DNA of 60,482 nt from an uncultured Bacteroidales bacterium (GTDB lineage Bacteria; Bacteroidota; Bacteroidia; Bacteroidales; Paludibacteraceae), in contig CAIWCC010000066.1 of NCBI GenBank assembly GCA_903911085.1, positions 1-60,482 on the forward strand. Direction: 5' to 3'. The translations under genes were made by a program, and so were the position numbers. The notes under the pieces were generated by a model. It saw only the letters and a list, made by a program, of their open reading frames with translations. It searched no databases and was not told where the DNA came from. Positions within the stretch are counted from its first letter, which is position 1. Every line of letters starts with the position of its first letter. This document shows, piece after piece, positions 1 through 60,482 of this stretch.

Positions 1-307
1 AAATATTAAAATAAGATTCGTAATGTTTATTTATTTTGATTGCTTTTTTATTTGATTTTTACAAAACAGGTTTTATATAATACTAACTTATTTTCCAATT
101 ATGGTAGGTATTTTATCTTATTTTGAACAAATTTAGAATATTTGTTGCGTAATCAAAAATAAATGACTTACTTTGTAACCGAAAAGAAAGTGTATTTTTT
201 CGTAAGTTTATTTCAACTCTTCTATATCTTAGTCAGACTTTGTTTGTAACCTCGTTTTCTATACTTATCTTAAATCACATTTATCAATTTTTTATTTTTT
301 TTATTTT
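1..307. other. Intergenic leader upstream of the RRM gene
   Basis: No gene is seen here. The stretch is very AT-rich. The best promoter candidate for the downstream gene is TTG at 145-147 followed after 20 bases by TTACTTTG (168-175), an imperfect match to the Bacteroidota TAnnTTTG box. That would leave a leader of more than 100 bases ahead of the ATG at 308, which is inferred rather than shown. Confidence 0.4.
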
Positions 308-553
308 ATGAACATTTACGTAGGTAACTTAAGTTACAAAGTTCGCGAAAATGACCTTCAAGGGGTTATTGAAGAGTATGGTCAAGTTGAATCTTGCAAA
401 ATTATTAAAGATCGCGAAACTGGAAAATCAAAAGGATTTGCATTTGTAGAAATGGCTAACGATGCTGCAGCTGCAAAAGTAATTGAAGAATTAAACGGTG
501 CTGAATTTGATGGCCGTGCAATGGTTGTTAAAGAAGCTCGTCCAAGAGCATAA
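308..553 (+). CDS. RRM-domain RNA-binding protein
   Basis: A single-domain RNA recognition motif protein of 81 residues. RNP2 is visible as IYVGNL at residues 3-8 and RNP1 as KGFAFVEM at about 42-49, with the acidic/basic spacing typical of the small bacterial and cyanobacterial Rbp family. Such proteins bind single-stranded RNA and are often cold- or stress-induced; the target here is unknown. The start is fixed by RNP2 lying at the extreme N-terminus. The gene stands alone and ends in a strong terminator at 582-618. The long AT-rich leader would suit post-transcriptional control, but that is inference. Confidence 0.93.
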   Translation: MNIYVGNLSYKVRENDLQGVIEEYGQVESCKIIKDRETGKSKGFAFVEMANDAAAAKVIEELNGAEFDGRAMVVKEARPRA

Positions 554-581
554 CTCCATCTTTCTTTAAAGACACATAAAG

Positions 582-618
582 AACTTCTGTTATCGAAAGA
601 TGGCAGAAGTTTTTTTTT
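582..618 (+). terminator. Rho-independent terminator of the RRM gene
   Basis: The stem AACTTCTG (582-589) pairs with CAGAAGTT (604-611) and is followed by an unbroken T-run to 618. It lies 29 bases after the RRM stop codon. An ATG at 600 lies in its loop, which argues against using that ATG as the start of the next gene. Confidence 0.85.
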
Positions 619-704
619 GTCAATTAATTTATAATCAAATAACGATATGTACTATTGTTTTAATAATCTGTGTTTTAAATAAATATATATTTGTCACTGA
701 AATA

Positions 705-1601
705 ATGAAATCATTTAAAGGAATTCTTAGTCGCAGTGGTATTTACTCAAAACTACTGCTGTTTTTCGGAGTTACTGTGTTTTTCACATTGTTTGCATTG
801 CTAATTTGGAAAATTATGACTCCCGAAAATTCCACCGACATAGCTTCGTTGAAAATTTTGCAATTGTTCCAATCTATTGGTATGTTTGTTACTCCACCAT
901 TTGTTGTAGCCTATTTATGGAGCAAAAATCCAATTGATTATCTTCATTTAACAAAAAAAACTCATTGGATAGATGCAATGGTTATAATAATATTTATGAT
1001 TATAATTATTCCATTTGTCAATTTTCTTGGAGCTGTAAATCAACAACTAGTTCTACCTAAAGCTTTTAGTGAGCTGGAAGCATTAATGAAAGCGTCTGAG
1101 CTTCAAGCAGCTCAGCTTACTCAAAGTATGCTTAATGTAAGTAATGTTCAAGGTTTGGTATTTAATATAATTTTGATTGCCTTACTTCCTGGTTTGGGCG
1201 AGGAATTATTTTTTAGAGGTGCTTTACAACGTGTTTTTCAAGAATGGAAAGGACCAATAGTGGCAATATGGATAACTGCATTTATTTTTAGTGCCATTCA
1301 TTTTCAATTTTATGGTTTTTTGCCTCGTATGCTTTTAGGAGCGTTTTTAGGATATTTATTCTATTGGAGTGGAAATTTATGGCTGCCAATTCTAGCACAT
1401 TTTATAAATAATTTTATTGCTGTTATTTTTTATTACTTTACAAATAAAGGTTTTATCTTACCAAATATTGATACAGCTGGAACAGGTAATACGCAGTGGC
1501 TTGGATGGTTAAGTGGTGTTGTTGTCATCTTTGGTGTGGTTTTTATAAAGAAACGATTCTCACTAAATTTTTCGAGAAATATTAATGGAATTGACAAATA
1601 G
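705..1601 (+). CDS. CPBP family intramembrane metalloprotease
   Basis: A multi-pass membrane protein of about 298 residues from the ATG at 705. The CPBP/Abi (CAAX protease and bacteriocin-processing) signature is present: a GEELFFRG motif supplying the glutamate pair and arginine, FSAIHFQF with the first metal histidine, and LAHFINN with the second. About eight hydrophobic segments can be read. In bacteria these proteins cleave membrane substrates or give bacteriocin self-immunity; the substrate here cannot be told. An in-frame ATG at 600 was not used because it sits inside the preceding terminator. The gene appears monocistronic. Confidence 0.88.
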   Translation: MKSFKGILSRSGIYSKLLLFFGVTVFFTLFALLIWKIMTPENSTDIASLKILQLFQSIGMFVTPPFVVAYLWSKNPIDYLHLTKKTHWIDAMVIIIFMIIIIPFVNFLGAVNQQLVLPKAFSELEALMKASELQAAQLTQSMLNVSNVQGLVFNIILIALLPGLGEELFFRGALQRVFQEWKGPIVAIWITAFIFSAIHFQFYGFLPRMLLGAFLGYLFYWSGNLWLPILAHFINNFIAVIFYYFTNKGFILPNIDTAGTGNTQWLGWLSGVVVIFGVVFIKKRFSLNFSRNINGIDK

Positions 1602-1931
1602 TTTTTTAAGTAAACATTATTTACATTGGTAAAGCATCTCTGTTTTGAAAAATATATTCGTCGATACAATACAAAGTAAATAAATAGCCAATTTTGATTT
1701 CATAATTCAATTTAATTTTCGTTGTGAATTTCGAATTTTATTGTTGATTTTGCTTATTTTTGTGACATTAAACACAATAGAATCGTTATTTTAAAGTTTT
1801 AATTATCTAACTAGGTTCACGAAACATTTTTTTTCTTCGTCTAATTTTTTTTTTTTCTATAAAAGTTCATTTTGATAGAATTTAATTTTTTATAGACTTG
1901 AATTATTCACAAAATTTCAAACGTTATACTC
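1602..1931. promoter_or_regulatory. Intergenic region with a candidate promoter for porW/sprE-like gene
   Basis: No coding sequence is seen. A TATTTTTG box at 1755-1762 matches TAnnTTTG, but there is no TTTG at the usual 19-20 bases upstream. The remainder is T-rich. If used, the leader before the TTG start at 1932 would be about 160 bases. Confidence 0.35.
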
Positions 1932-4900
1932 TTGAGAAAAATATTTATATATAAAGTGCTGTTTGTGACTCTGATAGTTATTATCAGTGGATGTTCTACA
2001 AAAAAAAATACTTCTTCAACGAGAAATTATCATGCGATGAATACTCGTTTTAATGTGTTTTTTAATGGGGCTGTGAGTTACAAAGATGGAATAGATAATA
2101 TATTGAAAGCCAATAAAGAAGATTATTCTTCGGTAATCCCAATGTATCCAATAAGCAGACACTCCAATGCAACTGCAGCAACCTCAGATATGGATAGAAC
2201 CATTGAAAAATGCAGAAAAGCTATTAAATTACACTCCATCAAAGTAAAACCCGAAAAGAATTATAAAAAAATGTATGATTCTGATTATCAATTGTTTTAT
2301 AATCAGAAAGAGTTTAATCCAGCATTGAGTGAAGCTTGGATTTTATTGGCACAGGCAGAATTTCATAAAGGAGATTTTTTAGGTTCGGTAGGTACTTTTT
2401 CTTACATATCTAAACTATATCCTACTGATAAAGATATAGTTGCTACATGTAAGCTATGGACAGTGCGCGCTTATGCCGAAATGGGTTGGATTTATGAAGC
2501 CGAGCAAGTGCTTGGTAAACTATCTCAGGACGATTTGAAGCGTAAGAATATTGGACTTCTTGCATCTGTAAATGCCGACTTATTAATTAAAAAACGATTG
2601 TATAAGGATGCAATTCCATTTCTTGTATTGGCACTTGAAAAAGAAAATAACAAGAAAATGCAACAAAGGTTTCAGTTTTTACTCGGACAACTTTATCTTA
2701 AAACGAGTGATAAAAATGCTGCATTTCAATCGTTTACGAAAGTTGTAAAATCCAATCCTCCTTTTGAAATGGATTTCAATGCACGTATTTCTCGCACGCA
2801 GTTGAATGTGGGAAATGTTTCGAGTATTCGCAAGGAATTAAAAAAAATGACCAAGAATAAAAATAATAAAGAATATTTGGATCAAATTTATTTTGCACTT
2901 GGTAATACTTACTTGCATAATTCAGATACAATTACAGCAATAAAAAATTTCGATTTGTCAATTGAAGAAAGTACAAGAAAAGGTGTTGATAAAGCTGTAA
3001 CATATATTACATTAGGGGATTTGTATTATTCTAAACGAAATTATGTATTAGCTCAACCATGTTACGAAGAAGCTGGGAAAATTATTACAAATGAGCATGA
3101 GGATTATAAACGTGTAACGCGCCTTGCCGAGACATTAGGTGAATTGGTTACTCAAAACAACATTGTTCTGCTGCAAGATAGTTTGCAACGATTGGCTGCT
3201 ATGCCCGAAAGTAAGCAAATGGAAATAGTTGATAAATTGATTCTTAGACTTGTTGAAGAAGAAAAAAAGATAGCAGAAAAAGCACTTAAGGATGCCGAAA
3301 AAGCAAATATGGCAAGGAATAATGAAGAGGATTTTGCAGCTTTACCACCAATAGGTGGAAATATTGGCGCTTCGTCGGGTGATTGGTATTTTTATAATGC
3401 TGAAATTATTCGAAAGGGTTTATCTGAATTTCAAAAAAAGTGGGGTAAACGAAAACTTGAAGATAACTGGCGAAGAACTAATAAAACAGCGTCAATTTTT
3501 GCAGATGAAAATTCACTAAACACCTCGGCTGCTGCAAAAGATACTACCGATACAATTTCAAAAACTAAAGAATTAGTTTCGGATATTAAAAATCCCGCAT
3601 TTTATTTACAACAGATACCTAAAACAAAAGCGCAATTTGCAAAATCGAATGCCGAAACAGCCACTGCTTTATATAATCTTGGATTAATTTATAAAGATAA
3701 AGTTGAAGATATTCCAATGGCTATCAGTACTTTTGAAGATTTTATTCGACGTTTTGGAGCGGATGAACGTGTCGCCGATGCCAATTTTCAAATTTATTTA
3801 ATGTACACTAAACAAGGCAATAACGATGGTGCAAATTTATATAGAAGTAAATTGATAAAAGATTTTCCAAAATCAAAGTATTCTGAAATTCTATCGCAAC
3901 CAGATTATGTCGAGAAATTTTTGCAAATGAATAAACAGCAAGATTCTATTTATAGTCTTGCTTATAAGGCATATAACGAAAGTGATTTTGTCAATGTTTT
4001 TAAACATGTTGATTATATTCAACAAAATTTTCCATTATCGCCTTTAATGCCTAAGTTTTTATTTTTAAAAGCGCTGAGTATTGGAAAAAAAGAAACTCCA
4101 GATAAATTTGAAACATCATTAAATGAGTTAGTTAAGAGTTATCCACAAAGCGATGTTAGTGCTAGTGCTAAAGATATTTTGGCATTAATAAAACAAGGTC
4201 AAGAAGCAAAGCAGGGAACAACTAGCGGAACTTTACTTAGCCGTAGAGATGAAAAAGTAAAGTCGGATATGGCTGAAATAATGCCTTTACAATTTTCGAC
4301 AGAAAAAAAATCTAAGCATCGATTGTTGTTGATAAGTAATGTCAATTTGGAAAAAATGAATAAGTTGCAGTATAATATCGCAACATTTAATTTTTCAAGA
4401 TTCATGATTAAGGATTTCGACTTAGTAATTAATAAACTTGACAGTGTTCAGAATGTTTTATCAATTACAAATCTTGAATCTTACGAGGAGGCAGAGTGGT
4501 ATGTAAATTCATTAGGTACAGACTCAATGTTTAATCAATTGTCGAAAGAATACCATGTTCAAAAGGTGATTATTTCGGAAGATAACTATGCATTGATAAG
4601 AACTCAGTTTACTTTATCTGATTATTTGGCTTTTCAGAAAAAACCAATAGCATTAGCTCAGACTAAACAAATAGTTGTTGATAAGCCTGTTAGTAAACAA
4701 GTTGTAGATGTAAAACCAAAAGATTTATCAACGAAAGAAAATATATCAGTTACCCAAAAGTCACTTGATAATAAATTAGCTCAAAAAAATGCAGTTAATG
4801 CCTCGACAACAAAAGTTGTTGTAAAACCAATAGAAAAACCAATAGAAAAACCAATAGAAAAACCAATAGAAAAACCAATAGAAAAAATTGTAGACAAAGG

Positions 4901-5399
4901 TCTAGTAGCAAAAGATAATAAGTCTGCTGATACAAATGGGCATGTTTCTACACCAAAAAACGATGTGCCAATTCAACCAACAGTTGTAACTGAGCAACCT
5001 AAAATTGAGGAGGTTGTGCCATTGTTTAAGAATTTGTTTGGTTATAAGGTGAATGAGCCACATTTTGTTGCTATTTATATACTATCAGGCGATATTGATT
5101 TTGAACGAACAAAATCGGCTCTTGATACTTACAATAAGCAAAATTATAGCATTTTAAATTTGAAAGTGTCACTAGAAAAATTTGAGAAACAACAAATTAT
5201 TATAATTGGAAGTATGACAGACGCTAATATTGCGAAATCGTATTTGCTACGAATGGTGAAGGAGAAAGGTTTATTTGCAGGACTCAAGGATGCAGATTAT
5301 CGTAATTTAATTGGCTCTCAGAAAAACTTAAATACTTTAATGCAACAAAATGCGTTAGATGTTTATTTTGAATTTATGGATGAGTATTATTTAAAGTAG
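1932..5399 (+). CDS. PorW/SprE-like tetratricopeptide lipoprotein (type IX secretion)
   Basis: A large lipoprotein of 1155 residues. The N-terminus has a hydrophobic signal and lipobox ISGC at residues 18-21, so the TTG at 1932 is taken as start; no in-frame ATG would keep the signal. After the cysteine comes an NTRFNVFFNG segment, which I recognise from PorW/SprE lipoproteins of the T9SS. TPR-like helical repeats follow (roughly residues 100-700), then a Lys/Val-rich linker containing a PIEK run at about 966-985, and a C-terminal globular part. PorW/SprE proteins work at the periplasmic face of the T9SS. The gene lies 63 bases before porX, which supports the secretion assignment. It is longer than the SprE proteins I remember. 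Confidence 0.8.
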   Translation: MRKIFIYKVLFVTLIVIISGCSTKKNTSSTRNYHAMNTRFNVFFNGAVSYKDGIDNILKANKEDYSSVIPMYPISRHSNATAATSDMDRTIEKCRKAIKLHSIKVKPEKNYKKMYDSDYQLFYNQKEFNPALSEAWILLAQAEFHKGDFLGSVGTFSYISKLYPTDKDIVATCKLWTVRAYAEMGWIYEAEQVLGKLSQDDLKRKNIGLLASVNADLLIKKRLYKDAIPFLVLALEKENNKKMQQRFQFLLGQLYLKTSDKNAAFQSFTKVVKSNPPFEMDFNARISRTQLNVGNVSSIRKELKKMTKNKNNKEYLDQIYFALGNTYLHNSDTITAIKNFDLSIEESTRKGVDKAVTYITLGDLYYSKRNYVLAQPCYEEAGKIITNEHEDYKRVTRLAETLGELVTQNNIVLLQDSLQRLAAMPESKQMEIVDKLILRLVEEEKKIAEKALKDAEKANMARNNEEDFAALPPIGGNIGASSGDWYFYNAEIIRKGLSEFQKKWGKRKLEDNWRRTNKTASIFADENSLNTSAAAKDTTDTISKTKELVSDIKNPAFYLQQIPKTKAQFAKSNAETATALYNLGLIYKDKVEDIPMAISTFEDFIRRFGADERVADANFQIYLMYTKQGNNDGANLYRSKLIKDFPKSKYSEILSQPDYVEKFLQMNKQQDSIYSLAYKAYNESDFVNVFKHVDYIQQNFPLSPLMPKFLFLKALSIGKKETPDKFETSLNELVKSYPQSDVSASAKDILALIKQGQEAKQGTTSGTLLSRRDEKVKSDMAEIMPLQFSTEKKSKHRLLLISNVNLEKMNKLQYNIATFNFSRFMIKDFDLVINKLDSVQNVLSITNLESYEEAEWYVNSLGTDSMFNQLSKEYHVQKVIISEDNYALIRTQFTLSDYLAFQKKPIALAQTKQIVVDKPVSKQVVDVKPKDLSTKENISVTQKSLDNKLAQKNAVNASTTKVVVKPIEKPIEKPIEKPIEKPIEKIVDKGLVAKDNKSADTNGHVSTPKNDVPIQPTVVTEQPKIEEVVPLFKNLFGYKVNEPHFVAIYILSGDIDFERTKSALDTYNKQNYSILNLKVSLEKFEKQQIIIIGSMTDANIAKSYLLRMVKEKGLFAGLKDADYRNLIGSQKNLNTLMQQNALDVYFEFMDEYYLK
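4827..4886 (+). repeat. 12-bp tandem repeat, five copies, in the porW/sprE-like gene
   Basis: The unit CCAATAGAAAAA is repeated five times without a mismatch and encodes (PIEK)x5 in the linker. The unit length is a multiple of three, so copy changes keep the frame. Confidence 0.95.
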
Positions 5400-5462
5400 A
5401 TTTGGCAATTGTCATTTATTACTGATTCATTCTACTCGAAACTTACTAAATAATATAACTAT

Positions 5463-7010
5463 ATGAAAAAAGACCGTATACTTTGGGCGGATGACGAAAT
5501 GGATTTGTTGCGCCCCTACACTTTGTTTTTGGAGGAAAAAGGATATGAAGTTGTTACAGCCACAAACGGAAAAGATGCCGTGGAACTATGTCAAAATGAG
5601 AGTTTTGATATAATTTTCTTAGATGAAAATATGCCTGGTTTGAGTGGTTTGGAAACTTTGGCTTTGATAAAAGATATTGATCCTAATGTGCCAATGGTTA
5701 TGATTACCAAAAGCGAAGAGGAGAATATTATGAATATGGCAATTGGCAATAAAATAGCCGATTATTTGACCAAACCAGTTAATCCAAGTCAAATCTTGCT
5801 TACTCTTAAAAAAAATATTCATAAAAAAGAAATTGTTTCCGAACATACAACCTCTACATATCAGTCGCAGTTTGGTAGAATAGGTATGCAAATTAACGAT
5901 ACTTTAACTTATGAAGATTGGGTAGAAGTCTATAAAAAGTTGGTTTATTGGGAATTAGAATTGACCGAAACAGACAACGGCATGGACGAAATGCTACGCA
6001 TGCAAAAAACAGATGCTAATAACACATTTGTTAAGTACGTCAAGAAAAATTATGTTGATTGGTTTGAACATCCTGAAAAACGTCCGTTGATGAGTCCCGA
6101 TATTTTCAAAACAAAAGTTTTTCCGTTAGTTGACAAGGGTGAGAAAGTATTTTTTGTACTGGTTGATAATTTCAGATATGATCAATGGAAAGTTATTCGT
6201 GATATTTTGAGCGAATTTTATCAATTTAACGAAGAGGAATTGTATTGTGGAATTCTCCCAACTGCCACTCAATATGCTCGAAATGCTATTTTCTCAGGCT
6301 TATTACCGCTTCAAATTCAACAAATGTTTCCAGATCTATGGATAGAAGAGGAGGAAGAAGAAGGAAAAAATTTGCATGAAAAGGATTTATTACAAACTCT
6401 TTTTCAACGTTATAGGAAAAATTACACATTTTCATATCATAAACTTAACGATTCAAATTCTTGCGAGAGATTGATTGAACAATTGCCTCGAATAGATGGT
6501 AATCAGTTGAATATTTGCGTGTTAAATTTCATTGATATGTTGTCGCATGCACGCACAGACTCTAAAATGATGCGTGAATTGGCTAATGATGCTGAAGCAT
6601 ATCGCTCGCTGACCTTATCGTGGTTTAAACATTCAAAAACTTATGATTTATTTAAAGCCTTAGCTCAACGTGGATATAAAATTGTTTTCACAACCGACCA
6701 TGGTACAATTCAGGTAAATGGCGCAATTAAAGTTGTTGGGGATAGAAACACAAATGTGAATCTTCGATATAAAGTTGGTAAGAATCTGAGTTATAATAAG
6801 AAAGAAGTTTTCGAAATTACACAGCCAGCTAAAGTTGGTTTGCCAAGTCCTAATGTAAGTTCAGCGTATATATTTGCTTGTAATGATAATTTCTTTGCCT
6901 ATCCTAATAATTATAATCATTATGTTGGATATTATAAAGATACGTTTCAACACGGAGGGGTTTCGCTCGAAGAAATGTTACTTCCTTTGGTGGTGATGCA
7001 ACCAAAATGA
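5463..7010 (+). CDS. porX: PorX, response regulator with PglZ/alkaline phosphatase-like effector domain
   Basis: A 515-residue two-domain regulator. Residues 1-120 form a receiver: acidic pair at 10-12, phospho-acceptor Asp54 in FLDENMPGL, and the conserved Lys in DYLTKP near 104. The rest is a PglZ-type alkaline phosphatase superfamily domain with DNFRYDQW near residue 220 and a TTDHGT metal motif near 415. This architecture is that of PorX, which with the kinase PorY and a sigma factor controls T9SS genes in Porphyromonas. No porY is in the window. It follows the porW/sprE-like gene by 63 bases with no terminator between them and ends in a strong terminator. Confidence 0.92.
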   Translation: MKKDRILWADDEMDLLRPYTLFLEEKGYEVVTATNGKDAVELCQNESFDIIFLDENMPGLSGLETLALIKDIDPNVPMVMITKSEEENIMNMAIGNKIADYLTKPVNPSQILLTLKKNIHKKEIVSEHTTSTYQSQFGRIGMQINDTLTYEDWVEVYKKLVYWELELTETDNGMDEMLRMQKTDANNTFVKYVKKNYVDWFEHPEKRPLMSPDIFKTKVFPLVDKGEKVFFVLVDNFRYDQWKVIRDILSEFYQFNEEELYCGILPTATQYARNAIFSGLLPLQIQQMFPDLWIEEEEEEGKNLHEKDLLQTLFQRYRKNYTFSYHKLNDSNSCERLIEQLPRIDGNQLNICVLNFIDMLSHARTDSKMMRELANDAEAYRSLTLSWFKHSKTYDLFKALAQRGYKIVFTTDHGTIQVNGAIKVVGDRNTNVNLRYKVGKNLSYNKKEVFEITQPAKVGLPSPNVSSAYIFACNDNFFAYPNNYNHYVGYYKDTFQHGGVSLEEMLLPLVVMQPK

Positions 7011-7015
7011 AAAAA

Positions 7016-7050
7016 AACGGTTTGAAATCATTCAAACCGTTTTTTTTTTT
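7016..7050. terminator. Bidirectional terminator between porX and the deacetylase gene
   Basis: A perfect 11-bp stem, AACGGTTTGAA / TTCAAACCGTT, closes a four-base ATCA loop. It has a T-run on the right and an A-run on the left, so it can stop both convergent transcripts. Confidence 0.92.
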
Positions 7051-7066
7051 CGTGTTTTTGGAAGAG

Positions 7067-7900
7067 TCATTTTCCAAAAGTTCGCTTCATAGATTTTAGC
7101 ATTCCTTGTGCTGTCCATTCTGGAACAATCATGCGCCGAACTGTTTGTAAAGGCACTATAGAATCGCGTTTTGAAGTTAAAATAAATGACAATTTGAAGT
7201 ATTTACTAAGCTCCACAGCTGATTTGTGGTCGAAAACCCCATTTGGATATGCCCAATAATCAACAGGCTTACACACAATTGCTTCCAACTTCTTTTTAGG
7301 TTCTACCACCTGTTTTTGCCAATCTGCAGCTTCTTTATATTTTGTTGTCATGGTATGATCCCAACTATGCATTCCCACCGTGTGTCCCGCTTTTGCCAAC
7401 TGTGCAATTTCGTCTTTAGTCATGTAATTCTTTTTATTATAAGTAATTGTCATGATAAAGAAAACGCCTCTGAATCCATATTTTTCCAGAATTGGTGCAG
7501 CTATTGCAGAGTGTTCTATTCTTGAATCATCGAAACTTATCATAAATGGTTTTGGGGGTAATGGTTTGTTGTAAACCAAATAATCATAAAGTTGTGCAGG
7601 TGAAATGGAATGATATCCACTGTCTGCCAAAATTTTTACGTGTGCGGTAAAAGTAGCTGGACTAACTGTATACTCGCTTTTATTGCCTTCCGAAATACGA
7701 TGGTAACATAGAACTGGCACTTGTTGTTTTGCATAAATTTGTGCAGCAGAATTTTTAACTTGAGTTACATCTGCATTTTCCTGTTCTGAAATTGTTTTGG
7801 CAGTTGAATTTGAGTTTCCATTATGCTGATTAGTTTTGTTACAACTGCAAACTACTAATCCCAAAAGAATTGTACTGAAAACGATAATTTTTTTATTCAT
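7067..7900 (-). CDS. Polysaccharide deacetylase lipoprotein (NodB/CE4)
   Basis: A predicted lipoprotein of 277 residues: signal segment followed by lipobox VCSC at residues 17-20. The NodB fold is shown by the metal/catalytic motif ISFDD at about 122-126 and the HSWDH motif (H-S-x-x-H) at about 177-181, with the WAYPNG segment downstream. Such enzymes remove N- or O-acetyl groups from cell-surface polysaccharide or peptidoglycan. The gene starts 2 bases after the upstream beta-lactamase-like gene, so the two are co-transcribed. The actual substrate cannot be read from sequence. Confidence 0.88.
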   Translation of the reverse strand: MNKKIIVFSTILLGLVVCSCNKTNQHNGNSNSTAKTISEQENADVTQVKNSAAQIYAKQQVPVLCYHRISEGNKSEYTVSPATFTAHVKILADSGYHSISPAQLYDYLVYNKPLPPKPFMISFDDSRIEHSAIAAPILEKYGFRGVFFIMTITYNKKNYMTKDEIAQLAKAGHTVGMHSWDHTMTTKYKEAADWQKQVVEPKKKLEAIVCKPVDYWAYPNGVFDHKSAVELSKYFKLSFILTSKRDSIVPLQTVRRMIVPEWTAQGMLKSMKRTFGK

Positions 7901-7902
7901 AT

Positions 7903-9300
7903 CTATTTTTTTATTGATTGATATATAACTTCTTGAATTTTAGGTCGGATACTCATTTTTGCTAATTTATTTATTCCATCATTAGGATATGTTCTATTGC
8001 TTAAAAAGACATATACTATTTTGTTAACTGGGTCAGTCCAGCAACAAGTTCCAGTATAACCTGTATGTCCAAAAACTTCCGAAGGGGCTGATTTACAACA
8101 TGGATTGTGTTCAGGGACTGATGGTACAGGTTTGTCAAAACCTAAGCCACGCCTTCCACTGGCCGAAATGGTGGTTGTGAAAATTAAGCACGTTTCTGCG
8201 CTAATATATCGTTTTCCATCCAATTCTCCATTGTTGAGTAGCATTTGATAAACTGATGCCACATCTCGAGAAGTAGCAAATAAGCCAGCGTTACCCGAAA
8301 CTCCGCCCAAAAATGCAGCTGCTGGGTCATGTACGTAGCCTTGAATCAGTCCATTACGCAAGAAGTCTTTTTTCAATGTAGGTGCAATATCATCTTTTGG
8401 GTGTTTTCGCAATGGCAAATAGGCAATGTTAGATAAATTCATTGGACGAAAAAACTCGTTATTTAGAAACACATCCATTGACAAACCACTAATTGTTTCA
8501 GCAATTTCTTTCAGCAATATAAAATTAATGCAACTATAAAGGTACGTTTTACTTCCAAGTCGGGTATTGGCAATCATCTGCATTGCAGCATTGTGGAAAC
8601 GATTGTGCAAATAAAAACTGTCAGAAACCTGCAATGTGAATTCCTTTGTAGGGGTTTTGGAAACCCATTCATTTTTGTATCTTAAAGTGTTGCTATTTAA
8701 TTTCACAGTATTTGTACTGTCTTTTGTTGAAGCAATAAAGTATGGAGTTTTATTTTTCTCTAAAACAAGATTGTGAAAATCGAGTGAACCAGGCAAACCA
8801 GTTTCGTGGAAGAGCAAATCGGTAATGCTAATATTTTCCTTATCAGTGCCTTTTAGAAAAGAGAGGTATAGAGATGCTTTATCGGTTAATTTTAGTTTTC
8901 CATTGTCGTAAAGTTTCATTATAGCGAGCAAAGTTCCCGTAGTTTTGGAAAGCGAGGCTAAATCATACAATGTTGTAGGTTTAACTTTTTGGTTTGTTTC
9001 GTAAGTGTAATTACCGAAACATTTATCATAAATTGGTTTTCCGTCTTTAATTATAAAAACCTGACAACCAGGAAAAATTTTATTTTCGATTGATGCTTTA
9101 GCAATTGAATCAATTCTGTTTAAAATCACAGAACTCAAACCAACATCTTCGGGAGAATAAAGTGTTGGGAATTTCTTTTTTAAACTATCATTTATTGTTG
9201 TTGAAAGTGTGCCATGAGCAGTGACACGGGCATTTCCTAATTGAGTTAACAGAATTAGATAAAATAACAAGAGAAGTAAGGTGATTAGATGTTTTTTCAT
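7903..9300 (-). CDS. Secreted class C beta-lactamase-like serine hydrolase
   Basis: A 465-residue protein with an N-terminal hydrophobic export segment. The penicillin-binding/class C fold motifs are present: SLSK with nucleophile Ser116 and Lys119, a YSCIN segment where relatives usually have Y-S-N or Y-S-D, and GHTGYTG as the KTG-equivalent. In Bacteroidota this domain is often fused behind a glycosyl hydrolase 3 (NagZ-like) domain; here it stands alone. It probably acts on cell-wall peptides or esters rather than antibiotics, which is inference. It is first in an operon with the deacetylase 2 bases downstream. Confidence 0.85.
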   Translation of the reverse strand: MKKHLITLLLLLFYLILLTQLGNARVTAHGTLSTTINDSLKKKFPTLYSPEDVGLSSVILNRIDSIAKASIENKIFPGCQVFIIKDGKPIYDKCFGNYTYETNQKVKPTTLYDLASLSKTTGTLLAIMKLYDNGKLKLTDKASLYLSFLKGTDKENISITDLLFHETGLPGSLDFHNLVLEKNKTPYFIASTKDSTNTVKLNSNTLRYKNEWVSKTPTKEFTLQVSDSFYLHNRFHNAAMQMIANTRLGSKTYLYSCINFILLKEIAETISGLSMDVFLNNEFFRPMNLSNIAYLPLRKHPKDDIAPTLKKDFLRNGLIQGYVHDPAAAFLGGVSGNAGLFATSRDVASVYQMLLNNGELDGKRYISAETCLIFTTTISASGRRGLGFDKPVPSVPEHNPCCKSAPSEVFGHTGYTGTCCWTDPVNKIVYVFLSNRTYPNDGINKLAKMSIRPKIQEVIYQSIKK

Positions 9301-9733
9301 TGTTCGGATTTTGAACGATGATAGTTAAAAGTGCCATTTCTATTTGGCACAAAGATAGTAAAAATTAATAATAATGAAATGGTCTTGAAAAATTTATATA
9401 TTTTGAATGTAATAGGAATCTGTGATTAAATTCATCTTTTTTTTGATTTTTATTATTCTTGTTTTCAAATGTTTTTGATGTTATTTGATGAATAATGATG
9501 TGGTATTTAATTATAAAACAGGTTTAAAAATATATATTACATTGTTTTACTTAAATATTATAACTAATTTTACAGTTCAATATTTCTTATTGTTGAAAAT
9601 CTATTTTTCTATTAAAAATGACATTGGAATAAAGAATCGATAAGAAACGCAAAATGCAGTATATCAATAGTTTACAAAACTAAAAGTGTCCTTTGTAAAT
9701 TACGGTTACTAAATATAAAAACAAACTGCTTAG
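9301..9733. promoter_or_regulatory. Divergent intergenic region; -7 box for the hydrolase gene
   Basis: No gene is seen. On the minus strand TATCTTTG (9350-9357) matches the Bacteroidota -7 box about 50 bases ahead of the hydrolase ATG; the -33 element is weak. No clear box was found for the rightward efflux operon, and no regulator gene is encoded here. Confidence 0.5.
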
Positions 9734-10804
9734 ATGAAAAAAAAGTCAACTATTTGGATTGCCATCATTATGATTTTGCTGGTGGCTTTCTTCCTAAAAT
9801 TAGGTTTCACAAAACCTACCGAAAAAGATAATAAAAAGGATTCGAAAGAAAAGAAAGTTAAGAAGGTGGATGCATATATTGTTAGTCCTTCGCTACTTAT
9901 AACAGACATTACTGTTTCTGGTTCATTATTAGCATTCGAAGAGGTGGAATTAAAAAATGAGGTTGCTGGTAGAGTTGTAATGATAAACTTACCTGAAGGA
10001 AAATTTGTAAAAAGTGGAACAGTTTTAGTAAAACTTTTTGATGATGATTTGCAAGCTATTCTCAAGAAACTACAATCGCAACTTGCTATCCAACAACAAA
10101 TTTACAATCGTCAGACCGAACTACTAAAAGTGAGTGGAATTACTCAAAACGATTACGAACAAACTGGTTTGGTGTTAAGTTCATTGAAAGCTGAAATTGA
10201 AGTTCAAAAATCTTTGATACGCAAAACTGAAGTTCGTGCTCCATACGATGGTGTTATTGGGTTAAGAAATATCAGCGTAGGTGCTATTGTAACTCCTTCT
10301 ACTTTATTATCTACAATTCGAACTATTAATAAAATCAAGTTAGATTTTAGTGTGCCCGAAAAATATAGTTCGATTGTAAAGTCAGGTATGAAAGTGAAGT
10401 TTAATATGAATAATGACGACAAAATGTTCGACGCAACAGTTTTTGCAACCGAAGAAGGCATTGACGCTAATACCCGTAATTTAAAAGTTAGAGCTTTGGT
10501 TAATTCGCAGTCAACTGACTTAATACCAGGTTCATTTGCTAATGTAATTTTGCGCATGAATGATAATAAGAATGCAATAATGATACCTACTCAAGCTTTA
10601 ATTCCACTTGAAAATAGCAAAAACGTCATAATTGCTCGTAAAGGAAAAGCACATTTTGTAGAAGTAACAACAGGAACTCGTCAAGCTTCGAAAATTGAAA
10701 TTACCAATGGATTGCAAGTTGGTGATACTATTATTACTTCGGGTTTGCAGTTTATAAAAGAAGATGTGAAGTTATCATACTCATCAGTAACCAATAAGCT
10801 ATGA
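9734..10804 (+). CDS. RND efflux periplasmic adaptor (membrane fusion protein)
   Basis: A 356-residue adaptor of the AcrA/MdtA type. It has an N-terminal membrane anchor (residues 7-25) without a lipobox, a biotinyl-lipoyl-like half motif (ELKNEVAGRV, then VKSGTVLVKL), a short coiled-coil hairpin (about 95-150), the second lipoyl half (VRAPYDGVIG) and beta-barrel and membrane-proximal domains. It links the inner-membrane pump to the outer-membrane channel. Its stop overlaps the start of the pump gene (ATGA), so the three genes are translationally coupled. The substrate is unknown. Confidence 0.93.
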   Translation: MKKKSTIWIAIIMILLVAFFLKLGFTKPTEKDNKKDSKEKKVKKVDAYIVSPSLLITDITVSGSLLAFEEVELKNEVAGRVVMINLPEGKFVKSGTVLVKLFDDDLQAILKKLQSQLAIQQQIYNRQTELLKVSGITQNDYEQTGLVLSSLKAEIEVQKSLIRKTEVRAPYDGVIGLRNISVGAIVTPSTLLSTIRTINKIKLDFSVPEKYSSIVKSGMKVKFNMNNDDKMFDATVFATEEGIDANTRNLKVRALVNSQSTDLIPGSFANVILRMNDNKNAIMIPTQALIPLENSKNVIIARKGKAHFVEVTTGTRQASKIEITNGLQVGDTIITSGLQFIKEDVKLSYSSVTNKL

Positions 10805-13800
10805 CCATTTCAGATATTGCGTTAAAGCGCCCGGTAGGTTCTATTGTCCTAAGTTTGATTATCATTTTGATGGGTGTGGTAGGATTCAATTTTCTTGCAG
10901 TACGTTTATATCCAGCTATCGACCCACCAATAATTAGTGTACAAACAAGTTATACTGGGGCAAATGATGAAATTATTGAATCGCAAATTACTGAGCCACT
11001 CGAAAAAGCTATTAATGGCATTGAGGGTGTGAAATCAATTTCGTCACAGTCAGCCATTGGCTCAAGTAATATTACTGTAGAATTTGAACTTGGAGCCGAT
11101 TTAGAAAAAGCGGCAAACGATGTGCGCGACAAAGTTTCGCAGGGAATGCGAAGCTTACCACAAGATATTGATGCGCCTCCCACCGTGACAAAAGCAGATG
11201 CAAATGGTGACCCAATAATTATGCTGACGGTACAAAGCAGTAATATGACTGCTATTGAATTGAGCGATTATGCCGAAACAGTTTTGCAAGAAAAACTTCA
11301 AACAATTCCTGGAGTAAGTGCAGTTACTATCTATGGTCAACAACGTCCTGCCATGCGATTGTGGTTTAATCCCGCCAAAATGTCGGCCTACAATCTTACG
11401 CCAGCCGATGTAAATTCTGCTTTGCAAAAAGAAAATGTGGAAATGCCAGGAGGTAAGATTAGAGGGAATTCTACCGAACTTACCGTGAAGACTTTTGGCA
11501 GATTACTTACCGAAGATGATTTTAATAATTTGATTATCAAGCAAACAAATAATCAAGTGATTCGCTTAAGCGATATTGGCGAAGCTGTACTTGGTCCACA
11601 AAATGAAGAGTCTGGTGGAACTATTAATGGAAATAATGGCGTGAATTTAGCAATTATCCCATTGCCGGGTGCTAATAATATCCAAATTTCAGACGAATTT
11701 AATAAAAGATTGGCACAAATAAAACTAAATGTTCCTAAAGGACTGGAGTTGAACGTTGGTCGTGATAAGTCGGACTTTGTTCGTCAGTCTGTAAAGGATG
11801 TAGTTGAAACACTGTTGATTGCAATTTTTCTGGTGGTTCTAATCATATTTTTGTTTTTCCGAAACTGGATAATTGCACTTCGTCCATTGATTGATATTCC
11901 AGTATCCCTGATTGGAACATTTTTTATAATGTATCTTTTTGGATTCTCAATAAACGTGCTCACGCTTCTTGGAATTGTTTTGGCAACAGGATTAGTTGTG
12001 GATGATGGAATTGTAGTTACCGAAAATATTTTCAAGCGGATAGAACTTGGAATGGAAAAATGGAAAGCTGCTTTTGAAGGAACGCGTGAGATATTTTTTG
12101 CAGTTATTTCCACTTCACTTACATTGGCCATTGTATTTATTCCTGTTATCTTTTTACAAGGATTTACAGGACGACTTTTCCGCGAATTTGGAATTGTGGT
12201 GGCTAGTGCAGTTTTAATTTCAGCATTGGTTTCATTAACTCTCACACCAGTTTTAAATGTTCTATTAGGTGGTTCGGGAACACATCATTCCAAATTTTAT
12301 ACTGCTTCCGAACCATTTTTCTTGGCTATGGAGAAAAAATATAAACGATACCTTAGCTTTTTTATTCTAAATAAATGGATTTCATTTGCTTTGCTTGGAT
12401 TATGTTTAGTTATAATAGTTTGTTTATCAATGAATTTGAAGTCAGAGTTAGCGCCTTCCGAAGACCATAGTTATATAAGAACAACCATTACAGCGCCCGA
12501 AGGAACTGAATATACAACAACTAAGAAAATTATTGATAAATTAGCTCAAGTAAATTTTGATAAAATTCCAGAAGCAAAATATACTTTGGCTCGTTATGGT
12601 GGTGGTACACATTCGAGCACTGGAGTAAATACAGGTTCTTTAATGATTTTCCTGACAAATCCAGATGAAAGAAAAGCATCGCAACAGGAAATATTTAAAA
12701 AATTGACAAAAATTTATGATTCAATTCCTGAAGCCCGTGTAATTGCAAGTCAAGAACCTACCATTTCTACTTCTAATTCAAGAGGATTACCAGTTCAATT
12801 TGTTTTGCAAAATCTTGATTTTGAGAAGATTCGTACAGTGTTGCCCAAATTCATGGAGGATGCTCAAAGCAGTCCAATATTTAGTAATGTGGATGTAGAT
12901 TTAAAATTTAACAAACCTGAATTAAACATTACGGTCGATCGATTAAAAGCTACTAGTTTGGGAATTAATGAACGCGATGTTTCAGATGCTCTTAATATGG
13001 CTTACAGTGGTAGTCGTTATGGATATTTTTTGCGCAATAATCGACAGTATTATGTCATTGGGCAAATGGCCCGCGAGGATCGTGATATGCCAGCTGATAT
13101 TTCTTCGATGTATGTACGGTCCAATAATGGAGATATGATACAGTTGGATAATTTAATCCAAATGAAAGAAAATAGTTCGCCACCAATTTTATATCACTTT
13201 AATAGATATAAATCGGCAACAGTGTCAGCCAATTTAGCCGATGGGAAAACATTGGGAGAAGGTATTGAAGAAATGCAACGGATTGCAACAAAGTTACTTG
13301 ACCCGTCATTTACTACTGCACTCAACGGTCCATCACGTGATTTTGCCGAAAGTAATTCTAATATTTCGTTTGCTTTGATATTGGCTTTATTACTCATTTA
13401 TTTAATTCTTGCTGCTCAGTTCGAGAGTTTCCGCGATCCATTTATTATTATGCTTACAGTGCCAATGGCAATTGCTGGCGCAATGTTATCGCTGTGGATA
13501 TTTGGGCAAACATTAAATATATTCTCCGAAATTGGAATGATTTTGCTAATTGGCATTGTTACTAAAAACGGGATACTTATTGTGGAGTTCGCCAATCAAA
13601 AACGTAAACTTGGCATGAATAAGCGAGTGGCGGCATTTGAATCAGCTTCGGCTCGTTTTCGGCCAATTTTAATGACTTCTTTGGCCACAATATTTGGTGC
13701 TTTACCCATTGCATTGGCATTGGGAGCAGGGTCTACAAGTCGCATTCCGTTAGGAATTGTAGTTGTAGGTGGTTTGTTATTTTCTTTATTGTTGACTCTG

Positions 13801-13863
13801 TTTGTAATTCCTGTTACTTACATCGTTATGTCTAGTAACTCTAAAAAAATTGTTGCGCCATGA
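10801..13863 (+). CDS. RND multidrug efflux permease (AcrB/MdtB type)
   Basis: A 1020-residue inner-membrane proton-driven pump of the HAE1-RND family. The first TM helix, two large periplasmic porter regions and two sets of transmembrane helices follow the canonical order. TM4 carries the VVDDGIVVTEN motif with the paired aspartates of the proton relay, and TM10 has the conserved lysine region (GIVTKNGILIVEF). Length is normal for the family. It overlaps the adaptor gene by 4 bases and the TolC-like gene by 4 bases, giving a complete tripartite system. Confidence 0.95.
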   Translation: MTISDIALKRPVGSIVLSLIIILMGVVGFNFLAVRLYPAIDPPIISVQTSYTGANDEIIESQITEPLEKAINGIEGVKSISSQSAIGSSNITVEFELGADLEKAANDVRDKVSQGMRSLPQDIDAPPTVTKADANGDPIIMLTVQSSNMTAIELSDYAETVLQEKLQTIPGVSAVTIYGQQRPAMRLWFNPAKMSAYNLTPADVNSALQKENVEMPGGKIRGNSTELTVKTFGRLLTEDDFNNLIIKQTNNQVIRLSDIGEAVLGPQNEESGGTINGNNGVNLAIIPLPGANNIQISDEFNKRLAQIKLNVPKGLELNVGRDKSDFVRQSVKDVVETLLIAIFLVVLIIFLFFRNWIIALRPLIDIPVSLIGTFFIMYLFGFSINVLTLLGIVLATGLVVDDGIVVTENIFKRIELGMEKWKAAFEGTREIFFAVISTSLTLAIVFIPVIFLQGFTGRLFREFGIVVASAVLISALVSLTLTPVLNVLLGGSGTHHSKFYTASEPFFLAMEKKYKRYLSFFILNKWISFALLGLCLVIIVCLSMNLKSELAPSEDHSYIRTTITAPEGTEYTTTKKIIDKLAQVNFDKIPEAKYTLARYGGGTHSSTGVNTGSLMIFLTNPDERKASQQEIFKKLTKIYDSIPEARVIASQEPTISTSNSRGLPVQFVLQNLDFEKIRTVLPKFMEDAQSSPIFSNVDVDLKFNKPELNITVDRLKATSLGINERDVSDALNMAYSGSRYGYFLRNNRQYYVIGQMAREDRDMPADISSMYVRSNNGDMIQLDNLIQMKENSSPPILYHFNRYKSATVSANLADGKTLGEGIEEMQRIATKLLDPSFTTALNGPSRDFAESNSNISFALILALLLIYLILAAQFESFRDPFIIMLTVPMAIAGAMLSLWIFGQTLNIFSEIGMILLIGIVTKNGILIVEFANQKRKLGMNKRVAAFESASARFRPILMTSLATIFGALPIALALGAGSTSRIPLGIVVVGGLLFSLLLTLFVIPVTYIVMSSNSKKIVAP

Positions 13864-15176
13864 TATATTTAAAATGTAATGATTTAAAAATCAGTTATAT
13901 ATTGATTTTATTCTTTTTTATGTCAAGTGTTTCTGCTCAGAAAATACTAACAATTGATGATGCAATAAATATTACTTTGAAAAACAATTTTGATATTTTA
14001 GTTGCAGCTAATGATGCTAATATCTCAAAAGTAAATAATAGTTTAGGAAATGCAGGTATCCTTCCAACTTTTGCAGTTACGGCTTCTGGAAATCTAGAAC
14101 AAAGTAATGTAAAGCAAAAACTGTCTTCGGGTAGCGATAATAATATTCCGTCATTATCAACAACATCGTTAAGCGCTGGTGCTCAATTAAATTGGAACCT
14201 GCTCGATGGAGGAAAAATGTTTGTTACTAAAAGTAAGTTGAATGAAATTCAAGCGCTGGGTGAAATTCAGTTTAAGGAAAAAGTAATGCAAACGATATTT
14301 GACTTAATTGCTGCATATTACGACTTGGTGCGACAAAAGCAGCAATTAAATTCAATTGTTGAAGTTTCGAATTATAATAGAGAACGCGTAACAATACTTC
14401 AAGCTGGTTTTAAAGCAGGTTCAATGTTGAAATCAGATTTGTTAATGGCAAAAATTGATTTGAATGTAAGTTCTGAAAGTATTATTAATCAGAAATATAC
14501 AATATCAGCAACTGTAAAAACATTGAAACAATTGTTGGGTAGAATCGATGATGAGCCGATTGAAATATCCGATTCTATTCCATTAAATTACACAATTAAT
14601 AAAGCTGAATTATTACTCAAAATAAACAATTCAAATTCAAGCATTCTTGGTTTCAATAAACAAATTGAAATAGCTCAATTGGCATTAAAAGAAAGCAAAA
14701 GTATGTATTTGCCAAGTTTTATTTTTAAAGCAGGGTATTATTTATCACACACAGTTAATTCCGATGGTCAAGTTTTACAAAACAATGCTGTTGGACCGCA
14801 AATAGGAGGGACGCTTGTCATTCCCATTTATAGTGCTGGTGAGACCAAGAGGAAGGTTAATATAGCAAAAATTCAAGTTAAGTCAGCCGAGTATGATTTG
14901 CAAAGCACAAAATTGCAAGTAAATACAGCTTTTGAAAATTCACTTTCCGATTTTGAAAATCAACAACTGTTATTGAAAATCGAAAATGAAAATAATGAAC
15001 TAGCCAAAGAAAATTTAAGAATCAGTTTAGATAGATTGAGACTTGGGCAAGCTACTGCGCTCGAAGTACGGCTTGCTCAGCAAGATTTTGTTCAATCTTG
15101 TACGCGCTTGATTAATTTTAGTTATAATTTAAAAATAGCAGAAACTCGCTTAAAACAACTTGTTTCGGCCTTATGA
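13860..15176 (+). CDS. TolC-family outer membrane efflux channel
   Basis: A 438-residue outer-membrane factor with an N-terminal export signal ending near SVSAQ. The protein has the internal duplication and long amphipathic helices of TolC, for example the LTIDDAINITLKNN start and repeated LRLGQATALEVRLAQQ-type segments in the C-terminal half. It overlaps the RND pump by 4 bases (ATGA) and completes the tripartite pump. No terminator is evident directly downstream. Confidence 0.92.
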   Translation: MIYLKCNDLKISYILILFFFMSSVSAQKILTIDDAINITLKNNFDILVAANDANISKVNNSLGNAGILPTFAVTASGNLEQSNVKQKLSSGSDNNIPSLSTTSLSAGAQLNWNLLDGGKMFVTKSKLNEIQALGEIQFKEKVMQTIFDLIAAYYDLVRQKQQLNSIVEVSNYNRERVTILQAGFKAGSMLKSDLLMAKIDLNVSSESIINQKYTISATVKTLKQLLGRIDDEPIEISDSIPLNYTINKAELLLKINNSNSSILGFNKQIEIAQLALKESKSMYLPSFIFKAGYYLSHTVNSDGQVLQNNAVGPQIGGTLVIPIYSAGETKRKVNIAKIQVKSAEYDLQSTKLQVNTAFENSLSDFENQQLLLKIENENNELAKENLRISLDRLRLGQATALEVRLAQQDFVQSCTRLINFSYNLKIAETRLKQLVSAL

Positions 15177-15367
15177 AAATAATTTGCTAATACATTTTAT
15201 ATGTGAGAAATTCAGGTTTTTAGGTTTTGAGTGAGCAGTTTTGTGAAACAAATTTTTATTCAAGAAGTATTATTTTTACTGAATTGATTGTTTTAATAGT
15301 TAAGTTATTAAACTATTGATTTTTCTCAAAATCATTATTTTAATGCTGCAAATTCATATCTTTATAT

Positions 15368-15375
15368 TACCTTTG
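15368..15375 (+). promoter_or_regulatory. -7 promoter box upstream of the ABC permease
   Basis: TACCTTTG matches TAnnTTTG and lies about 100 bases before the ATG at 15473. No TTTG is present at the expected -33 distance, so this is a partial match. The surrounding 15177-15472 shows no gene. Confidence 0.4.
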
Positions 15376-15472
15376 TTCTCATTTTATACTGAAATATATT
15401 ACATAGTTAATTTTAATGGCAGGTCATTGCTGCTTGGAATTAATGATTTACAAACAATAAAATAATTTTTAA

Positions 15473-16309
15473 ATGGAATTTACTACAGTAATCAAACCTA
15501 AAGAAAAGCTATTTGATGTAGATTTTAAAGAGTTGTGGAAATATCGCGATTTGTTTTCGATGTTCGTCAAGCGCGATATAATTACACAATATAAGCAAAC
15601 AATTCTTGGTCCCGCATGGTTCTTTATTCAGCCAGCTATCACTACTATAATGTATATGGTTGTCTTTGGCGGAATTGCAAAAATTTCTACTGATGATTTA
15701 CCACAACCAATGTTTTATCTTGCAGGTATAGTTTGTTGGCAATACTTTGCCGATTGTTTAAATAAAACATCTTCCACATTTACTACTAATCAAGGAATTT
15801 TTGGAAAAGTTTATTTTCCACGACTCATTGTTCCGTTGTCGACGGTTGCGTCTGGTTTAGTTCGTATGGGAATTCAGCTTTTAATGTTTGTGGTTGTTTA
15901 TATATATTATGTATTTATTGGTGTGAATGTTACCCCCAATATTTATGTTCTTTTGCTACCCTTACTTATAGTTATGTTGGCTGGTCTTTCATTGGGTTTT
16001 GGTATTATTATTTCATCAATGACTACTAAATATCGTGACTTAACGCTTTTATTCACATTTGTTGTTCAACTTTGGATGTACGCCACTCCAATTATTTATC
16101 CGCTAAGCACCATGTCGCCTCATAAACAGTGGATAATGGGTCTAAATCCCGTAACTGCTATTGTTGAAACTTTTAAATATGGCACCATGGGAGTTGGTAC
16201 TTTTAGCTGGGGAATGTTAGGTTATAGCTTTGGATTTATGATGGTATTGATGGCTATAGGCATTGTAGTTTTCAATAAAGTTCAAAGAAGTTTTATGGAT
16301 ACAGTGTGA
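15473..16309 (+). CDS. ABC-2 type polysaccharide/O-antigen export permease (Wzm/TagG-like)
   Basis: A 278-residue inner-membrane permease with six hydrophobic segments. The N-terminal KRDIITQYKQTILGPAW segment is characteristic of the Wzm/KpsM/TagG family, which exports lipid-linked polysaccharide with a separate ATPase (Wzt/KpsT/TagH). Normally the ATPase gene follows directly. Here a terminator at 16384-16415 follows instead, and no ABC ATPase is encoded anywhere in the window. The gene itself looks intact. Confidence 0.88.
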   Translation: MEFTTVIKPKEKLFDVDFKELWKYRDLFSMFVKRDIITQYKQTILGPAWFFIQPAITTIMYMVVFGGIAKISTDDLPQPMFYLAGIVCWQYFADCLNKTSSTFTTNQGIFGKVYFPRLIVPLSTVASGLVRMGIQLLMFVVVYIYYVFIGVNVTPNIYVLLLPLLIVMLAGLSLGFGIIISSMTTKYRDLTLLFTFVVQLWMYATPIIYPLSTMSPHKQWIMGLNPVTAIVETFKYGTMGVGTFSWGMLGYSFGFMMVLMAIGIVVFNKVQRSFMDTV

Positions 16310-16383
16310 TAAATAAAATATTGAATTATTATTTATAATTGATTTAGTGATAGTTATACTGTATATTTCTAATCTGATTATTG

Positions 16384-16415
16384 AGCCTTAACTTTTTTAG
16401 TTAAGGCTTTTTTTA
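16384..16415 (+). terminator. Rho-independent terminator of the ABC permease gene
   Basis: AGCCTTAAC (16384-16392) pairs with GTTAAGGCT (16400-16408) around a T-rich loop and is followed by a run of T. Confidence 0.88.
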
Positions 16416-16463
16416 TGTTAAATTTTGGATTTAGTAATTGAGATTTAATGGCTCAATTTGTGT

Positions 16464-16494
16464 TTTGCTGAATCATAATCTTTTTGTACCTTTG
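16464..16494 (+). promoter_or_regulatory. Promoter of rpsA (Bacteroidota sigma consensus)
   Basis: TTTG at 16464-16467, a 19-base spacer, and TACCTTTG at 16487-16494 match the phylum consensus at both elements. It is placed 66 bases ahead of the S1 start codon. Confidence 0.8.
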
Positions 16495-16560
16495 TGCCCG
16501 CATTTGTAAAGTTATCATAGTGTCTAACCTACTAATTTATTAGTAATTAAAAAAACAAAA

Positions 16561-18777
16561 ATGGAAGAAAGCAAGAACATTACGGAAGAGGTAATTCCAA
16601 CCGTAGTTGAAGAAACTCCAACAGTAGTTGAAGAAATTGTAATCGAAGAAGTACCAGTAGCTGAAGAATCAGTTATTGTAGAAGAAGTAATCGAAGAAGC
16701 ACCAGTTGCAGAGGAATCGGTTATTGAAGAAGAAATAGTAATTGAAGAAGCTCCAACAGCTAGAGTAAAAGCCCCAAAACCAGTTCCTGCTGGCGATTTC
16801 GATTGGGAAGCTTATGAAAAAGGCATAGTGATGACAGCTCAATCAAAAGCTGATTTAGAAAATATTTACGACAATACTTTGAACGCTATTAAAGACAAAG
16901 AAGTTGTTGAAGGAACGGTAATTTCGATAAATAAACGTGAGGTAGTTGTAAATGTTGGCTATAAATCTGACGGCGTTGTGCCAATGAGCGAATTCCGCTA
17001 CAATCCAGATTTAGCAGTTGGCGACAAAGTTGAAGTATATATTGAAAGCCAAGAAGATAAAAAAGGACAATTAATTCTTTCACATAAACAAGCTCGCTCT
17101 ACTCGTTCATGGGAACGTGTTAATACTGCGCTTGAAACACAAGAAATTGTAAAAGGTTTTGTAAAATGCCGTACTAAAGGTGGTATGATTGTGGATGTAT
17201 TTGGTATCGAAGCATTCCTTCCAGGTTCACAAATTGATGTTAAACCAATTCGTGACTACGATGTTTTTGTAAACAAAACAATGGAATTCAAAGTTATCAA
17301 AATCAACCACGAATTTAAAAACGTTGTTGTTTCGCATAAAGCTCTTATCGAAGCTGAACTTGAATTACAAAAGAAAGAAATTATTGGTAAACTTCAAAAA
17401 GGACAAGTTCTTGAAGGTACTGTTAAGAATATCACTTCTTACGGTGTGTTTATTGACCTTGGAGGCGTTGACGGTTTGATCCATATTACCGACTTATCAT
17501 GGGGTCGTGTTTCTCATCCAGAAGAAATTGTTACTTTAGATCAAAAATTGAATGTTGTAATTCTTGATTTTGATGATGAGAAAAAACGTATTGCTTTAGG
17601 TTTGAAACAACTTTCTGCTCATCCATGGGATGCATTGGATCCTGAATTGAAAGTAGGTGACAAAGTTTCTGGTAAAGTAGTTGTTATGGCCGATTATGGT
17701 GCATTCATCGAAATTGCTCAAGGAGTTGAAGGTTTAGTTCACGTATCGGAAATGAGCTGGTCACAACATTTACGTTCTGCTCAAGATTTCTTGAAAGTAG
17801 GCGAACCTGTTGAAACAGTTATCTTAACTTTGGATCGTGACGAACGCAAAATGTCATTAGGTATCAAACAATTGAAATCAGATCCATGGGGAAATATCGA
17901 AGAACGTTATTCTGCAGGTAGCAAACATGTAGCTAAAGTGCGTAACTTTACTAACTTTGGAGTATTTGTGGAAATTGAAGAAGGCGTTGATGGTTTGATT
18001 CACATTTCTGATCTTTCATGGACTAAAAAAGTAAAACACCCATCTGAATTTACTCAAATTGGTGCTGAAATAGATGTTCAAGTTTTGGAAATTGACAAAG
18101 GAAATCGTCGTTTGAGCTTAGGACACAAACAATTAGAAGAAAACCCATGGGATGTTTTAGAAACAATGTTTGTTGTTGATAGCATTCACGAAGGAATGAT
18201 TGTTGAAATGTTGGACAAAGGTTCTGTTATTTCACTTCCTTATGGTGTTGAAGGTTTTGCAACTCCAAAACATTTAGTTAAAGAAGATGGTTCACAAGCT
18301 CACGTTGATGAAAAATTACAATTCAAAGTAATTGAATTTAACAAAGATGCAAAACGTATCATTTTGTCTCACAGCCGTATTTACGAAGATGTGAAACGAA
18401 TTGAAAAAGGTGAAGCCGCAGTTGTAAGCGAAGTTCAAGTAAAAAAAGAAGCTCCAAAACGAGTTAAGAAAGAAGATGCACCTGTAGCAGTTCCAACTCA
18501 AACAGTTGAAAAATCAACTCTTGGTGATATTCAATCTTTATCTGATTTGAAAGATAAAATGGATCTTGCAGCTGAAAAAGCAGCTAAAAAAGAAAAGAAA
18601 GCTAAAACTCCAGAAGTTGTTGCTGAGCCAGTAGCTGAAGTTGTTGTTGAAGCTCCAGTAGAAGTTGTTGCCGAAGTAGCTCCTGTTGCCGAAGTTGTTG
18701 TTGAAACTCCAGCTGTAGAAGAAGCACCAGTCGCTGAAGAAGTTGTTGAAACTCCTGCTGAAGACAAAAAAGCTTAA
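16561..18777 (+). CDS. rpsA: 30S ribosomal protein S1
   Basis: A 738-residue S1 with six S1/OB repeats. The repeats start near VVEGTVISI, VKGFVKCRT, LEGTVKNITSYGVF, VSGKVVVMADYGAF, HVAKVRNFTNFGVF and HEGMIVEML; repeats 3-5 contain the DGL(I/V)H motif that marks RNA-binding S1 domains. The first roughly 80 residues are a Glu/Val-rich acidic extension and the last roughly 110 are a charged tail with repeated PVAEVV-type units, making it longer than the usual 550-600. S1 delivers mRNA to the ribosome, important in a phylum where Shine-Dalgarno sites are rare. A consensus promoter lies upstream and a strong terminator downstream. Confidence 0.95.
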   Translation: MEESKNITEEVIPTVVEETPTVVEEIVIEEVPVAEESVIVEEVIEEAPVAEESVIEEEIVIEEAPTARVKAPKPVPAGDFDWEAYEKGIVMTAQSKADLENIYDNTLNAIKDKEVVEGTVISINKREVVVNVGYKSDGVVPMSEFRYNPDLAVGDKVEVYIESQEDKKGQLILSHKQARSTRSWERVNTALETQEIVKGFVKCRTKGGMIVDVFGIEAFLPGSQIDVKPIRDYDVFVNKTMEFKVIKINHEFKNVVVSHKALIEAELELQKKEIIGKLQKGQVLEGTVKNITSYGVFIDLGGVDGLIHITDLSWGRVSHPEEIVTLDQKLNVVILDFDDEKKRIALGLKQLSAHPWDALDPELKVGDKVSGKVVVMADYGAFIEIAQGVEGLVHVSEMSWSQHLRSAQDFLKVGEPVETVILTLDRDERKMSLGIKQLKSDPWGNIEERYSAGSKHVAKVRNFTNFGVFVEIEEGVDGLIHISDLSWTKKVKHPSEFTQIGAEIDVQVLEIDKGNRRLSLGHKQLEENPWDVLETMFVVDSIHEGMIVEMLDKGSVISLPYGVEGFATPKHLVKEDGSQAHVDEKLQFKVIEFNKDAKRIILSHSRIYEDVKRIEKGEAAVVSEVQVKKEAPKRVKKEDAPVAVPTQTVEKSTLGDIQSLSDLKDKMDLAAEKAAKKEKKAKTPEVVAEPVAEVVVEAPVEVVAEVAPVAEVVVETPAVEEAPVAEEVVETPAEDKKA

Positions 18778-18801
18778 TCAATTTGGAAATATAAATATGT
18801 A

Positions 18802-18840
18802 AAAAAAGAGGCTGTTCGATTTTCGAACAGCCTCTTTTTT
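18802..18840. terminator. Bidirectional terminator after rpsA
   Basis: GAGGCTGTTCGA pairs perfectly with TCGAACAGCCTC across a TTT loop, with an A-run on the left and a T-run on the right. It can serve rpsA and the convergent ROK gene. Confidence 0.9.
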
Positions 18841-19015
18841 GTTGATTATGAATTGAATTTTTGAGAATAAATAGTATACTTGACTTATTTATTAAAAAAA
18901 GAAATGAATGAATTGTCAATGTGCAAATTAACAAGTAATTGTGCTTGTTTCAAAACTTTTATTCTAAAAAAATGATATTCTTTAATTCTTGCATACCTCT
19001 ATTGTAATATTTGGT

Positions 19016-19972
19016 TTAAAGTTCCCAAGCCAAAGCACTAGCACCCAAAACAGCTGCATCTGCTTCTTTTAAATCAGAAAACAAAACTTTAACTTTACCT
19101 TTCCAAATAGGCAAGATATTTTTTTCCATATTTTCAATAATTGGGTTCAATATCATATCACCAGCTTTTGATAATCCACCGAATAATACAATTGCTTCGG
19201 GTGCACTGAATGCAACAAAGTCAGAAAAAGCTTCACCTAATATTCTTCCCGTGAAATTGAAGATTTCTTTGCCAACTTCATCGCCTTCCATGGCTGCATC
19301 AAATACATCTTTTGATGTTATACTATCAATTGGAATATTGCGAAGTAAACTTGCTTTGTTGCTCGATTCAAGAATTTCACGAGCAGAACGAGCAACACCT
19401 GTTGCGGATGCATAAGCTTCTAAACATCCTGAGCGGCCACAACCACAAAGACGACCATTATTGCGCATAACATTTACGTGACCTAGTTCGCCTGCAAAAC
19501 CATCATGACCATATACCACTTTTCCGTCGATAATAATACCACTACCAACGCCAGTGCCAAGAGTAATCATGATGAAATTTTTCATTCCGTGAGCAGCACC
19601 GTAAGTCATTTCGCCAAATGCAGCTGCATTGGCATCATTAGTTAAAGCAGCTGGAACTCCAAATTTTTCAGTCATTAGTTTTGCAAATGGGATAACGCCT
19701 TTCCAAGGAAGATTTGGTGCAAATTCAATGTTTCCTGTGTAGTAGTTTCCGTTTGGCGCGCCAACACCTATTCCTTTTATTTTATCAATGCCGCCTGCAG
19801 CATCAATTAATTTCGACATTTCGACATGTAAATCATTGATATATAAATTTACATCATCGTGCGTATTTGTTTTAATTGCACTTTTTGAGATAACATTTCC
19901 ACGTGCGTCAACAATACCGAAAACAGTATTTGTTCCACCCATATCCATGCCAATAACATATGGTTTTTCCAT
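19016..19972 (-). CDS. ROK family sugar kinase (glucokinase-like)
   Basis: A 318-residue ROK kinase. The ATP-binding DMGGTNTVFG motif lies at the N-terminus and the ROK zinc site CGCGRSGCLE is intact, preceded by the catalytic-loop region with GELGH. ROK kinases phosphorylate glucose, fructose or N-acetyl sugars; glucokinase is likely but not proven. The start at 19972 (MEKPYVIG) is preferred over an in-frame ATG at 20032, because the extra 20 residues would be encoded by an intergenic hairpin. It lies directly downstream of a sugar permease on the same strand, so uptake and phosphorylation are probably coupled. Confidence 0.9.
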   Translation of the reverse strand: MEKPYVIGMDMGGTNTVFGIVDARGNVISKSAIKTNTHDDVNLYINDLHVEMSKLIDAAGGIDKIKGIGVGAPNGNYYTGNIEFAPNLPWKGVIPFAKLMTEKFGVPAALTNDANAAAFGEMTYGAAHGMKNFIMITLGTGVGSGIIIDGKVVYGHDGFAGELGHVNVMRNNGRLCGCGRSGCLEAYASATGVARSAREILESSNKASLLRNIPIDSITSKDVFDAAMEGDEVGKEIFNFTGRILGEAFSDFVAFSAPEAIVLFGGLSKAGDMILNPIIENMEKNILPIWKGKVKVLFSDLKEADAAVLGASALAWEL

Positions 19973-19984
19973 TTTATTTATTTG

Positions 19985-20043
19985 TTTCGTGTTTCGTGTT
20001 TCGAGTTCTGTTCTATTTCTAACACGGAACATGAAACACGAAA
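19985..20043. repeat. Intergenic inverted repeat between sugar permease and ROK kinase genes
   Basis: Left arm 19985-20007 and right arm 20021-20043 are 23 bases each and match at 20 of 23 positions when folded, with a 13-base loop. Each arm is itself made of short CGTGTTTC-like direct repeats. It lies between two genes on the same strand and could be a processing or attenuation hairpin, or a small repetitive element. Confidence 0.7.
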
Positions 20044-20057
20044 TGATTAATTATTAA

Positions 20058-21491
20058 TTATTCTACAGGAATATCTTTGTTTACGTTTTTGCAGCCAATT
20101 AATGCATACCACATCATGTAAACTAAACATGCAAACATTACCCAATAACTACTTAAGTAGCCAACATTGTCGGATACAAAGCCTTGAATAAGTGGCACGA
20201 TACCACCACCGCATACCATTACCATAAAAATGCCTGAAGCGGCTGCCGTATATTTACCTAAACCTTCAACTGCTAGGTTGAAAATTCCGCCCCACATAAT
20301 GGAAGTACATAAACCGCACAGTACTAAAAATACAATACTAATTGGTACTAAAGTACTTAAAATAGGTAACGTTATTGCAATTTCTTTTGGACTGAAAATA
20401 GCTAGAAGAATAAATACTAAACCCAGTGCCGAAACTGTAATCATCATAGTTTTACTAGATACTTTAGATCCAATTGAACCACCAATTAAACGACCTACCA
20501 ACATTAATAACCAATATACACCAACGATACTACCTGCTGTTGTTGCATCAATTCCTAAACCAGGAAATAAACCTTTGTTTAAAACGCGTTCTGCTTTTTT
20601 ATATGTGTCTTCGGTAACAATCTTAGACTGATAGTTCTCAGTTCCTTTGTTTTGGGCGTCACTAGTTGTAATTTCTGCTAGATAAACTGCATCGGACTGT
20701 TGTTTTTGATATTCATTTACTTTTTCTTGTGCTTGTTCAGTTGTGAAAGCTGTCATATAAAGATTGGCTGTGCTAGGAATTCCAATTTCGATACCAACAT
20801 AAAGAAAAATTGCAATAGCTCCAAAAATGAAATGACGGAAAGAAAGTGGACTGTGATTGTGTTTTACTTTTCTTTCTGTGGCAGTTTCTTTATGTGGTTC
20901 AGGTATTTTTACAAATGACAATACTACAAATGCCAAAGCAAAAATGCCTAGAGCTAGAAAAAGTGCAGGATTGGCTTTTTCAATTGTACGTCCAGCTTCG
21001 GCACCCATCAACCAACCTACTAACATTGGGGTGATAGTAGCTCCAATTGAATTGATTGAACCTCCAAATTGTAAAAGTTTATTACCAGAGTTTCCGCCTC
21101 CACCAAGAGTGTTAAGCATTGGATTTACTACGGTATTCAACATACACATTGAAAAACCTGAAATAAATGCACCTGTTAAGTAAACGGTGAAACTTCCAAC
21201 TTGTCCTGAAAAAAACTGAACGCCAACTCCAACAAATCCAACTGCGATGGCGGCCAAAGCTGTTACTTTGTAACCCCATTTTTTAAGCATTATACCCGCT
21301 GGAATTCCCATAAAAGCGTAGGCCATAAAGTTTCCTAAAAAACCTAACTGTGATTGAAAATTTGAAGCATTAAACTGTTTTGCCATAATTACACCCATCG
21401 GACTTGGAAGCCCAGTAACGAAGGCAATCATAAAGAAAAGAGCAAACATCATTGCGATTGGCAATGCATAACTTTTTTGTTCTGTGTTCAT
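20058..21491 (-). CDS. Sugar MFS transporter (FHS family, FucP/glucose-galactose type)
   Basis: A 477-residue permease with about 12 hydrophobic segments. The N-terminal LPIAMMFALFFMIAFVTGL and the following GFLGNFMAYAFMGIPAG segment are typical of the fucose-galactose-glucose:H+ symporter family. A soluble insert of about 80 residues occurs between the two six-helix halves (near residues 235-320), longer than in E. coli FucP. A -7 box (TAACTTTG, minus strand, 21554-21561) lies about 60 bases upstream. The neighbouring ROK kinase suggests a hexose substrate. Confidence 0.88.
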   Translation of the reverse strand: MNTEQKSYALPIAMMFALFFMIAFVTGLPSPMGVIMAKQFNASNFQSQLGFLGNFMAYAFMGIPAGIMLKKWGYKVTALAAIAVGFVGVGVQFFSGQVGSFTVYLTGAFISGFSMCMLNTVVNPMLNTLGGGGNSGNKLLQFGGSINSIGATITPMLVGWLMGAEAGRTIEKANPALFLALGIFALAFVVLSFVKIPEPHKETATERKVKHNHSPLSFRHFIFGAIAIFLYVGIEIGIPSTANLYMTAFTTEQAQEKVNEYQKQQSDAVYLAEITTSDAQNKGTENYQSKIVTEDTYKKAERVLNKGLFPGLGIDATTAGSIVGVYWLLMLVGRLIGGSIGSKVSSKTMMITVSALGLVFILLAIFSPKEIAITLPILSTLVPISIVFLVLCGLCTSIMWGGIFNLAVEGLGKYTAAASGIFMVMVCGGGIVPLIQGFVSDNVGYLSSYWVMFACLVYMMWYALIGCKNVNKDIPVE

Positions 21492-21553
21492 AAAAATTTG
21501 TTTAAATAATTAATTGTGTAACTAGTTTGATTTTTGTGTTATTTTTTGACCGA

Positions 21554-21561
21554 CAAAGTTA
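21554..21561 (-). promoter_or_regulatory. -7 promoter box for the sugar permease-kinase operon
   Basis: On the minus strand the site reads TAACTTTG, a TAnnTTTG match 63 bases before the permease ATG. The spacing to the nearest TTTG is only 15 bases, so the upstream element is not ideal. Confidence 0.45.
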
Positions 21562-21674
21562 ATCAATTTTACTGCTCAAAAAAATGCATATTAATAGAAT
21601 AGTGGATTCTAAATTCTGTTTTACAACATGTTTTAATTGTGTTTTGAATTAAAATGAAGTTTTGTACAATAAGT

Positions 21675-23849
21675 CTATAAATTTTTTGATAAAAAATCAC
21701 ACATTCGGGTGTACAAATGTCGACGGGTTTGTTTGCCCAATATACTGTGATTTTTGTCTGTATATAGCTGCATATCAAACTGTTTGTTGGCTGCAACTAG
21801 GCTGTCTGTATATAACATAGTATTTTGAAGATGAACATTATCATCGGCAGTTCCATGTACAATAAGTAAATTCCCTTGCAATTTGTCCGCACAACTAATG
21901 GCAGAAGATTTTTCATAACCTTTGAAATTCTCTTGTGGTCGACGCATAAATCGCTCGGTATAAATGGTGTTGTATAGTTTCCAGTTAGTTACGGGTGCTA
22001 CAGCTATTCCTGTTTTGAAAATTTGTTCACTAGTTGACATTGATAAAAGTGTGATGGTACCACCAAAGCTCCAACCCCAAATTCCAATGCGTTTTTTGTC
22101 AATATAACTTTGATTTGCTAAGTATTTTGCTGTTTCTACTTGATCTTTGGTTTCCAAAATACCGAGTTGTTGATAGGTACAGTTTCGAAATTCGGTGCCT
22201 CGCGCACCAGTTCCACGTCCATCGACACATACAACAATGATATTTTGAGTGGCTAAATAGCACTCCCAGTCAATTTTCCATTTATCTAGTACTTCTTGTG
22301 AATTTGGACCGCTATATTGTGTTAATAATACTGGATATTTTTTTGTAGAGTTAAAATTTGTTGGTTTTAAAATCCAGCCGTTTAGTTTAATATTTTCAGA
22401 TGTTGTGAAATTAAAAAATTCTTTTTTTGGAAGATTTAAAGCTTTAAACTTTGATGCTAAAGCGCTATTGCTTTCAATTAATCTTATCGACGTACCAAAA
22501 TTTGTACGCAAAATAAGCTTGTTAGGAATTTCTAAACTCGATGCATTATCAATAAAAAAATTAAATGTGTTGTTATATGTCGCAATGTGAGTTCCCTTAC
22601 CATCAGTAAGTTGTGTCTTTTTATCTTTTGAATCGATTGAATAAACATCTCTTTGTAATGGAGAAATTTCTGCCGATTGATAGTATAAAACCTTTTTGAC
22701 ATCATCGTAACCATATACATCTGTAACGTCCCATTTGCCTTTGGTCAACTGTTTTTCAATATTCCCATTTATTCCATATTGGTACACATGTCGATAGCCA
22801 TCTTGTTCGCTAACTCCTATAAAATGAAGACTATCACTTGTAAAATGCATAAAATCGATATTCTCAAAATCAACATAATATTTGTTTTCTTGACGTAGAA
22901 TGAGTTTTGATAAAGTTGATTTTGGATTAGCAAATAGCATGTCCAATCGGTTTTGATTTCGGTTGAGTTTAAAAACTGCAAGTTTATTATTCGATGTTGT
23001 CCATTTAATTCGAGGAATATAATAATCTTCGTCTTTATCAGCTATTTGCATTGATTTTACATTCTTATAAAAATCATCGTAAACACAAACACTAATTTTT
23101 GAATTATTTTCGCCTGCTTTGGGGTATTTTAACTGAGCTACAGATGGATACAATTTAAGTTCATCTATTTGTGCATCTTTGTTGAGGTATTCCATATATG
23201 AGAATTGAGGTACTTTCGACTCATCAAATCTCACAAATGCAAGTTTTTTGCTGTCGGGACTAAATTCAAAATAACGTGTTGCAGTAAATTCTTCTTCGTA
23301 AACCCAATCAGGTGTCCCATTAATTATACTGCCAATCTGACCATCTTTTGTAATAGAAGTTTCAGTGTTAAATTCTAGTTTTTTCAAATATAAATTGTTT
23401 TCTCGAGCAAATGCAATATATCTACTATCGGGTGAGAATAGTGGAACTTCTTGTGCTCCATTTTCCGAAAGTTTTTCAATCTCATTGCGCTTAATATCAT
23501 ATACATAATAGTCGGCAGTAAATGAACGGCGGTATCTTTTCTTTACATTTGTATATATCAGTAATTTGCTTTCATTGGGACTAAATTCATAGCCAGAAAT
23601 ATCTTTTATAGGATATTTTTTTGTTTTGTAAATGCTAAAAATTGTGTCGATAGTTTCGCCTGTTTTAATATTGTATTTAACTACCGCTTTATCATTTACC
23701 AATAATGAGTAATTTTCTCCATCATTCATAAAATGATACTTTTCCATTGTTTTTACTTTGTATAAACCATCGGTAATGTCGAAAAGTAAATTGGCATATG
23801 TACTTTGAAAAACAATTGAAAGTACCAGCATTAAGAATATTCGTTTCAT
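21675..23849 (-). CDS. Dipeptidyl peptidase IV family serine peptidase (S9B)
   Basis: A secreted 724-residue S9 peptidase from the ATG at 23849, which begins a clean signal peptide (MKRIFLMLVL to YAN). The N-terminal half is the beta-propeller, containing DWVYEEEF, the double-Glu motif that binds the free N-terminus of substrates in DPP-IV. The C-terminal alpha/beta-hydrolase has GWSFGG (Ser594), the Asp in HGTADDNV and the His in DKNHSI. It should release X-Pro or X-Ala dipeptides from peptides in the periplasm. An ATG six codons upstream is possible. It appears to be transcribed alone. Confidence 0.93.
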   Translation of the reverse strand: MKRIFLMLVLSIVFQSTYANLLFDITDGLYKVKTMEKYHFMNDGENYSLLVNDKAVVKYNIKTGETIDTIFSIYKTKKYPIKDISGYEFSPNESKLLIYTNVKKRYRRSFTADYYVYDIKRNEIEKLSENGAQEVPLFSPDSRYIAFARENNLYLKKLEFNTETSITKDGQIGSIINGTPDWVYEEEFTATRYFEFSPDSKKLAFVRFDESKVPQFSYMEYLNKDAQIDELKLYPSVAQLKYPKAGENNSKISVCVYDDFYKNVKSMQIADKDEDYYIPRIKWTTSNNKLAVFKLNRNQNRLDMLFANPKSTLSKLILRQENKYYVDFENIDFMHFTSDSLHFIGVSEQDGYRHVYQYGINGNIEKQLTKGKWDVTDVYGYDDVKKVLYYQSAEISPLQRDVYSIDSKDKKTQLTDGKGTHIATYNNTFNFFIDNASSLEIPNKLILRTNFGTSIRLIESNSALASKFKALNLPKKEFFNFTTSENIKLNGWILKPTNFNSTKKYPVLLTQYSGPNSQEVLDKWKIDWECYLATQNIIVVCVDGRGTGARGTEFRNCTYQQLGILETKDQVETAKYLANQSYIDKKRIGIWGWSFGGTITLLSMSTSEQIFKTGIAVAPVTNWKLYNTIYTERFMRRPQENFKGYEKSSAISCADKLQGNLLIVHGTADDNVHLQNTMLYTDSLVAANKQFDMQLYTDKNHSILGKQTRRHLYTRMCDFLSKNL

Positions 23850-23867
23850 ATTTTCTTTTTTTTGCAA

Positions 23868-24201
23868 TTTGGAATGTATTTGTAAATAGAGCTATGAGTT
23901 TAAATTTTTTCATAGTTTATTACACAAAAATAAGTCAATTAATTCTTATAAATGGTTTTAAGTAGAAAAGTTTTTATTCAATTAACGAATACAGTTTTTT
24001 CAATGCAATAAATACTCCATTTAAATAGTTTTTTTACTTTGATAAAACGAAGTTTTTGGATATAAATTTTATCTCTTGTTATAAAGTTCACTTCTTATCT
24101 GCTCATTTTCTAAAAATTATTGTATTCTAATTTTGTCAAAAATATACTATCTTTGTCAAATGAAATTTTTTGTCTCAATTTTATTACCAAATTGCTGAGT
24201 A
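23868..24201. promoter_or_regulatory. Divergent intergenic region between DPP-IV and phosphoesterase genes
   Basis: No gene is seen. Candidate -7 boxes are TATTTTTG on the minus strand (23925-23932) for the peptidase and TATCTTTG on the plus strand (24148-24155) for the phosphoesterase operon. Neither has a well-spaced TTTG upstream. Confidence 0.45.
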
Positions 24202-24999
24202 ATGAGAAACCTCAAAATTTGTTTTATCTTATCAGTTTTATTAATTGTCTTTTATTCAGCCGTATATGCTGCTGAACCGTTTCGATTTGCACTATTCTCC
24301 GATTTGCATATTTCAACTAAAAATCAAATTGCAGGTCTCGATTTACAGTTAGCTGTTAAAGATGTGTGTGATTTGAACGGTATTGATTTTGTGATTATTT
24401 CTGGAGATATTACTCAAAATGGTGATACAGATTCATTCATTGAAGCAAAACAAAAATTAAATCAATTGACAATGCCATTTTACATTTTGCCTGGAAATCA
24501 CGATTTTCGATGGAATGTAGGAGACGGCGCAACTGAATTTGTAAAAGTTTTTGGCGATGACAAATTTTCTTTTACTCATAAAAATTTTCTTTTTATCGGT
24601 TTCACCACAGTTCCATTAACTAAAAGTGATAATGCTTCTTTTGATAAAAATGATTTCAAGTGGATTAAAAAACAATTAAAAAGTAGTGGTAGCAAAACTC
24701 CATTTTTTGCAATTACTCATTATCCTTTATTAATGACCAATGTTGATGATTGTAAGAAAATGACATCTTTATTTACAAAATATAATATTCAAGCAATATT
24801 GAATGGGCATCTTCATCGAAATGGTTGTTTAGATTATGATGGAATTCCAGGAATTGTAAACCGTTCAACTTTACGAAATAAATCCCCTTACGGTGCATAT
24901 TCAATTTATTCTATATCCGATTCATTACGTGTGTTTGAAAAAAGCATTGGGCAACCTGAAAGCTTGTGGTTGACTTTGCCATTAAAAAAAGCTGAATAA
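24202..24999 (+). CDS. Secreted calcineurin-like metallophosphoesterase
   Basis: A 265-residue protein with a signal peptide (about 1-23, ending YAAEP). The five metallophosphoesterase signatures are present in order: FSDLH, SGDITQNGD, LPGNHDF, ITHYPL and NGHLHRNG. These bind two metal ions for phosphoester hydrolysis. The fold includes cyclic-nucleotide and nucleotide phosphodiesterases, so the substrate is open. It sits 11 bases upstream of the murF-alr gene and probably starts that operon. Confidence 0.9.
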   Translation: MRNLKICFILSVLLIVFYSAVYAAEPFRFALFSDLHISTKNQIAGLDLQLAVKDVCDLNGIDFVIISGDITQNGDTDSFIEAKQKLNQLTMPFYILPGNHDFRWNVGDGATEFVKVFGDDKFSFTHKNFLFIGFTTVPLTKSDNASFDKNDFKWIKKQLKSSGSKTPFFAITHYPLLMTNVDDCKKMTSLFTKYNIQAILNGHLHRNGCLDYDGIPGIVNRSTLRNKSPYGAYSIYSISDSLRVFEKSIGQPESLWLTLPLKKAE

Positions 25000-25010
25000 A
25001 AAAATCAATA

Positions 25011-27470
25011 ATGAAACTCGATAAAATAGCTCAACTTTTAAAAGTGAGCACGAAACGTGATTTGGATTTGGAAATTAATTGGTTATTGACTGATAGTAGG
25101 TCATTGTCATTTCCAAACGAAAGCTTATTTTTTGCCATTCGTACTGCTCGTAACGATGGTCACAACTACATTACGGAGCTATATCATCAAAATCTTCGCT
25201 ATTTTGTTGTGACAGAAATGTGTCCTGAATTTGATTTGCTTACTGATGCTGTTTTTTTATTAGTAAATGATAGTTTACATGCTTTACAACAAATAGTTAC
25301 GGCAAAACGAAAAGAATATAATATCCCCATAATTGGCATAACTGGAAGTAATGGAAAAACTGTTGTGAAAGAATGGCTTTATCAACTTTTACATGCCGAT
25401 TACTGCATCACACGCTCGCCTCGAAGCTATAATTCTCAAATAGGAGTACCACTTTCGGTTTGGGCTATTAACAATAATACTCAACTTGGAATTTTTGAAG
25501 CTGGAATATCAGAAATGCACGAAATGGAGCATTTGGAGAAAATTATACAGCCAACAATCGGAATTTTCACAAATTTAGGAGAAGCACATCAAGAGAATTT
25601 CGAATCACTAAAACAAAAATGTGACGAAAAACTTAAGCTCTTCAAAAATGTTGATTTGTTGATTTATTGTTCAGATAATGAGTTGGTTAATCTTTCAATA
25701 GCTGGTTCAAATTTTAAAGGAAAGCTTTTTTCATGGGGAAAAAATGATAATGCTATTTTGCAAATTTTGCAAATTAATAAAACAACTCTTAATACTTTAA
25801 TACGATTCAAATACTTGGGTTTTGAGTCGTCAATTATTATTCCATTTACAGATGATGCTTCAATCGAAAATGGACTACACTGTGTAGCTTTAATGTTGAG
25901 TTTAGGAATTAATGTAGATGAAATTAAGCGCAGAATTTTAGTGCTTGAAGCTGTTGCTATGCGTTTAGAAGTGAAAGAAGGTGTTCGTAATTGTCTGATT
26001 ATAAATGATACTTATAATTCTGATTTGAATTCGCTTGGCATTGCACTCGACTTTCTTAACCAACAAGCAACTGCAAAAAACTTATCAAGAACTTTAATTC
26101 TCTCAGATATTCTACAAAGTGGACATTCTTCTGAAGAACTTTATCAAACAGTAGCAGATTTAGTTAGAAACAAAAATGTTCAAAGTTTTATTGGTATTGG
26201 AACTCAAATTTCGATGCATGCGAGCCGGTTTGAGTCAATCAAAAAAACATTTTTTGAGAACACTGAAGATTTTCTTAAATCACAACATTTTCGCGAATTC
26301 TCAAATGAAATTATTTTGATAAAGGGGTCACGTTCTTTTCATTTCGAAGATATTTCGGAGAGGCTAGAACTTATAACTCACGAAACAATTTTGGAGGTGA
26401 ATTTGAATGCTTTAGTTGACAATTTAAATTATTTTCGTTCCAAACTACGTCGAGAAACCAAAATGATGTGCATGGTAAAAGCCTTTGCTTATGGAAGTGG
26501 GGCAGTTGAAGTTGCTCGCACTTTACAACATCATCGTACTGATTATTTGGCAGTTGCAGTAGCAGATGAAGGCGCAGAATTACGACATGAAGGTATTCGT
26601 ATTCCAATTGTGGTTATGAATCCTGAGAAAAGTAGTTTCGGAGTAATTTTCGACAATAAATTGGAACCAGAGATTTATAGCTTCCGTTTATTGGATGCAT
26701 TTATAGCTTCTGCCGAAAAATTAGGTATAACCGATTATCCAGTCCATATTAAGATAGATAGTGGAATGCATAGATTAGGCTTTGAACCCCATGATTTAAG
26801 GCAGTTGATTAATAGACTAAAAGATCAGAATCAAGTTAAAATTCGTTCTGTTTTTTCACATTTGTCTGGTTCCGATGATGCCAAATTTGATGAGTTTACC
26901 CGCCAACAAATGTCTACATTTACGTTTTGTGCCGATCAAATTAGCGCAGCATTTTCTCATTATATTTTACGCCACATTCTTAATTCTGCTGGAATTGAAC
27001 GTTTTCCTGAATTTCAATTTGATATGGTACGCTTAGGAATTGGTCATTATGGAATTAGCTCGTTGAAAAATACCAATCTAAAACAAGTTTGTGCTTTGAA
27101 AACGGTTATTCTTCAAATTAAAAATGTAAAAGCTGGAGAAACAGTTGGTTATAGCCGCAACGGAATTGTTGAAACCGATAAACGTATTGCTATTATTCCA
27201 ATTGGATATGCAGACGGATTCGATAGAAAACTTGGAAATGGAGTAGGAGAGGTGCTTGTCAAAGGGCAGCGGGCCAAGGTTATTGGTAATGTGTGCATGG
27301 ATTTGGTTATGATTGATGTAACAGATATTGAAGCAAACGAAGGTGATGTGGTTGAGATATTTGGCGATAATTTAACGGTTTTGGAAGTGGCAAGTTGGTT
27401 AAATACAATATCTTATGAAGTTCTAACCAGTATCTCAAGAAGAGTAAAAAGGGTTTATTTCCAAGAATAG
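25011..27470 (+). CDS. Bifunctional MurF / alanine racemase
   Basis: An 819-residue fusion of two peptidoglycan-precursor enzymes. Residues 1 to about 450 are MurF, with the ATP-binding GITGSNGKT loop at 109-117 and the Mur ligase central and C-terminal domains; it adds D-Ala-D-Ala to the UDP-MurNAc tripeptide. Residues about 455-819 are a fold-III alanine racemase with the PLP-binding lysine K490 in MVKAFAYGSG and a GYSRNG segment holding the second catalytic base tyrosine. The fusion couples D-alanine supply to its use and is known in Bacteroidota. Both halves look complete. Confidence 0.95.
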   Translation: MKLDKIAQLLKVSTKRDLDLEINWLLTDSRSLSFPNESLFFAIRTARNDGHNYITELYHQNLRYFVVTEMCPEFDLLTDAVFLLVNDSLHALQQIVTAKRKEYNIPIIGITGSNGKTVVKEWLYQLLHADYCITRSPRSYNSQIGVPLSVWAINNNTQLGIFEAGISEMHEMEHLEKIIQPTIGIFTNLGEAHQENFESLKQKCDEKLKLFKNVDLLIYCSDNELVNLSIAGSNFKGKLFSWGKNDNAILQILQINKTTLNTLIRFKYLGFESSIIIPFTDDASIENGLHCVALMLSLGINVDEIKRRILVLEAVAMRLEVKEGVRNCLIINDTYNSDLNSLGIALDFLNQQATAKNLSRTLILSDILQSGHSSEELYQTVADLVRNKNVQSFIGIGTQISMHASRFESIKKTFFENTEDFLKSQHFREFSNEIILIKGSRSFHFEDISERLELITHETILEVNLNALVDNLNYFRSKLRRETKMMCMVKAFAYGSGAVEVARTLQHHRTDYLAVAVADEGAELRHEGIRIPIVVMNPEKSSFGVIFDNKLEPEIYSFRLLDAFIASAEKLGITDYPVHIKIDSGMHRLGFEPHDLRQLINRLKDQNQVKIRSVFSHLSGSDDAKFDEFTRQQMSTFTFCADQISAAFSHYILRHILNSAGIERFPEFQFDMVRLGIGHYGISSLKNTNLKQVCALKTVILQIKNVKAGETVGYSRNGIVETDKRIAIIPIGYADGFDRKLGNGVGEVLVKGQRAKVIGNVCMDLVMIDVTDIEANEGDVVEIFGDNLTVLEVASWLNTISYEVLTSISRRVKRVYFQE

Positions 27471-27516
27471 AAACTTTTCATACCTTTTCAAATCTTTCAA
27501 ACTCTCAAACATTTTT

Positions 27517-28266
27517 ATGATTCTAGTTCTAGTTAATCAAATATATACAGCGCAATCACTGCTCAAAAGCGCATCTGTTTTAGCTCAACAGCTTGACAAA
27601 TCTTTCGGAGTGTTATGCTTTGTAGACAACGATGACCAAATTTCAAATTGTGAATTCGAACTAAAAGCCATTTTGCCAGACACTCAAATCAATGTGCGAA
27701 ATAAAAAAAATAATACAATTTCACTAGTTTGTGATGAGTTTGATGCTTCATTTTTATTTGTCCAACTTCAAAATCAAAAACATTTACGAAGCTATTTAAA
27801 AGATTGTAGAGATTTGAGAATTCCGTATTTATTTTTCAAAGATACTTTTTCGGAGCTAAATTTGTCGAAAGTTATTTTACCAATCGGTTTTTTGGAAGAG
27901 GAATTGGAAAAAGCTCAATTTGCGTCTGCTTTTGGACGCTTTTGTGGATCAGAAATTTATATGCTTTTGGCTAACGATTATGGTTCAAAAGCTGCAACAA
28001 TAGCTGAGAAAATGCAACTATTATTTCAAAAATTTGATTTCAAATATACACTTCAAAAGGCAATTAAAGATAGTTTTAGAGTCGAAGATGAATCAATTAA
28101 AATTGCAACGTCTAATTCTGCAGGTCTGGTAATTATATCAGCATCAAGAGAATATGGGTTGGATGATATTCTTTTTGGTCCTAAGGAATTTCGAATTGTC
28201 AAGAGGTCGCTAATTCCAGTTTTGATAATCAATCCACGTGGAGATTTATATGCATTGTGTGATTGA
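27517..28266 (+). CDS. Universal stress protein-like protein
   Basis: A 249-residue soluble protein that appears to be two degenerate UspA-like domains. The C-terminal end, with IVKRSLIPVLIINPRG, is typical of UspA; the N-terminal half begins with an ILVLVNQ strand instead of the usual D at the first beta-strand. No clear GxxGx9G nucleotide loop was seen, so ATP binding is doubtful. It lies 46 bases after murF-alr and 55 bases before a potassium channel gene on the same strand, a placement that suggests a link with ion homeostasis under stress. Confidence 0.65.
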   Translation: MILVLVNQIYTAQSLLKSASVLAQQLDKSFGVLCFVDNDDQISNCEFELKAILPDTQINVRNKKNNTISLVCDEFDASFLFVQLQNQKHLRSYLKDCRDLRIPYLFFKDTFSELNLSKVILPIGFLEEELEKAQFASAFGRFCGSEIYMLLANDYGSKAATIAEKMQLLFQKFDFKYTLQKAIKDSFRVEDESIKIATSNSAGLVIISASREYGLDDILFGPKEFRIVKRSLIPVLIINPRGDLYALCD

Positions 28267-28321
28267 TTTTTGTTTTTTTTTATCTGATTTTTTGTATTTA
28301 CTTTTTTAATCTGATTTTTTA

Positions 28322-29362
28322 ATGAGAAAACGACAGCGTGTTAGAACTCTGATATTAAGAGAATTGCTCGTACCTTTATTGGCCATTATTATGTTGTTGA
28401 TAATTGCTTTTTTAGGATATATAATTATTGAAGGATTCTCACCTTTGGAGACTCTTTATTTAATGGTAATTACCTTTGCTACAATTGGTTATGGCGACGT
28501 TGTTCCGTTGACCGATTTAGGTAAGATATTTACAATATTTATAATTCTATCAGGATTTACAGTTGGTTTATATTCCATTGGTAAAATATCTGCCTTTTTT
28601 GTCGAAGGTGAATTGTCTAAACTATTAAAACAAAGAAAAATGAATAAATTATTAGAATCAATGACCGACCATTATATTGTTTGTGGTTATGGTAAAACGG
28701 GTAAACATGTGTTGGATGATTTACTTAGAAAAGAATTGAAAGTGGTTATTATCGAAAGTAACACAGAGAGAAATGAAAAGTTAAAAGAATTGTACAGTGA
28801 CAAGTTCATTCATATAGATGCAGATGCAACCGACGATTCTGCACTTCTTCTGGCTGGTGTAAAACGCGCCAAAATGTTAATATCTGTTTTGTCGACCGAT
28901 GCCGAAAATCTTTTTGTAACGTTAAGTGCTAAGGATTTGAACAAAAACATCAAAGTTATAACCCGTGTTGCCGAAACAAATTCATCTGTTAAATTCAGAA
29001 AAGCTGGTGCTGATTTTATTGTTTCACCTATCGAAATTGCTACCGATAGAATTATATCAATAGCCACTACTAGTGCCGATTTCTTTAGTTTTGTAGAATT
29101 TGCAGGAGCAAGAGAAGAGCTTAAAGAGTATCAATTTGGACTCGTAGAAATTAAAGGTGGAAGCGATTTGATAAATAAGTCATATCGTGAAGCTAACATC
29201 CCTAATCGCACAAATTTGGTAGTTATTGGTTTTTATTCTTCTTTGAGCGAATTGCAAATCAACCCCAAAGCCGATAATATTATTCAACTTGGTGATAAAC
29301 TTCTAGTGTTTGGAAATGAATCACAAATTATTGGATTGAAAAAAATTGCAAATCATAATTAG
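28322..29362 (+). CDS. Two-TM potassium channel with RCK (TrkA-N/TrkA-C) domains
   Basis: A 346-residue channel of MthK-like layout. Two hydrophobic helices flank a pore loop with the selectivity filter TIGYGD near residue 58. The cytosolic part starts at about 120 with the Rossmann nucleotide loop VCGYGKTGKHV and continues into a TrkA-C domain. It should form a ligand-gated K+ pore in the inner membrane. It is the last gene of the apparent phosphoesterase-murF-alr-Usp-channel run; the convergent cls gene ends only 31 bases away. Confidence 0.92.
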   Translation: MRKRQRVRTLILRELLVPLLAIIMLLIIAFLGYIIIEGFSPLETLYLMVITFATIGYGDVVPLTDLGKIFTIFIILSGFTVGLYSIGKISAFFVEGELSKLLKQRKMNKLLESMTDHYIVCGYGKTGKHVLDDLLRKELKVVIIESNTERNEKLKELYSDKFIHIDADATDDSALLLAGVKRAKMLISVLSTDAENLFVTLSAKDLNKNIKVITRVAETNSSVKFRKAGADFIVSPIEIATDRIISIATTSADFFSFVEFAGAREELKEYQFGLVEIKGGSDLINKSYREANIPNRTNLVVIGFYSSLSELQINPKADNIIQLGDKLLVFGNESQIIGLKKIANHN

Positions 29363-29393
29363 CAGAATATCAGTTATTAATGTGGTAATGATT

Positions 29394-30818
29394 TTACATT
29401 AAAGGACTAAATAGCCTTGCTAAAGATTCAATTAGTTTTTGTTTCCGCTTTCGATTGGTCCATTCTTTCAACGTTAATTCGCTTGACCGATTTAAATCTA
29501 TTAAGAAAAGTTCTTTTAATTTAATAGCGGTTTTTTGTTCGTAAATAAAAGCATTAGCTTCAAAATTTTGCGAAAAACTCCTTTCGTCTATATTACACGA
29601 ACCAACAATGGAAATAAAGTCATCAATAACTATTGCTTTGCTATGTAAAAAACCTTTTTTGTAGACAAATATTCTTACACCTGCCTCGAGTGCTTTGCCC
29701 AAATAACTACTTGTGCTTGCATCCGAAAGTCTTGAGTCTGACTTTGATGGTATCATTAATCTCACATCCACACCGCTCATAGCCGACATTTGAATGCAGT
29801 TTTCAATTACTTCGGGTGGCATAAAGTATGGCGTTTGAATGTAAATATATTTTGTTGCTGTCATCATGGCTGCTGCAATACCTTGCATAATTGCTTCCCA
29901 GTCGGTGTCAGGTCCACTGCTTACTATTTGAACTAAATTATTATCAAATTTTTGTGGTTCAGGAAAGTATTTTTTTCCGTCTATCATTTTTCTTTCAACA
30001 AAATACCAATCAACAATAAATAGTAACTGAAGTCCTTGAACTGCAGCACCTTCTATTTTTATAAACGTATCGCGCCAAGTGCCTAATGTATTACCATATA
30101 TGTAGCGGTCGGCCACATTTAAACCTCCAGTAAAACCAATTTTCCCATCTACAATTATTAATTTTCTATGGTTGCGGTAGTTTATTTTACTTCTCGAAAA
30201 ACGCCAGTGAATTGGCAAAAAAGAACGTACAAAAGCACCAGCTTCGCGTAATGATTTTAGGTATTTTTTTGATAGATCGAAACTTCCCCAATAATCATAC
30301 ATCATTCGTACACGTACACCTTCTTTAGCTTTTTCGATAAGCAATTCTCTAAGTTGATTAGATATTTTGTCATCGTCAAAAATAAAAAACTCAATATGAA
30401 TATGATTTTGGGCATTTCTAATGGCTTCAAAAACTGCTTCGAAGGTACTTTCACCATCACTTAAGATGTCAATTTTGTTAAATGCATAACCAGCTGCTTC
30501 GCTATTTCTGTAAAGCATTTTAATCAAATTGAGTTGATTATCAGCAATAATACTACTACTCAGTTTTTCAATATCGAAAGATGCAACAGGTCTATCTCTT
30601 ACTCGTCGAATACTTTTTTTAGAAATTATTTTTTTTCTACGGTAATTTTGTCCCAATAATAAATATAAAAATATGCCAAATAAAGGTATAAATAATAAAA
30701 CCAAAACCCACGAGAGCGATTTTGCTGGATTACGATTGTCGAGTAAAAGTACAGATATAGTGCTTAAAAGGGTGTAAATGTAAAGCACTATTAAGATTGA
30801 AGGTATAATATGATCCAT
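29394..30818 (-). CDS. cls: Cardiolipin synthase (phospholipase D superfamily)
   Basis: A 474-residue membrane enzyme with two N-terminal hydrophobic helices (about 5-25 and 37-57). Two HKD motifs are intact: NHRKLIIVDG in the first half and LHSKAIVIDD in the second, each followed by the expected G-G/S and N segments. It joins two phosphatidylglycerols, or PG with another donor, to make cardiolipin. Length is standard. It is convergent with the potassium channel gene and runs in the same direction as ribD upstream, with an 80-base gap. Confidence 0.93.
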   Translation of the reverse strand: MDHIIPSILIVLYIYTLLSTISVLLLDNRNPAKSLSWVLVLLFIPLFGIFLYLLLGQNYRRKKIISKKSIRRVRDRPVASFDIEKLSSSIIADNQLNLIKMLYRNSEAAGYAFNKIDILSDGESTFEAVFEAIRNAQNHIHIEFFIFDDDKISNQLRELLIEKAKEGVRVRMMYDYWGSFDLSKKYLKSLREAGAFVRSFLPIHWRFSRSKINYRNHRKLIIVDGKIGFTGGLNVADRYIYGNTLGTWRDTFIKIEGAAVQGLQLLFIVDWYFVERKMIDGKKYFPEPQKFDNNLVQIVSSGPDTDWEAIMQGIAAAMMTATKYIYIQTPYFMPPEVIENCIQMSAMSGVDVRLMIPSKSDSRLSDASTSSYLGKALEAGVRIFVYKKGFLHSKAIVIDDFISIVGSCNIDERSFSQNFEANAFIYEQKTAIKLKELFLIDLNRSSELTLKEWTNRKRKQKLIESLARLFSPLM

Positions 30819-30898
30819 AGAATTTGAGATTTATTGAAGTAATTTTATGGTATAATTTTGTTAGTGTTTTTTGTACAATGCGCAATTATCACATCTAA

Positions 30899-31936
30899 TT
30901 ATCTTTTGTAAAGCAACCATTTATGTCCATCAAATGTTTTTTCCGAAAATGCTTGCGTAGTAATAATTGGCGCTGCAACACCATTGTGAATTTCTTTTGG
31001 AGATATTTCAACGTTTGCTTCGTCCCACAAACCTGCATCTATAAAACAATTTATAAGTTTAGCACCACCTTCAACCATAACTGAATTTATGTTTCTTGCA
31101 TAAATTTCACTTACAATACTTTTCAAAGTATCGTTTTGAAAACCAATATTTACAAATTCAAGATGCTGCTGATTTGATTTTTGTTTTTCTGTAAAAATAA
31201 TTGTTGCTACTTTGCTATCCAACAAATTATAGTTGGCAGGAATAATTCCATGTCTGTCAATTGTTATTCGAATTGGGGATTTTCCCGACCAATTTCGTAC
31301 AGTTAATGATGGATTGTCGAGTATAACAGTTTTTGTGCCTACCAAAATTGCTTGATTTTCAGCACGCATCTTATGTGTTAATTGTTTTGTGATTGAATTG
31401 GAAATAATTAATGGCAGTTCGTTTGAATTTTTACGTTTTTTATCAATAAATCCATCGAATGTTTGTGCCCATTTTAATAAAATGTAAGGACGTTTTTGCT
31501 CTTGGAAAATAAAAAAACGTTTGTTTAATTCACGGCATTCATCTTCCATTACTCCTACAATTACTTCTATTCCAGCATTTCTTAGAATCTCGACTCCCTT
31601 ACCTGCTACTTTTGGGTTTGGGTCTAGAGTTCCAATTATAACACGCGGAATTTTGCTTCGAACTATTAAATCTGCACAAGGAGGTGTTTTTCCATAATAA
31701 GAGCAGGGTTCTAAATTTACATATAAGGAGGCTTCACTAAGTAAACTCTTGTCCGAAACAGAATTTATTGCATTAGGTTCTGCATGAGGTTCTCCATAAT
31801 GTTGATGAAAACCTTCTCCAATTATCATATCATTGCAAACTAAAACCGCACCTACCATCGGATTTGGAGCCACGAAGCTTGAAGCATATTCGGCTAGCTG
31901 TAAGCACCGTTGCATGTATTTTATATCAAAAACCAT
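30899..31936 (-). CDS. ribD: Riboflavin biosynthesis protein RibD (deaminase/reductase)
   Basis: A 345-residue bifunctional enzyme for steps two and three of riboflavin synthesis. The N-terminal deaminase has the zinc ligands in HAEPNA and PCSYYGKTPPC; the C-terminal half is the NADPH-dependent reductase, with ILLKWAQTFDG and a VEGGAKL segment. Size is normal. No other rib gene is nearby and no FMN riboswitch was recognised in the leader. Confidence 0.94.
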   Translation of the reverse strand: MVFDIKYMQRCLQLAEYASSFVAPNPMVGAVLVCNDMIIGEGFHQHYGEPHAEPNAINSVSDKSLLSEASLYVNLEPCSYYGKTPPCADLIVRSKIPRVIIGTLDPNPKVAGKGVEILRNAGIEVIVGVMEDECRELNKRFFIFQEQKRPYILLKWAQTFDGFIDKKRKNSNELPLIISNSITKQLTHKMRAENQAILVGTKTVILDNPSLTVRNWSGKSPIRITIDRHGIIPANYNLLDSKVATIIFTEKQKSNQQHLEFVNIGFQNDTLKSIVSEIYARNINSVMVEGGAKLINCFIDAGLWDEANVEISPKEIHNGVAAPIITTQAFSEKTFDGHKWLLYKR

Positions 31937-32551
31937 ACTTTTTTTGTGTTAATTAATTTGTATTCAGTTTTGAAATTGTAGAAGGTTTCAATTTTTAATG
32001 TAAAAATTTATCAATGTTTTTGATAATAAATAGTTGTTCGTTTTTACTTATTACCTAATTTCTAAATAATTGTGTATTTATCAATTAACAAAAGTACAAT
32101 TATTATTTCTAATAATCAACATACTTCTGAGATTAGTGATGTTAATTTTGTTTTAATGGTGTTTTTGTTATTTTAAAATTATCTTTTGATTTGATTTCTA
32201 ATACTATAGTTTAGTATACTGATTCTTTCGAATAATCAGTTTAAAAGTGTTTTGTAAGAAATAGATATAGTCTAATTATTTCAAAGAGTTGAAATATGAA
32301 TATCCATTAATAATGATAATGTGGATAAATAAAATATGTTTAGCGCGTTTAAATTGTAAGCCTCAAAGTGTAAATAAACTTAAATTATGAAATTTATTGC
32401 AATTATTTAGTATTTTTGTGTATTACATTACTGTGATTTTATCATTATTGTATTTAAAACAAGTTTTTATTAACGTTTAAATTACAATTTGAATAATATA
32501 TTAAAGTTCTTGCATAGTTAATTCTGTTTAATAATTTAATCGACGAAAAAA
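31937..32551. promoter_or_regulatory. 615-bp intergenic region with ribD promoter and repeat-protein leader
   Basis: No gene is seen. On the minus strand TACTTTTG (32089-32096) with TTG 20 bases upstream (CAA at 32117-32119) is a good ribD promoter. On the plus strand TATTTTTG (32411-32418) is a weaker candidate for the repeat-protein gene. One perfect DnaA box (32320-32328, minus strand) is present, but a single 9-mer is expected by chance. Confidence 0.5.
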
Positions 32552-35395
32552 ATGAAAAAAACAAAACTTATTTCGAAACTTATTTCAATCTTTTTTTTAT
32601 GTATTCCTCTACTTCATGCCGAAAAAAATAAGGTTGATTCTACACAAATTGTTTATGGTTGTACCAACAAATTGGCAAAAAACTACAATCCATTAGCTAC
32701 CAAGGACAATGGCACTTGTGTTTTCAATGATTCTACACAAATTGTTTATGGTTGTACCAACAAATTGGCAAAAAACTACAATCCATTGGCTACCAAGGAT
32801 AATGGAACATGCATTTTCAATGATTCTACACAAATTGTTTATGGTTGCACCAATAAATTGGCAAAAAATTACAATCCATTAGTTACCAAGGACAATGGCT
32901 CTTGTGTTTTCAACGATTCTACTCAAATTGTTTATGGTTGTACCAACAAATTGGCTAAGAACTATAATCCTTTGGCTACCAAAGATAATGGAACATGTGT
33001 TTTCAATGATTCTACACAAATTGTTTATGGTTGTACCAACAAATTGGCTAAGAACTATAATCCTTTGGCTACTAAAGATAATGGAACATGTGTTTTCAAT
33101 GATTCTACACAAATTGTTTATGGTTGTACCAACAAATTGGCAAAAAACTATAATCCTTTGGCTACCAAAGATAATGGAACATGTGTTTTCAATGATTCTA
33201 CACAAATTGTTTATGGTTGCACCAATAAATTGGCAAAAAACTACAATCCATTGGCTACCAAAGATAATGGAACATGCATTTTCAATGATTCTACACAAAT
33301 TGTTTATGGTTGCACCAATAAATTGGCAAAAAACTATAATCCTTTGGCTACCAAAGATAATGGAACATGCATTTTCAATGATTCTACACAAATTGTTTAT
33401 GGTTGTACCAACAAATTGGCTAAAAACTACAATCCATTGGCTACCAAGGATACTGGAACATGCATTTTCAATGATTCTACACAAATTGTTTATGGTTGTA
33501 CCAACAAATTGGCAAAAAACTACAATCCATTAGCAACCAAGGAAAATGGTACTTGCATTTTCAATGATTCAACAAAATATGTTTATGGTTGTACCAATAA
33601 ATTAGCTAGAAATTTTAATCCATTTGCAAACAAAGACAACGGAACATGTATTTTTGGAGACTCCATTAAATTGGTTTATGGCTGTACAAATAAGTTGGCA
33701 AAGAATTACAATCCATTAGCTAGCAAAGATAATGGCACTTGTGTTTTCAATGATTCTACTCAAATCGTTTATGGATGTACCAATAGAACAGCAAAAAATT
33801 ATAATCCATTAGCAAATAAAGACAATGGAAATTGTATTTTTGGTGACTCGGTATTAGTTTACGGATGTACAAATAAAATGGCAAAAAATTATAATTCGTT
33901 GGCAAAAGCAGATAATGGCACTTGTATTTTTGGCGATTCGATTAAAGTAGTTTATGGCTGTACAAACAAGCTTGCAAAAAACTATAACTGGTTGGCTACC
34001 AAAGATAATGGAAGTTGTATTATGTTTGATTCAATTCCAGTTGTTTATGGTTGTACTAATTCAAAAGCAAAGAATTTCAATCCGTTAGCTAAAGCAGATA
34101 ATGGCAGTTGTGTTTTTGATTCAATTTATGTTGTGTTTGGATGCATGGATCCATCAGCAAATAATTATAATCCTTTTGCAAAGCGCGATAACAATAATTG
34201 TATTTACAAATCTGTAATTAAAGGTTGCACCGATTCATTAGCCTTAAATTATAATTCTAGTGCTAATGTAAATGATGGTTCTTGTAAATTTGAGGTTAAA
34301 ATATGGGGTTGTACCGACAAATCAGCATTAAATTTCAATCCACAAGCAACGCATAATAGTGGTTATTGTGAATATTTAAAGCAAATTGAAGGGTGTACTG
34401 ATAAAACTGCATTGAACTTCAATCCTTTGGCAAATAAAGATAATCGTACTTGTATTTATCCAATTCAAGCAACTTTGGGCTGTACTGATAAATATGCTTT
34501 AAACTTTAATATGTATGCAAATAAAGACAATGGTAGTTGTGTTTACGAGCTTGTGAGCGATACAATAAGTGGCTGTACAGATAAATTAGCGTTGAATTAT
34601 AATCCTATTGCTACAAAAAGTAATGGTAGTTGTGTTTACAATAATGCAGCAACTATTTGGGGATGTACTTCAGCAATGGCTCTAAATTACAATAAAAAAG
34701 CTACTAAAGATGATTTAAGCTGTATTTATGCTCGCCCTGTAAATTTTGTGCCACCTGTTCTACCAACAAATATTGTTGAAGTGGCTGACACTTTGGGTGG
34801 AATAATTGAAGAATCATGTGCATTCGATTTTTCACAACCAATTGACAGTGTATTTATTATTTCGACAAAAACCCTCACAAATAAAGATGTTGAGGTTGAA
34901 TGGGGTATTAAGCAAGGTAATAATATTTCAACAGTAAAATCGATATATACAGTAAAATCCGATGGAAATGCATTACTATACTTATCGTTAGTTTGTAATC
35001 TTAAAAATACTGCTGCGAGTGCACCTTCGGTTGGACTTTATAAAGCTAACTCATCATTATCTGAACAAGTTAGAGGTGTAACTATTTCAACATTTTTAAT
35101 TAAGAATACGCCAACTTCTGTATCTGATTTACAGTCGAAGAATCAAAACATAAGTCTATATCCGATTCCAGTTCGTGAACAGTTAAATATATCGTTTACA
35201 AATGATAAATCAGAGTTAATTCAATTAAATGTATATTCAATAGATGGTCGTAAATTGATATCTGAAACAAAATTAGCAAAAACGGGTACAAATTTGTTTG
35301 AGGTAAATACAGCTATTCTAAAATCAGGACTACATATTATTACAGTTTCTAAAAAAGGAGTATTAATCAATACTCAAAAATTTTCTAAACAATAA
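32552..35395 (+). CDS. Secreted cysteine-paired repeat protein with T9SS sorting domain
   Basis: A 947-residue secreted protein. Residues 1-23 are a signal peptide. From residue 29 come 23 units of about 28-31 residues, each with GCT near its start and a second Cys about 19 residues later in a D-N-G-(T/S)-C context. Units 1-10 are almost identical; units 18-23 have GCTD and ALN(F/Y)N. Similar GCTD...DDGSC repeats occur in many Bacteroidota exported proteins, but I know of no assigned function. After a beta-rich spacer the last roughly 80 residues are a T9SS type A sorting tail (LYPIPVREQLNIS, then GLHIITV). It is probably surface-attached or released by the T9SS encoded in part at 1932-7010. 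Confidence 0.85.
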   Translation: MKKTKLISKLISIFFLCIPLLHAEKNKVDSTQIVYGCTNKLAKNYNPLATKDNGTCVFNDSTQIVYGCTNKLAKNYNPLATKDNGTCIFNDSTQIVYGCTNKLAKNYNPLVTKDNGSCVFNDSTQIVYGCTNKLAKNYNPLATKDNGTCVFNDSTQIVYGCTNKLAKNYNPLATKDNGTCVFNDSTQIVYGCTNKLAKNYNPLATKDNGTCVFNDSTQIVYGCTNKLAKNYNPLATKDNGTCIFNDSTQIVYGCTNKLAKNYNPLATKDNGTCIFNDSTQIVYGCTNKLAKNYNPLATKDTGTCIFNDSTQIVYGCTNKLAKNYNPLATKENGTCIFNDSTKYVYGCTNKLARNFNPFANKDNGTCIFGDSIKLVYGCTNKLAKNYNPLASKDNGTCVFNDSTQIVYGCTNRTAKNYNPLANKDNGNCIFGDSVLVYGCTNKMAKNYNSLAKADNGTCIFGDSIKVVYGCTNKLAKNYNWLATKDNGSCIMFDSIPVVYGCTNSKAKNFNPLAKADNGSCVFDSIYVVFGCMDPSANNYNPFAKRDNNNCIYKSVIKGCTDSLALNYNSSANVNDGSCKFEVKIWGCTDKSALNFNPQATHNSGYCEYLKQIEGCTDKTALNFNPLANKDNRTCIYPIQATLGCTDKYALNFNMYANKDNGSCVYELVSDTISGCTDKLALNYNPIATKSNGSCVYNNAATIWGCTSAMALNYNKKATKDDLSCIYARPVNFVPPVLPTNIVEVADTLGGIIEESCAFDFSQPIDSVFIISTKTLTNKDVEVEWGIKQGNNISTVKSIYTVKSDGNALLYLSLVCNLKNTAASAPSVGLYKANSSLSEQVRGVTISTFLIKNTPTSVSDLQSKNQNISLYPIPVREQLNISFTNDKSELIQLNVYSIDGRKLISETKLAKTGTNLFEVNTAILKSGLHIITVSKKGVLINTQKFSKQ
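32636..34732 (+). repeat. 93-bp tandem repeat array: 10 near-identical and 13 diverged units
   Basis: Units 1-10 (32636-33565) are exactly 93 bp each, with only scattered silent and few coding changes. Units 11-23 drift in length (about 28-31 codons) and sequence. The 46 unit cysteines are all conserved. Because the unit is a multiple of three, several other frames also stay open across the array. Confidence 0.95.
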
Positions 35396-35421
35396 TTGGT
35401 TTCTAAGTATAGTTAATTAAT

Positions 35422-35455
35422 TTCAAACCCGATTGTTATTGCAGTCGGGTTTGAA
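35422..35455. terminator. Hairpin downstream of the repeat-protein gene
   Basis: A perfect 11-bp stem, TTCAAACCCGA / TCGGGTTTGAA, with a 12-base loop lies 26 bases after the stop. There is no T-run after it, so it may be a weak terminator or an mRNA end-protecting hairpin. An ATG at 35433 is buried in the loop. Confidence 0.55.
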
Positions 35456-35486
35456 TATGTATGAATTACGGCAAATTTTAATAATT

Positions 35487-36155
35487 ATGAGCAAGCTTGA
35501 AAAAGTATTGATGTTATTATTACTTGTATCAACAAATTTATTTTATGGGTTTGGACAAAATGATAGTATATTGTTGTACACTAAACCTGATTGCTCAAAT
35601 TGTAAAGCGGTAAAACAATCATTGACTCAATCGGGTATTCATTATATTGAAAAAAGTTTAACAGATAAAGAAATAGCCTCCCAGATGTTGCATGAAATTG
35701 CTGCTGTGGGTTATCATGATAAAATTCTTTTGCCCGTTATTTTCCTGAATAATAAGCTTTATCATCCTGCTTATCAAACTAATAAAGGACTTGTGACTTT
35801 AGAATTACCAAGTGTGGTGGATAGTATAAAGAATAAATTTAAAAGAGGAGAGTTACGTTTATCTGCTGTCAAACAGGTGGTTCCTTCCACTCCTGTAGCA
35901 ACTTCATCAAACAATGATTGTGAGTTAAATGCATTACCAATATATCTTGTCTGTGTAAATTACAATACTGAAACAGCTGCAGTTGCCGCAATGAATAAAC
36001 TTATTGCCAATGGATATTCTTTTGCCGGAATTGTAATGTCGAAGAATATATTTAGGGTGTATAGTAAAATATTTTATGATCCTATTGTAGCTAATAACGA
36101 ATTAACACAAGCAAAAGTTACTTTTCAAGATGCTTATTTGTTTGAAAATAAGTAG
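35487..36155 (+). CDS. Secreted glutaredoxin-like protein with C-terminal SPOR-like domain
   Basis: A 222-residue protein from the ATG at 35487, which gives a good signal peptide (MSKLEKVLMLL to FGQN). Residues about 27-105 are glutaredoxin/thioredoxin-fold, with the CSNC active site in TKPDCSNCK and a cis-Pro region LLPVIF. The last roughly 75 residues resemble a SPOR domain (IYLVCVNYN, then FRVYSKIFYD), a fold that binds denuded peptidoglycan in other proteins. A periplasmic CxxC protein beside a gene for a 46-cysteine exported protein suggests disulfide formation or repair. An upstream ATG at 35433 was rejected because it lies in a hairpin loop. Confidence 0.75.
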   Translation: MSKLEKVLMLLLLVSTNLFYGFGQNDSILLYTKPDCSNCKAVKQSLTQSGIHYIEKSLTDKEIASQMLHEIAAVGYHDKILLPVIFLNNKLYHPAYQTNKGLVTLELPSVVDSIKNKFKRGELRLSAVKQVVPSTPVATSSNNDCELNALPIYLVCVNYNTETAAVAAMNKLIANGYSFAGIVMSKNIFRVYSKIFYDPIVANNELTQAKVTFQDAYLFENK

Positions 36156-36230
36156 TGTGACTTTTTTTTTATTGCTTTGCTGAATCGTTTTAAAAATTCT
36201 TGAAGGTTTTGTTAATGTTGCAAACATAAT

Positions 36231-36280
36231 AAATACGAACCGAAGTTGTGTTTAACACCAACTTGGTTCGTATTTATTTT
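36231..36280. terminator. Bidirectional terminator hairpin
   Basis: AAATACGAACC plus AAGTTG pairs, with a one-base bulge, to CAACTTGGTTCGTATTT. It sits between two convergent genes (glutaredoxin-SPOR and nitroreductase) and is followed by TATTTT. Confidence 0.8.
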
Positions 36281-36296
36281 TATTTAGTTTACAATA

Positions 36297-36923
36297 TTAA
36301 ATATAACTAAATAGTGAATTGTTATTTTTTCTCACTTTCTTTTTCGAAAATAAGTAATCTGTTTTTTCATCACGGTAACCAATGGTCATTATTACTACTG
36401 AACCTAAGTTTTGTTCTTTTAATCCTAATAAATGATCAAGTGCTTGAGCATTAAAACCTTCAATTGGTGTTGCATCAACATTCTCTAAAGCTGCTGCTAC
36501 AAGCCCTACACCTAGAGCTATATATGCTTGGCGGGCAGTCCAAGCAAAATTTTCATTTTCACTCTGGTTAATTATTCTATTGAATATTTCATCAAAATGG
36601 CTTAAACTCTCAACCGATATTTCTCTAGTTTCGGCAAGTAATTCTAAATAAATTTTTACAAGTTCGGGTGTTACTTTTTTATTACTTGCAAATACGAGTA
36701 CTTGCGAGCTCTCTTTTATCTGTGGTTGTTGGCATGCATCCTTAAAAATTTGCTCCTTGAATGCTTGATCTTCAATAACAATTACTTTGAAAGGTTGTAG
36801 TCCAAGTGACGTTGGTGCTAAGCGTATGGCTTCAAGAATTGTATTTAACTTCTCTTGTGGAACTTTAGTTCCGTTCATTCTTTTTGTGGCATATCGCCAA
36901 TTTAATTGTTCCAATAAGTTCAT
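36297..36923 (-). CDS. NAD(P)H-dependent nitroreductase family protein
   Basis: A 208-residue FMN-dependent oxidoreductase of the NfsB-like nitroreductase family. Visible signatures are the N-terminal RYATKRM segment, RLAPTSLGLQPF for FMN phosphate binding, WTARQAYIALG in the middle, and a late GSVVIMTIGY strand. The natural substrate may be a quinone or flavin rather than a nitro compound. The gene is monocistronic and convergent with its left neighbour. Confidence 0.88.
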   Translation of the reverse strand: MNLLEQLNWRYATKRMNGTKVPQEKLNTILEAIRLAPTSLGLQPFKVIVIEDQAFKEQIFKDACQQPQIKESSQVLVFASNKKVTPELVKIYLELLAETREISVESLSHFDEIFNRIINQSENENFAWTARQAYIALGVGLVAAALENVDATPIEGFNAQALDHLLGLKEQNLGSVVIMTIGYRDEKTDYLFSKKKVRKNNNSLFSYI

Positions 36924-37041
36924 AATTCAGTAATTTATTGTTTGATTTTGACGTTTAAAATTCATTAAATATATAAACGTAAAAACGTATTTAATTGTTC
37001 ATAGCAAATTAATTTCAAAAATTTACATACATATTTAATAT

Positions 37042-37080
37042 AAAAAAGCTTCGATGGAAATTGTCCAACGAAGCTTTTTA
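37042..37080 (-). terminator. Terminator of the kdgK-eda-transporter operon
   Basis: AAAAAGCTTCG and CGAAGCTTTTT form an 11-bp stem that includes A/T flanks. It lies 18 bases beyond the transporter stop codon on the minus strand. Confidence 0.85.
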
Positions 37081-37097
37081 TAGAATTTAATATATTA

Positions 37098-38531
37098 TTA
37101 GTCAACAATAATTGGTTTGTATTTTGGAACTAAAATTTTCATAACTGACCAACCAATAAGATAGGCAACAGCGCAGAATGAAAAAACAATTGTGTAACCA
37201 GGAGTTTTACTTCCCCATTCAATTAAACTGTAATCGAAGAGCATTCCACTGCCTTTATTTATGAAAAATGAACCTATACCGCCAGCCATACCTCCAATAC
37301 CAACAATTGTTGCTACAGCTGATTTTGGGAACATATCACCTACTGTTGTAAATATATTTGCTGACCATGCTTGGTGAGCTGATCCCCCAACTCCTATTAG
37401 TAATACGGGAACCCAAAATGCGAAATTTCCTAACATAGTTAAATGCCCAAATGGTTGTGCCAACAAGACTAATAATGGAAAAAATGCAATTATCATCATT
37501 GCACGCATCCGCCCGGCATACGGATTCATACCTTTATTAATAAAATACGTTGGGAATTTTCCACCAAAAACAGAACCAAAAACTGTAATTGTATATAAAA
37601 CACCTATTGGTAATGCTACCTCAGCGGGCGACATTCCGTATTCTGCTTTTAAATAAGCAGGTGTCCAAAAAAGGAAAAACCACCAAACTCCATCTGTCAT
37701 AAATTTACCAAATGCAAATGCCCAAGTTTGTTTAAATTTAATTGCTTGAGAGAAGGTCATTTTTTTTACAATAACTGTGTCGTCGGCAACTATATTATCT
37801 ACAATATCATCTTGATTAATATAAGCTCTTTCTGCATCGTTCACTTTTTTGTTACTTTCAAGTGGTTTGTAGAAAATTAACCAAGCACCAAGCCACAAAA
37901 ATCCAACAGCACCTACAACTAAGAATGCTGTTTCCCAACCCCATGCTTTTGCCATAAATGGTACTGTAAGTGGTGCTAAAATTGCACCGACATTTGCTCC
38001 AGAGTTAAAAACGCCTGTGGCAAATGCGCGATCACGTTTTGGAAAGTATTCGGCAGTAGCTTTTATTGCCGCTGGAAAGTTGGCCGATTCACCAAATGCT
38101 AACATAATTCGTGCAATTACAAACATTACCACACTTACAACAGAAATTGTAGATACAATTGTACCAGTTGCATTGGTTAGCCCTGCTGCATTTGGTATTC
38201 CAGTCCACCATTCTGTAGCTATACCGCATAATGCATGAAGCATTGCGGCTATAGACCAAACAGCTATTGCCCATGCATAACCTTTCTTTGTGCCCATTTT
38301 GTCGACAAAACGACCTGCGAATAACATTGATATAGCATAAGCTAATGAAAATATTGATGTTATTGTTCCATAATCGCTATCTGTCCAATGAAATTCATCT
38401 GCCAAAATAGGTTGTAGAAGTGATAATACCTGACGATCAAGATAGTTGATTGTAGTTGCTAAAAAAAGCAATGTACAAACTGTCCATCTATACTGAGTCA
38501 TTTTTTCGTTGATTTTTCCAATTGTACTCAT
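37098..38531 (-). CDS. MFS transporter, hexuronate-type (ACS family, ExuT-like)
   Basis: A 477-residue permease with 12 hydrophobic segments. The N-terminal TTINYLDRQVLSLL with the following SLAYAISMLFAGRFVD is the signature of the anion:cation symporter family to which ExuT belongs. Its position, 3 bases after eda and downstream of kdgK and uxaC, makes glucuronate or galacturonate the likely cargo. The stop is followed by a terminator at 37042-37080. Confidence 0.88.
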   Translation of the reverse strand: MSTIGKINEKMTQYRWTVCTLLFLATTINYLDRQVLSLLQPILADEFHWTDSDYGTITSIFSLAYAISMLFAGRFVDKMGTKKGYAWAIAVWSIAAMLHALCGIATEWWTGIPNAAGLTNATGTIVSTISVVSVVMFVIARIMLAFGESANFPAAIKATAEYFPKRDRAFATGVFNSGANVGAILAPLTVPFMAKAWGWETAFLVVGAVGFLWLGAWLIFYKPLESNKKVNDAERAYINQDDIVDNIVADDTVIVKKMTFSQAIKFKQTWAFAFGKFMTDGVWWFFLFWTPAYLKAEYGMSPAEVALPIGVLYTITVFGSVFGGKFPTYFINKGMNPYAGRMRAMMIIAFFPLLVLLAQPFGHLTMLGNFAFWVPVLLIGVGGSAHQAWSANIFTTVGDMFPKSAVATIVGIGGMAGGIGSFFINKGSGMLFDYSLIEWGSKTPGYTIVFSFCAVAYLIGWSVMKILVPKYKPIIVD

Positions 38532-38534
38532 AGA

Positions 38535-39200
38535 TTATTTTTTTACTGTTTGGATTATTGCCATTGCATCGCTACACAATTTTGTTATTCCAGCCCAATT
38601 CCCAGCTTTTATCATTTCGGCAGGAAAAAGATTTGAACCCATGCCTACACATGCAACTCCTGCATCAAACCAACTTTTTAAATTTGCTTCTTCAGGTTTT
38701 ACACCTCCTGTTACCATTAGGTTTGACCATGGCATTGGAGCTTTTAGTCCTTTTACGAAACCCGCACCTAACACATCGCCAGGAAAAACTTTGCATACAT
38801 CACAACCAGCTTCTTGCGCAAATCCAACTTCGGTAACTGAACCGCAACCAGGTGCATAAGGAATTAGTCGACGATTTGCTACTTTTGCAACTTCAGGATT
38901 GAAAAGTGGACCTACTATAAAATTTGCACCCAATTGAATATATAGTGCTGCAGTAGGAGCATCAACTACCGAACCGATACCCATTATCATTTCGGGACAT
39001 TCTTTTGTAGCATATTTTACTAAATCACGAAATACTTCATGTGCGAAATCGGCACGATTAGTAAATTCGAATACGCGAACACCACCATCATAACAAGCTT
39101 TAACTACATTTTTTGCAACTTCAATATCTTTGTGATAAAATACTGGAACCATGCCAGTTTGGTTCATTGCTGTGATGACTTGAATTTTTGAAAAACGCAT
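38535..39200 (-). CDS. eda: KDPG aldolase (2-dehydro-3-deoxyphosphogluconate aldolase)
   Basis: A 221-residue class I aldolase that splits 2-keto-3-deoxy-6-phosphogluconate into pyruvate and glyceraldehyde 3-phosphate. The Schiff-base lysine is K137 in CKVFPGD and the catalytic glutamate is E45 in VFEFTNR, at nearly the same numbers as in E. coli Eda (45 and 133). Length is normal. It lies between kdgK and the transporter on the same strand, and its transporter junction is only 3 bases. Confidence 0.93.
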
Positions 39201-39318
39201 AATTTTTTATTTTCTATTTTATCAGTTACTATTTTACTAATCATAATATTACTATTTTTTCATTTTGATATTTTCCCCAATTAAAGGCAAATAGCATATG
39301 AAGAAATCGCAATTTGAA

Positions 39319-40362
39319 TTATCTAACTACTCGTCCACTTCCGTCACCGCCCATTAAACCTTCAACTTCGGCTACAGTTACTAAATTGTAATCTCCATAA
39401 ATTGTATGTTTTAAGCATGATGCAGCTACTGCAAACTCTAATGCTTTTTGGTCGTTGTCAGTATATGTTAGCAAGCCGTATATCAAACCACCCATAAATG
39501 AATCGCCACCACCTACACGGTCAACAATGTGTGTAATGTCATAACGTTTTGATTGATAAAGGGTACTGTCGCTATATAGAACGCCGCCCCATGTATTGTG
39601 ATTGGCATTGATTGACCCACGCAAAGTGATAATTACTTTCTTAGCACGAGGAAATTTTGCCATCATTTGTGTACATACCGATTCAAATTCTGCAGCATTT
39701 ACTTCACCGCCAGTATGAGCTACGTCAAATCCTTCTGGTTTGATACCAAAAACTTTTTCTGCATCTTCTTCATTTCCCAAAATTATATCACAACCTGCTG
39801 TTAATGCTGGCATTACTTCAGCAGCTGTTTTGCCATATTTCCAAAGATTTTTGCGATAATTCAAATCAGTTGAAACTGTAACACCCATTTCGTTTGCTAT
39901 TTGAATAGCCTCTAAACATGCATCGGCTGCACCTTGCGATAAAGCTGGAGTAATACCAGTCCAATGAAACCAATCTGCACCTTTCAAAACTTCACGCCAA
40001 TTTATCATTCCTGGTTTGATATCAGCTATGGCAGAATTTGCACGGTCGTAAACGACTTTACTTGCACGAGCTACTGCACCTGTTTCAAGGAAATATATTC
40101 CAACACGATCACCACCACGAAGAATCTCTTTTGTTCCTACGCCATATTTACGAAGGTTCATAATGCATGATTCGGCAATGTCATTTTTTGGTAATCGTGA
40201 CACAAATTCAGTTTCCATTCCGTAATTTGCTAAAGAAACTGCTACATTAGCCTCTCCACCACCAAATGTGGCATTGAAATGTGTTGATTGACTAAAACGC
40301 TCGAAACCTGGTGTGGCCAATCGAAGCATGATTTCTCCAAAAGTTACAATTTTTTTACTCAT
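39319..40362 (-). CDS. kdgK: 2-keto-3-deoxygluconate kinase (PfkB family)
   Basis: A 347-residue carbohydrate kinase. The N-terminal FGEIMLRL and FGGGEANVAVSLA segments match the PfkB substrate lid, and VDRVGGGDSFMGGL is the ATP/anion-hole motif with the catalytic aspartate. It phosphorylates KDG to KDPG, the substrate of the adjacent eda product. A near-consensus promoter lies just upstream, so kdgK-eda-transporter can be expressed apart from uxaC. Confidence 0.92.
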   Translation of the reverse strand: MSKKIVTFGEIMLRLATPGFERFSQSTHFNATFGGGEANVAVSLANYGMETEFVSRLPKNDIAESCIMNLRKYGVGTKEILRGGDRVGIYFLETGAVARASKVVYDRANSAIADIKPGMINWREVLKGADWFHWTGITPALSQGAADACLEAIQIANEMGVTVSTDLNYRKNLWKYGKTAAEVMPALTAGCDIILGNEEDAEKVFGIKPEGFDVAHTGGEVNAAEFESVCTQMMAKFPRAKKVIITLRGSINANHNTWGGVLYSDSTLYQSKRYDITHIVDRVGGGDSFMGGLIYGLLTYTDNDQKALEFAVAASCLKHTIYGDYNLVTVAEVEGLMGGDGSGRVVR

Positions 40363-40409
40363 TGTTTTCTCTTTGTTTTTGTATAATTATTTATCTGTTT
40401 TTGGTTGAC

Positions 40410-40441
40410 CAAAAGTACTGCTTTTTATTGAATCATACAAA
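40410..40441 (-). promoter_or_regulatory. Promoter of the kdgK operon
   Basis: On the minus strand TTTG (40438-40441), a 20-base spacer and TACTTTTG (40410-40417) match both promoter elements. The -7 box lies 48 bases before the kdgK ATG. Confidence 0.78.
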
Positions 40442-40510
40442 AAATAATTCTTAAAATATGCATTAATTTTGATAAACTAAACAATTTCTGTCGTGAAATA
40501 TGTATATATA

Positions 40511-41917
40511 TTAGAAATTAAAGAATGTTTTTGCATTATTGTAACTAATATCTTCCACCATTTTTCCAACAAAATCTAATTCTTGATGTGGTAACAAGCC
40601 ATTTTCAATATCGTTTCCTATTAAATTACACAAGGTGCGACGGAAATACTCATGACGTGGATAAGAGAGGAAACTGCGTGAATCGGTTAACATGCCAACA
40701 AAACGACTTAATAAACCAAGTACTGAAAGCGAATTAAGTTGTTTCTCCATTCCATCTTTTTGATCTAAAAACCACCAACCAGACCCAAATTGTATTTTGC
40801 CTGCCACTGTTCCATCCTGAAAATTACCTATCATAGTGGCAATCATTTCATTGTCAGAAGGATTTAAATTATATAGAATGGTTTTTGTTAATTTGTTTTG
40901 AGAGTCAAGTCTATTTAAAAATTTCGATAAAGCCTTGGCTGTATTAAAGGTTCCTATTGAATCGAAACCTGTATCAGGGCCTAATTGATTGAATAATCGA
41001 GTGTTGTTATTACGAATTGTTCCGTAATGAAATTGCTGTGTCCAACCTTTTTCCCAGTCCATTTCCGCAAAAATAACCATCATTGCTGATTTGAATTTTA
41101 GTATCTCTGATTGTGTCAGATCTTGCCCTGAGAATGATTTGTTGAATATGGCTTTGATTTCAGAATCTGTATAATCTTCTGCATAAAATTCTTCAATACC
41201 ATGATCGGATAATTTGCAACCCATTTCTGCAAAGAAATCCTGACGTTTACGTAATGCCAATATCAAATCATCGAAATTTGAAATACTAATACCTGAAACT
41301 TGCGCCAATTGTTCTACATAAGCTTTGAATGCTAACGAGTTCTCAACTGCCATAGCTTTATCTGGACGCCATGTTGGAAGCATTTTTACTTCAAAACCGT
41401 CATTTTTTGTTTTAATATGATGCTCAAGTGAGTCAATCGGATCATCGGTAGTACAAACTGCTTCAACTTTATATTTACGCATCAAATTACGTGCAGAATA
41501 TTCTGGAGTTTGTAATTTGGCAGTGCATTCTTCATAAATTTCACGGGCAGTAGCAGGCGAAAGTAATTTTTCTATTCCAAAAGCAGTTTTAAGTTCCAGA
41601 TGCGTCCAATGATAAAGTGGATTACGCATCGTATAAGGTACTGTTTCAGCCCATTTCTCAAATTTTTCCCAATCTGACGTGTCTTTTCCTGTAATGAATC
41701 TTTCGTCAATGCCATTGGTTCTCAAAGCGCGCCATTTATAATGATCACCCCCTAACCAAGCTTCTGTTATAGTTTTAAATTGATGATCGTTAGCCACCAT
41801 TGATGGAACTAAATGACAGTGATAGTCAATTACTGGCATTTTTGAAGCGTGTTCGTGATAAAGTTTTTGAGCTGTTGGGCTTTGCAACAAGAAGTTTTCG
41901 TCTAAAAAGTTTTTCAT
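40511..41917 (-). CDS. uxaC: Glucuronate/galacturonate isomerase
   Basis: A 468-residue uronate isomerase, converting D-glucuronate to fructuronate and D-galacturonate to tagaturonate. The N-terminal VIDYHCHLVP supplies the paired metal-binding histidines of the amidohydrolase-like barrel, and the C-terminal region with MLTDSRSFLSYPRHEYFRR is typical of UxaC. Length is standard. It is first in the hexuronate cluster; 148 bases with a separate promoter separate it from kdgK. The reductase and dehydratase steps (UxaB/UxuB, UxaA/UxuA) are not in the window. Confidence 0.95.
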   Translation of the reverse strand: MKNFLDENFLLQSPTAQKLYHEHASKMPVIDYHCHLVPSMVANDHQFKTITEAWLGGDHYKWRALRTNGIDERFITGKDTSDWEKFEKWAETVPYTMRNPLYHWTHLELKTAFGIEKLLSPATAREIYEECTAKLQTPEYSARNLMRKYKVEAVCTTDDPIDSLEHHIKTKNDGFEVKMLPTWRPDKAMAVENSLAFKAYVEQLAQVSGISISNFDDLILALRKRQDFFAEMGCKLSDHGIEEFYAEDYTDSEIKAIFNKSFSGQDLTQSEILKFKSAMMVIFAEMDWEKGWTQQFHYGTIRNNNTRLFNQLGPDTGFDSIGTFNTAKALSKFLNRLDSQNKLTKTILYNLNPSDNEMIATMIGNFQDGTVAGKIQFGSGWWFLDQKDGMEKQLNSLSVLGLLSRFVGMLTDSRSFLSYPRHEYFRRTLCNLIGNDIENGLLPHQELDFVGKMVEDISYNNAKTFFNF

Positions 41918-42463
41918 TTGATAATGTTTTTATGATAATTTGCTTTCAATTATTCTAGCTTTGATATTTAAATTGATTTTGTGTTGGCAATAATATGCCT
42001 TTTTTTTGTAAATCAGGATAAGACTTGCGTTGTTATTTGATTTAATTTTTTTTGAATAAATAAAATCTTGAAAGCGAAAAAAAATAATTTGTTATATAGT
42101 GCAGTACACTAATTACTTAAATGAATTTGAATGCGAAATTTTATTTTCCGTGTTCGCACACAAAGATACAATTATTTTTCAAAATACAAAACATTTTGTT
42201 GTTTGCAATTTAAATTATGTGTGTAACTGATTGAAGAAATACTTATTTTGATTATGAATTGATTTGAAATATATAACCTTTTAGTCCCCCTTTTTTTTAT
42301 TTAGCAATTTTAATATTTCGTTTTATAGAGAAACTTTATAGAATAATATTGTGTAAAAAACGTGAAGAAATTTGATCTGTCGTATATCATAAATGTAACT
42401 TGTACATACAAAAAAAAAGTCCAAAAAATTAATTTTGGACTTTTTTTGTATCATTTGTGCTAT
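41918..42463. other. 546-bp intergenic region upstream of uxaC
   Basis: No gene is seen. On the minus strand TATCTTTG (42171-42178) is a possible -7 box for uxaC, giving a leader of about 250 bases; no matching -33 element was found. The right end holds the terminator of the zinc-ribbon gene. Confidence 0.4.
42412..42447 (-). terminator. Terminator of the Nif3-zinc ribbon operon
   Basis: AAAAAAAGTCCAAAA and TTTTGGACTTTTTTT pair around a short AT loop. It lies 17 bases past the zinc-ribbon stop codon in the minus direction. Confidence 0.85.
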
Positions 42464-43237
42464 TTAAATTTCAATTGCAGGTAAAAACCCAGCTAATTCT
42501 TGATCGACTAAAATTCGACCACAGTATTCACATACAATGATTTTCTTTCTAAGACGAATGTCTAATTGACGCTGAGCAGGAATTTTATTGAAACACCCAC
42601 CACACGCATCGCGTTGAACATAAACCACTGCTAAGCCATTGCGAGCATTTTTGCGAATTCGTTTAAAAGCCGTTACCAAACGTGGCTCTATTAACGATTC
42701 GATTTGTTTCGCATTTTCGCGAAGTTTTTCTTCTTCGTGTTTTGTTTCAGAAACAATTTCGTTAAGTTCACCTTTTTTTAAATCTAAATCTAACTTTCTT
42801 TCAGTTAATTGTTCCGAACTTGATTTCTGCTCTGCTATTTTACTTTCGTGAGCAGCTGTAAATTCACGAATTCTTTTTTCGCAAAGTTCAATCTCTAATG
42901 ATTGAAATTCGATTTCTTTTGATAAATTGTCGTATTCGCGGTTATTACGTACGTTTTCTTGTTGCTCTTTGTATTTAGCAATCTTTATACGAGCCTCTTC
43001 TATTTCAATTTTTTTACTCGAAATAATGGTTGAAATTTCAGAAATTTCAGTTTTGAAATTGTCCATACGGGTATTTAGACCTATAATTTCGTCTTCTAAA
43101 TCTTGTACTTCTAATGGTAATTCACCACGCAAGATTTTAATTTCATCTATTTTTGAAACCGCTTTTTGAAGATCATAAAGAGCTTTTAATTTCTCTTCAA
43201 CGGTGATTTCTTTTTCTACTTTTAATTCTGTAGCCAT
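42464..43237 (-). CDS. C4-type zinc ribbon coiled-coil protein (DUF164 family)
   Basis: A 257-residue protein. Residues about 10-190 form a long antiparallel coiled coil (heptad-rich, Glu/Lys), and the C-terminal 60 residues form a zinc ribbon with CGGC and CEYCG as the four ligands, separated by an RQLDIRLRKK helix. Members of this family are encoded next to Nif3-like proteins across Bacteroidota and elsewhere; the exact role is not settled, though RNA or DNA association is often proposed. It follows the Nif3-like gene by 5 bases. Confidence 0.88.
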   Translation of the reverse strand: MATELKVEKEITVEEKLKALYDLQKAVSKIDEIKILRGELPLEVQDLEDEIIGLNTRMDNFKTEISEISTIISSKKIEIEEARIKIAKYKEQQENVRNNREYDNLSKEIEFQSLEIELCEKRIREFTAAHESKIAEQKSSSEQLTERKLDLDLKKGELNEIVSETKHEEEKLRENAKQIESLIEPRLVTAFKRIRKNARNGLAVVYVQRDACGGCFNKIPAQRQLDIRLRKKIIVCEYCGRILVDQELAGFLPAIEI

Positions 43238-43242
43238 ATTGA

Positions 43243-44337
43243 TTACAAATAATTTATTGGATTGGTATTAATGCCTGAAATTTGGACTGCAAATGTAGTC
43301 ATTTTTTTTGTAATTATCTCAAAAAAAATCTCTTTTGTGAACTGTTCACTTTCATAATGCCCAATATCGGCGATGATTATACTTTTTTCTGCTTCAAAAA
43401 AATCGTGATATTTAAAATCTCCTGATAAATAAATATCCGCTTTTTCGGTTAAAGCTGTTTTTAATAATGAACTCCCTGATCCTCCGCATAAAGCTACACG
43501 TTTAATTTTATGACCTAGAAGTTGCGTATGTTTTATGGTTGGCAGATTAAATATCTCTTTTATTCGTTTCAAAAAATCAATTTCATCTTCTTCGATACTT
43601 AATTCACCAATAATTCCAGCTCCAATTTCTTTCCATGCATTATTGATTGGTACGAAATCATAGGCAGTTTCTTCGTAAGGATGTACTTTTAGTAAAGCCC
43701 TGAGAACTTTATCTTTTAAAAAACTTGGAAGAATTACCTCTATTCGTGTTTCTGCTTCAGAATGAAATTGATTTATGTCACCGACAAAAGGTAAAGCTTG
43801 TTCATTCGGTTTAAAAGTACCAATACCATCACTGTTAAAACTGCATGATTCATAGTTTCCAAGTTTGCCTGCACCTGCATTAAACAACGCCTCACGAACT
43901 GAATAAGTGTGAAGTTTTGGTACAAAAGTGACAAGTTTTAACAATGAACCTTGTTTTGGAAGTAATATTCGTTGATTTATTAAACCAATTTTATCAGCAA
44001 TTTTGCCATTAACTCCATTCAATACATTATCTAAGTTGGTATGAGCAGCATAAATTGCCACATCGTTTTTGATAGCAGCAATTACGCAACACTCAATTTC
44101 GTTTTGTCCAATAATTCGCGTTAAACCTTTAAAAATGAGTGGATGATGAGAAATTATTAGATTGTATTTTTTTTGAATTGCTTCGTTTATAATTTCTAAC
44201 GTAATATCAATACAAATCAAAATTCCTGAAACTTCCATTTGAGAATTACCTACAAGTAAGCCAGCATTGTCATAACTCTCTTGCAGTGACAACGGTGCTA
44301 CTTCTTCGATAATATTACAAATGGTTCTAACATTCAT
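43243..44337 (-). CDS. Nif3-like dinuclear metal center protein
   Basis: A 364-residue Nif3/YbgI/YqfO family protein. Metal-ligand segments SHHPLIFKG and AAHTNLDNV lie in the first third, and a late ADIGHYESEQF supplies the remaining ligands. The middle of the protein (about 130-230) is the PII-like insert found in the long YqfO form. These proteins form hexameric toroids; the biochemical role is unresolved (GTP cyclohydrolase-like annotations are unreliable). Its start is at 44337, with the zinc-ribbon gene 5 bases downstream. Confidence 0.9.
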   Translation of the reverse strand: MNVRTICNIIEEVAPLSLQESYDNAGLLVGNSQMEVSGILICIDITLEIINEAIQKKYNLIISHHPLIFKGLTRIIGQNEIECCVIAAIKNDVAIYAAHTNLDNVLNGVNGKIADKIGLINQRILLPKQGSLLKLVTFVPKLHTYSVREALFNAGAGKLGNYESCSFNSDGIGTFKPNEQALPFVGDINQFHSEAETRIEVILPSFLKDKVLRALLKVHPYEETAYDFVPINNAWKEIGAGIIGELSIEEDEIDFLKRIKEIFNLPTIKHTQLLGHKIKRVALCGGSGSSLLKTALTEKADIYLSGDFKYHDFFEAEKSIIIADIGHYESEQFTKEIFFEIITKKMTTFAVQISGINTNPINYL

Positions 44338-44435
44338 AAGTTAATGGGCTGATTTGCATTTCAAATAAAAGAAATGATTATGAAATTTGACTCGTTGTTT
44401 AAATGACTATTAATGAACATATTAGTCAAAAATGT

Positions 44436-44858
44436 CTATGCATTTTCAGATACTTGATTTTTTTCATCCTCATTTACAAATTCTGTTATCTTGGCATTTG
44501 TAAGGATATTATACCACGAAATTAATTTGCGGATATCGCTTGGGTAAACTCTGTCCTTGTCATATTCTGGAAGCACTTCTAACATGAATTTTCGAAGAAT
44601 ATCGTTTGATGCTTTTGTGTCAATTGAACAAATTGCACCATTCTCTTTGATTTTTACACTTTCAAGTACTTGACTTAGTGGAACTTCTGTGTCCTCAGTG
44701 AAAATAGCAATGTCACCTAAAGATACTACTTTGTCTTTAGTGTATGCTGGAATGCGTTTGCCATCAAGCAATGACTCTACAATTAGCATGTTTTTTCCTT
44801 GCGAAATGAGTTTGAAAAGTCCTGATTTTCCAGGAATTGATAAAATGTCCTTTAACAT
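44436..44858 (-). CDS. DUF5606-type conserved protein
   Basis: A 140-residue soluble protein conserved in Bacteroidota. The N-terminus, LKDILSIPGKSGLFKL followed by VESLLDGKRIPAY, is what I recognise as DUF5606. The role is unknown; there are no catalytic motifs, signal or membrane segments. It lies between hisA and the Nif3-like gene in the same direction, with gaps of about 100-130 bases, so co-transcription with either is possible but unproven. Confidence 0.8.
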   Translation of the reverse strand: MLKDILSIPGKSGLFKLISQGKNMLIVESLLDGKRIPAYTKDKVVSLGDIAIFTEDTEVPLSQVLESVKIKENGAICSIDTKASNDILRKFMLEVLPEYDKDRVYPSDIRKLISWYNILTNAKITEFVNEDEKNQVSENA

Positions 44859-44992
44859 AATGATTTGTATTCTTTTATTTTTATTTTTTCAAGAAAATGT
44901 CAGATATTCAAAATAGATAAAATATCATCTATATTAATAATTTCAATCTAAAGTAGATAAATGTTAGCTTATTGACTAAATGAATAATGATC

Positions 44993-45721
44993 TTAATTAT
45001 TGATTAAAAATTTTCTAAGTTCATTTAATTTTATTCGACCTTCGTAAATGGCTTTTCCTGTAATTACTGCTGGTATTGAAGCTTCTTGAAGTTGCTCAAT
45101 ATCTGCTATTGAACTTACACCTCCACTTGCAATGATATAAATATCAGGATGTTGATTGAGTATTTTTTTATATAGTTCAATTGCTGGTCCCTGTAACATA
45201 CCATCTTTACTAATGTCGGTACATATAATTTTGTCTATGCCTTCCGAAATATAGGTTTTAATAAATGGCATTAAATCTAGGTCAGTGGTTTCAATCCAAC
45301 CACCAACTGCAATTTTTTCATTTTTCACATCAGCACCCAAAATAATTTTTTCTTTTCCGTATTTTAAAATCCAAGACGAAAAAATATCTTTGTTTTTGAC
45401 AGCAATACTACCACCAGTTACCATTGCTGCACCACATTCGAAAGCAATTCGTAAATCGTCATCTGATTTTAATCCACCGCCAAAATCAACTATCAAATTT
45501 GTTGCATTCGTAATCGATTCTAATACTTTATGATTTACAATATGATGAGCTTTGGCACCATCGAGGTCAACTAAGTGTAAGCGTCGAATTCCTGTATAGG
45601 CAAACATTTTTGCTACCTCAAGTGGGTTTTCGTTATAAATGATTTTTTGAGAATAATCTCCTTGGGATAGACGAACACATTTTCCATCTATTAAGTCGAT
45701 GGCAGGTATAATTTCAATCAC
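44993..45721 (-). CDS. hisA: HisA, ProFAR isomerase (histidine biosynthesis)
   Basis: A 242-residue (beta-alpha)8 isomerase acting at the fourth step of histidine biosynthesis. The N-terminal [15 protein letters not shown] with catalytic Asp8, the LVDLDGA strand, and the second-half [14 protein letters not shown] with the second catalytic aspartate are all present. HisA and the similar HisF are told apart by the PAIDL start. No other his gene is in the window, although hisA usually sits with hisH, hisF and hisI. It has its own near-perfect promoter. Confidence 0.94.
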
Positions 45722-46168
45722 GGAATAAATTTTACTTGTTTGTGTGAAATAAAGGAAATCTAAACATGTAAATGTTTATGATTTTTATTGTTCAAAACTT
45801 TCTGCAAAAGTACTTAAAAATAAGGAATTACCAAATTTATATTATAAATCGAATAAACAGAAAATTGTAAAACTGTAAAAAAATAATTATTTTCAGACCT
45901 AAAATAAATTATTTGGGGATATTTTGTTTAATTTTTCGATGACATTAATGAACAATTCATCTTTTTGTGAGACATATAAACAATGATAATGAGTGCATTT
46001 GACTTTTAATTTCTAAATAGTCAAATGATATTAAAATTTCTAAGCAAGGTAAATGCTAATTGTTTGTTTATAAGTCTTATATTATAGTCAGAATAAGATT
46101 CTATTGAATTAATATGATATTATTCAAGCGATTTATTGATTTAAACTAAAAAAATAATTTTATGAAAA
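45722..46168. other. 447-bp intergenic region between dnaA and hisA
   Basis: No gene is seen. It contains the hisA promoter (45805-45835). An almost purely A/T inverted repeat at 46143-46183, matching at 18 of 19 positions per arm, straddles the dnaA stop codon and may act as its terminator. No cluster of DnaA boxes was found. Confidence 0.5.
45805..45835 (-). promoter_or_regulatory. hisA promoter
   Basis: On the minus strand TTTG (45832-45835), a 19-base spacer and TACTTTTG (45805-45812) fit both consensus elements. It would give hisA a leader of roughly 75-80 bases. Confidence 0.8.
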
Positions 46169-47560
46169 TCATTTTTTTAGTTTGTTCTCGATTTCTTTAA
46201 CGCTTAAACGAAAATTCTTATCACTATCCATTAAATCATTTACAATTTTACATGCATGAAGTACTGTAGCATGATCACGCTGTCCAATTGTGCTGCCAAT
46301 AGATGCCAGAGAGTTCTTTGTTAATTGTTTGGATAAATACATTGCAATTTGTCGAGCTTGTACAACTTCTCTTTTTCGGCTTTTCGTCGAGATAGCATCT
46401 ACCGACAATGAAAAATATTCACAAACTACATCGCGAATTTTTTCTACGGTATTTACTTTACAAGTAATATTTACAATACGACTAATTACTTTTTCAGCTA
46501 ATGATATGTCCAGTGGCATATCAGTAAGAGTTGAGTGAGCTAACAAAGAAACCAATACTCCTTCCAAATCACGAACATTATCCACAACATGTTCAGCAAT
46601 AAAATTTACAACATCTTCAGGAATCTCCAAACCATCTCTGTAGATTTTACTTTCTAAAATTGATTTGCGTAATTCAAAATTTGGTTTTTCAATTTCTGCC
46701 GATAATCCCCATTTGAAACGTGTTAGTAAGCGTTGCTCAAGTCCAACCATCACAATTGGAGAACGGTCGGAAGTAAGAACTAATTGTTTTCCTGTTTGGT
46801 GCAAGTGATTGAAAATATGGAAGAACGTGTTTTGCGTTCCAGTCTTTCCAGCAAATTCTTGAATATCATCAACTATTAATACATCAATAGTTTGATAAAA
46901 ATTAAGGAAATCATTTACTGTATTACTTCTTACTGCATCTGTATATTGAATTTGAAAAGTATTGGCAGAAAGATACAATACTCTTTTTTCAGGATGTAAT
47001 TGTTTAGTCATTACACCAATAGAATTTGCTAAGTGTGTTTTACCAACACCCGATTGTCCATATACAAATAAAGGATTAAAAATAGTTTTACCTGGTTCAT
47101 TGGCAATGCTAATTCCAGCTGTACGAGCTAATTTATTGCTATTTCCCTCTATTAAACTATTGAAATTATATGCTGGGTTTAATTGAGGATCAATTTCAGG
47201 TAATTGAGGTTTGTGGTATGGGCTAACATAACCTGTACCATTGGTTGAGATTTTAGGTTTAGAATGTTCGCTAGTACTTGGTATTTGAGTGCCTTTCCCA
47301 CTCGACTTGTCGATTAAAACCCTGTATTCCAAACGAGTACCAACGCCAACTTCCCTATATAAGGTCATGCGAAGTAAATCAATATATTTTTCCTCAATAT
47401 ATTCAACAAAAAACTGGCTAGGTACTTGTAGTACAAAAATACTTTTTTCGTATTTAAGAGCAACAATAGGAGCAAACCATGTATTAAACGATGCTTCACT
47501 TATATTGTCTTTAATAACGCTTAAACAGCGACTCCATAATTGTTCGTGATTATTCAACAT
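46169..47560 (-). CDS. dnaA: Chromosomal replication initiator DnaA
   Basis: A 463-residue DnaA. Domain I (1-80) has LWSRCLSVIKDNISEASFNTWF. Domain III has the AAA+ Walker A GQSGVGKTH, Walker B VLIVDDIQE and sensor region TSDRSP. Domain IV ends with the DnaA-box-binding signature GQRDHATVLHACK. It unwinds the origin and recruits the helicase. dnaN and recF are not adjacent, which is common in this phylum, and no DnaA-box cluster lies beside the gene, so oriC is not placed here. Confidence 0.97.
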   Translation of the reverse strand: MLNNHEQLWSRCLSVIKDNISEASFNTWFAPIVALKYEKSIFVLQVPSQFFVEYIEEKYIDLLRMTLYREVGVGTRLEYRVLIDKSSGKGTQIPSTSEHSKPKISTNGTGYVSPYHKPQLPEIDPQLNPAYNFNSLIEGNSNKLARTAGISIANEPGKTIFNPLFVYGQSGVGKTHLANSIGVMTKQLHPEKRVLYLSANTFQIQYTDAVRSNTVNDFLNFYQTIDVLIVDDIQEFAGKTGTQNTFFHIFNHLHQTGKQLVLTSDRSPIVMVGLEQRLLTRFKWGLSAEIEKPNFELRKSILESKIYRDGLEIPEDVVNFIAEHVVDNVRDLEGVLVSLLAHSTLTDMPLDISLAEKVISRIVNITCKVNTVEKIRDVVCEYFSLSVDAISTKSRKREVVQARQIAMYLSKQLTKNSLASIGSTIGQRDHATVLHACKIVNDLMDSDKNFRLSVKEIENKLKK

Positions 47561-47936
47561 TTCGATTCTATTTCAAAAAAATAATTTCTTGTAAAACAAT
47601 ATGTGTACTTAACAAATACTTTTGGGGTGTTTTTCCACTCTACAAAATTCTAGAATATTTGCGACATAAAAAAACGTCCAAATTTTAATAAATTGGCTTT
47701 CTTAATCATTTGTTTTAAAATCAGCGTTTTATGTAAGTGCTAGGTAATCAGTGTGTTGTAATGTGTGCTGAATTAAATTGACTGATTCTAAAGTGATTGA
47801 CAATTTGATAGTAAAAAATGTAAATATCACTAAATAATTACTGAAACACTTATTACAAATGATTTAGTCATAGTAAGAAGCTAAAAATGTTATTCTTTTA
47901 AATACGTCATTATTTAGAATCAAACTAAATAAATGA
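47561..47936. other. 376-bp intergenic region upstream of dnaA
   Basis: No gene, consensus promoter or DnaA-box cluster was recognised. The stretch is AT-rich with no strong hairpin. Confidence 0.5.
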
Positions 47937-48848
47937 CTACTCTTTTTTTCTTCCAAACAAGGAGAAATGCACGTATCGTTTCGGGTTTTTTTGGAGGTCG
48001 ATAACTAATTTGTCAGTATTGGCTGCTGTATTTGAGAGATTGATATATAAATCTTTATTGTTTAATAGCAACCCAATCGTACCTTCAGTTCCATTCATTT
48101 TCTTTGTCAGTAAATTGAGGTTTGCAATCGTGTTATCTATACTTGCAAATGTGGCAGCATAGTCTATTTTCTTAAGGTTACCCGTAATTTGTTTAAAATC
48201 AGTAGTTAGGCCATTTACATCGCTTAAAATATGAGGAACATCGTTTTTCATTAGTTGTTTTAATTGCGATGAACTAAGTGCTAAATCGGAAGTTGTACGT
48301 TCTATCGACGCCAAACTTTTAGTTAAATCTTTGTTCTCTACTAATACTCTAACTGAGCGAATAAGTGAGTCGGCTTGTGTTGAAATGCTTTCAATTTTAG
48401 GTAATAAATTTCCAGTCAGTTGCGCCATTAATCCTATGCCAACTTCAGTTTTAATTGTATCGTTTGGTTGATACATTAACTGCGAGGCGTTTGATGGAGC
48501 ATATATCAGTTGTATGGCTTTGCCACCCATTAATCCATCATCGTATAATTGAATTATTGTACCCTTTGGCAATTTTATGTCTTTTGAAACAGAAATTTTG
48601 ATGATAAATGACTCAATTTTTGAAAAGTCATATTTTACTTCTTCCACTTGTCCAACTTTGAAACCTTTTATGTATACAGGCGACGATGGCACTAAACCGC
48701 CTATGTTTTCGTATGAGCCGTAATAATAATTTACTGGCGAAAATATATCAATGCCTTTGAGGAAGTTTAGACCAAAATACAATATAAAAATTGCTACAAT
48801 TCCCATTATTCCTACTTTCACTTCACGCGTAAAAAATTTCTTTTTCAT
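47937..48848 (-). CDS. MlaD/MCE family lipid-transport protein
   Basis: A 303-residue protein with one N-terminal TM anchor (about 11-30) and one MCE domain (about 38-115), seen in the PVYIKGFKVGQVEEVKY and DDGLMGGKAIQL segments. The remaining 170 residues form a helical tail, as in MlaD/PqiB-type proteins. MCE proteins form hexameric rings that carry phospholipids across the periplasm. No MlaE/MlaF partners are adjacent. It lies downstream of a murein amidase gene on the same strand, a grouping common in Bacteroidales. Confidence 0.9.
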   Translation of the reverse strand: MKKKFFTREVKVGIMGIVAIFILYFGLNFLKGIDIFSPVNYYYGSYENIGGLVPSSPVYIKGFKVGQVEEVKYDFSKIESFIIKISVSKDIKLPKGTIIQLYDDGLMGGKAIQLIYAPSNASQLMYQPNDTIKTEVGIGLMAQLTGNLLPKIESISTQADSLIRSVRVLVENKDLTKSLASIERTTSDLALSSSQLKQLMKNDVPHILSDVNGLTTDFKQITGNLKKIDYAATFASIDNTIANLNLLTKKMNGTEGTIGLLLNNKDLYINLSNTAANTDKLVIDLQKNPKRYVHFSLFGRKKE

Positions 48849-49167
48849 TATTTCTGCTTTTTATTTTTTTTTCCTTTAAATTGTATAAAGGCTAATTTGT
48901 TATAATTATTCTACTTTACTAAGATAAAGATTGAAAAAATCCAGTTCCATACATAAAATCAATTGGTCACAATAAAAATAATTCTTTGGGTATTATTAGT
49001 TTATTATGCCTAAAAATGACGATAAGAATTTGTTTTTTTTGTATCCTGTTAATAATTGATTTTACTTTTAGTTGTGCTTTTTTTTTATTTTATTTTAAAT
49101 ACTTAAGTGTAATTTATGAGTTTATTGAACTTGTTTTTATCTTTTTGATTAAATGATAGTTAACTTC
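48849..49167. other. 319-bp intergenic region between amidase and MCE genes
   Basis: No gene is seen. It is AT-rich (about three quarters A/T or more by eye), and no consensus promoter or clear terminator was recognised. Confidence 0.45.
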
Positions 49168-50388
49168 TTATTTTAGAAGTTTTAAAGCTTCTTTTTCTGA
49201 TATTTTTTTATCACCAACAAATGCGATAATAAATGCATTAGGAAATTTGGACCGAACCTCAGATTTAATTTTTTTTATTTTTGAATAATCTGTCTCACTT
49301 CCTGAAGTGTATTTGTAGAGACCCTCTTCTAAAAAGTAATCAATATCTTTTAAAGATTTAAATTCGCTAGAGTGTTTCTTAAGTTTCTTATCGGAAGCAA
49401 ATAGTTGAACTTTAAAAATGGGTGTTTTATCGTTGTTACTTGTAGTGTTTGGTTTAATTTCTTTATTGTTGACAGTTTTTGTTTCAGCTTGATGCTGATT
49501 TGGAGTTGTAGAATCGGAATTTACAACATTTTTTTTTATTGTTGTCTCAGTATCTTTTTCGGTTTGTTCAAATCTTGGTACTATTGAAGCTTGTTTACCA
49601 GACTTCTTGTCATGGTCGCGCTTAAATGAAACAAAAGCATTGAAAATTGCTTTCGCCATTTCATTTTGACCATTTTCAGAAGCTAAATAACGTTCTTCAG
49701 CATTGTTGGATATAAAACCTAATTCAATAAGAACACTTGGACATGCAGAGCGATGTAAAACCCAAAAACCTGCTTGTCTTACTCCTCTATCAGAACGATT
49801 GCAATAATTCACAAATTGTTTTTGAATATTATTTGAAAATTCAAGGCTTTTGTCAATATATTTATCTTGCATAAACTCGAACATAATATAGGAATCAACA
49901 GAGTTAGGGTCAAATCCTTTATATTTTGATTTATAATCATCTTCGAGTAGTATTACCGAATTTTCACGCATTGCAACATCTAAGTTAGCTTTCGATTTTG
50001 CTAAACCAAGTGTAAATGTTTCTGCTCCATATGCTGCAGAACTTTGTGCAGCATTAGTATGAATGCAAATGAATAAATCTGCATGGTTGTTGTTTACAAC
50101 ATTTGCACGTTCTTGTAACGATAAAAATACGTCTGTTTTTCTTGTGTAAACAACTTTTACATCGTTGAAATTTTGTGAAATATAATTACCTAATGCTAGA
50201 ACTACAGAAAGATTAATTTCCTTTTCGCGCGAAATGACACCCATTGCCCCTGGGTCATGTCCTCCATGCCCTGCATCGAGAACTACTGTGAAACGGTTTT
50301 CTTGTCCAAATGTGTCAACTGAAATTGAAAGTAATAAGAGGGGGATTAATATTGTATGGAGAATGAAGTGCTTTTTGGTAAATTTCAT
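49168..50388 (-). CDS. N-acetylmuramoyl-L-alanine amidase (Amidase_3) with SPOR-like tail
   Basis: A 406-residue secreted zinc amidase. After a signal peptide (about 1-28) the catalytic domain shows VVLDAGHGGHDPG (first zinc His), a later ICIHTN (third) and a SVLIELGFISN end with the catalytic Glu. A low-complexity linker (about 265-320) leads to a C-terminal SPOR-like region starting at FKVQLFAS. It cleaves the bond between MurNAc and the stem peptide, usually during cell separation. A minus-strand TACTTTTG box lies at 50433-50440, and the gene is divergent from lptD. Confidence 0.92.
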   Translation of the reverse strand: MKFTKKHFILHTILIPLLLLSISVDTFGQENRFTVVLDAGHGGHDPGAMGVISREKEINLSVVLALGNYISQNFNDVKVVYTRKTDVFLSLQERANVVNNNHADLFICIHTNAAQSSAAYGAETFTLGLAKSKANLDVAMRENSVILLEDDYKSKYKGFDPNSVDSYIMFEFMQDKYIDKSLEFSNNIQKQFVNYCNRSDRGVRQAGFWVLHRSACPSVLIELGFISNNAEERYLASENGQNEMAKAIFNAFVSFKRDHDKKSGKQASIVPRFEQTEKDTETTIKKNVVNSDSTTPNQHQAETKTVNNKEIKPNTTSNNDKTPIFKVQLFASDKKLKKHSSEFKSLKDIDYFLEEGLYKYTSGSETDYSKIKKIKSEVRSKFPNAFIIAFVGDKKISEKEALKLLK

Positions 50389-50536
50389 AATTGTTTTGCA
50401 GATTGAATTATTGACAATTCTATATATAAATGCAAAAGTAGTGTTTTTATCCTATTTTTGATGTCAAAGTAAGACGTAAATTTTCAAATTATTCATAAAA
50501 AAAAGTTATATGTAAAAGAGACTACTTTTTTTTGAC

Positions 50537-50544
50537 TAATTTTG
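50537..50544 (+). promoter_or_regulatory. -7 promoter box of lptD
   Basis: TAATTTTG matches TAnnTTTG and lies 33 bases before the lptD start codon. No TTTG occurs at the expected -33 position. Confidence 0.45.
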
Positions 50545-50576
50545 CACTCTCATAAAGTAAACCATAAACCAGCCGG

Positions 50577-53333
50577 ATGCAAATCTGTAATCAATTATAT
50601 TTCAATAAAGCACGTCTAATCCTGCTCTTAAATCTGTGCTTTATTCTTCCTTTTTTATGTTTGGGAGGTGGTGTGATGGCAGAAAACATTGTTACGAAGC
50701 CAACTATTGGTACCGATAGCCTAAAAAAACAAACTATAGATACAGTAAGCGTTAAAAATGAAAATAAAACAAAATCAAATCAGATTGACGCCGAAATAGA
50801 GTATAGTGCCAAAGATTCTATTGTGTTTTTAGGAAATGGAACAGGCTTTTTGCACGGACAAAGTGATATAAAATATAAGAATATTAATTTGAAAGCTGAT
50901 TTTGTTCGTATTAAGATGGACAGTAGTATCGTTTATGCTCATGGAACAACAGACAGTGTTGGAACCAAAATTGGCGAACCCGTTTTTAAGGAAGGTGAGT
51001 CTGAGTATAAATCAAAAGAATTGGCTTACAATTTAAAATCAAAAAAAGGTTTTATCAGGCAGGCAGTTACGCAGCAAGGCGAAGGTTATATAATAAGCGA
51101 TAAAACGAAGAAAACTGAAGACGATATTCTTTGTATTGCAGGGGGTAAATATACCACATGTGAAGATCACGACCATCCGCATTTTTATCTTAGTTTGTCA
51201 AAAGGAAAGGTAAAGCCTGGAAGTTACGTTGTGGCAGGACCATCGCACCTAGTAGTACTTGATGTACCTTTGCCAATAGTAATTCCTTTTGGTTTTTTTC
51301 CTTTTACTGATAAGTATTCGTCTGGAGTATTGATGCCAACATTTGTCGATGAACTTACGCGTGGTTTTGGTTTGACTAATGGTGGTTATTATTTTGCTAT
51401 CAACGATTATGTTGATATGGAGATAAAAGGTGATATTTATACTAAAGGAACTTGGGGTGTATCTGCTACTTCTAGCTATCGGAAAAATTACAAATATAGT
51501 GGTAATTTAAATATTAGCTATAGAGAAGATGTTACTGGCGAAAAGGATATGGCAGATTACTCAAAAGCAAATAATATGAGTATAAGGTGGTCGCACTCAC
51601 AAGATCAAAAGGCAAATCCATATCGTACACTTTCTGCTAGTGTTAACTTTTCAACTAGTGGATATAACAAAAGTAATGTAAGTAGTTATTATAGACCAGA
51701 ATTGAACTCAGAAAATACAAAAGGTTCAAGCGTGTCGTTTTCGCAGAGATTTCCCGAAAGTCCTTTTAGTATTTCTGGTAGCATGCTTATAAATCAGCGA
51801 ACAAAAGATTCAACAGTAAGTTTGACTCTGCCGAATATCAGTATTTCTATGAGTCGAATTTATCCATTCAAGCGTAAAAATGCAGTGGGTAATGAGCGTT
51901 GGTACGAAAAAATATCAATGTCGTATTCTGGAACTATGGCAAATAGCATTGATACTAAGGAAAATCTTTTATTTAAATCATCATTGGTTAATGATTGGCG
52001 AAATGGAATGAGACATAGCATTCCGATAAGTGCTACTTTTAATTTGCTTAAATATATAAATGTTTCACCATCTATCAATTATACTGAGCGTTGGTACTTA
52101 CAATCGGTTGATAAGTCTTGGGATATAGCAAATCAAAAGGAGGTTACCGAAAAGAAAAATGGTTTTAATCGGGTTTATGATTTTAATATGGGGGTTTCGG
52201 CTTCAACTAAACTTTATGGTTTTTATATGCCTATTCGTTCCATTTTTGGTGATAAAGTTGATAGAATTAGGCACGTTTTAACTCCTTCTATTGGGTTCAG
52301 TTATCTTCCCGATTTTGGCGATCCAATGTGGGGCTTTTATGGTACTTATACAAAATCAGTGATTGATAACACTAGTTTAACAGGTTATAATGATCAGCAA
52401 GTCCAGTACTCACACTATGTTGGCAGTTTGTATGGTGCTCCAGGTGTTGGTAAATCAGGTAATATCAATTTCTCATTGGGTAATAATGTGGAAATGAAGT
52501 TGCGTAATGACAATGATACAACAGGCACCAAGCCATTTAATAAAATTAGCTTAATTGATAATCTTTCGGTTAGCGGAGGTTACAATCTTGCTGCCGATTC
52601 CATGCAGTGGTCACAATTCAGCTCCAATATTCGTTTGAAATTTGGTGAAAGACATAGCTTGAGTTTGAGTGGAGCTTTTGATCCTTATATGTATGTGGTG
52701 AATGGTAAATATCTGACGCGTGTAAATAAACTACGTTGGGAAAATGGCGGGTTTCCACGTTTCTTGGGAACAAGTACCTCATATAGTTATACCATTAATA
52801 ATGATACTTTTAAGAAAAAAGATAAAAAGAACAATCCAAATACATCTGACGAACAAAGAAAAACAACAGATGATGAATCAAATTTAAATAAAGCTGATAA
52901 AAAAGAAAATACTGCGCAAAAAGATAAAAAAGATGCAGAGAAAAGTGAAGATGGTTATCAAAAACTTGCGATCCCGTGGAGTATAAGTGCCAGTTATTCT
53001 GTTCGATATGGAAATACAAGCGAGATTGACTATGAAAAAGCAGAATATAAAATGAATTTCACACATAATTTGAGTTTTTCAGGTGATTTATCGCTAACAA
53101 CAAATTGGAAATTTTCCACAAGTACGTCTTATGACTTTGAAGCTAAGAAATTTACTTATACAAATATAAATATTACACGAAATTTGCATTGTTGGACGAT
53201 GACAGGAAGTGTAGTTCCATTTGGGATTTATAAGTCATACAATGTACGAATAGGTGTAAATGCAAGCATGCTTCAAGATTTGAAGTGGGATAAAAAAAGT
53301 GAATACTCTAATAATACTATAACATGGTACTAA
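50577..53333 (+). CDS. lptD: LptD-like outer membrane LPS assembly protein
   Basis: A 918-residue outer-membrane protein of the Bacteroidota LptD form. After an export signal (hydrophobic about 13-33) comes an OstA/LptA-like beta-jellyroll (about 70-190: IVFLGNGTGFLHG, VIYAHG-like repeats), and then a large barrel with FGFFPFTDKYSSGVLMP, the conserved plug/barrel junction in this family. Near residue 745-785 a Lys/Asp-rich insert interrupts the barrel, probably an extracellular loop. LptD inserts LPS into the outer leaflet. It is divergent from the amidase gene and precedes a slyD-like gene. Confidence 0.9.
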   Translation: MQICNQLYFNKARLILLLNLCFILPFLCLGGGVMAENIVTKPTIGTDSLKKQTIDTVSVKNENKTKSNQIDAEIEYSAKDSIVFLGNGTGFLHGQSDIKYKNINLKADFVRIKMDSSIVYAHGTTDSVGTKIGEPVFKEGESEYKSKELAYNLKSKKGFIRQAVTQQGEGYIISDKTKKTEDDILCIAGGKYTTCEDHDHPHFYLSLSKGKVKPGSYVVAGPSHLVVLDVPLPIVIPFGFFPFTDKYSSGVLMPTFVDELTRGFGLTNGGYYFAINDYVDMEIKGDIYTKGTWGVSATSSYRKNYKYSGNLNISYREDVTGEKDMADYSKANNMSIRWSHSQDQKANPYRTLSASVNFSTSGYNKSNVSSYYRPELNSENTKGSSVSFSQRFPESPFSISGSMLINQRTKDSTVSLTLPNISISMSRIYPFKRKNAVGNERWYEKISMSYSGTMANSIDTKENLLFKSSLVNDWRNGMRHSIPISATFNLLKYINVSPSINYTERWYLQSVDKSWDIANQKEVTEKKNGFNRVYDFNMGVSASTKLYGFYMPIRSIFGDKVDRIRHVLTPSIGFSYLPDFGDPMWGFYGTYTKSVIDNTSLTGYNDQQVQYSHYVGSLYGAPGVGKSGNINFSLGNNVEMKLRNDNDTTGTKPFNKISLIDNLSVSGGYNLAADSMQWSQFSSNIRLKFGERHSLSLSGAFDPYMYVVNGKYLTRVNKLRWENGGFPRFLGTSTSYSYTINNDTFKKKDKKNNPNTSDEQRKTTDDESNLNKADKKENTAQKDKKDAEKSEDGYQKLAIPWSISASYSVRYGNTSEIDYEKAEYKMNFTHNLSFSGDLSLTTNWKFSTSTSYDFEAKKFTYTNINITRNLHCWTMTGSVVPFGIYKSYNVRIGVNASMLQDLKWDKKSEYSNNTITWY

Positions 53334-53459
53334 AAAGGCGATTAATTAACCTTTAAAGTTGAACAATTTACTTTGAAAAACAATTATACATGACTTAGTA
53401 CAAAACTAAATATTAAAATAAGATAAAACAGTGATTAAACAATAATAATAAGAAGAAAA

Positions 53460-54074
53460 ATGAAAATTACAGCAGACAAATTAGTATCAGTTGAATACGA
53501 ACTATTCGTAGACGGCGAAGTAGATGGCGAATTGGAATTAATGGAAAAAGCCACCGCAGAACAACCGATGAGCTTTATTTATGGAGTAGGAATGATGCTT
53601 CCAAACTTTGAACAAAATTTGTTCGGGTTGCAAGCTGGCGAGAAATTCGATTTTACAATTAATTTAGAAGATGCTTATGGTGAATACGATGAAGAAAGCG
53701 TATTAGACCTTGATAGAGCTATTTTTGAAATTGATGGCAAGATAGATGAAGAAATGATTTTCGAGGGTAATGTTGTCCCATTGATGGATAATGAAGGAAA
53801 TCGAGTTAATGCTCAAGTAGTTTCGGTAGACGATGTTCATGTCAGAGTCGATTTGAATCATCCATTGGCTGGAGAAAATTTACATTTCAAAGGAACTGTA
53901 CTTGAAGTGCGTGAACCAACAGAAAAGGAACTAGCTGCAATTACAGGTGGTGGTTGTGGTTGTGGAAGCAGTTGCGGTGACGGAAGTTGCGGTGACGGTG
54001 GATGTAGCGATAGCAGTTGTGGTTGCGAAGAATTAGAACAAAAAAGTGGTGGATGTGGTTGCGGTTGTAATTAA
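53460..54074 (+). CDS. slyD: FKBP-type peptidyl-prolyl isomerase, SlyD-like, with Cys-rich tail
   Basis: A 204-residue SlyD-type isomerase and chaperone. The FKBP part (1-75 and 130-155) encloses the insert-in-flap domain; PMSFIYGVGMMLPNFEQ and the DAYGEYDEE segment are characteristic. The last 44 residues are Gly/Cys-rich with ten cysteines, corresponding to the metal-binding tail of E. coli SlyD, which stores nickel. Nickel versus another metal cannot be told. It ends in a terminator at 54112-54155 and is the last chromosomal gene before the integrated element. Confidence 0.9.
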   Translation: MKITADKLVSVEYELFVDGEVDGELELMEKATAEQPMSFIYGVGMMLPNFEQNLFGLQAGEKFDFTINLEDAYGEYDEESVLDLDRAIFEIDGKIDEEMIFEGNVVPLMDNEGNRVNAQVVSVDDVHVRVDLNHPLAGENLHFKGTVLEVREPTEKELAAITGGGCGCGSSCGDGSCGDGGCSDSSCGCEELEQKSGGCGCGCN

Positions 54075-54111
54075 TCGAAACTTTCTACATAACCCTAATT
54101 AATAAGTATTG

Positions 54112-54155
54112 ATGGATGTAAAGTGACAAAAGTTGCTTTATATCCATTTTTATTT
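54112..54155 (+). terminator. Terminator of slyD
   Basis: ATGGATGTAAAG pairs with CTTTATATCCAT (one G-U pair) over a 12-base loop and is followed by a T-rich run. Confidence 0.85.
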
Positions 54156-54216
54156 ATTCTATGTTTGAGAAGAAAAATCCGAATGAGCAATATGAAGCAA
54201 ATGGTCAAAAAACAAA

Positions 54217-54250
54217 TTATCCACTAAATACAATTGTATTTAGTGGATAA
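54217..54250 (-). terminator. Perfect 34-bp palindrome, probable terminator of the disrupted tRNA gene
   Basis: TTATCCACTAAATACAA is followed at once by its exact reverse complement: 17-bp arms, no spacer. Read on the minus strand it lies 22 bases after the tRNA 3' fragment and is followed by TTTGTTTTTT, so it fits a rho-independent terminator of the original tRNA. A protein-binding site is an alternative. Confidence 0.7.
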
Positions 54251-54271
54251 TCAACAACTTAATTGTTTTTG

Positions 54272-54300
54272 TGCGGCTGAAGGGACTCGAACCCCCACTT
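54272..54300 (-). tRNA. tRNA 3' end fragment, att site of an integrated element
   Basis: On the minus strand this reads as T-arm plus acceptor: GGGGG, loop TTCGAGT, CCCTT, then CAGCCGC and discriminator A, without encoded CCA. The matching 5' acceptor (GCGGCTG), D-arm and anticodon arm are absent from the DNA to the right, so the gene is not complete. A 3' tRNA fragment of this size is the usual footprint of a tyrosine integrase that enters tRNA genes. The isotype is not determined. Confidence 0.75.
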
Positions 54301-54393
54301 TTTACAAAATTTATAATTAGCTGATTATCAGATATGTTTTTGTTCAAAATACCCCGTTTTGGATATACTTTTGTTGCGTTACTGTTACGGAAA

Positions 54394-54419
54394 GGACTCG
54401 AACTCATTGGTTCGAGCCC
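54394..54419. repeat. Second tRNA T-arm-like inverted repeat near the att site
   Basis: GGACTCGAAC (54394-54403) and GTTCGAGCCC (54410-54419) fold with nine of ten pairs and a six-base loop. The first arm repeats ten bases of the tRNA fragment 110 bases to the left. It may be a degraded att copy or an integrase/excisionase arm site. Confidence 0.5.
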
Positions 54420-54537
54420 CCTTATTTTTAGTGAGTTAGACCATTTTTCAACGAGTTTTTTAATAATAATTCATTGAATAATTTGGCGACAATCACTTAA
54501 ATTTGATAACATCAGCTCTCACAGATGTTTAGTCTTT

Positions 54538-54966
54538 TCATAATTTATTATTTGAAATATATTGCATTAAAGCCCAATTATATGCAATTGATAAATCTTG
54601 ATTAAATGCTCTAATGTCACTTTCTACCATTTGCCAAATTTCAGGTTTTGAATTTTTAGATGGAATACAAAAATAATAAATCATTTTACCTTTCCTATCA
54701 GTACGAACATACTCAACCAAAATAGCAGTTGTTTTTTTATCTGAAATTCTAATAAGATTTTTAAAGTAGAATTCTCTTTTTATATTTAAACTTTCAAAAG
54801 ATGAATAACTACAATTTACTAATTCATATCCTTTTTTCATATCTAATCCACTCTCTTTTTGAATTTTGTAACCTTTTGTTACAAAGTTCCATTCTTCAAC
54901 TGTTGTTTGTGAAAAACAAAATAAAGTTGATATTAGAATGAAAAAAATAATTGTGTGCTTTTTCAT
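54538..54966 (-). CDS. Hypothetical exported protein
   Basis: Not recognised. A 142-residue protein with a clear signal peptide (MKKHTIIFFILI to CFSQ) and no lipobox. The mature part is a mix of strands and helices without known motifs. It is the first gene inside the element from the left edge and is preceded by a lipoprotein gene 11 bases away on the same strand, so the two are probably co-expressed, perhaps with the repressor gene further upstream. A cell-envelope cargo function carried by the element is possible, but not shown. Confidence 0.75.
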   Translation of the reverse strand: MKKHTIIFFILISTLFCFSQTTVEEWNFVTKGYKIQKESGLDMKKGYELVNCSYSSFESLNIKREFYFKNLIRISDKKTTAILVEYVRTDRKGKMIYYFCIPSKNSKPEIWQMVESDIRAFNQDLSIAYNWALMQYISNNKL

Positions 54967-54977
54967 ATCATTTATTT

Positions 54978-55292
54978 TTAAGGAAATACAATATAATAAT
55001 TCTCACATGATTTATGTGTTCCAGAATATTCTTTTACAGTAGCATATAATAAATATCCCGATTTTTGTACAGCTTTAGCACTATAGTACCCTGCTGGGAT
55101 ATTGTACGTAACTTTATTTTTAGCTGCTACAACTTGTTGAAATTTATCATTAACATACAAGTTGTAAGGATCACTTGACCCGTTTGTAAATTCAATACAA
55201 AACGTGTTTTTGTCCTCACATTCTAATGTGGATTCTGTTTTACACCCAACTACCATTAAAACCAAAAACAGAGAGATTAAAAGCTTTTTCAT
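54978..55292 (-). CDS. Hypothetical small lipoprotein
   Basis: Not recognised. A 104-residue protein with signal peptide and lipobox VVGC at residues 14-17. The mature part has CIEFTNGSSDPYNLYVND and a YNIPAGYY segment, suggesting a small beta-sandwich like those found in accessory lipoproteins. Four further cysteines could form disulfides. It is followed by the exported-protein gene and preceded by the repressor-like gene 26 bases upstream on the same strand. Confidence 0.78.
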   Translation of the reverse strand: MKKLLISLFLVLMVVGCKTESTLECEDKNTFCIEFTNGSSDPYNLYVNDKFQQVVAAKNKVTYNIPAGYYSAKAVQKSGYLLYATVKEYSGTHKSCENYYIVFP

Positions 55293-55318
55293 TATTATTT
55301 ATTTTAGAGTTTAAAAAA

Positions 55319-55720
55319 TTATTTCTTTTTACCATAATTATTATTTGCTGAATTGGCAGCAATGCTTATATTTTCGTATTGATATATTTTTTCTTTAAGC
55401 ATTTTAATTATTTCTGTTTTATCGTTCAATTGTTCCCGCAATTGGTTTATTTCTCTTTCCTTATTTTCAAGAATCATTTTGTTACCGTTACCCGCCTGAA
55501 CGTGACCGGTTGTAATTGTAACGCCGTAAGTTCCACTATCAAAAAATTGTGCTGGACTGATACGCAAAACCTCACATAGCTTTTTTAATTTTCTCAATTG
55601 GATCGTATCATTTTTTATACTTTCCCTAAAACCGTTGGGAGTCATTTCTAATTCATTTGCTAGTTGTTGAATCTCAATTTTTTTCAATTCAACTATTTCT
55701 TTTAACTCGCTATATAACAT
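55319..55720 (-). CDS. XRE-like helix-turn-helix repressor with coiled coil
   Basis: A 133-residue DNA-binding protein. Residues about 1-60 form an HTH (IQQLANELEMTPNGFRESI as the helix-turn-helix, then LRKLKKLCEVLRISPAQFF). A glycine-containing linker and a coiled coil (about 85-115, KEREINQLREQLNDKTEII) follow, likely for dimerisation. It is divergent from a small Cro-like gene with repeated operator-like sites between, the layout of a temperate-phage or integrative-element switch. The two exported-protein genes lie downstream and may be expressed in the integrated state. Confidence 0.8.
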   Translation of the reverse strand: MLYSELKEIVELKKIEIQQLANELEMTPNGFRESIKNDTIQLRKLKKLCEVLRISPAQFFDSGTYGVTITTGHVQAGNGNKMILENKEREINQLREQLNDKTEIIKMLKEKIYQYENISIAANSANNNYGKKK

Positions 55721-55767
55721 TGCTTTATATTATTAAATTGTTTATAATCAATATAAATAATAATCTA

Positions 55768-55812
55768 TAAGTAAAATATACTTTGTTTGTAAGTAAAATA
55801 TGCTTTACTTTG
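55768..55812 (+). promoter_or_regulatory. Operator repeats overlapping the early promoter
   Basis: TAAGTAAAATATACTTTG (55768-55785) recurs as TAAGTAAAATATGCTTTA (55790-55807), 22 bp apart, about two helical turns. The first is an AAGTA-N5-TACTT palindrome; the second extends to AAGTAAA-N6-TTTACTT (55791-55810). They overlap TTTG (55782-55785), a 19-base spacer and TTACTTTG (55805-55812), a likely promoter for the rightward genes. Confidence 0.65.
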
Positions 55813-55880
55813 CACCGTTCAAACATGAACAAATATAATACATTTGAACGTAACAACAATAATTAAACCAAAAAAAGAAA

Positions 55881-56102
55881 ATGGAAAAATTAAGAAATGA
55901 TTTTTCGGAATGGTTAAACACCTTACAAGTTGGTATTTATCCCGAAATTAGGCAACGAGTAATAGCAGAATGCAAAATTACGGCCGTGGTTTTTAGACAG
56001 TGGAGATGTGGCGCTTCAAAAATTCCACCACTGGCAAAAGAAAAAATTAATATAATCGCTGAAAAGCAAGTATTCACAACTAACAACACCCCCGAATTAT
56101 GA
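55881..56102 (+). CDS. Small Cro-like DNA-binding protein (putative)
   Basis: A 73-residue protein with a short helical core (EIRQRVIAECKITAVVFRQW, then GASKIPPLAKEKINIIA) that resembles the HTH-like folds of Cro/replication-control proteins; the match is weak. It is the first rightward gene after the operator region and overlaps the next gene by 4 bases (ATGA), so it starts the early operon. Its position opposite the repressor is the main support for the Cro-like call. Confidence 0.55.
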   Translation: MEKLRNDFSEWLNTLQVGIYPEIRQRVIAECKITAVVFRQWRCGASKIPPLAKEKINIIAEKQVFTTNNTPEL

Positions 56103-56392
56103 AAAAGACAACGTTAAAACAGTTTTACACACTTGCAGAAAAAATGTTGAATGACAACGGAATAACCATTTCTTTGGAAAATACACTATCAGTACAGGTA
56201 GAAATAGAAAAAAAAGAAAATGAGAAAATTCCAGAAATTGACTATGTAATTAGATATCGTATAACAAAAGATGATCGTAACTCTATTTTTGCTTATGGTG
56301 CTAATCATAATAAAGCCCTCGAAATGTTTCAACAGTCAATCAATGAGTTTCTTAAAATTGAAGATAAACAAACAGATATAATAATAGATTGA
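56099..56392 (+). CDS. Hypothetical protein of the element's early operon
   Basis: Not recognised. A 97-residue charged soluble protein with an N-terminal helix (residues 1-20), central strands and a C-terminal helix. No signal, TM or metal motif. Its start overlaps the upstream stop by 4 bases and a small gene begins 1 base after its stop, so translation is coupled on both sides. Confidence 0.7.
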   Translation: MKKTTLKQFYTLAEKMLNDNGITISLENTLSVQVEIEKKENEKIPEIDYVIRYRITKDDRNSIFAYGANHNKALEMFQQSINEFLKIEDKQTDIIID

Positions 56393-56393
56393 A

Positions 56394-56546
56394 ATGAGAA
56401 CCCCACAAACCACCAAAACAATTAAATTACTTGCAGGAGCTACAGCCGTTCAAATACATGTTATATATGACCAATATACATATTTAAGTTTTAATTGTCC
56501 CGTGTGGAAAGATAAACTTTGTTTGTACGCAATACTAGGCAATTAG
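56394..56546 (+). CDS. Small hypothetical protein, 50 residues
   Basis: A 50-codon frame from ATG 56394 to TAG 56544-56546, starting 1 base after the previous stop. The product starts MRTPQTTKTIKLLAG, has an aromatic middle (IYDQYTYLSF) and two cysteines (NCPVW, KLCLY). No family is recognised. The coupling distance and an intact frame in AT-rich DNA support it; chance cannot be excluded. Confidence 0.5.
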   Translation: MRTPQTTKTIKLLAGATAVQIHVIYDQYTYLSFNCPVWKDKLCLYAILGN

Positions 56547-56610
56547 AGCATTAAGAGCGTAAATCGCAATTTAGTAACCTTAGTTAATAACGATACAATA
56601 ATTAAAGAAA

Positions 56611-56997
56611 ATGATACTAACATTCAGTAGATCGCATTTTTTTAACGAAATAAACAAAGGCACAAAAATACATACCATCCGATTGGATAAAACAAACCGT
56701 TGGAAAGCTGGCAATAAAATTCATTTTTGGTACGGCAACCCCCGAAACGTAAAGAGCAATCCTTATCAATTTGCTTTTGGTAAATGTACAAAAGTTGAAA
56801 CCATTATTATTGATTTTCAAATTGAAATAGTAGCATACGGAAATACCAAAATATACAGGTTTGACGAATTAGATGTGTTTGCTCAAAACGATGGTTTTGA
56901 AAATTGGGACTGTCTTAAAGATTGGTTCTATGAAAAAAATCAAAGATTGGATCACGGAATTTTTGAGGGTAAAATTATATTCTGGGAACTAACATGA
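56611..56997 (+). CDS. ASCH/PUA-like domain protein of mobile elements
   Basis: A 128-residue protein. The KGTKIHTIR segment with RWKAGNKIHFWYG is what I recognise from phage-borne ASCH-like (PUA-superfamily) proteins of Bacteroidota, which keep a conserved late ND(G)F motif (here AQNDGF) and end in G-KIIFWEL. The family is thought to bind RNA or modified nucleic acid, but no role is established in these elements. It overlaps the next gene by 4 bases. Confidence 0.65.
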   Translation: MILTFSRSHFFNEINKGTKIHTIRLDKTNRWKAGNKIHFWYGNPRNVKSNPYQFAFGKCTKVETIIIDFQIEIVAYGNTKIYRFDELDVFAQNDGFENWDCLKDWFYEKNQRLDHGIFEGKIIFWELT

Positions 56998-57176
56998 ACC
57001 CTAAAGACCTAAAATCAGCGCAAACATACAGTTATAAGGTTTTGGATCAACCACCAATATTAATCCAATATTGGTACGAACAATTGAACTATTGGAGCTT
57101 TACCACTGTAGACGAACCACGGAAAATCATTTTATTGCATAGTCAACACATCAAGTATAATTTACAAGAAATATAA
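56994..57176 (+). CDS. Hypothetical protein, 60 residues
   Basis: Not recognised. A small acidic/aromatic protein (MNPKDLKSAQTYSY start, WYEQLNYWSF middle) without signal or TM. It overlaps the ASCH-like gene (ATGA) and ends 4 bases before the primase-helicase start, so it is translated as part of the same operon. Confidence 0.6.
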   Translation: MNPKDLKSAQTYSYKVLDQPPILIQYWYEQLNYWSFTTVDEPRKIILLHSQHIKYNLQEI

Positions 57177-57180
57177 CGTA

Positions 57181-59535
57181 ATGAAAGAAATTACAGAACT
57201 TCAAAAATACTATTTAAAAAGGCTTTCAGAATGTGGACTAACAGAAAAAACAAACAAAAGAATTATTGGTTTTGAGGGTAGAACCCAAAGCGTACCCGTA
57301 TTTTTTCCAATGGATAAAACCGATGGACTTCATATTCCATATACTCAACCAGATGGAGAAAGTGAATTTTATCAAAATGGAAAAAAGATAATTCCTTATG
57401 AACGTTTGCGCTATAGAGTAGCAAAGGAGTTTACAGACCAAAAGACTGGAAAGCGAAAAAAAATACGCTACTCACAGCCCAAAAATACAGGCGTTTACTC
57501 TTATTTGCCCCCGCAAATAGTTGAAAAATTTAAAGCTAAAACACCAATTAAAACGCTTTTTGTTGTAGAGGGTGAATTTAAGAGCCTTGCAGGAGCTTAT
57601 ATTTTGGGACTCGATATAATAGGTTTGGGCGGTATAAACAACTACAGGGACAAAGAAAAAAAGACTTTAGAGCCTTATATGTTGCAACTGATTGAAACAT
57701 GTAAAATTGAGAATATTGTATTGATGTTTGATGCTGATTGTTTGGCCGTGAAGTACAACGAAAAAACAGACCTTGCATCCCGATTAAATGATTTTTACAA
57801 TGCAGTTTGCAATTTTCGTGAACTACTTAAGCCGTTTGACATTGATGTGTATTTCTCACACATTCAAACAAAGTATGTTATTTCAGCCAAAGGATTAGAT
57901 GATCTTTTAAATGTGGCAGGTATCGACCGTGTAGCCATTGGTAAGGAGCTCGAAAACTTTGCAACTGGCAACGGTGAGTATTTCCACACACAACCATTGC
58001 GGGGCGGGTTTGCCGATAAGCTTAGTAAGTACTTTTGTTTACATTCAGTATCAGAGTTTTATAACCGTTACGAATCCATTATACAAGATAAAGAATTTCG
58101 TTTCAATGGTCGACAATGGTATTACGATGGTACAAAAGTAATTAGTGCAGTCATTCAAGAAGCCAAACAGTATTTGCGTATTGGTTGCGATTATTACAAG
58201 CGTATTTGGAAAGTAAACCCACACAAAGACGTACAACACCAAATACCAATTATGATACTTGAAAAGTGGCAAATTGGCGAAATAAACCGTGATTTTTCCA
58301 ACAACAAAGATTTTATAAAAGCAGTACCCAAATACGATGGTTTTGTAAATTTACCCGACAATACAAGCTCATATCGCCGTATCATTGAAGCCGAACACGA
58401 GGGCATGACATCCCGCTTTTATAATCGCTACAATGAATTAAAACATGACATTGAACCGGGTGATTGGAAAAACATTGAAAGCCTATTAAAGCACATTTTT
58501 AGCACCAACAACACGGCTGGCGAAAACTTGTATGAGTTTGGTTTGGATTGCATACAAATAAAGTTCTTTAACCCCCGACAACGTTTACCCGTACTTTGCC
58601 CGGTAAGTTCCGAACGAAACACAGGTAAAACAAAGTTCCTTGAATTTTTGCGTTTGATATTCAAAGAAAATAGTGCGATACTTGACAACGAACGGTTTAC
58701 AGGCAAATTCACATCTCACTTTGTCGATAAAGCCATCGTAGCACTGGACGAGGGTTTTATACCAATAGAACAAAAATTGATGAAAGAACGTATCAAAAAC
58801 TTTTCTACAGGGTCAACCGTATGGAGTGAGGGCAAAGGAAAAGACAGTTACGAACTGGATAACTTCATGTGGTTAATCATGTGCTCGAATGACGAAAGTA
58901 ATTTTATGCAAATTGACGAGGGCGAAAATCGTTTTTGTGTGCTCAAAGTTCCATCGCTCAAAATGGATAATCCAAATATCATAAATGATTGTGAAAAGGA
59001 AATACCCGCTTTTCTGCATTATCTTTCAACCCGAACATTAAAGTATGCTACAGGTCAAAGCCGTTTCAGTTTCAATACTAAAGTTTATGAAACCGATGCA
59101 TTGATGGCAGTAATGGAACGTACTGAAAAACGATTGACAAAGGAAATTAAAGAGTTTCTTAGAGCGCAATTTACAGCCCACGAACAACAGATTTTGCACT
59201 ATGCACCCGTTGACCTTGCAATAGAAATGAACGAATCAGGCGGGCGGTTTAAAGTGGATAAGTCCGACATAAACGATTACTTAAAGTATGAAGTAAAAAA
59301 GCAACCAGAGCGCAAAATGTGGTACAAACTTTTTACTGTAGTTTGTGAACTTGACACCTCAAACGAAACCATAGAAATATCAAAAGTAAAAAAACAAAAG
59401 AACGGTACACCCTATGCTTTCAGGATTGAAGAATATTTCAGCACGGCCGAACTCAAAGCAATGGCATCCGAAAAACCCGCAATTGTAGAACCAATACCAG
59501 AACCCGTACAAATAGAAGTCCCATTTAAAAAATAG
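57181..59535 (+). CDS. Toprim / SF3 helicase replication protein (primase-helicase)
   Basis: A 784-residue replication protein of phage/element type. The N-terminal third contains a Toprim-like domain of the DUF3854 kind: FVVEGEFKSLAG with the catalytic Glu and VLMFDADC with the Asp pair (about 130-190). The C-terminal half is a superfamily 3 helicase/DUF5906-like ATPase: Walker A in SERNTGKTKF (about 478-487) and Walker B in IVALDEGF. Such proteins prime and unwind DNA at the element's own origin. An acidic/Pro tail ends the protein. The methyltransferase gene follows after 10 bases. Confidence 0.85.
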   Translation: MKEITELQKYYLKRLSECGLTEKTNKRIIGFEGRTQSVPVFFPMDKTDGLHIPYTQPDGESEFYQNGKKIIPYERLRYRVAKEFTDQKTGKRKKIRYSQPKNTGVYSYLPPQIVEKFKAKTPIKTLFVVEGEFKSLAGAYILGLDIIGLGGINNYRDKEKKTLEPYMLQLIETCKIENIVLMFDADCLAVKYNEKTDLASRLNDFYNAVCNFRELLKPFDIDVYFSHIQTKYVISAKGLDDLLNVAGIDRVAIGKELENFATGNGEYFHTQPLRGGFADKLSKYFCLHSVSEFYNRYESIIQDKEFRFNGRQWYYDGTKVISAVIQEAKQYLRIGCDYYKRIWKVNPHKDVQHQIPIMILEKWQIGEINRDFSNNKDFIKAVPKYDGFVNLPDNTSSYRRIIEAEHEGMTSRFYNRYNELKHDIEPGDWKNIESLLKHIFSTNNTAGENLYEFGLDCIQIKFFNPRQRLPVLCPVSSERNTGKTKFLEFLRLIFKENSAILDNERFTGKFTSHFVDKAIVALDEGFIPIEQKLMKERIKNFSTGSTVWSEGKGKDSYELDNFMWLIMCSNDESNFMQIDEGENRFCVLKVPSLKMDNPNIINDCEKEIPAFLHYLSTRTLKYATGQSRFSFNTKVYETDALMAVMERTEKRLTKEIKEFLRAQFTAHEQQILHYAPVDLAIEMNESGGRFKVDKSDINDYLKYEVKKQPERKMWYKLFTVVCELDTSNETIEISKVKKQKNGTPYAFRIEEYFSTAELKAMASEKPAIVEPIPEPVQIEVPFKK

Positions 59536-59545
59536 GATATAAAAT

Positions 59546-60325
59546 ATGAAAAGCAATGAATTAATACATGGTTCTTTATTTTCCGGAGTTGGAGGTTTTG
59601 AACTTGGCGCTCAGCTCAGTGGAATAGAAACAATTTGGAATTGTGAATATGAAGAACATAATAGAGAAATATTAAAGAAAAACTTTCCAAACACAAAACA
59701 ATATTTTGATGTAAGAACTATGAATAATGTTGAATATGTAGATATTATTTCTGGAGGTTTTCCATGTCAGGATTTAAGTTTATCAAATACAACACCAAAA
59801 AATAAACAATTAAGAAATGAAAAAAAAAAAGGAATTAAAGGAGAACGCAGCGGATTATGGAGTGAAATGTTTAGAGTTGTACGGGATATTAGACCAAAAT
59901 ACGTTATCATTGAAAACAGCCCAATGTTACTTATTCGAGGATTTGAACAAGTCTTATGCAACCTTTCCAGCATCGGGTATGTGTGTGAATGGCAATGTTT
60001 ACAGGCGGCGCAATTTGGGTACAATCATAAAAGAAATAGATTTTTTGGTATTGCCTACCCCATCGAAAAGCGATGCAAAAATAATAATGAAATATTCTTG
60101 GAGTTACAAAAAGTATTACTTAAAAAACCATCAAGACAAAACGATATACCAATGCATCTTAAACGGTTTGACGCAAATTCAAACTTTGAACTTTTACGAG
60201 TGGATGATGGGTTTTCCAAAGGATTGGACATCCAAAGAATTGAAATGATGGGAAACGCTGTAATTCCCGAAATTGCTCACTATATTTTTGAATGTATAAA
60301 GTTCCACCACGAAAATATATATTAA
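59546..60325 (+). CDS. C5-cytosine DNA methyltransferase
   Basis: A 259-residue cytosine-5 methyltransferase of the short phage form. Motif I is FSGVGGFELG (SAM binding), motif IV GGFPCQDLS with the catalytic cysteine, motif VI VIIENSPM with the catalytic Glu, motif VIII LQAAQFGYNHKRNRFFG and motif X MMGNAVIPEIA. The target-recognition segment between VIII and X is only about 60 residues, so the site is unpredictable. No restriction enzyme gene is adjacent, pointing to a solitary protective or regulatory methylase. An A11 run at 59820-59830 and a second open frame (59817-60248) lie inside it. Confidence 0.93.
   Translation: MKSNELIHGSLFSGVGGFELGAQLSGIETIWNCEYEEHNREILKKNFPNTKQYFDVRTMNNVEYVDIISGGFPCQDLSLSNTTPKNKQLRNEKKKGIKGERSGLWSEMFRVVRDIRPKYVIIENSPMLLIRGFEQVLCNLSSIGYVCEWQCLQAAQFGYNHKRNRFFGIAYPIEKRCKNNNEIFLELQKVLLKKPSRQNDIPMHLKRFDANSNFELLRVDDGFSKGLDIQRIEMMGNAVIPEIAHYIFECIKFHHENIY
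59817..60248 (+). CDS. Overlapping +1-frame ORF inside the methyltransferase gene
   Basis: A 143-codon frame, +1 relative to the methyltransferase, from ATG 59817 to TGA 60246-60248, lying entirely within that gene. Its product has NAADYG (about 10-15), SLKTAQCYLFEDL (31-43), FPASGMCVNGNVYRR (50-64), LPTPSKSDAK (79-88) and FYEWMMGFPKDW (126-137). From memory, this ordered set (SGM..NG..Y, then LPTP..SD, then E-W-x-M-G-F-P) recurs in phage proteins near or within DNA methyltransferases. Expression is unproven. It could be reached directly from its ATG or by losing one A in the A11 run. Alternatively it is an out-of-frame echo of the methyltransferase motifs. Confidence 0.45.
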   Translation: MKKKKELKENAADYGVKCLELYGILDQNTLSLKTAQCYLFEDLNKSYATFPASGMCVNGNVYRRRNLGTIIKEIDFLVLPTPSKSDAKIIMKYSWSYKKYYLKNHQDKTIYQCILNGLTQIQTLNFYEWMMGFPKDWTSKELK

Positions 60326-60352
60326 CTAATAACTTACAAATTGAGAAAAAAT

Positions 60353-60439
60353 ATGATCTGGATTCTAATCCCAATCATATTTTTTTTTGTGCTCTTTTGG
60401 CTCGTATATAAACGGAAGTTTGGAGCAAACACATTTTGA
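60353..60439 (+). CDS. Very small membrane protein (28 residues), putative
   Basis: An ATG-TGA frame of 28 codons, 27 bases after the methyltransferase stop. The product is one hydrophobic helix (IWILIPIIFFFVLFWLVY) followed by a basic tail (KRKFG). This shape fits single-TM small proteins such as holin-like or toxin peptides, but frames of this size arise often by chance. Confidence 0.35.
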   Translation: MIWILIPIIFFFVLFWLVYKRKFGANTF

Positions 60440-60453
60440 ACAAAAAAAAACGT

Positions 60454-60480
60454 TTCTCATTTTTCTCATTTTTCTCATTT
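60454..60480. repeat. 9-bp direct repeat, three copies, at the window edge
   Basis: TTCTCATTT is repeated three times in tandem without mismatch. It follows the small membrane ORF and may continue past the window end. Confidence 0.85.
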
Positions 60481-60482
60481 AA

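Follow-up and report, generated by a model that had tools for sequence, protein, structure and literature searches.

The DNA analysed here, referred to as the window, is a stretch of 60,482 nucleotides, and the features of concern lie near its end:

59546-60325, + strand: frame-0 gene for a predicted phage-type C5 cytosine DNA methyltransferase (MTase), 259 aa
59817-60248, + strand: putative overprinted ORF in the +1 frame, 143 aa, entirely within the MTase gene, with a phrog_1008 match
59811-59819, + strand: TAA-GAA-ATG in the +1 frame, an in-frame stop and then the presumed +1 start
59820-59830, + strand: run of 11 A directly after the +1 ATG, which by its sequence may be a slippage site
59975-59977, + strand: GGG codon of frame-0 Gly144, whose third base sets the conserved Gly of the +1 'SGM'
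60209-60211, + strand: GGG codon of frame-0 Gly222, within the +1 'WMMGFP'
57181-59535, + strand: DUF5906 gene, 784 aa (PF19263, E 1.2e-15), with its stop 10 bases upstream of the MTase start

A methyltransferase gene with a second open frame

The frame-0 product matches PF00145 with an E-value of 1.9e-37 (129.9 bits, cut-off 22) and phrog_363 with an E-value of 1.5e-53, and it also passes TIGR00675, although barely (102.6 bits for a cut-off of 100.65). Residues C74, Q75, E123, N124, R163 and R165 are invariant in all 14 aligned loci and fall in PCQ, EN and RxR, the catalytic and cofactor motif residues of C5 MTases. Judged by profile and motif residues, the frame-0 product is a C5 cytosine DNA methyltransferase, encoded by a gene of 32% GC content. 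The surrounding region (54538-60482) resembles a prophage edge cut by the contig end, with the contig end placed at the window's end from the window's span of 1-60482. Here a leftward HTH_26 repressor-like gene (55319-55720) is followed by rightward small genes, the DUF5906 gene and the MTase gene near the window's end.

The +1 frame is open from 59814; its ATG lies at 59817, and the stop codon occupies 60246-60248. The sequence-only reading had claimed 143 open codons at 59817-60248, a claim borne out by the ORF itself and by the permutation check described below, and the +1 motifs that it listed are all where it had put them, with NAADYG at 59844, SGMCVNGNVYRR at 59973, LPTPSKSD at 60051 and EWMMGFP at 60198. 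Given that frame-0 VDDGFSKGLD starts at 60200 and +1 WMMGFPKDWT at 60201, and that frame-0 IGYVCEWQCLQAA starts at 59972, one nucleotide before its +1 counterpart, the shift between paired motifs is exactly +1, in agreement with the one-base shift claimed earlier.

Openness and conservation of the +1 frame

Synonymous codons were shuffled within the gene, leaving the MTase protein and its codon counts unchanged. In the window, none of 20,000 such permutations reached the observed +1 run, which spans 144 codons when measured from the stop before it (longest +1 run in permutations: mean 48 codons, maximum 142). The open +1 frame of the window is not a product of chance. Because selection by the +1 frame was to be avoided, further loci were picked by the MTase frame alone, comprising the best 80 viral and the best 80 genomic loci. 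With 200 permutations each, the +1 run exceeded expectation at p<0.01 in 116 of these 160 loci and at p<=0.05 in 141, and several of the 44 loci that missed p<0.01 are GC-rich. The median ratio of observed to expected run length was 2.19 for the +1 frame and 0.91 for the third frame. By contrast, neighbouring genes from the same loci (121 ORFs of at least 180 codons, 100 permutations each) showed p<0.01 in one case and p<=0.05 in eight. Stop codons followed the same pattern, with 928 observed versus 1529 expected in the +1 frame and 2784 versus 2644 in the third frame, as counted over 175 of 176 records (the record with a frame 0 below 150 codons being omitted, and the window being counted twice, as itself and as L003). 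With the MTase protein held fixed, the openness of the +1 frame exceeds chance, as expected of an overprinted gene.

The length of an open run alone is no proof, because two of the control loci (L257 and L263) also have a +1 run beyond all of 100 permutations without any likeness to the +1 profile. These controls are 30 C5 MTase loci that PF00145 picked up in the genomes of the host and its relatives; L268 and L284 among them represent a single ORF, and three others (L272, L274 and L275) are fragments. The +1 profile was built from 14 +1 sequences (alignment A3) of loci chosen by +1 similarity. Its signal was absent in 29 of the 30 controls, L273 being the sole exception. In the 160 loci, which lie outside the training set and some of which are near kin of training loci (L016 and L004, 79%), the real reading scored above all 100 permutations in 149 and did not beat all of them in the remaining 11, with a median of 119 bits for the real reading versus a median permutation mean of 51. 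The profile is kept across genes of 32-74% GC.

The relation between the two frames is strict. All 80 viral loci fetched by +1 alignment have an MTase in the frame one base behind, and among 254 loci (some contigs being present in both scans) a +1 match at E<1e-3 was found in 248, every one at relative frame +1, leaving six without a detectable match. An absence of +1 homologues outside shifted copies of the MTase gene had been named beforehand as evidence against a second gene; such an absence does hold among these DNA loci, to which the statement applies. No clear case of a broken MTase frame with an intact +1 frame was seen in the 80 loci fetched by +1 similarity, although frame 0 is split into separate pieces in two of them (L182, 1216-1772; L247, 1212-2274). 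In an earlier scan, the MTase frame of L002 (3001-3502) was found in three pieces.

The suggested check for suppressed synonymous variation in frame 0 gave a strong result. At four-fold sites, the third base was compared with each gene's own usage (G with 3 degrees of freedom) in 167 of 174 loci, leaving out L132, L137, L154, L156, L162, L165 and L167 for having no clear +1 length excess. Nine of 11 four-fold sites within MTase residues 125-222 showed strong third-base constraint (G 87-430), the remaining two being residues 158 and 159 (G 28 and 17), and sites up to residue 117 and from residue 236 on in window numbering were weakly to moderately constrained (G 1-48). Gly144 is encoded by GGG in 156 of the 161 loci having that glycine (36 expected) and Gly222 in 143 of 149 (34 expected), and it is their third bases that fix the glycines of the +1 'SGM' and 'MMGFP'. 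When the window is compared with L001, its nearest relative, the two differ at 0.19 third bases per codon in the overlap and at 0.43 upstream. In 41 pairs of at least 65% identity, changes confined to the frame-0 third base occurred at 0.135 per codon in the overlap versus 0.300 upstream, and changes confined to the +1 third base at 0.108 versus 0.053. The share of +1 third-base changes that are silent in the +1 frame was 88% in the overlap (728 of 826) versus 82% upstream (53 of 65), an excess of the expected sign that is not significant (Fisher p=0.12). Pooled differences at codon positions 1, 2 and 3 were 0.25, 0.16 and 0.32 in the overlap and 0.18, 0.10 and 0.46 upstream, as obtained from 79 pairs that include near-duplicates (some contigs having been fetched twice). 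Normal synonymous variation in the MTase frame across the overlap, which the sequence-only reading had named as counting against dual coding, is thus not what is found; silent sites are suppressed in the partner frame, as expected of an overprinted gene. Besides being open, the +1 frame has residues whose conservation goes far past the needs of the MTase protein.

Annotation, starts and competing explanations

The window +1 product matches phrog_1008, a family of 329 positions labelled 'DNA methyltransferase', over its residues 4-88 (E 4.4e-11), as do other +1 products (L009, 1.4e-31; L148, 7.6e-30; P0041, 3e-18). In addition, matches at E<=0.001 were obtained for the window +1 product with 38 of 47 candidate proteins, and for the +1 profile with 4782 of the 8000 candidates scored. 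The claim of the sequence-only reading that the +1 motifs form a phage family of their own is thereby confirmed. PF00145 did not match the window +1 product up to E 1 or any of 30 +1 products (members of A5) up to E 0.1, and the label 'DNA methyltransferase' of phrog_1008 is wrong for the +1 frame and belongs to the other frame. Searches of Pfam, NCBIfam, PADLOC and PDB sequences with the +1 product gave no convincing match. Hits to Pfam DpaA_N (window product, E 0.018), Pfam DUF3793 (one +1 relative, E 0.085) and PDB sequences (best E 0.2) were considered and not kept. Models predicted by AlphaFold are weak, with a mean pLDDT of 66.5 for the window product (84-87 in its helical C-terminal part, residues 91-140) and 54.7 for one full-length +1 product.

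In eight annotated phages, picked by eye and partly for a 'hypothetical' label rather than as a random sample, the annotated gene lies in the +1 frame in five records and in the MTase frame in three. The former are Pseudomonas phage phPA-G, Vibrio phage 1.236.O, Mycobacterium phages XFactor (L288) and Bipolar (L289), the +1 gene of the last being named 'DNA methyltransferase', and Microcystis phage Mwe-JY08, with a short piece only; the latter are Klebsiella phage BUCT711, Stenotrophomonas phage S72 and Salmonella phage S9-5. Both frames match their profiles in all eight, and the third frame is full of stops in the four that were printed in full. The main text of two AntiFam papers contains no word beginning with 'methyl'.

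In 20 loci the +1 frame covers almost the entire MTase gene and starts with ATG-AGY-TGG (Met-Ser-Trp, MSW), near-identical loci being counted once and seven of 27 pattern matches being set aside as not MSW starts. The +1 ATG of this full-length group is present in all 20 and is directly preceded by an in-frame stop codon in all 20, suggesting a conserved start of its own; in 10 of them the same stop closes an ORF of 130 codons or more lying upstream. A frame-0 start codon lies 4 bases upstream of the +1 ATG in 19 (ATG in 10, GTG in 7, TTG in 2), and a site of Shine-Dalgarno type is found, by a loose pattern, in 17. In the branch that holds the window, a stop closes the +1 frame farther upstream. 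The window start ATG (59817) is at the same place in L001, L004 and L016, and the frame-0 residues at that ATG differ among the window and these three loci (NE, DG, NG and DG, respectively). L096, also near in the tree, has no ATG at this position and has one 30 bases upstream. In seven loci (L146, L147, L152, L160, L173, L174 and L175) the +1 ORF overruns the end of the MTase frame by 7-16 bases and is therefore not nested; in six of the seven, the codon 4 bases upstream of the +1 ATG is GTG or TTG.

We conclude, with a probability of roughly 0.9 and from comparison of sequences, that C5 MTase genes of the phage type harbour an overprinted second gene, read in the +1 frame, and that this arrangement is old. 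The +1 frame is probably translated from its own start. The full-length second protein (about 230-300 aa) would start at ATG-AGY-TGG, usually 4 bases past the MTase start. Because the two starts are 4 bases apart behind one Shine-Dalgarno-like site, a single ribosome-binding site would serve both frames. The second frame of the window's Bacteroidota branch is shorter at its 5' end and would be entered at the internal ATG (59817). We infer that the second protein would be translated from its own start and serve the same purpose as the MTase during infection.

Between an overprinted gene and a database family born by frameshift, the two options left by the sequence-only reading, permutations and frozen silent sites support the former. 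That the family is spurious, being made of wrong-frame gene calls whose +1 likeness merely echoes MTase conservation, could draw on the fact that every DNA homologue is a +1 reading of an MTase gene, on annotators picking either frame and on the low structure confidence of the +1 models. However, shuffling codons with the MTase protein and codon counts fixed destroys both the likeness and the openness of the +1 frame, third bases at which changes would leave the MTase unaltered are frozen, and neighbour genes and all but one of the control MTase loci yield almost nothing and no profile signal, respectively. An artefact of frameshift or database was rejected on these fixed-protein permutations and two control sets; wrong-frame calling fails as a full explanation, for which we hold it very improbable, and holds as a description of the annotation. 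Constraint on the nucleic acid itself (an RNA structure, a DNA site or a regulatory element) without a second protein appears just as improbable. It would account for some silent sites being near invariant, and for a +1-synonymous excess short of significance. By contrast, it predicts neither the avoidance of stops in the +1 frame and not in the third, nor a +1 profile maintained over such a range of GC content, nor the twofold rise, within the overlap, of changes at third positions of the +1 frame, where frame-0 codons have their first base; moreover, the strongly constrained stretch extends over about 300 bases and the full-length group retains an ATG start.

A further explanation is that the +1 frame is reached from the MTase frame by frameshifting or slippage, giving a fusion of the N-terminal MTase half with the C-terminal +1 half. 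Four of the 38 proteins matching the window product (P0007, P0011, P0023 and P0026) indeed read as PF00145 followed by a +1 segment, and the +1 ORF of the window has 11 A in a row at its start. However, the fusions, as predicted, would require an altered DNA sequence, P0007 reading like a one-base deletion as far as its protein sequence tells, and the junctions differ among the four. Such a fusion would also be without the C-terminal half of the MTase, and the +1 frame has its own ATG with an in-frame stop directly before it in all MSW loci. We therefore regard access to the +1 frame through the MTase frame as unlikely, if somewhat less so than the two preceding explanations. The four fusion proteins look like frameshift alleles or sequence errors.

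For the overprinted gene, the role considered most likely, tentatively and below even odds, is that of a partner, brake or counter-defence protein made with the MTase, since the shared leader and the strict overlap suggest co-production. A broader and more doubtful version would have many phage 'C5 methyltransferase' genes as two-protein cassettes of a DNA-modifying enzyme and an effector of an unnamed family, whose start can lie four bases away, both directed against host defence; this would be full-length dual coding in tailed phages, old and very widespread, overlooked because databases keep one frame per locus.

Known overlaps, distribution and origin

Long same-strand overlapping genes are generally considered rare outside small viruses. 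Here, the overlap of two unrelated proteins would extend to as many as about 300 codons, in phages and prophages whose hosts belong to many bacterial phyla. Such double use of one stretch, of which annotation usually records a single protein, seems to be common to many phages and prophages. In tymoviruses, the starts of the two overlapping frames lie close together. The MTase/+1 pair would be same-strand overprinting like that described for phiX174 and for tymovirus p69 over the replicase methyltransferase domain. According to a review of overprinted viral genes, both frames of one stretch are under protein constraint, and the older partner is widespread while the newer is restricted (PMC8227390). 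That review deals mainly with small eukaryotic viruses, whereas the MTase/+1 pair is found in tailed-phage and prophage genomes; it also differs in having hosts of many phyla and an overlap of up to almost the entire enzyme gene.

The nearest known system is the ShiLan domain, an HNH endonuclease hidden out of frame in the DNA methylase of a mycobacteriophage (PMC11855218), the common trait being a hidden second frame within a phage DNA methylase gene. ShiLan is described there as a mobile insertion of patchy distribution, in the third frame and with an HNH domain (PMC11855218). By contrast, the MTase/+1 pair shows no insertion, uses the +1 frame and overlaps the conserved MTase core, with +1 motifs colinear with core MTase motifs, and a Pfam search detected no HNH or other domain in the +1 products. 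Among known families, phrog_1008 is the +1 family itself, the tested +1 products being without a PF00145 match, and the frame-0 partner is an ordinary-looking member of the phrog_363/PF00145 C5 MTases that carries a second frame, unlike 29 of the 30 control loci. In open-access PMC text, no description of the MTase/+1 overlap was found.

The pair offers a natural experiment in one sequence satisfying two proteins, and the +1 family, matched by thousands of database proteins, is a new protein family to characterise. The 'DNA methyltransferase' label of PHROG 1008 calls for correction where it is applied to the +1 frame, and silent recoding of such a phage MTase gene would break the second gene unnoticed.

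Record names of the loci include Bacteroidota, Proteobacteria, Actinobacteria, Planctomycetes, Chloroflexi and Spirochaetes, as well as phages of Microcystis and Synechococcus. When the +1 profile was run against 296 genomes of the phylum, the tally showed 10 with a match, including the window's own genome; among the other matches listed, most are near the threshold, have internal stops and are likely due to chance.

A tree of 154 MTases, some of its branches long, was built with the fast method FastTree from a sample with every second viral locus of L016-L095, without L176-L255 and without controls below 60 bits. A branch with 100% local support separates the 26 controls from all 122 +1 loci, and six loci lacking a detectable +1 match lie among the latter. 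Five changes suffice to explain gain and loss of the +1 frame on this tree, and starred branches force at least two. This pattern fits a single origin with some losses. The +1 frame may therefore have emerged a single time, in the ancestor of the phage-type clade, and have been lost a few times, and the MTase fold is the older partner because control C5 MTases are without the +1 profile. The phage-type-clade MTases without a detectable +1 match are L123, L132, L153, L161, L169 and L171. L123 has an open +1 run of 265 codons where 102 are expected and, because this long run is retained, may possibly represent a diverged version.
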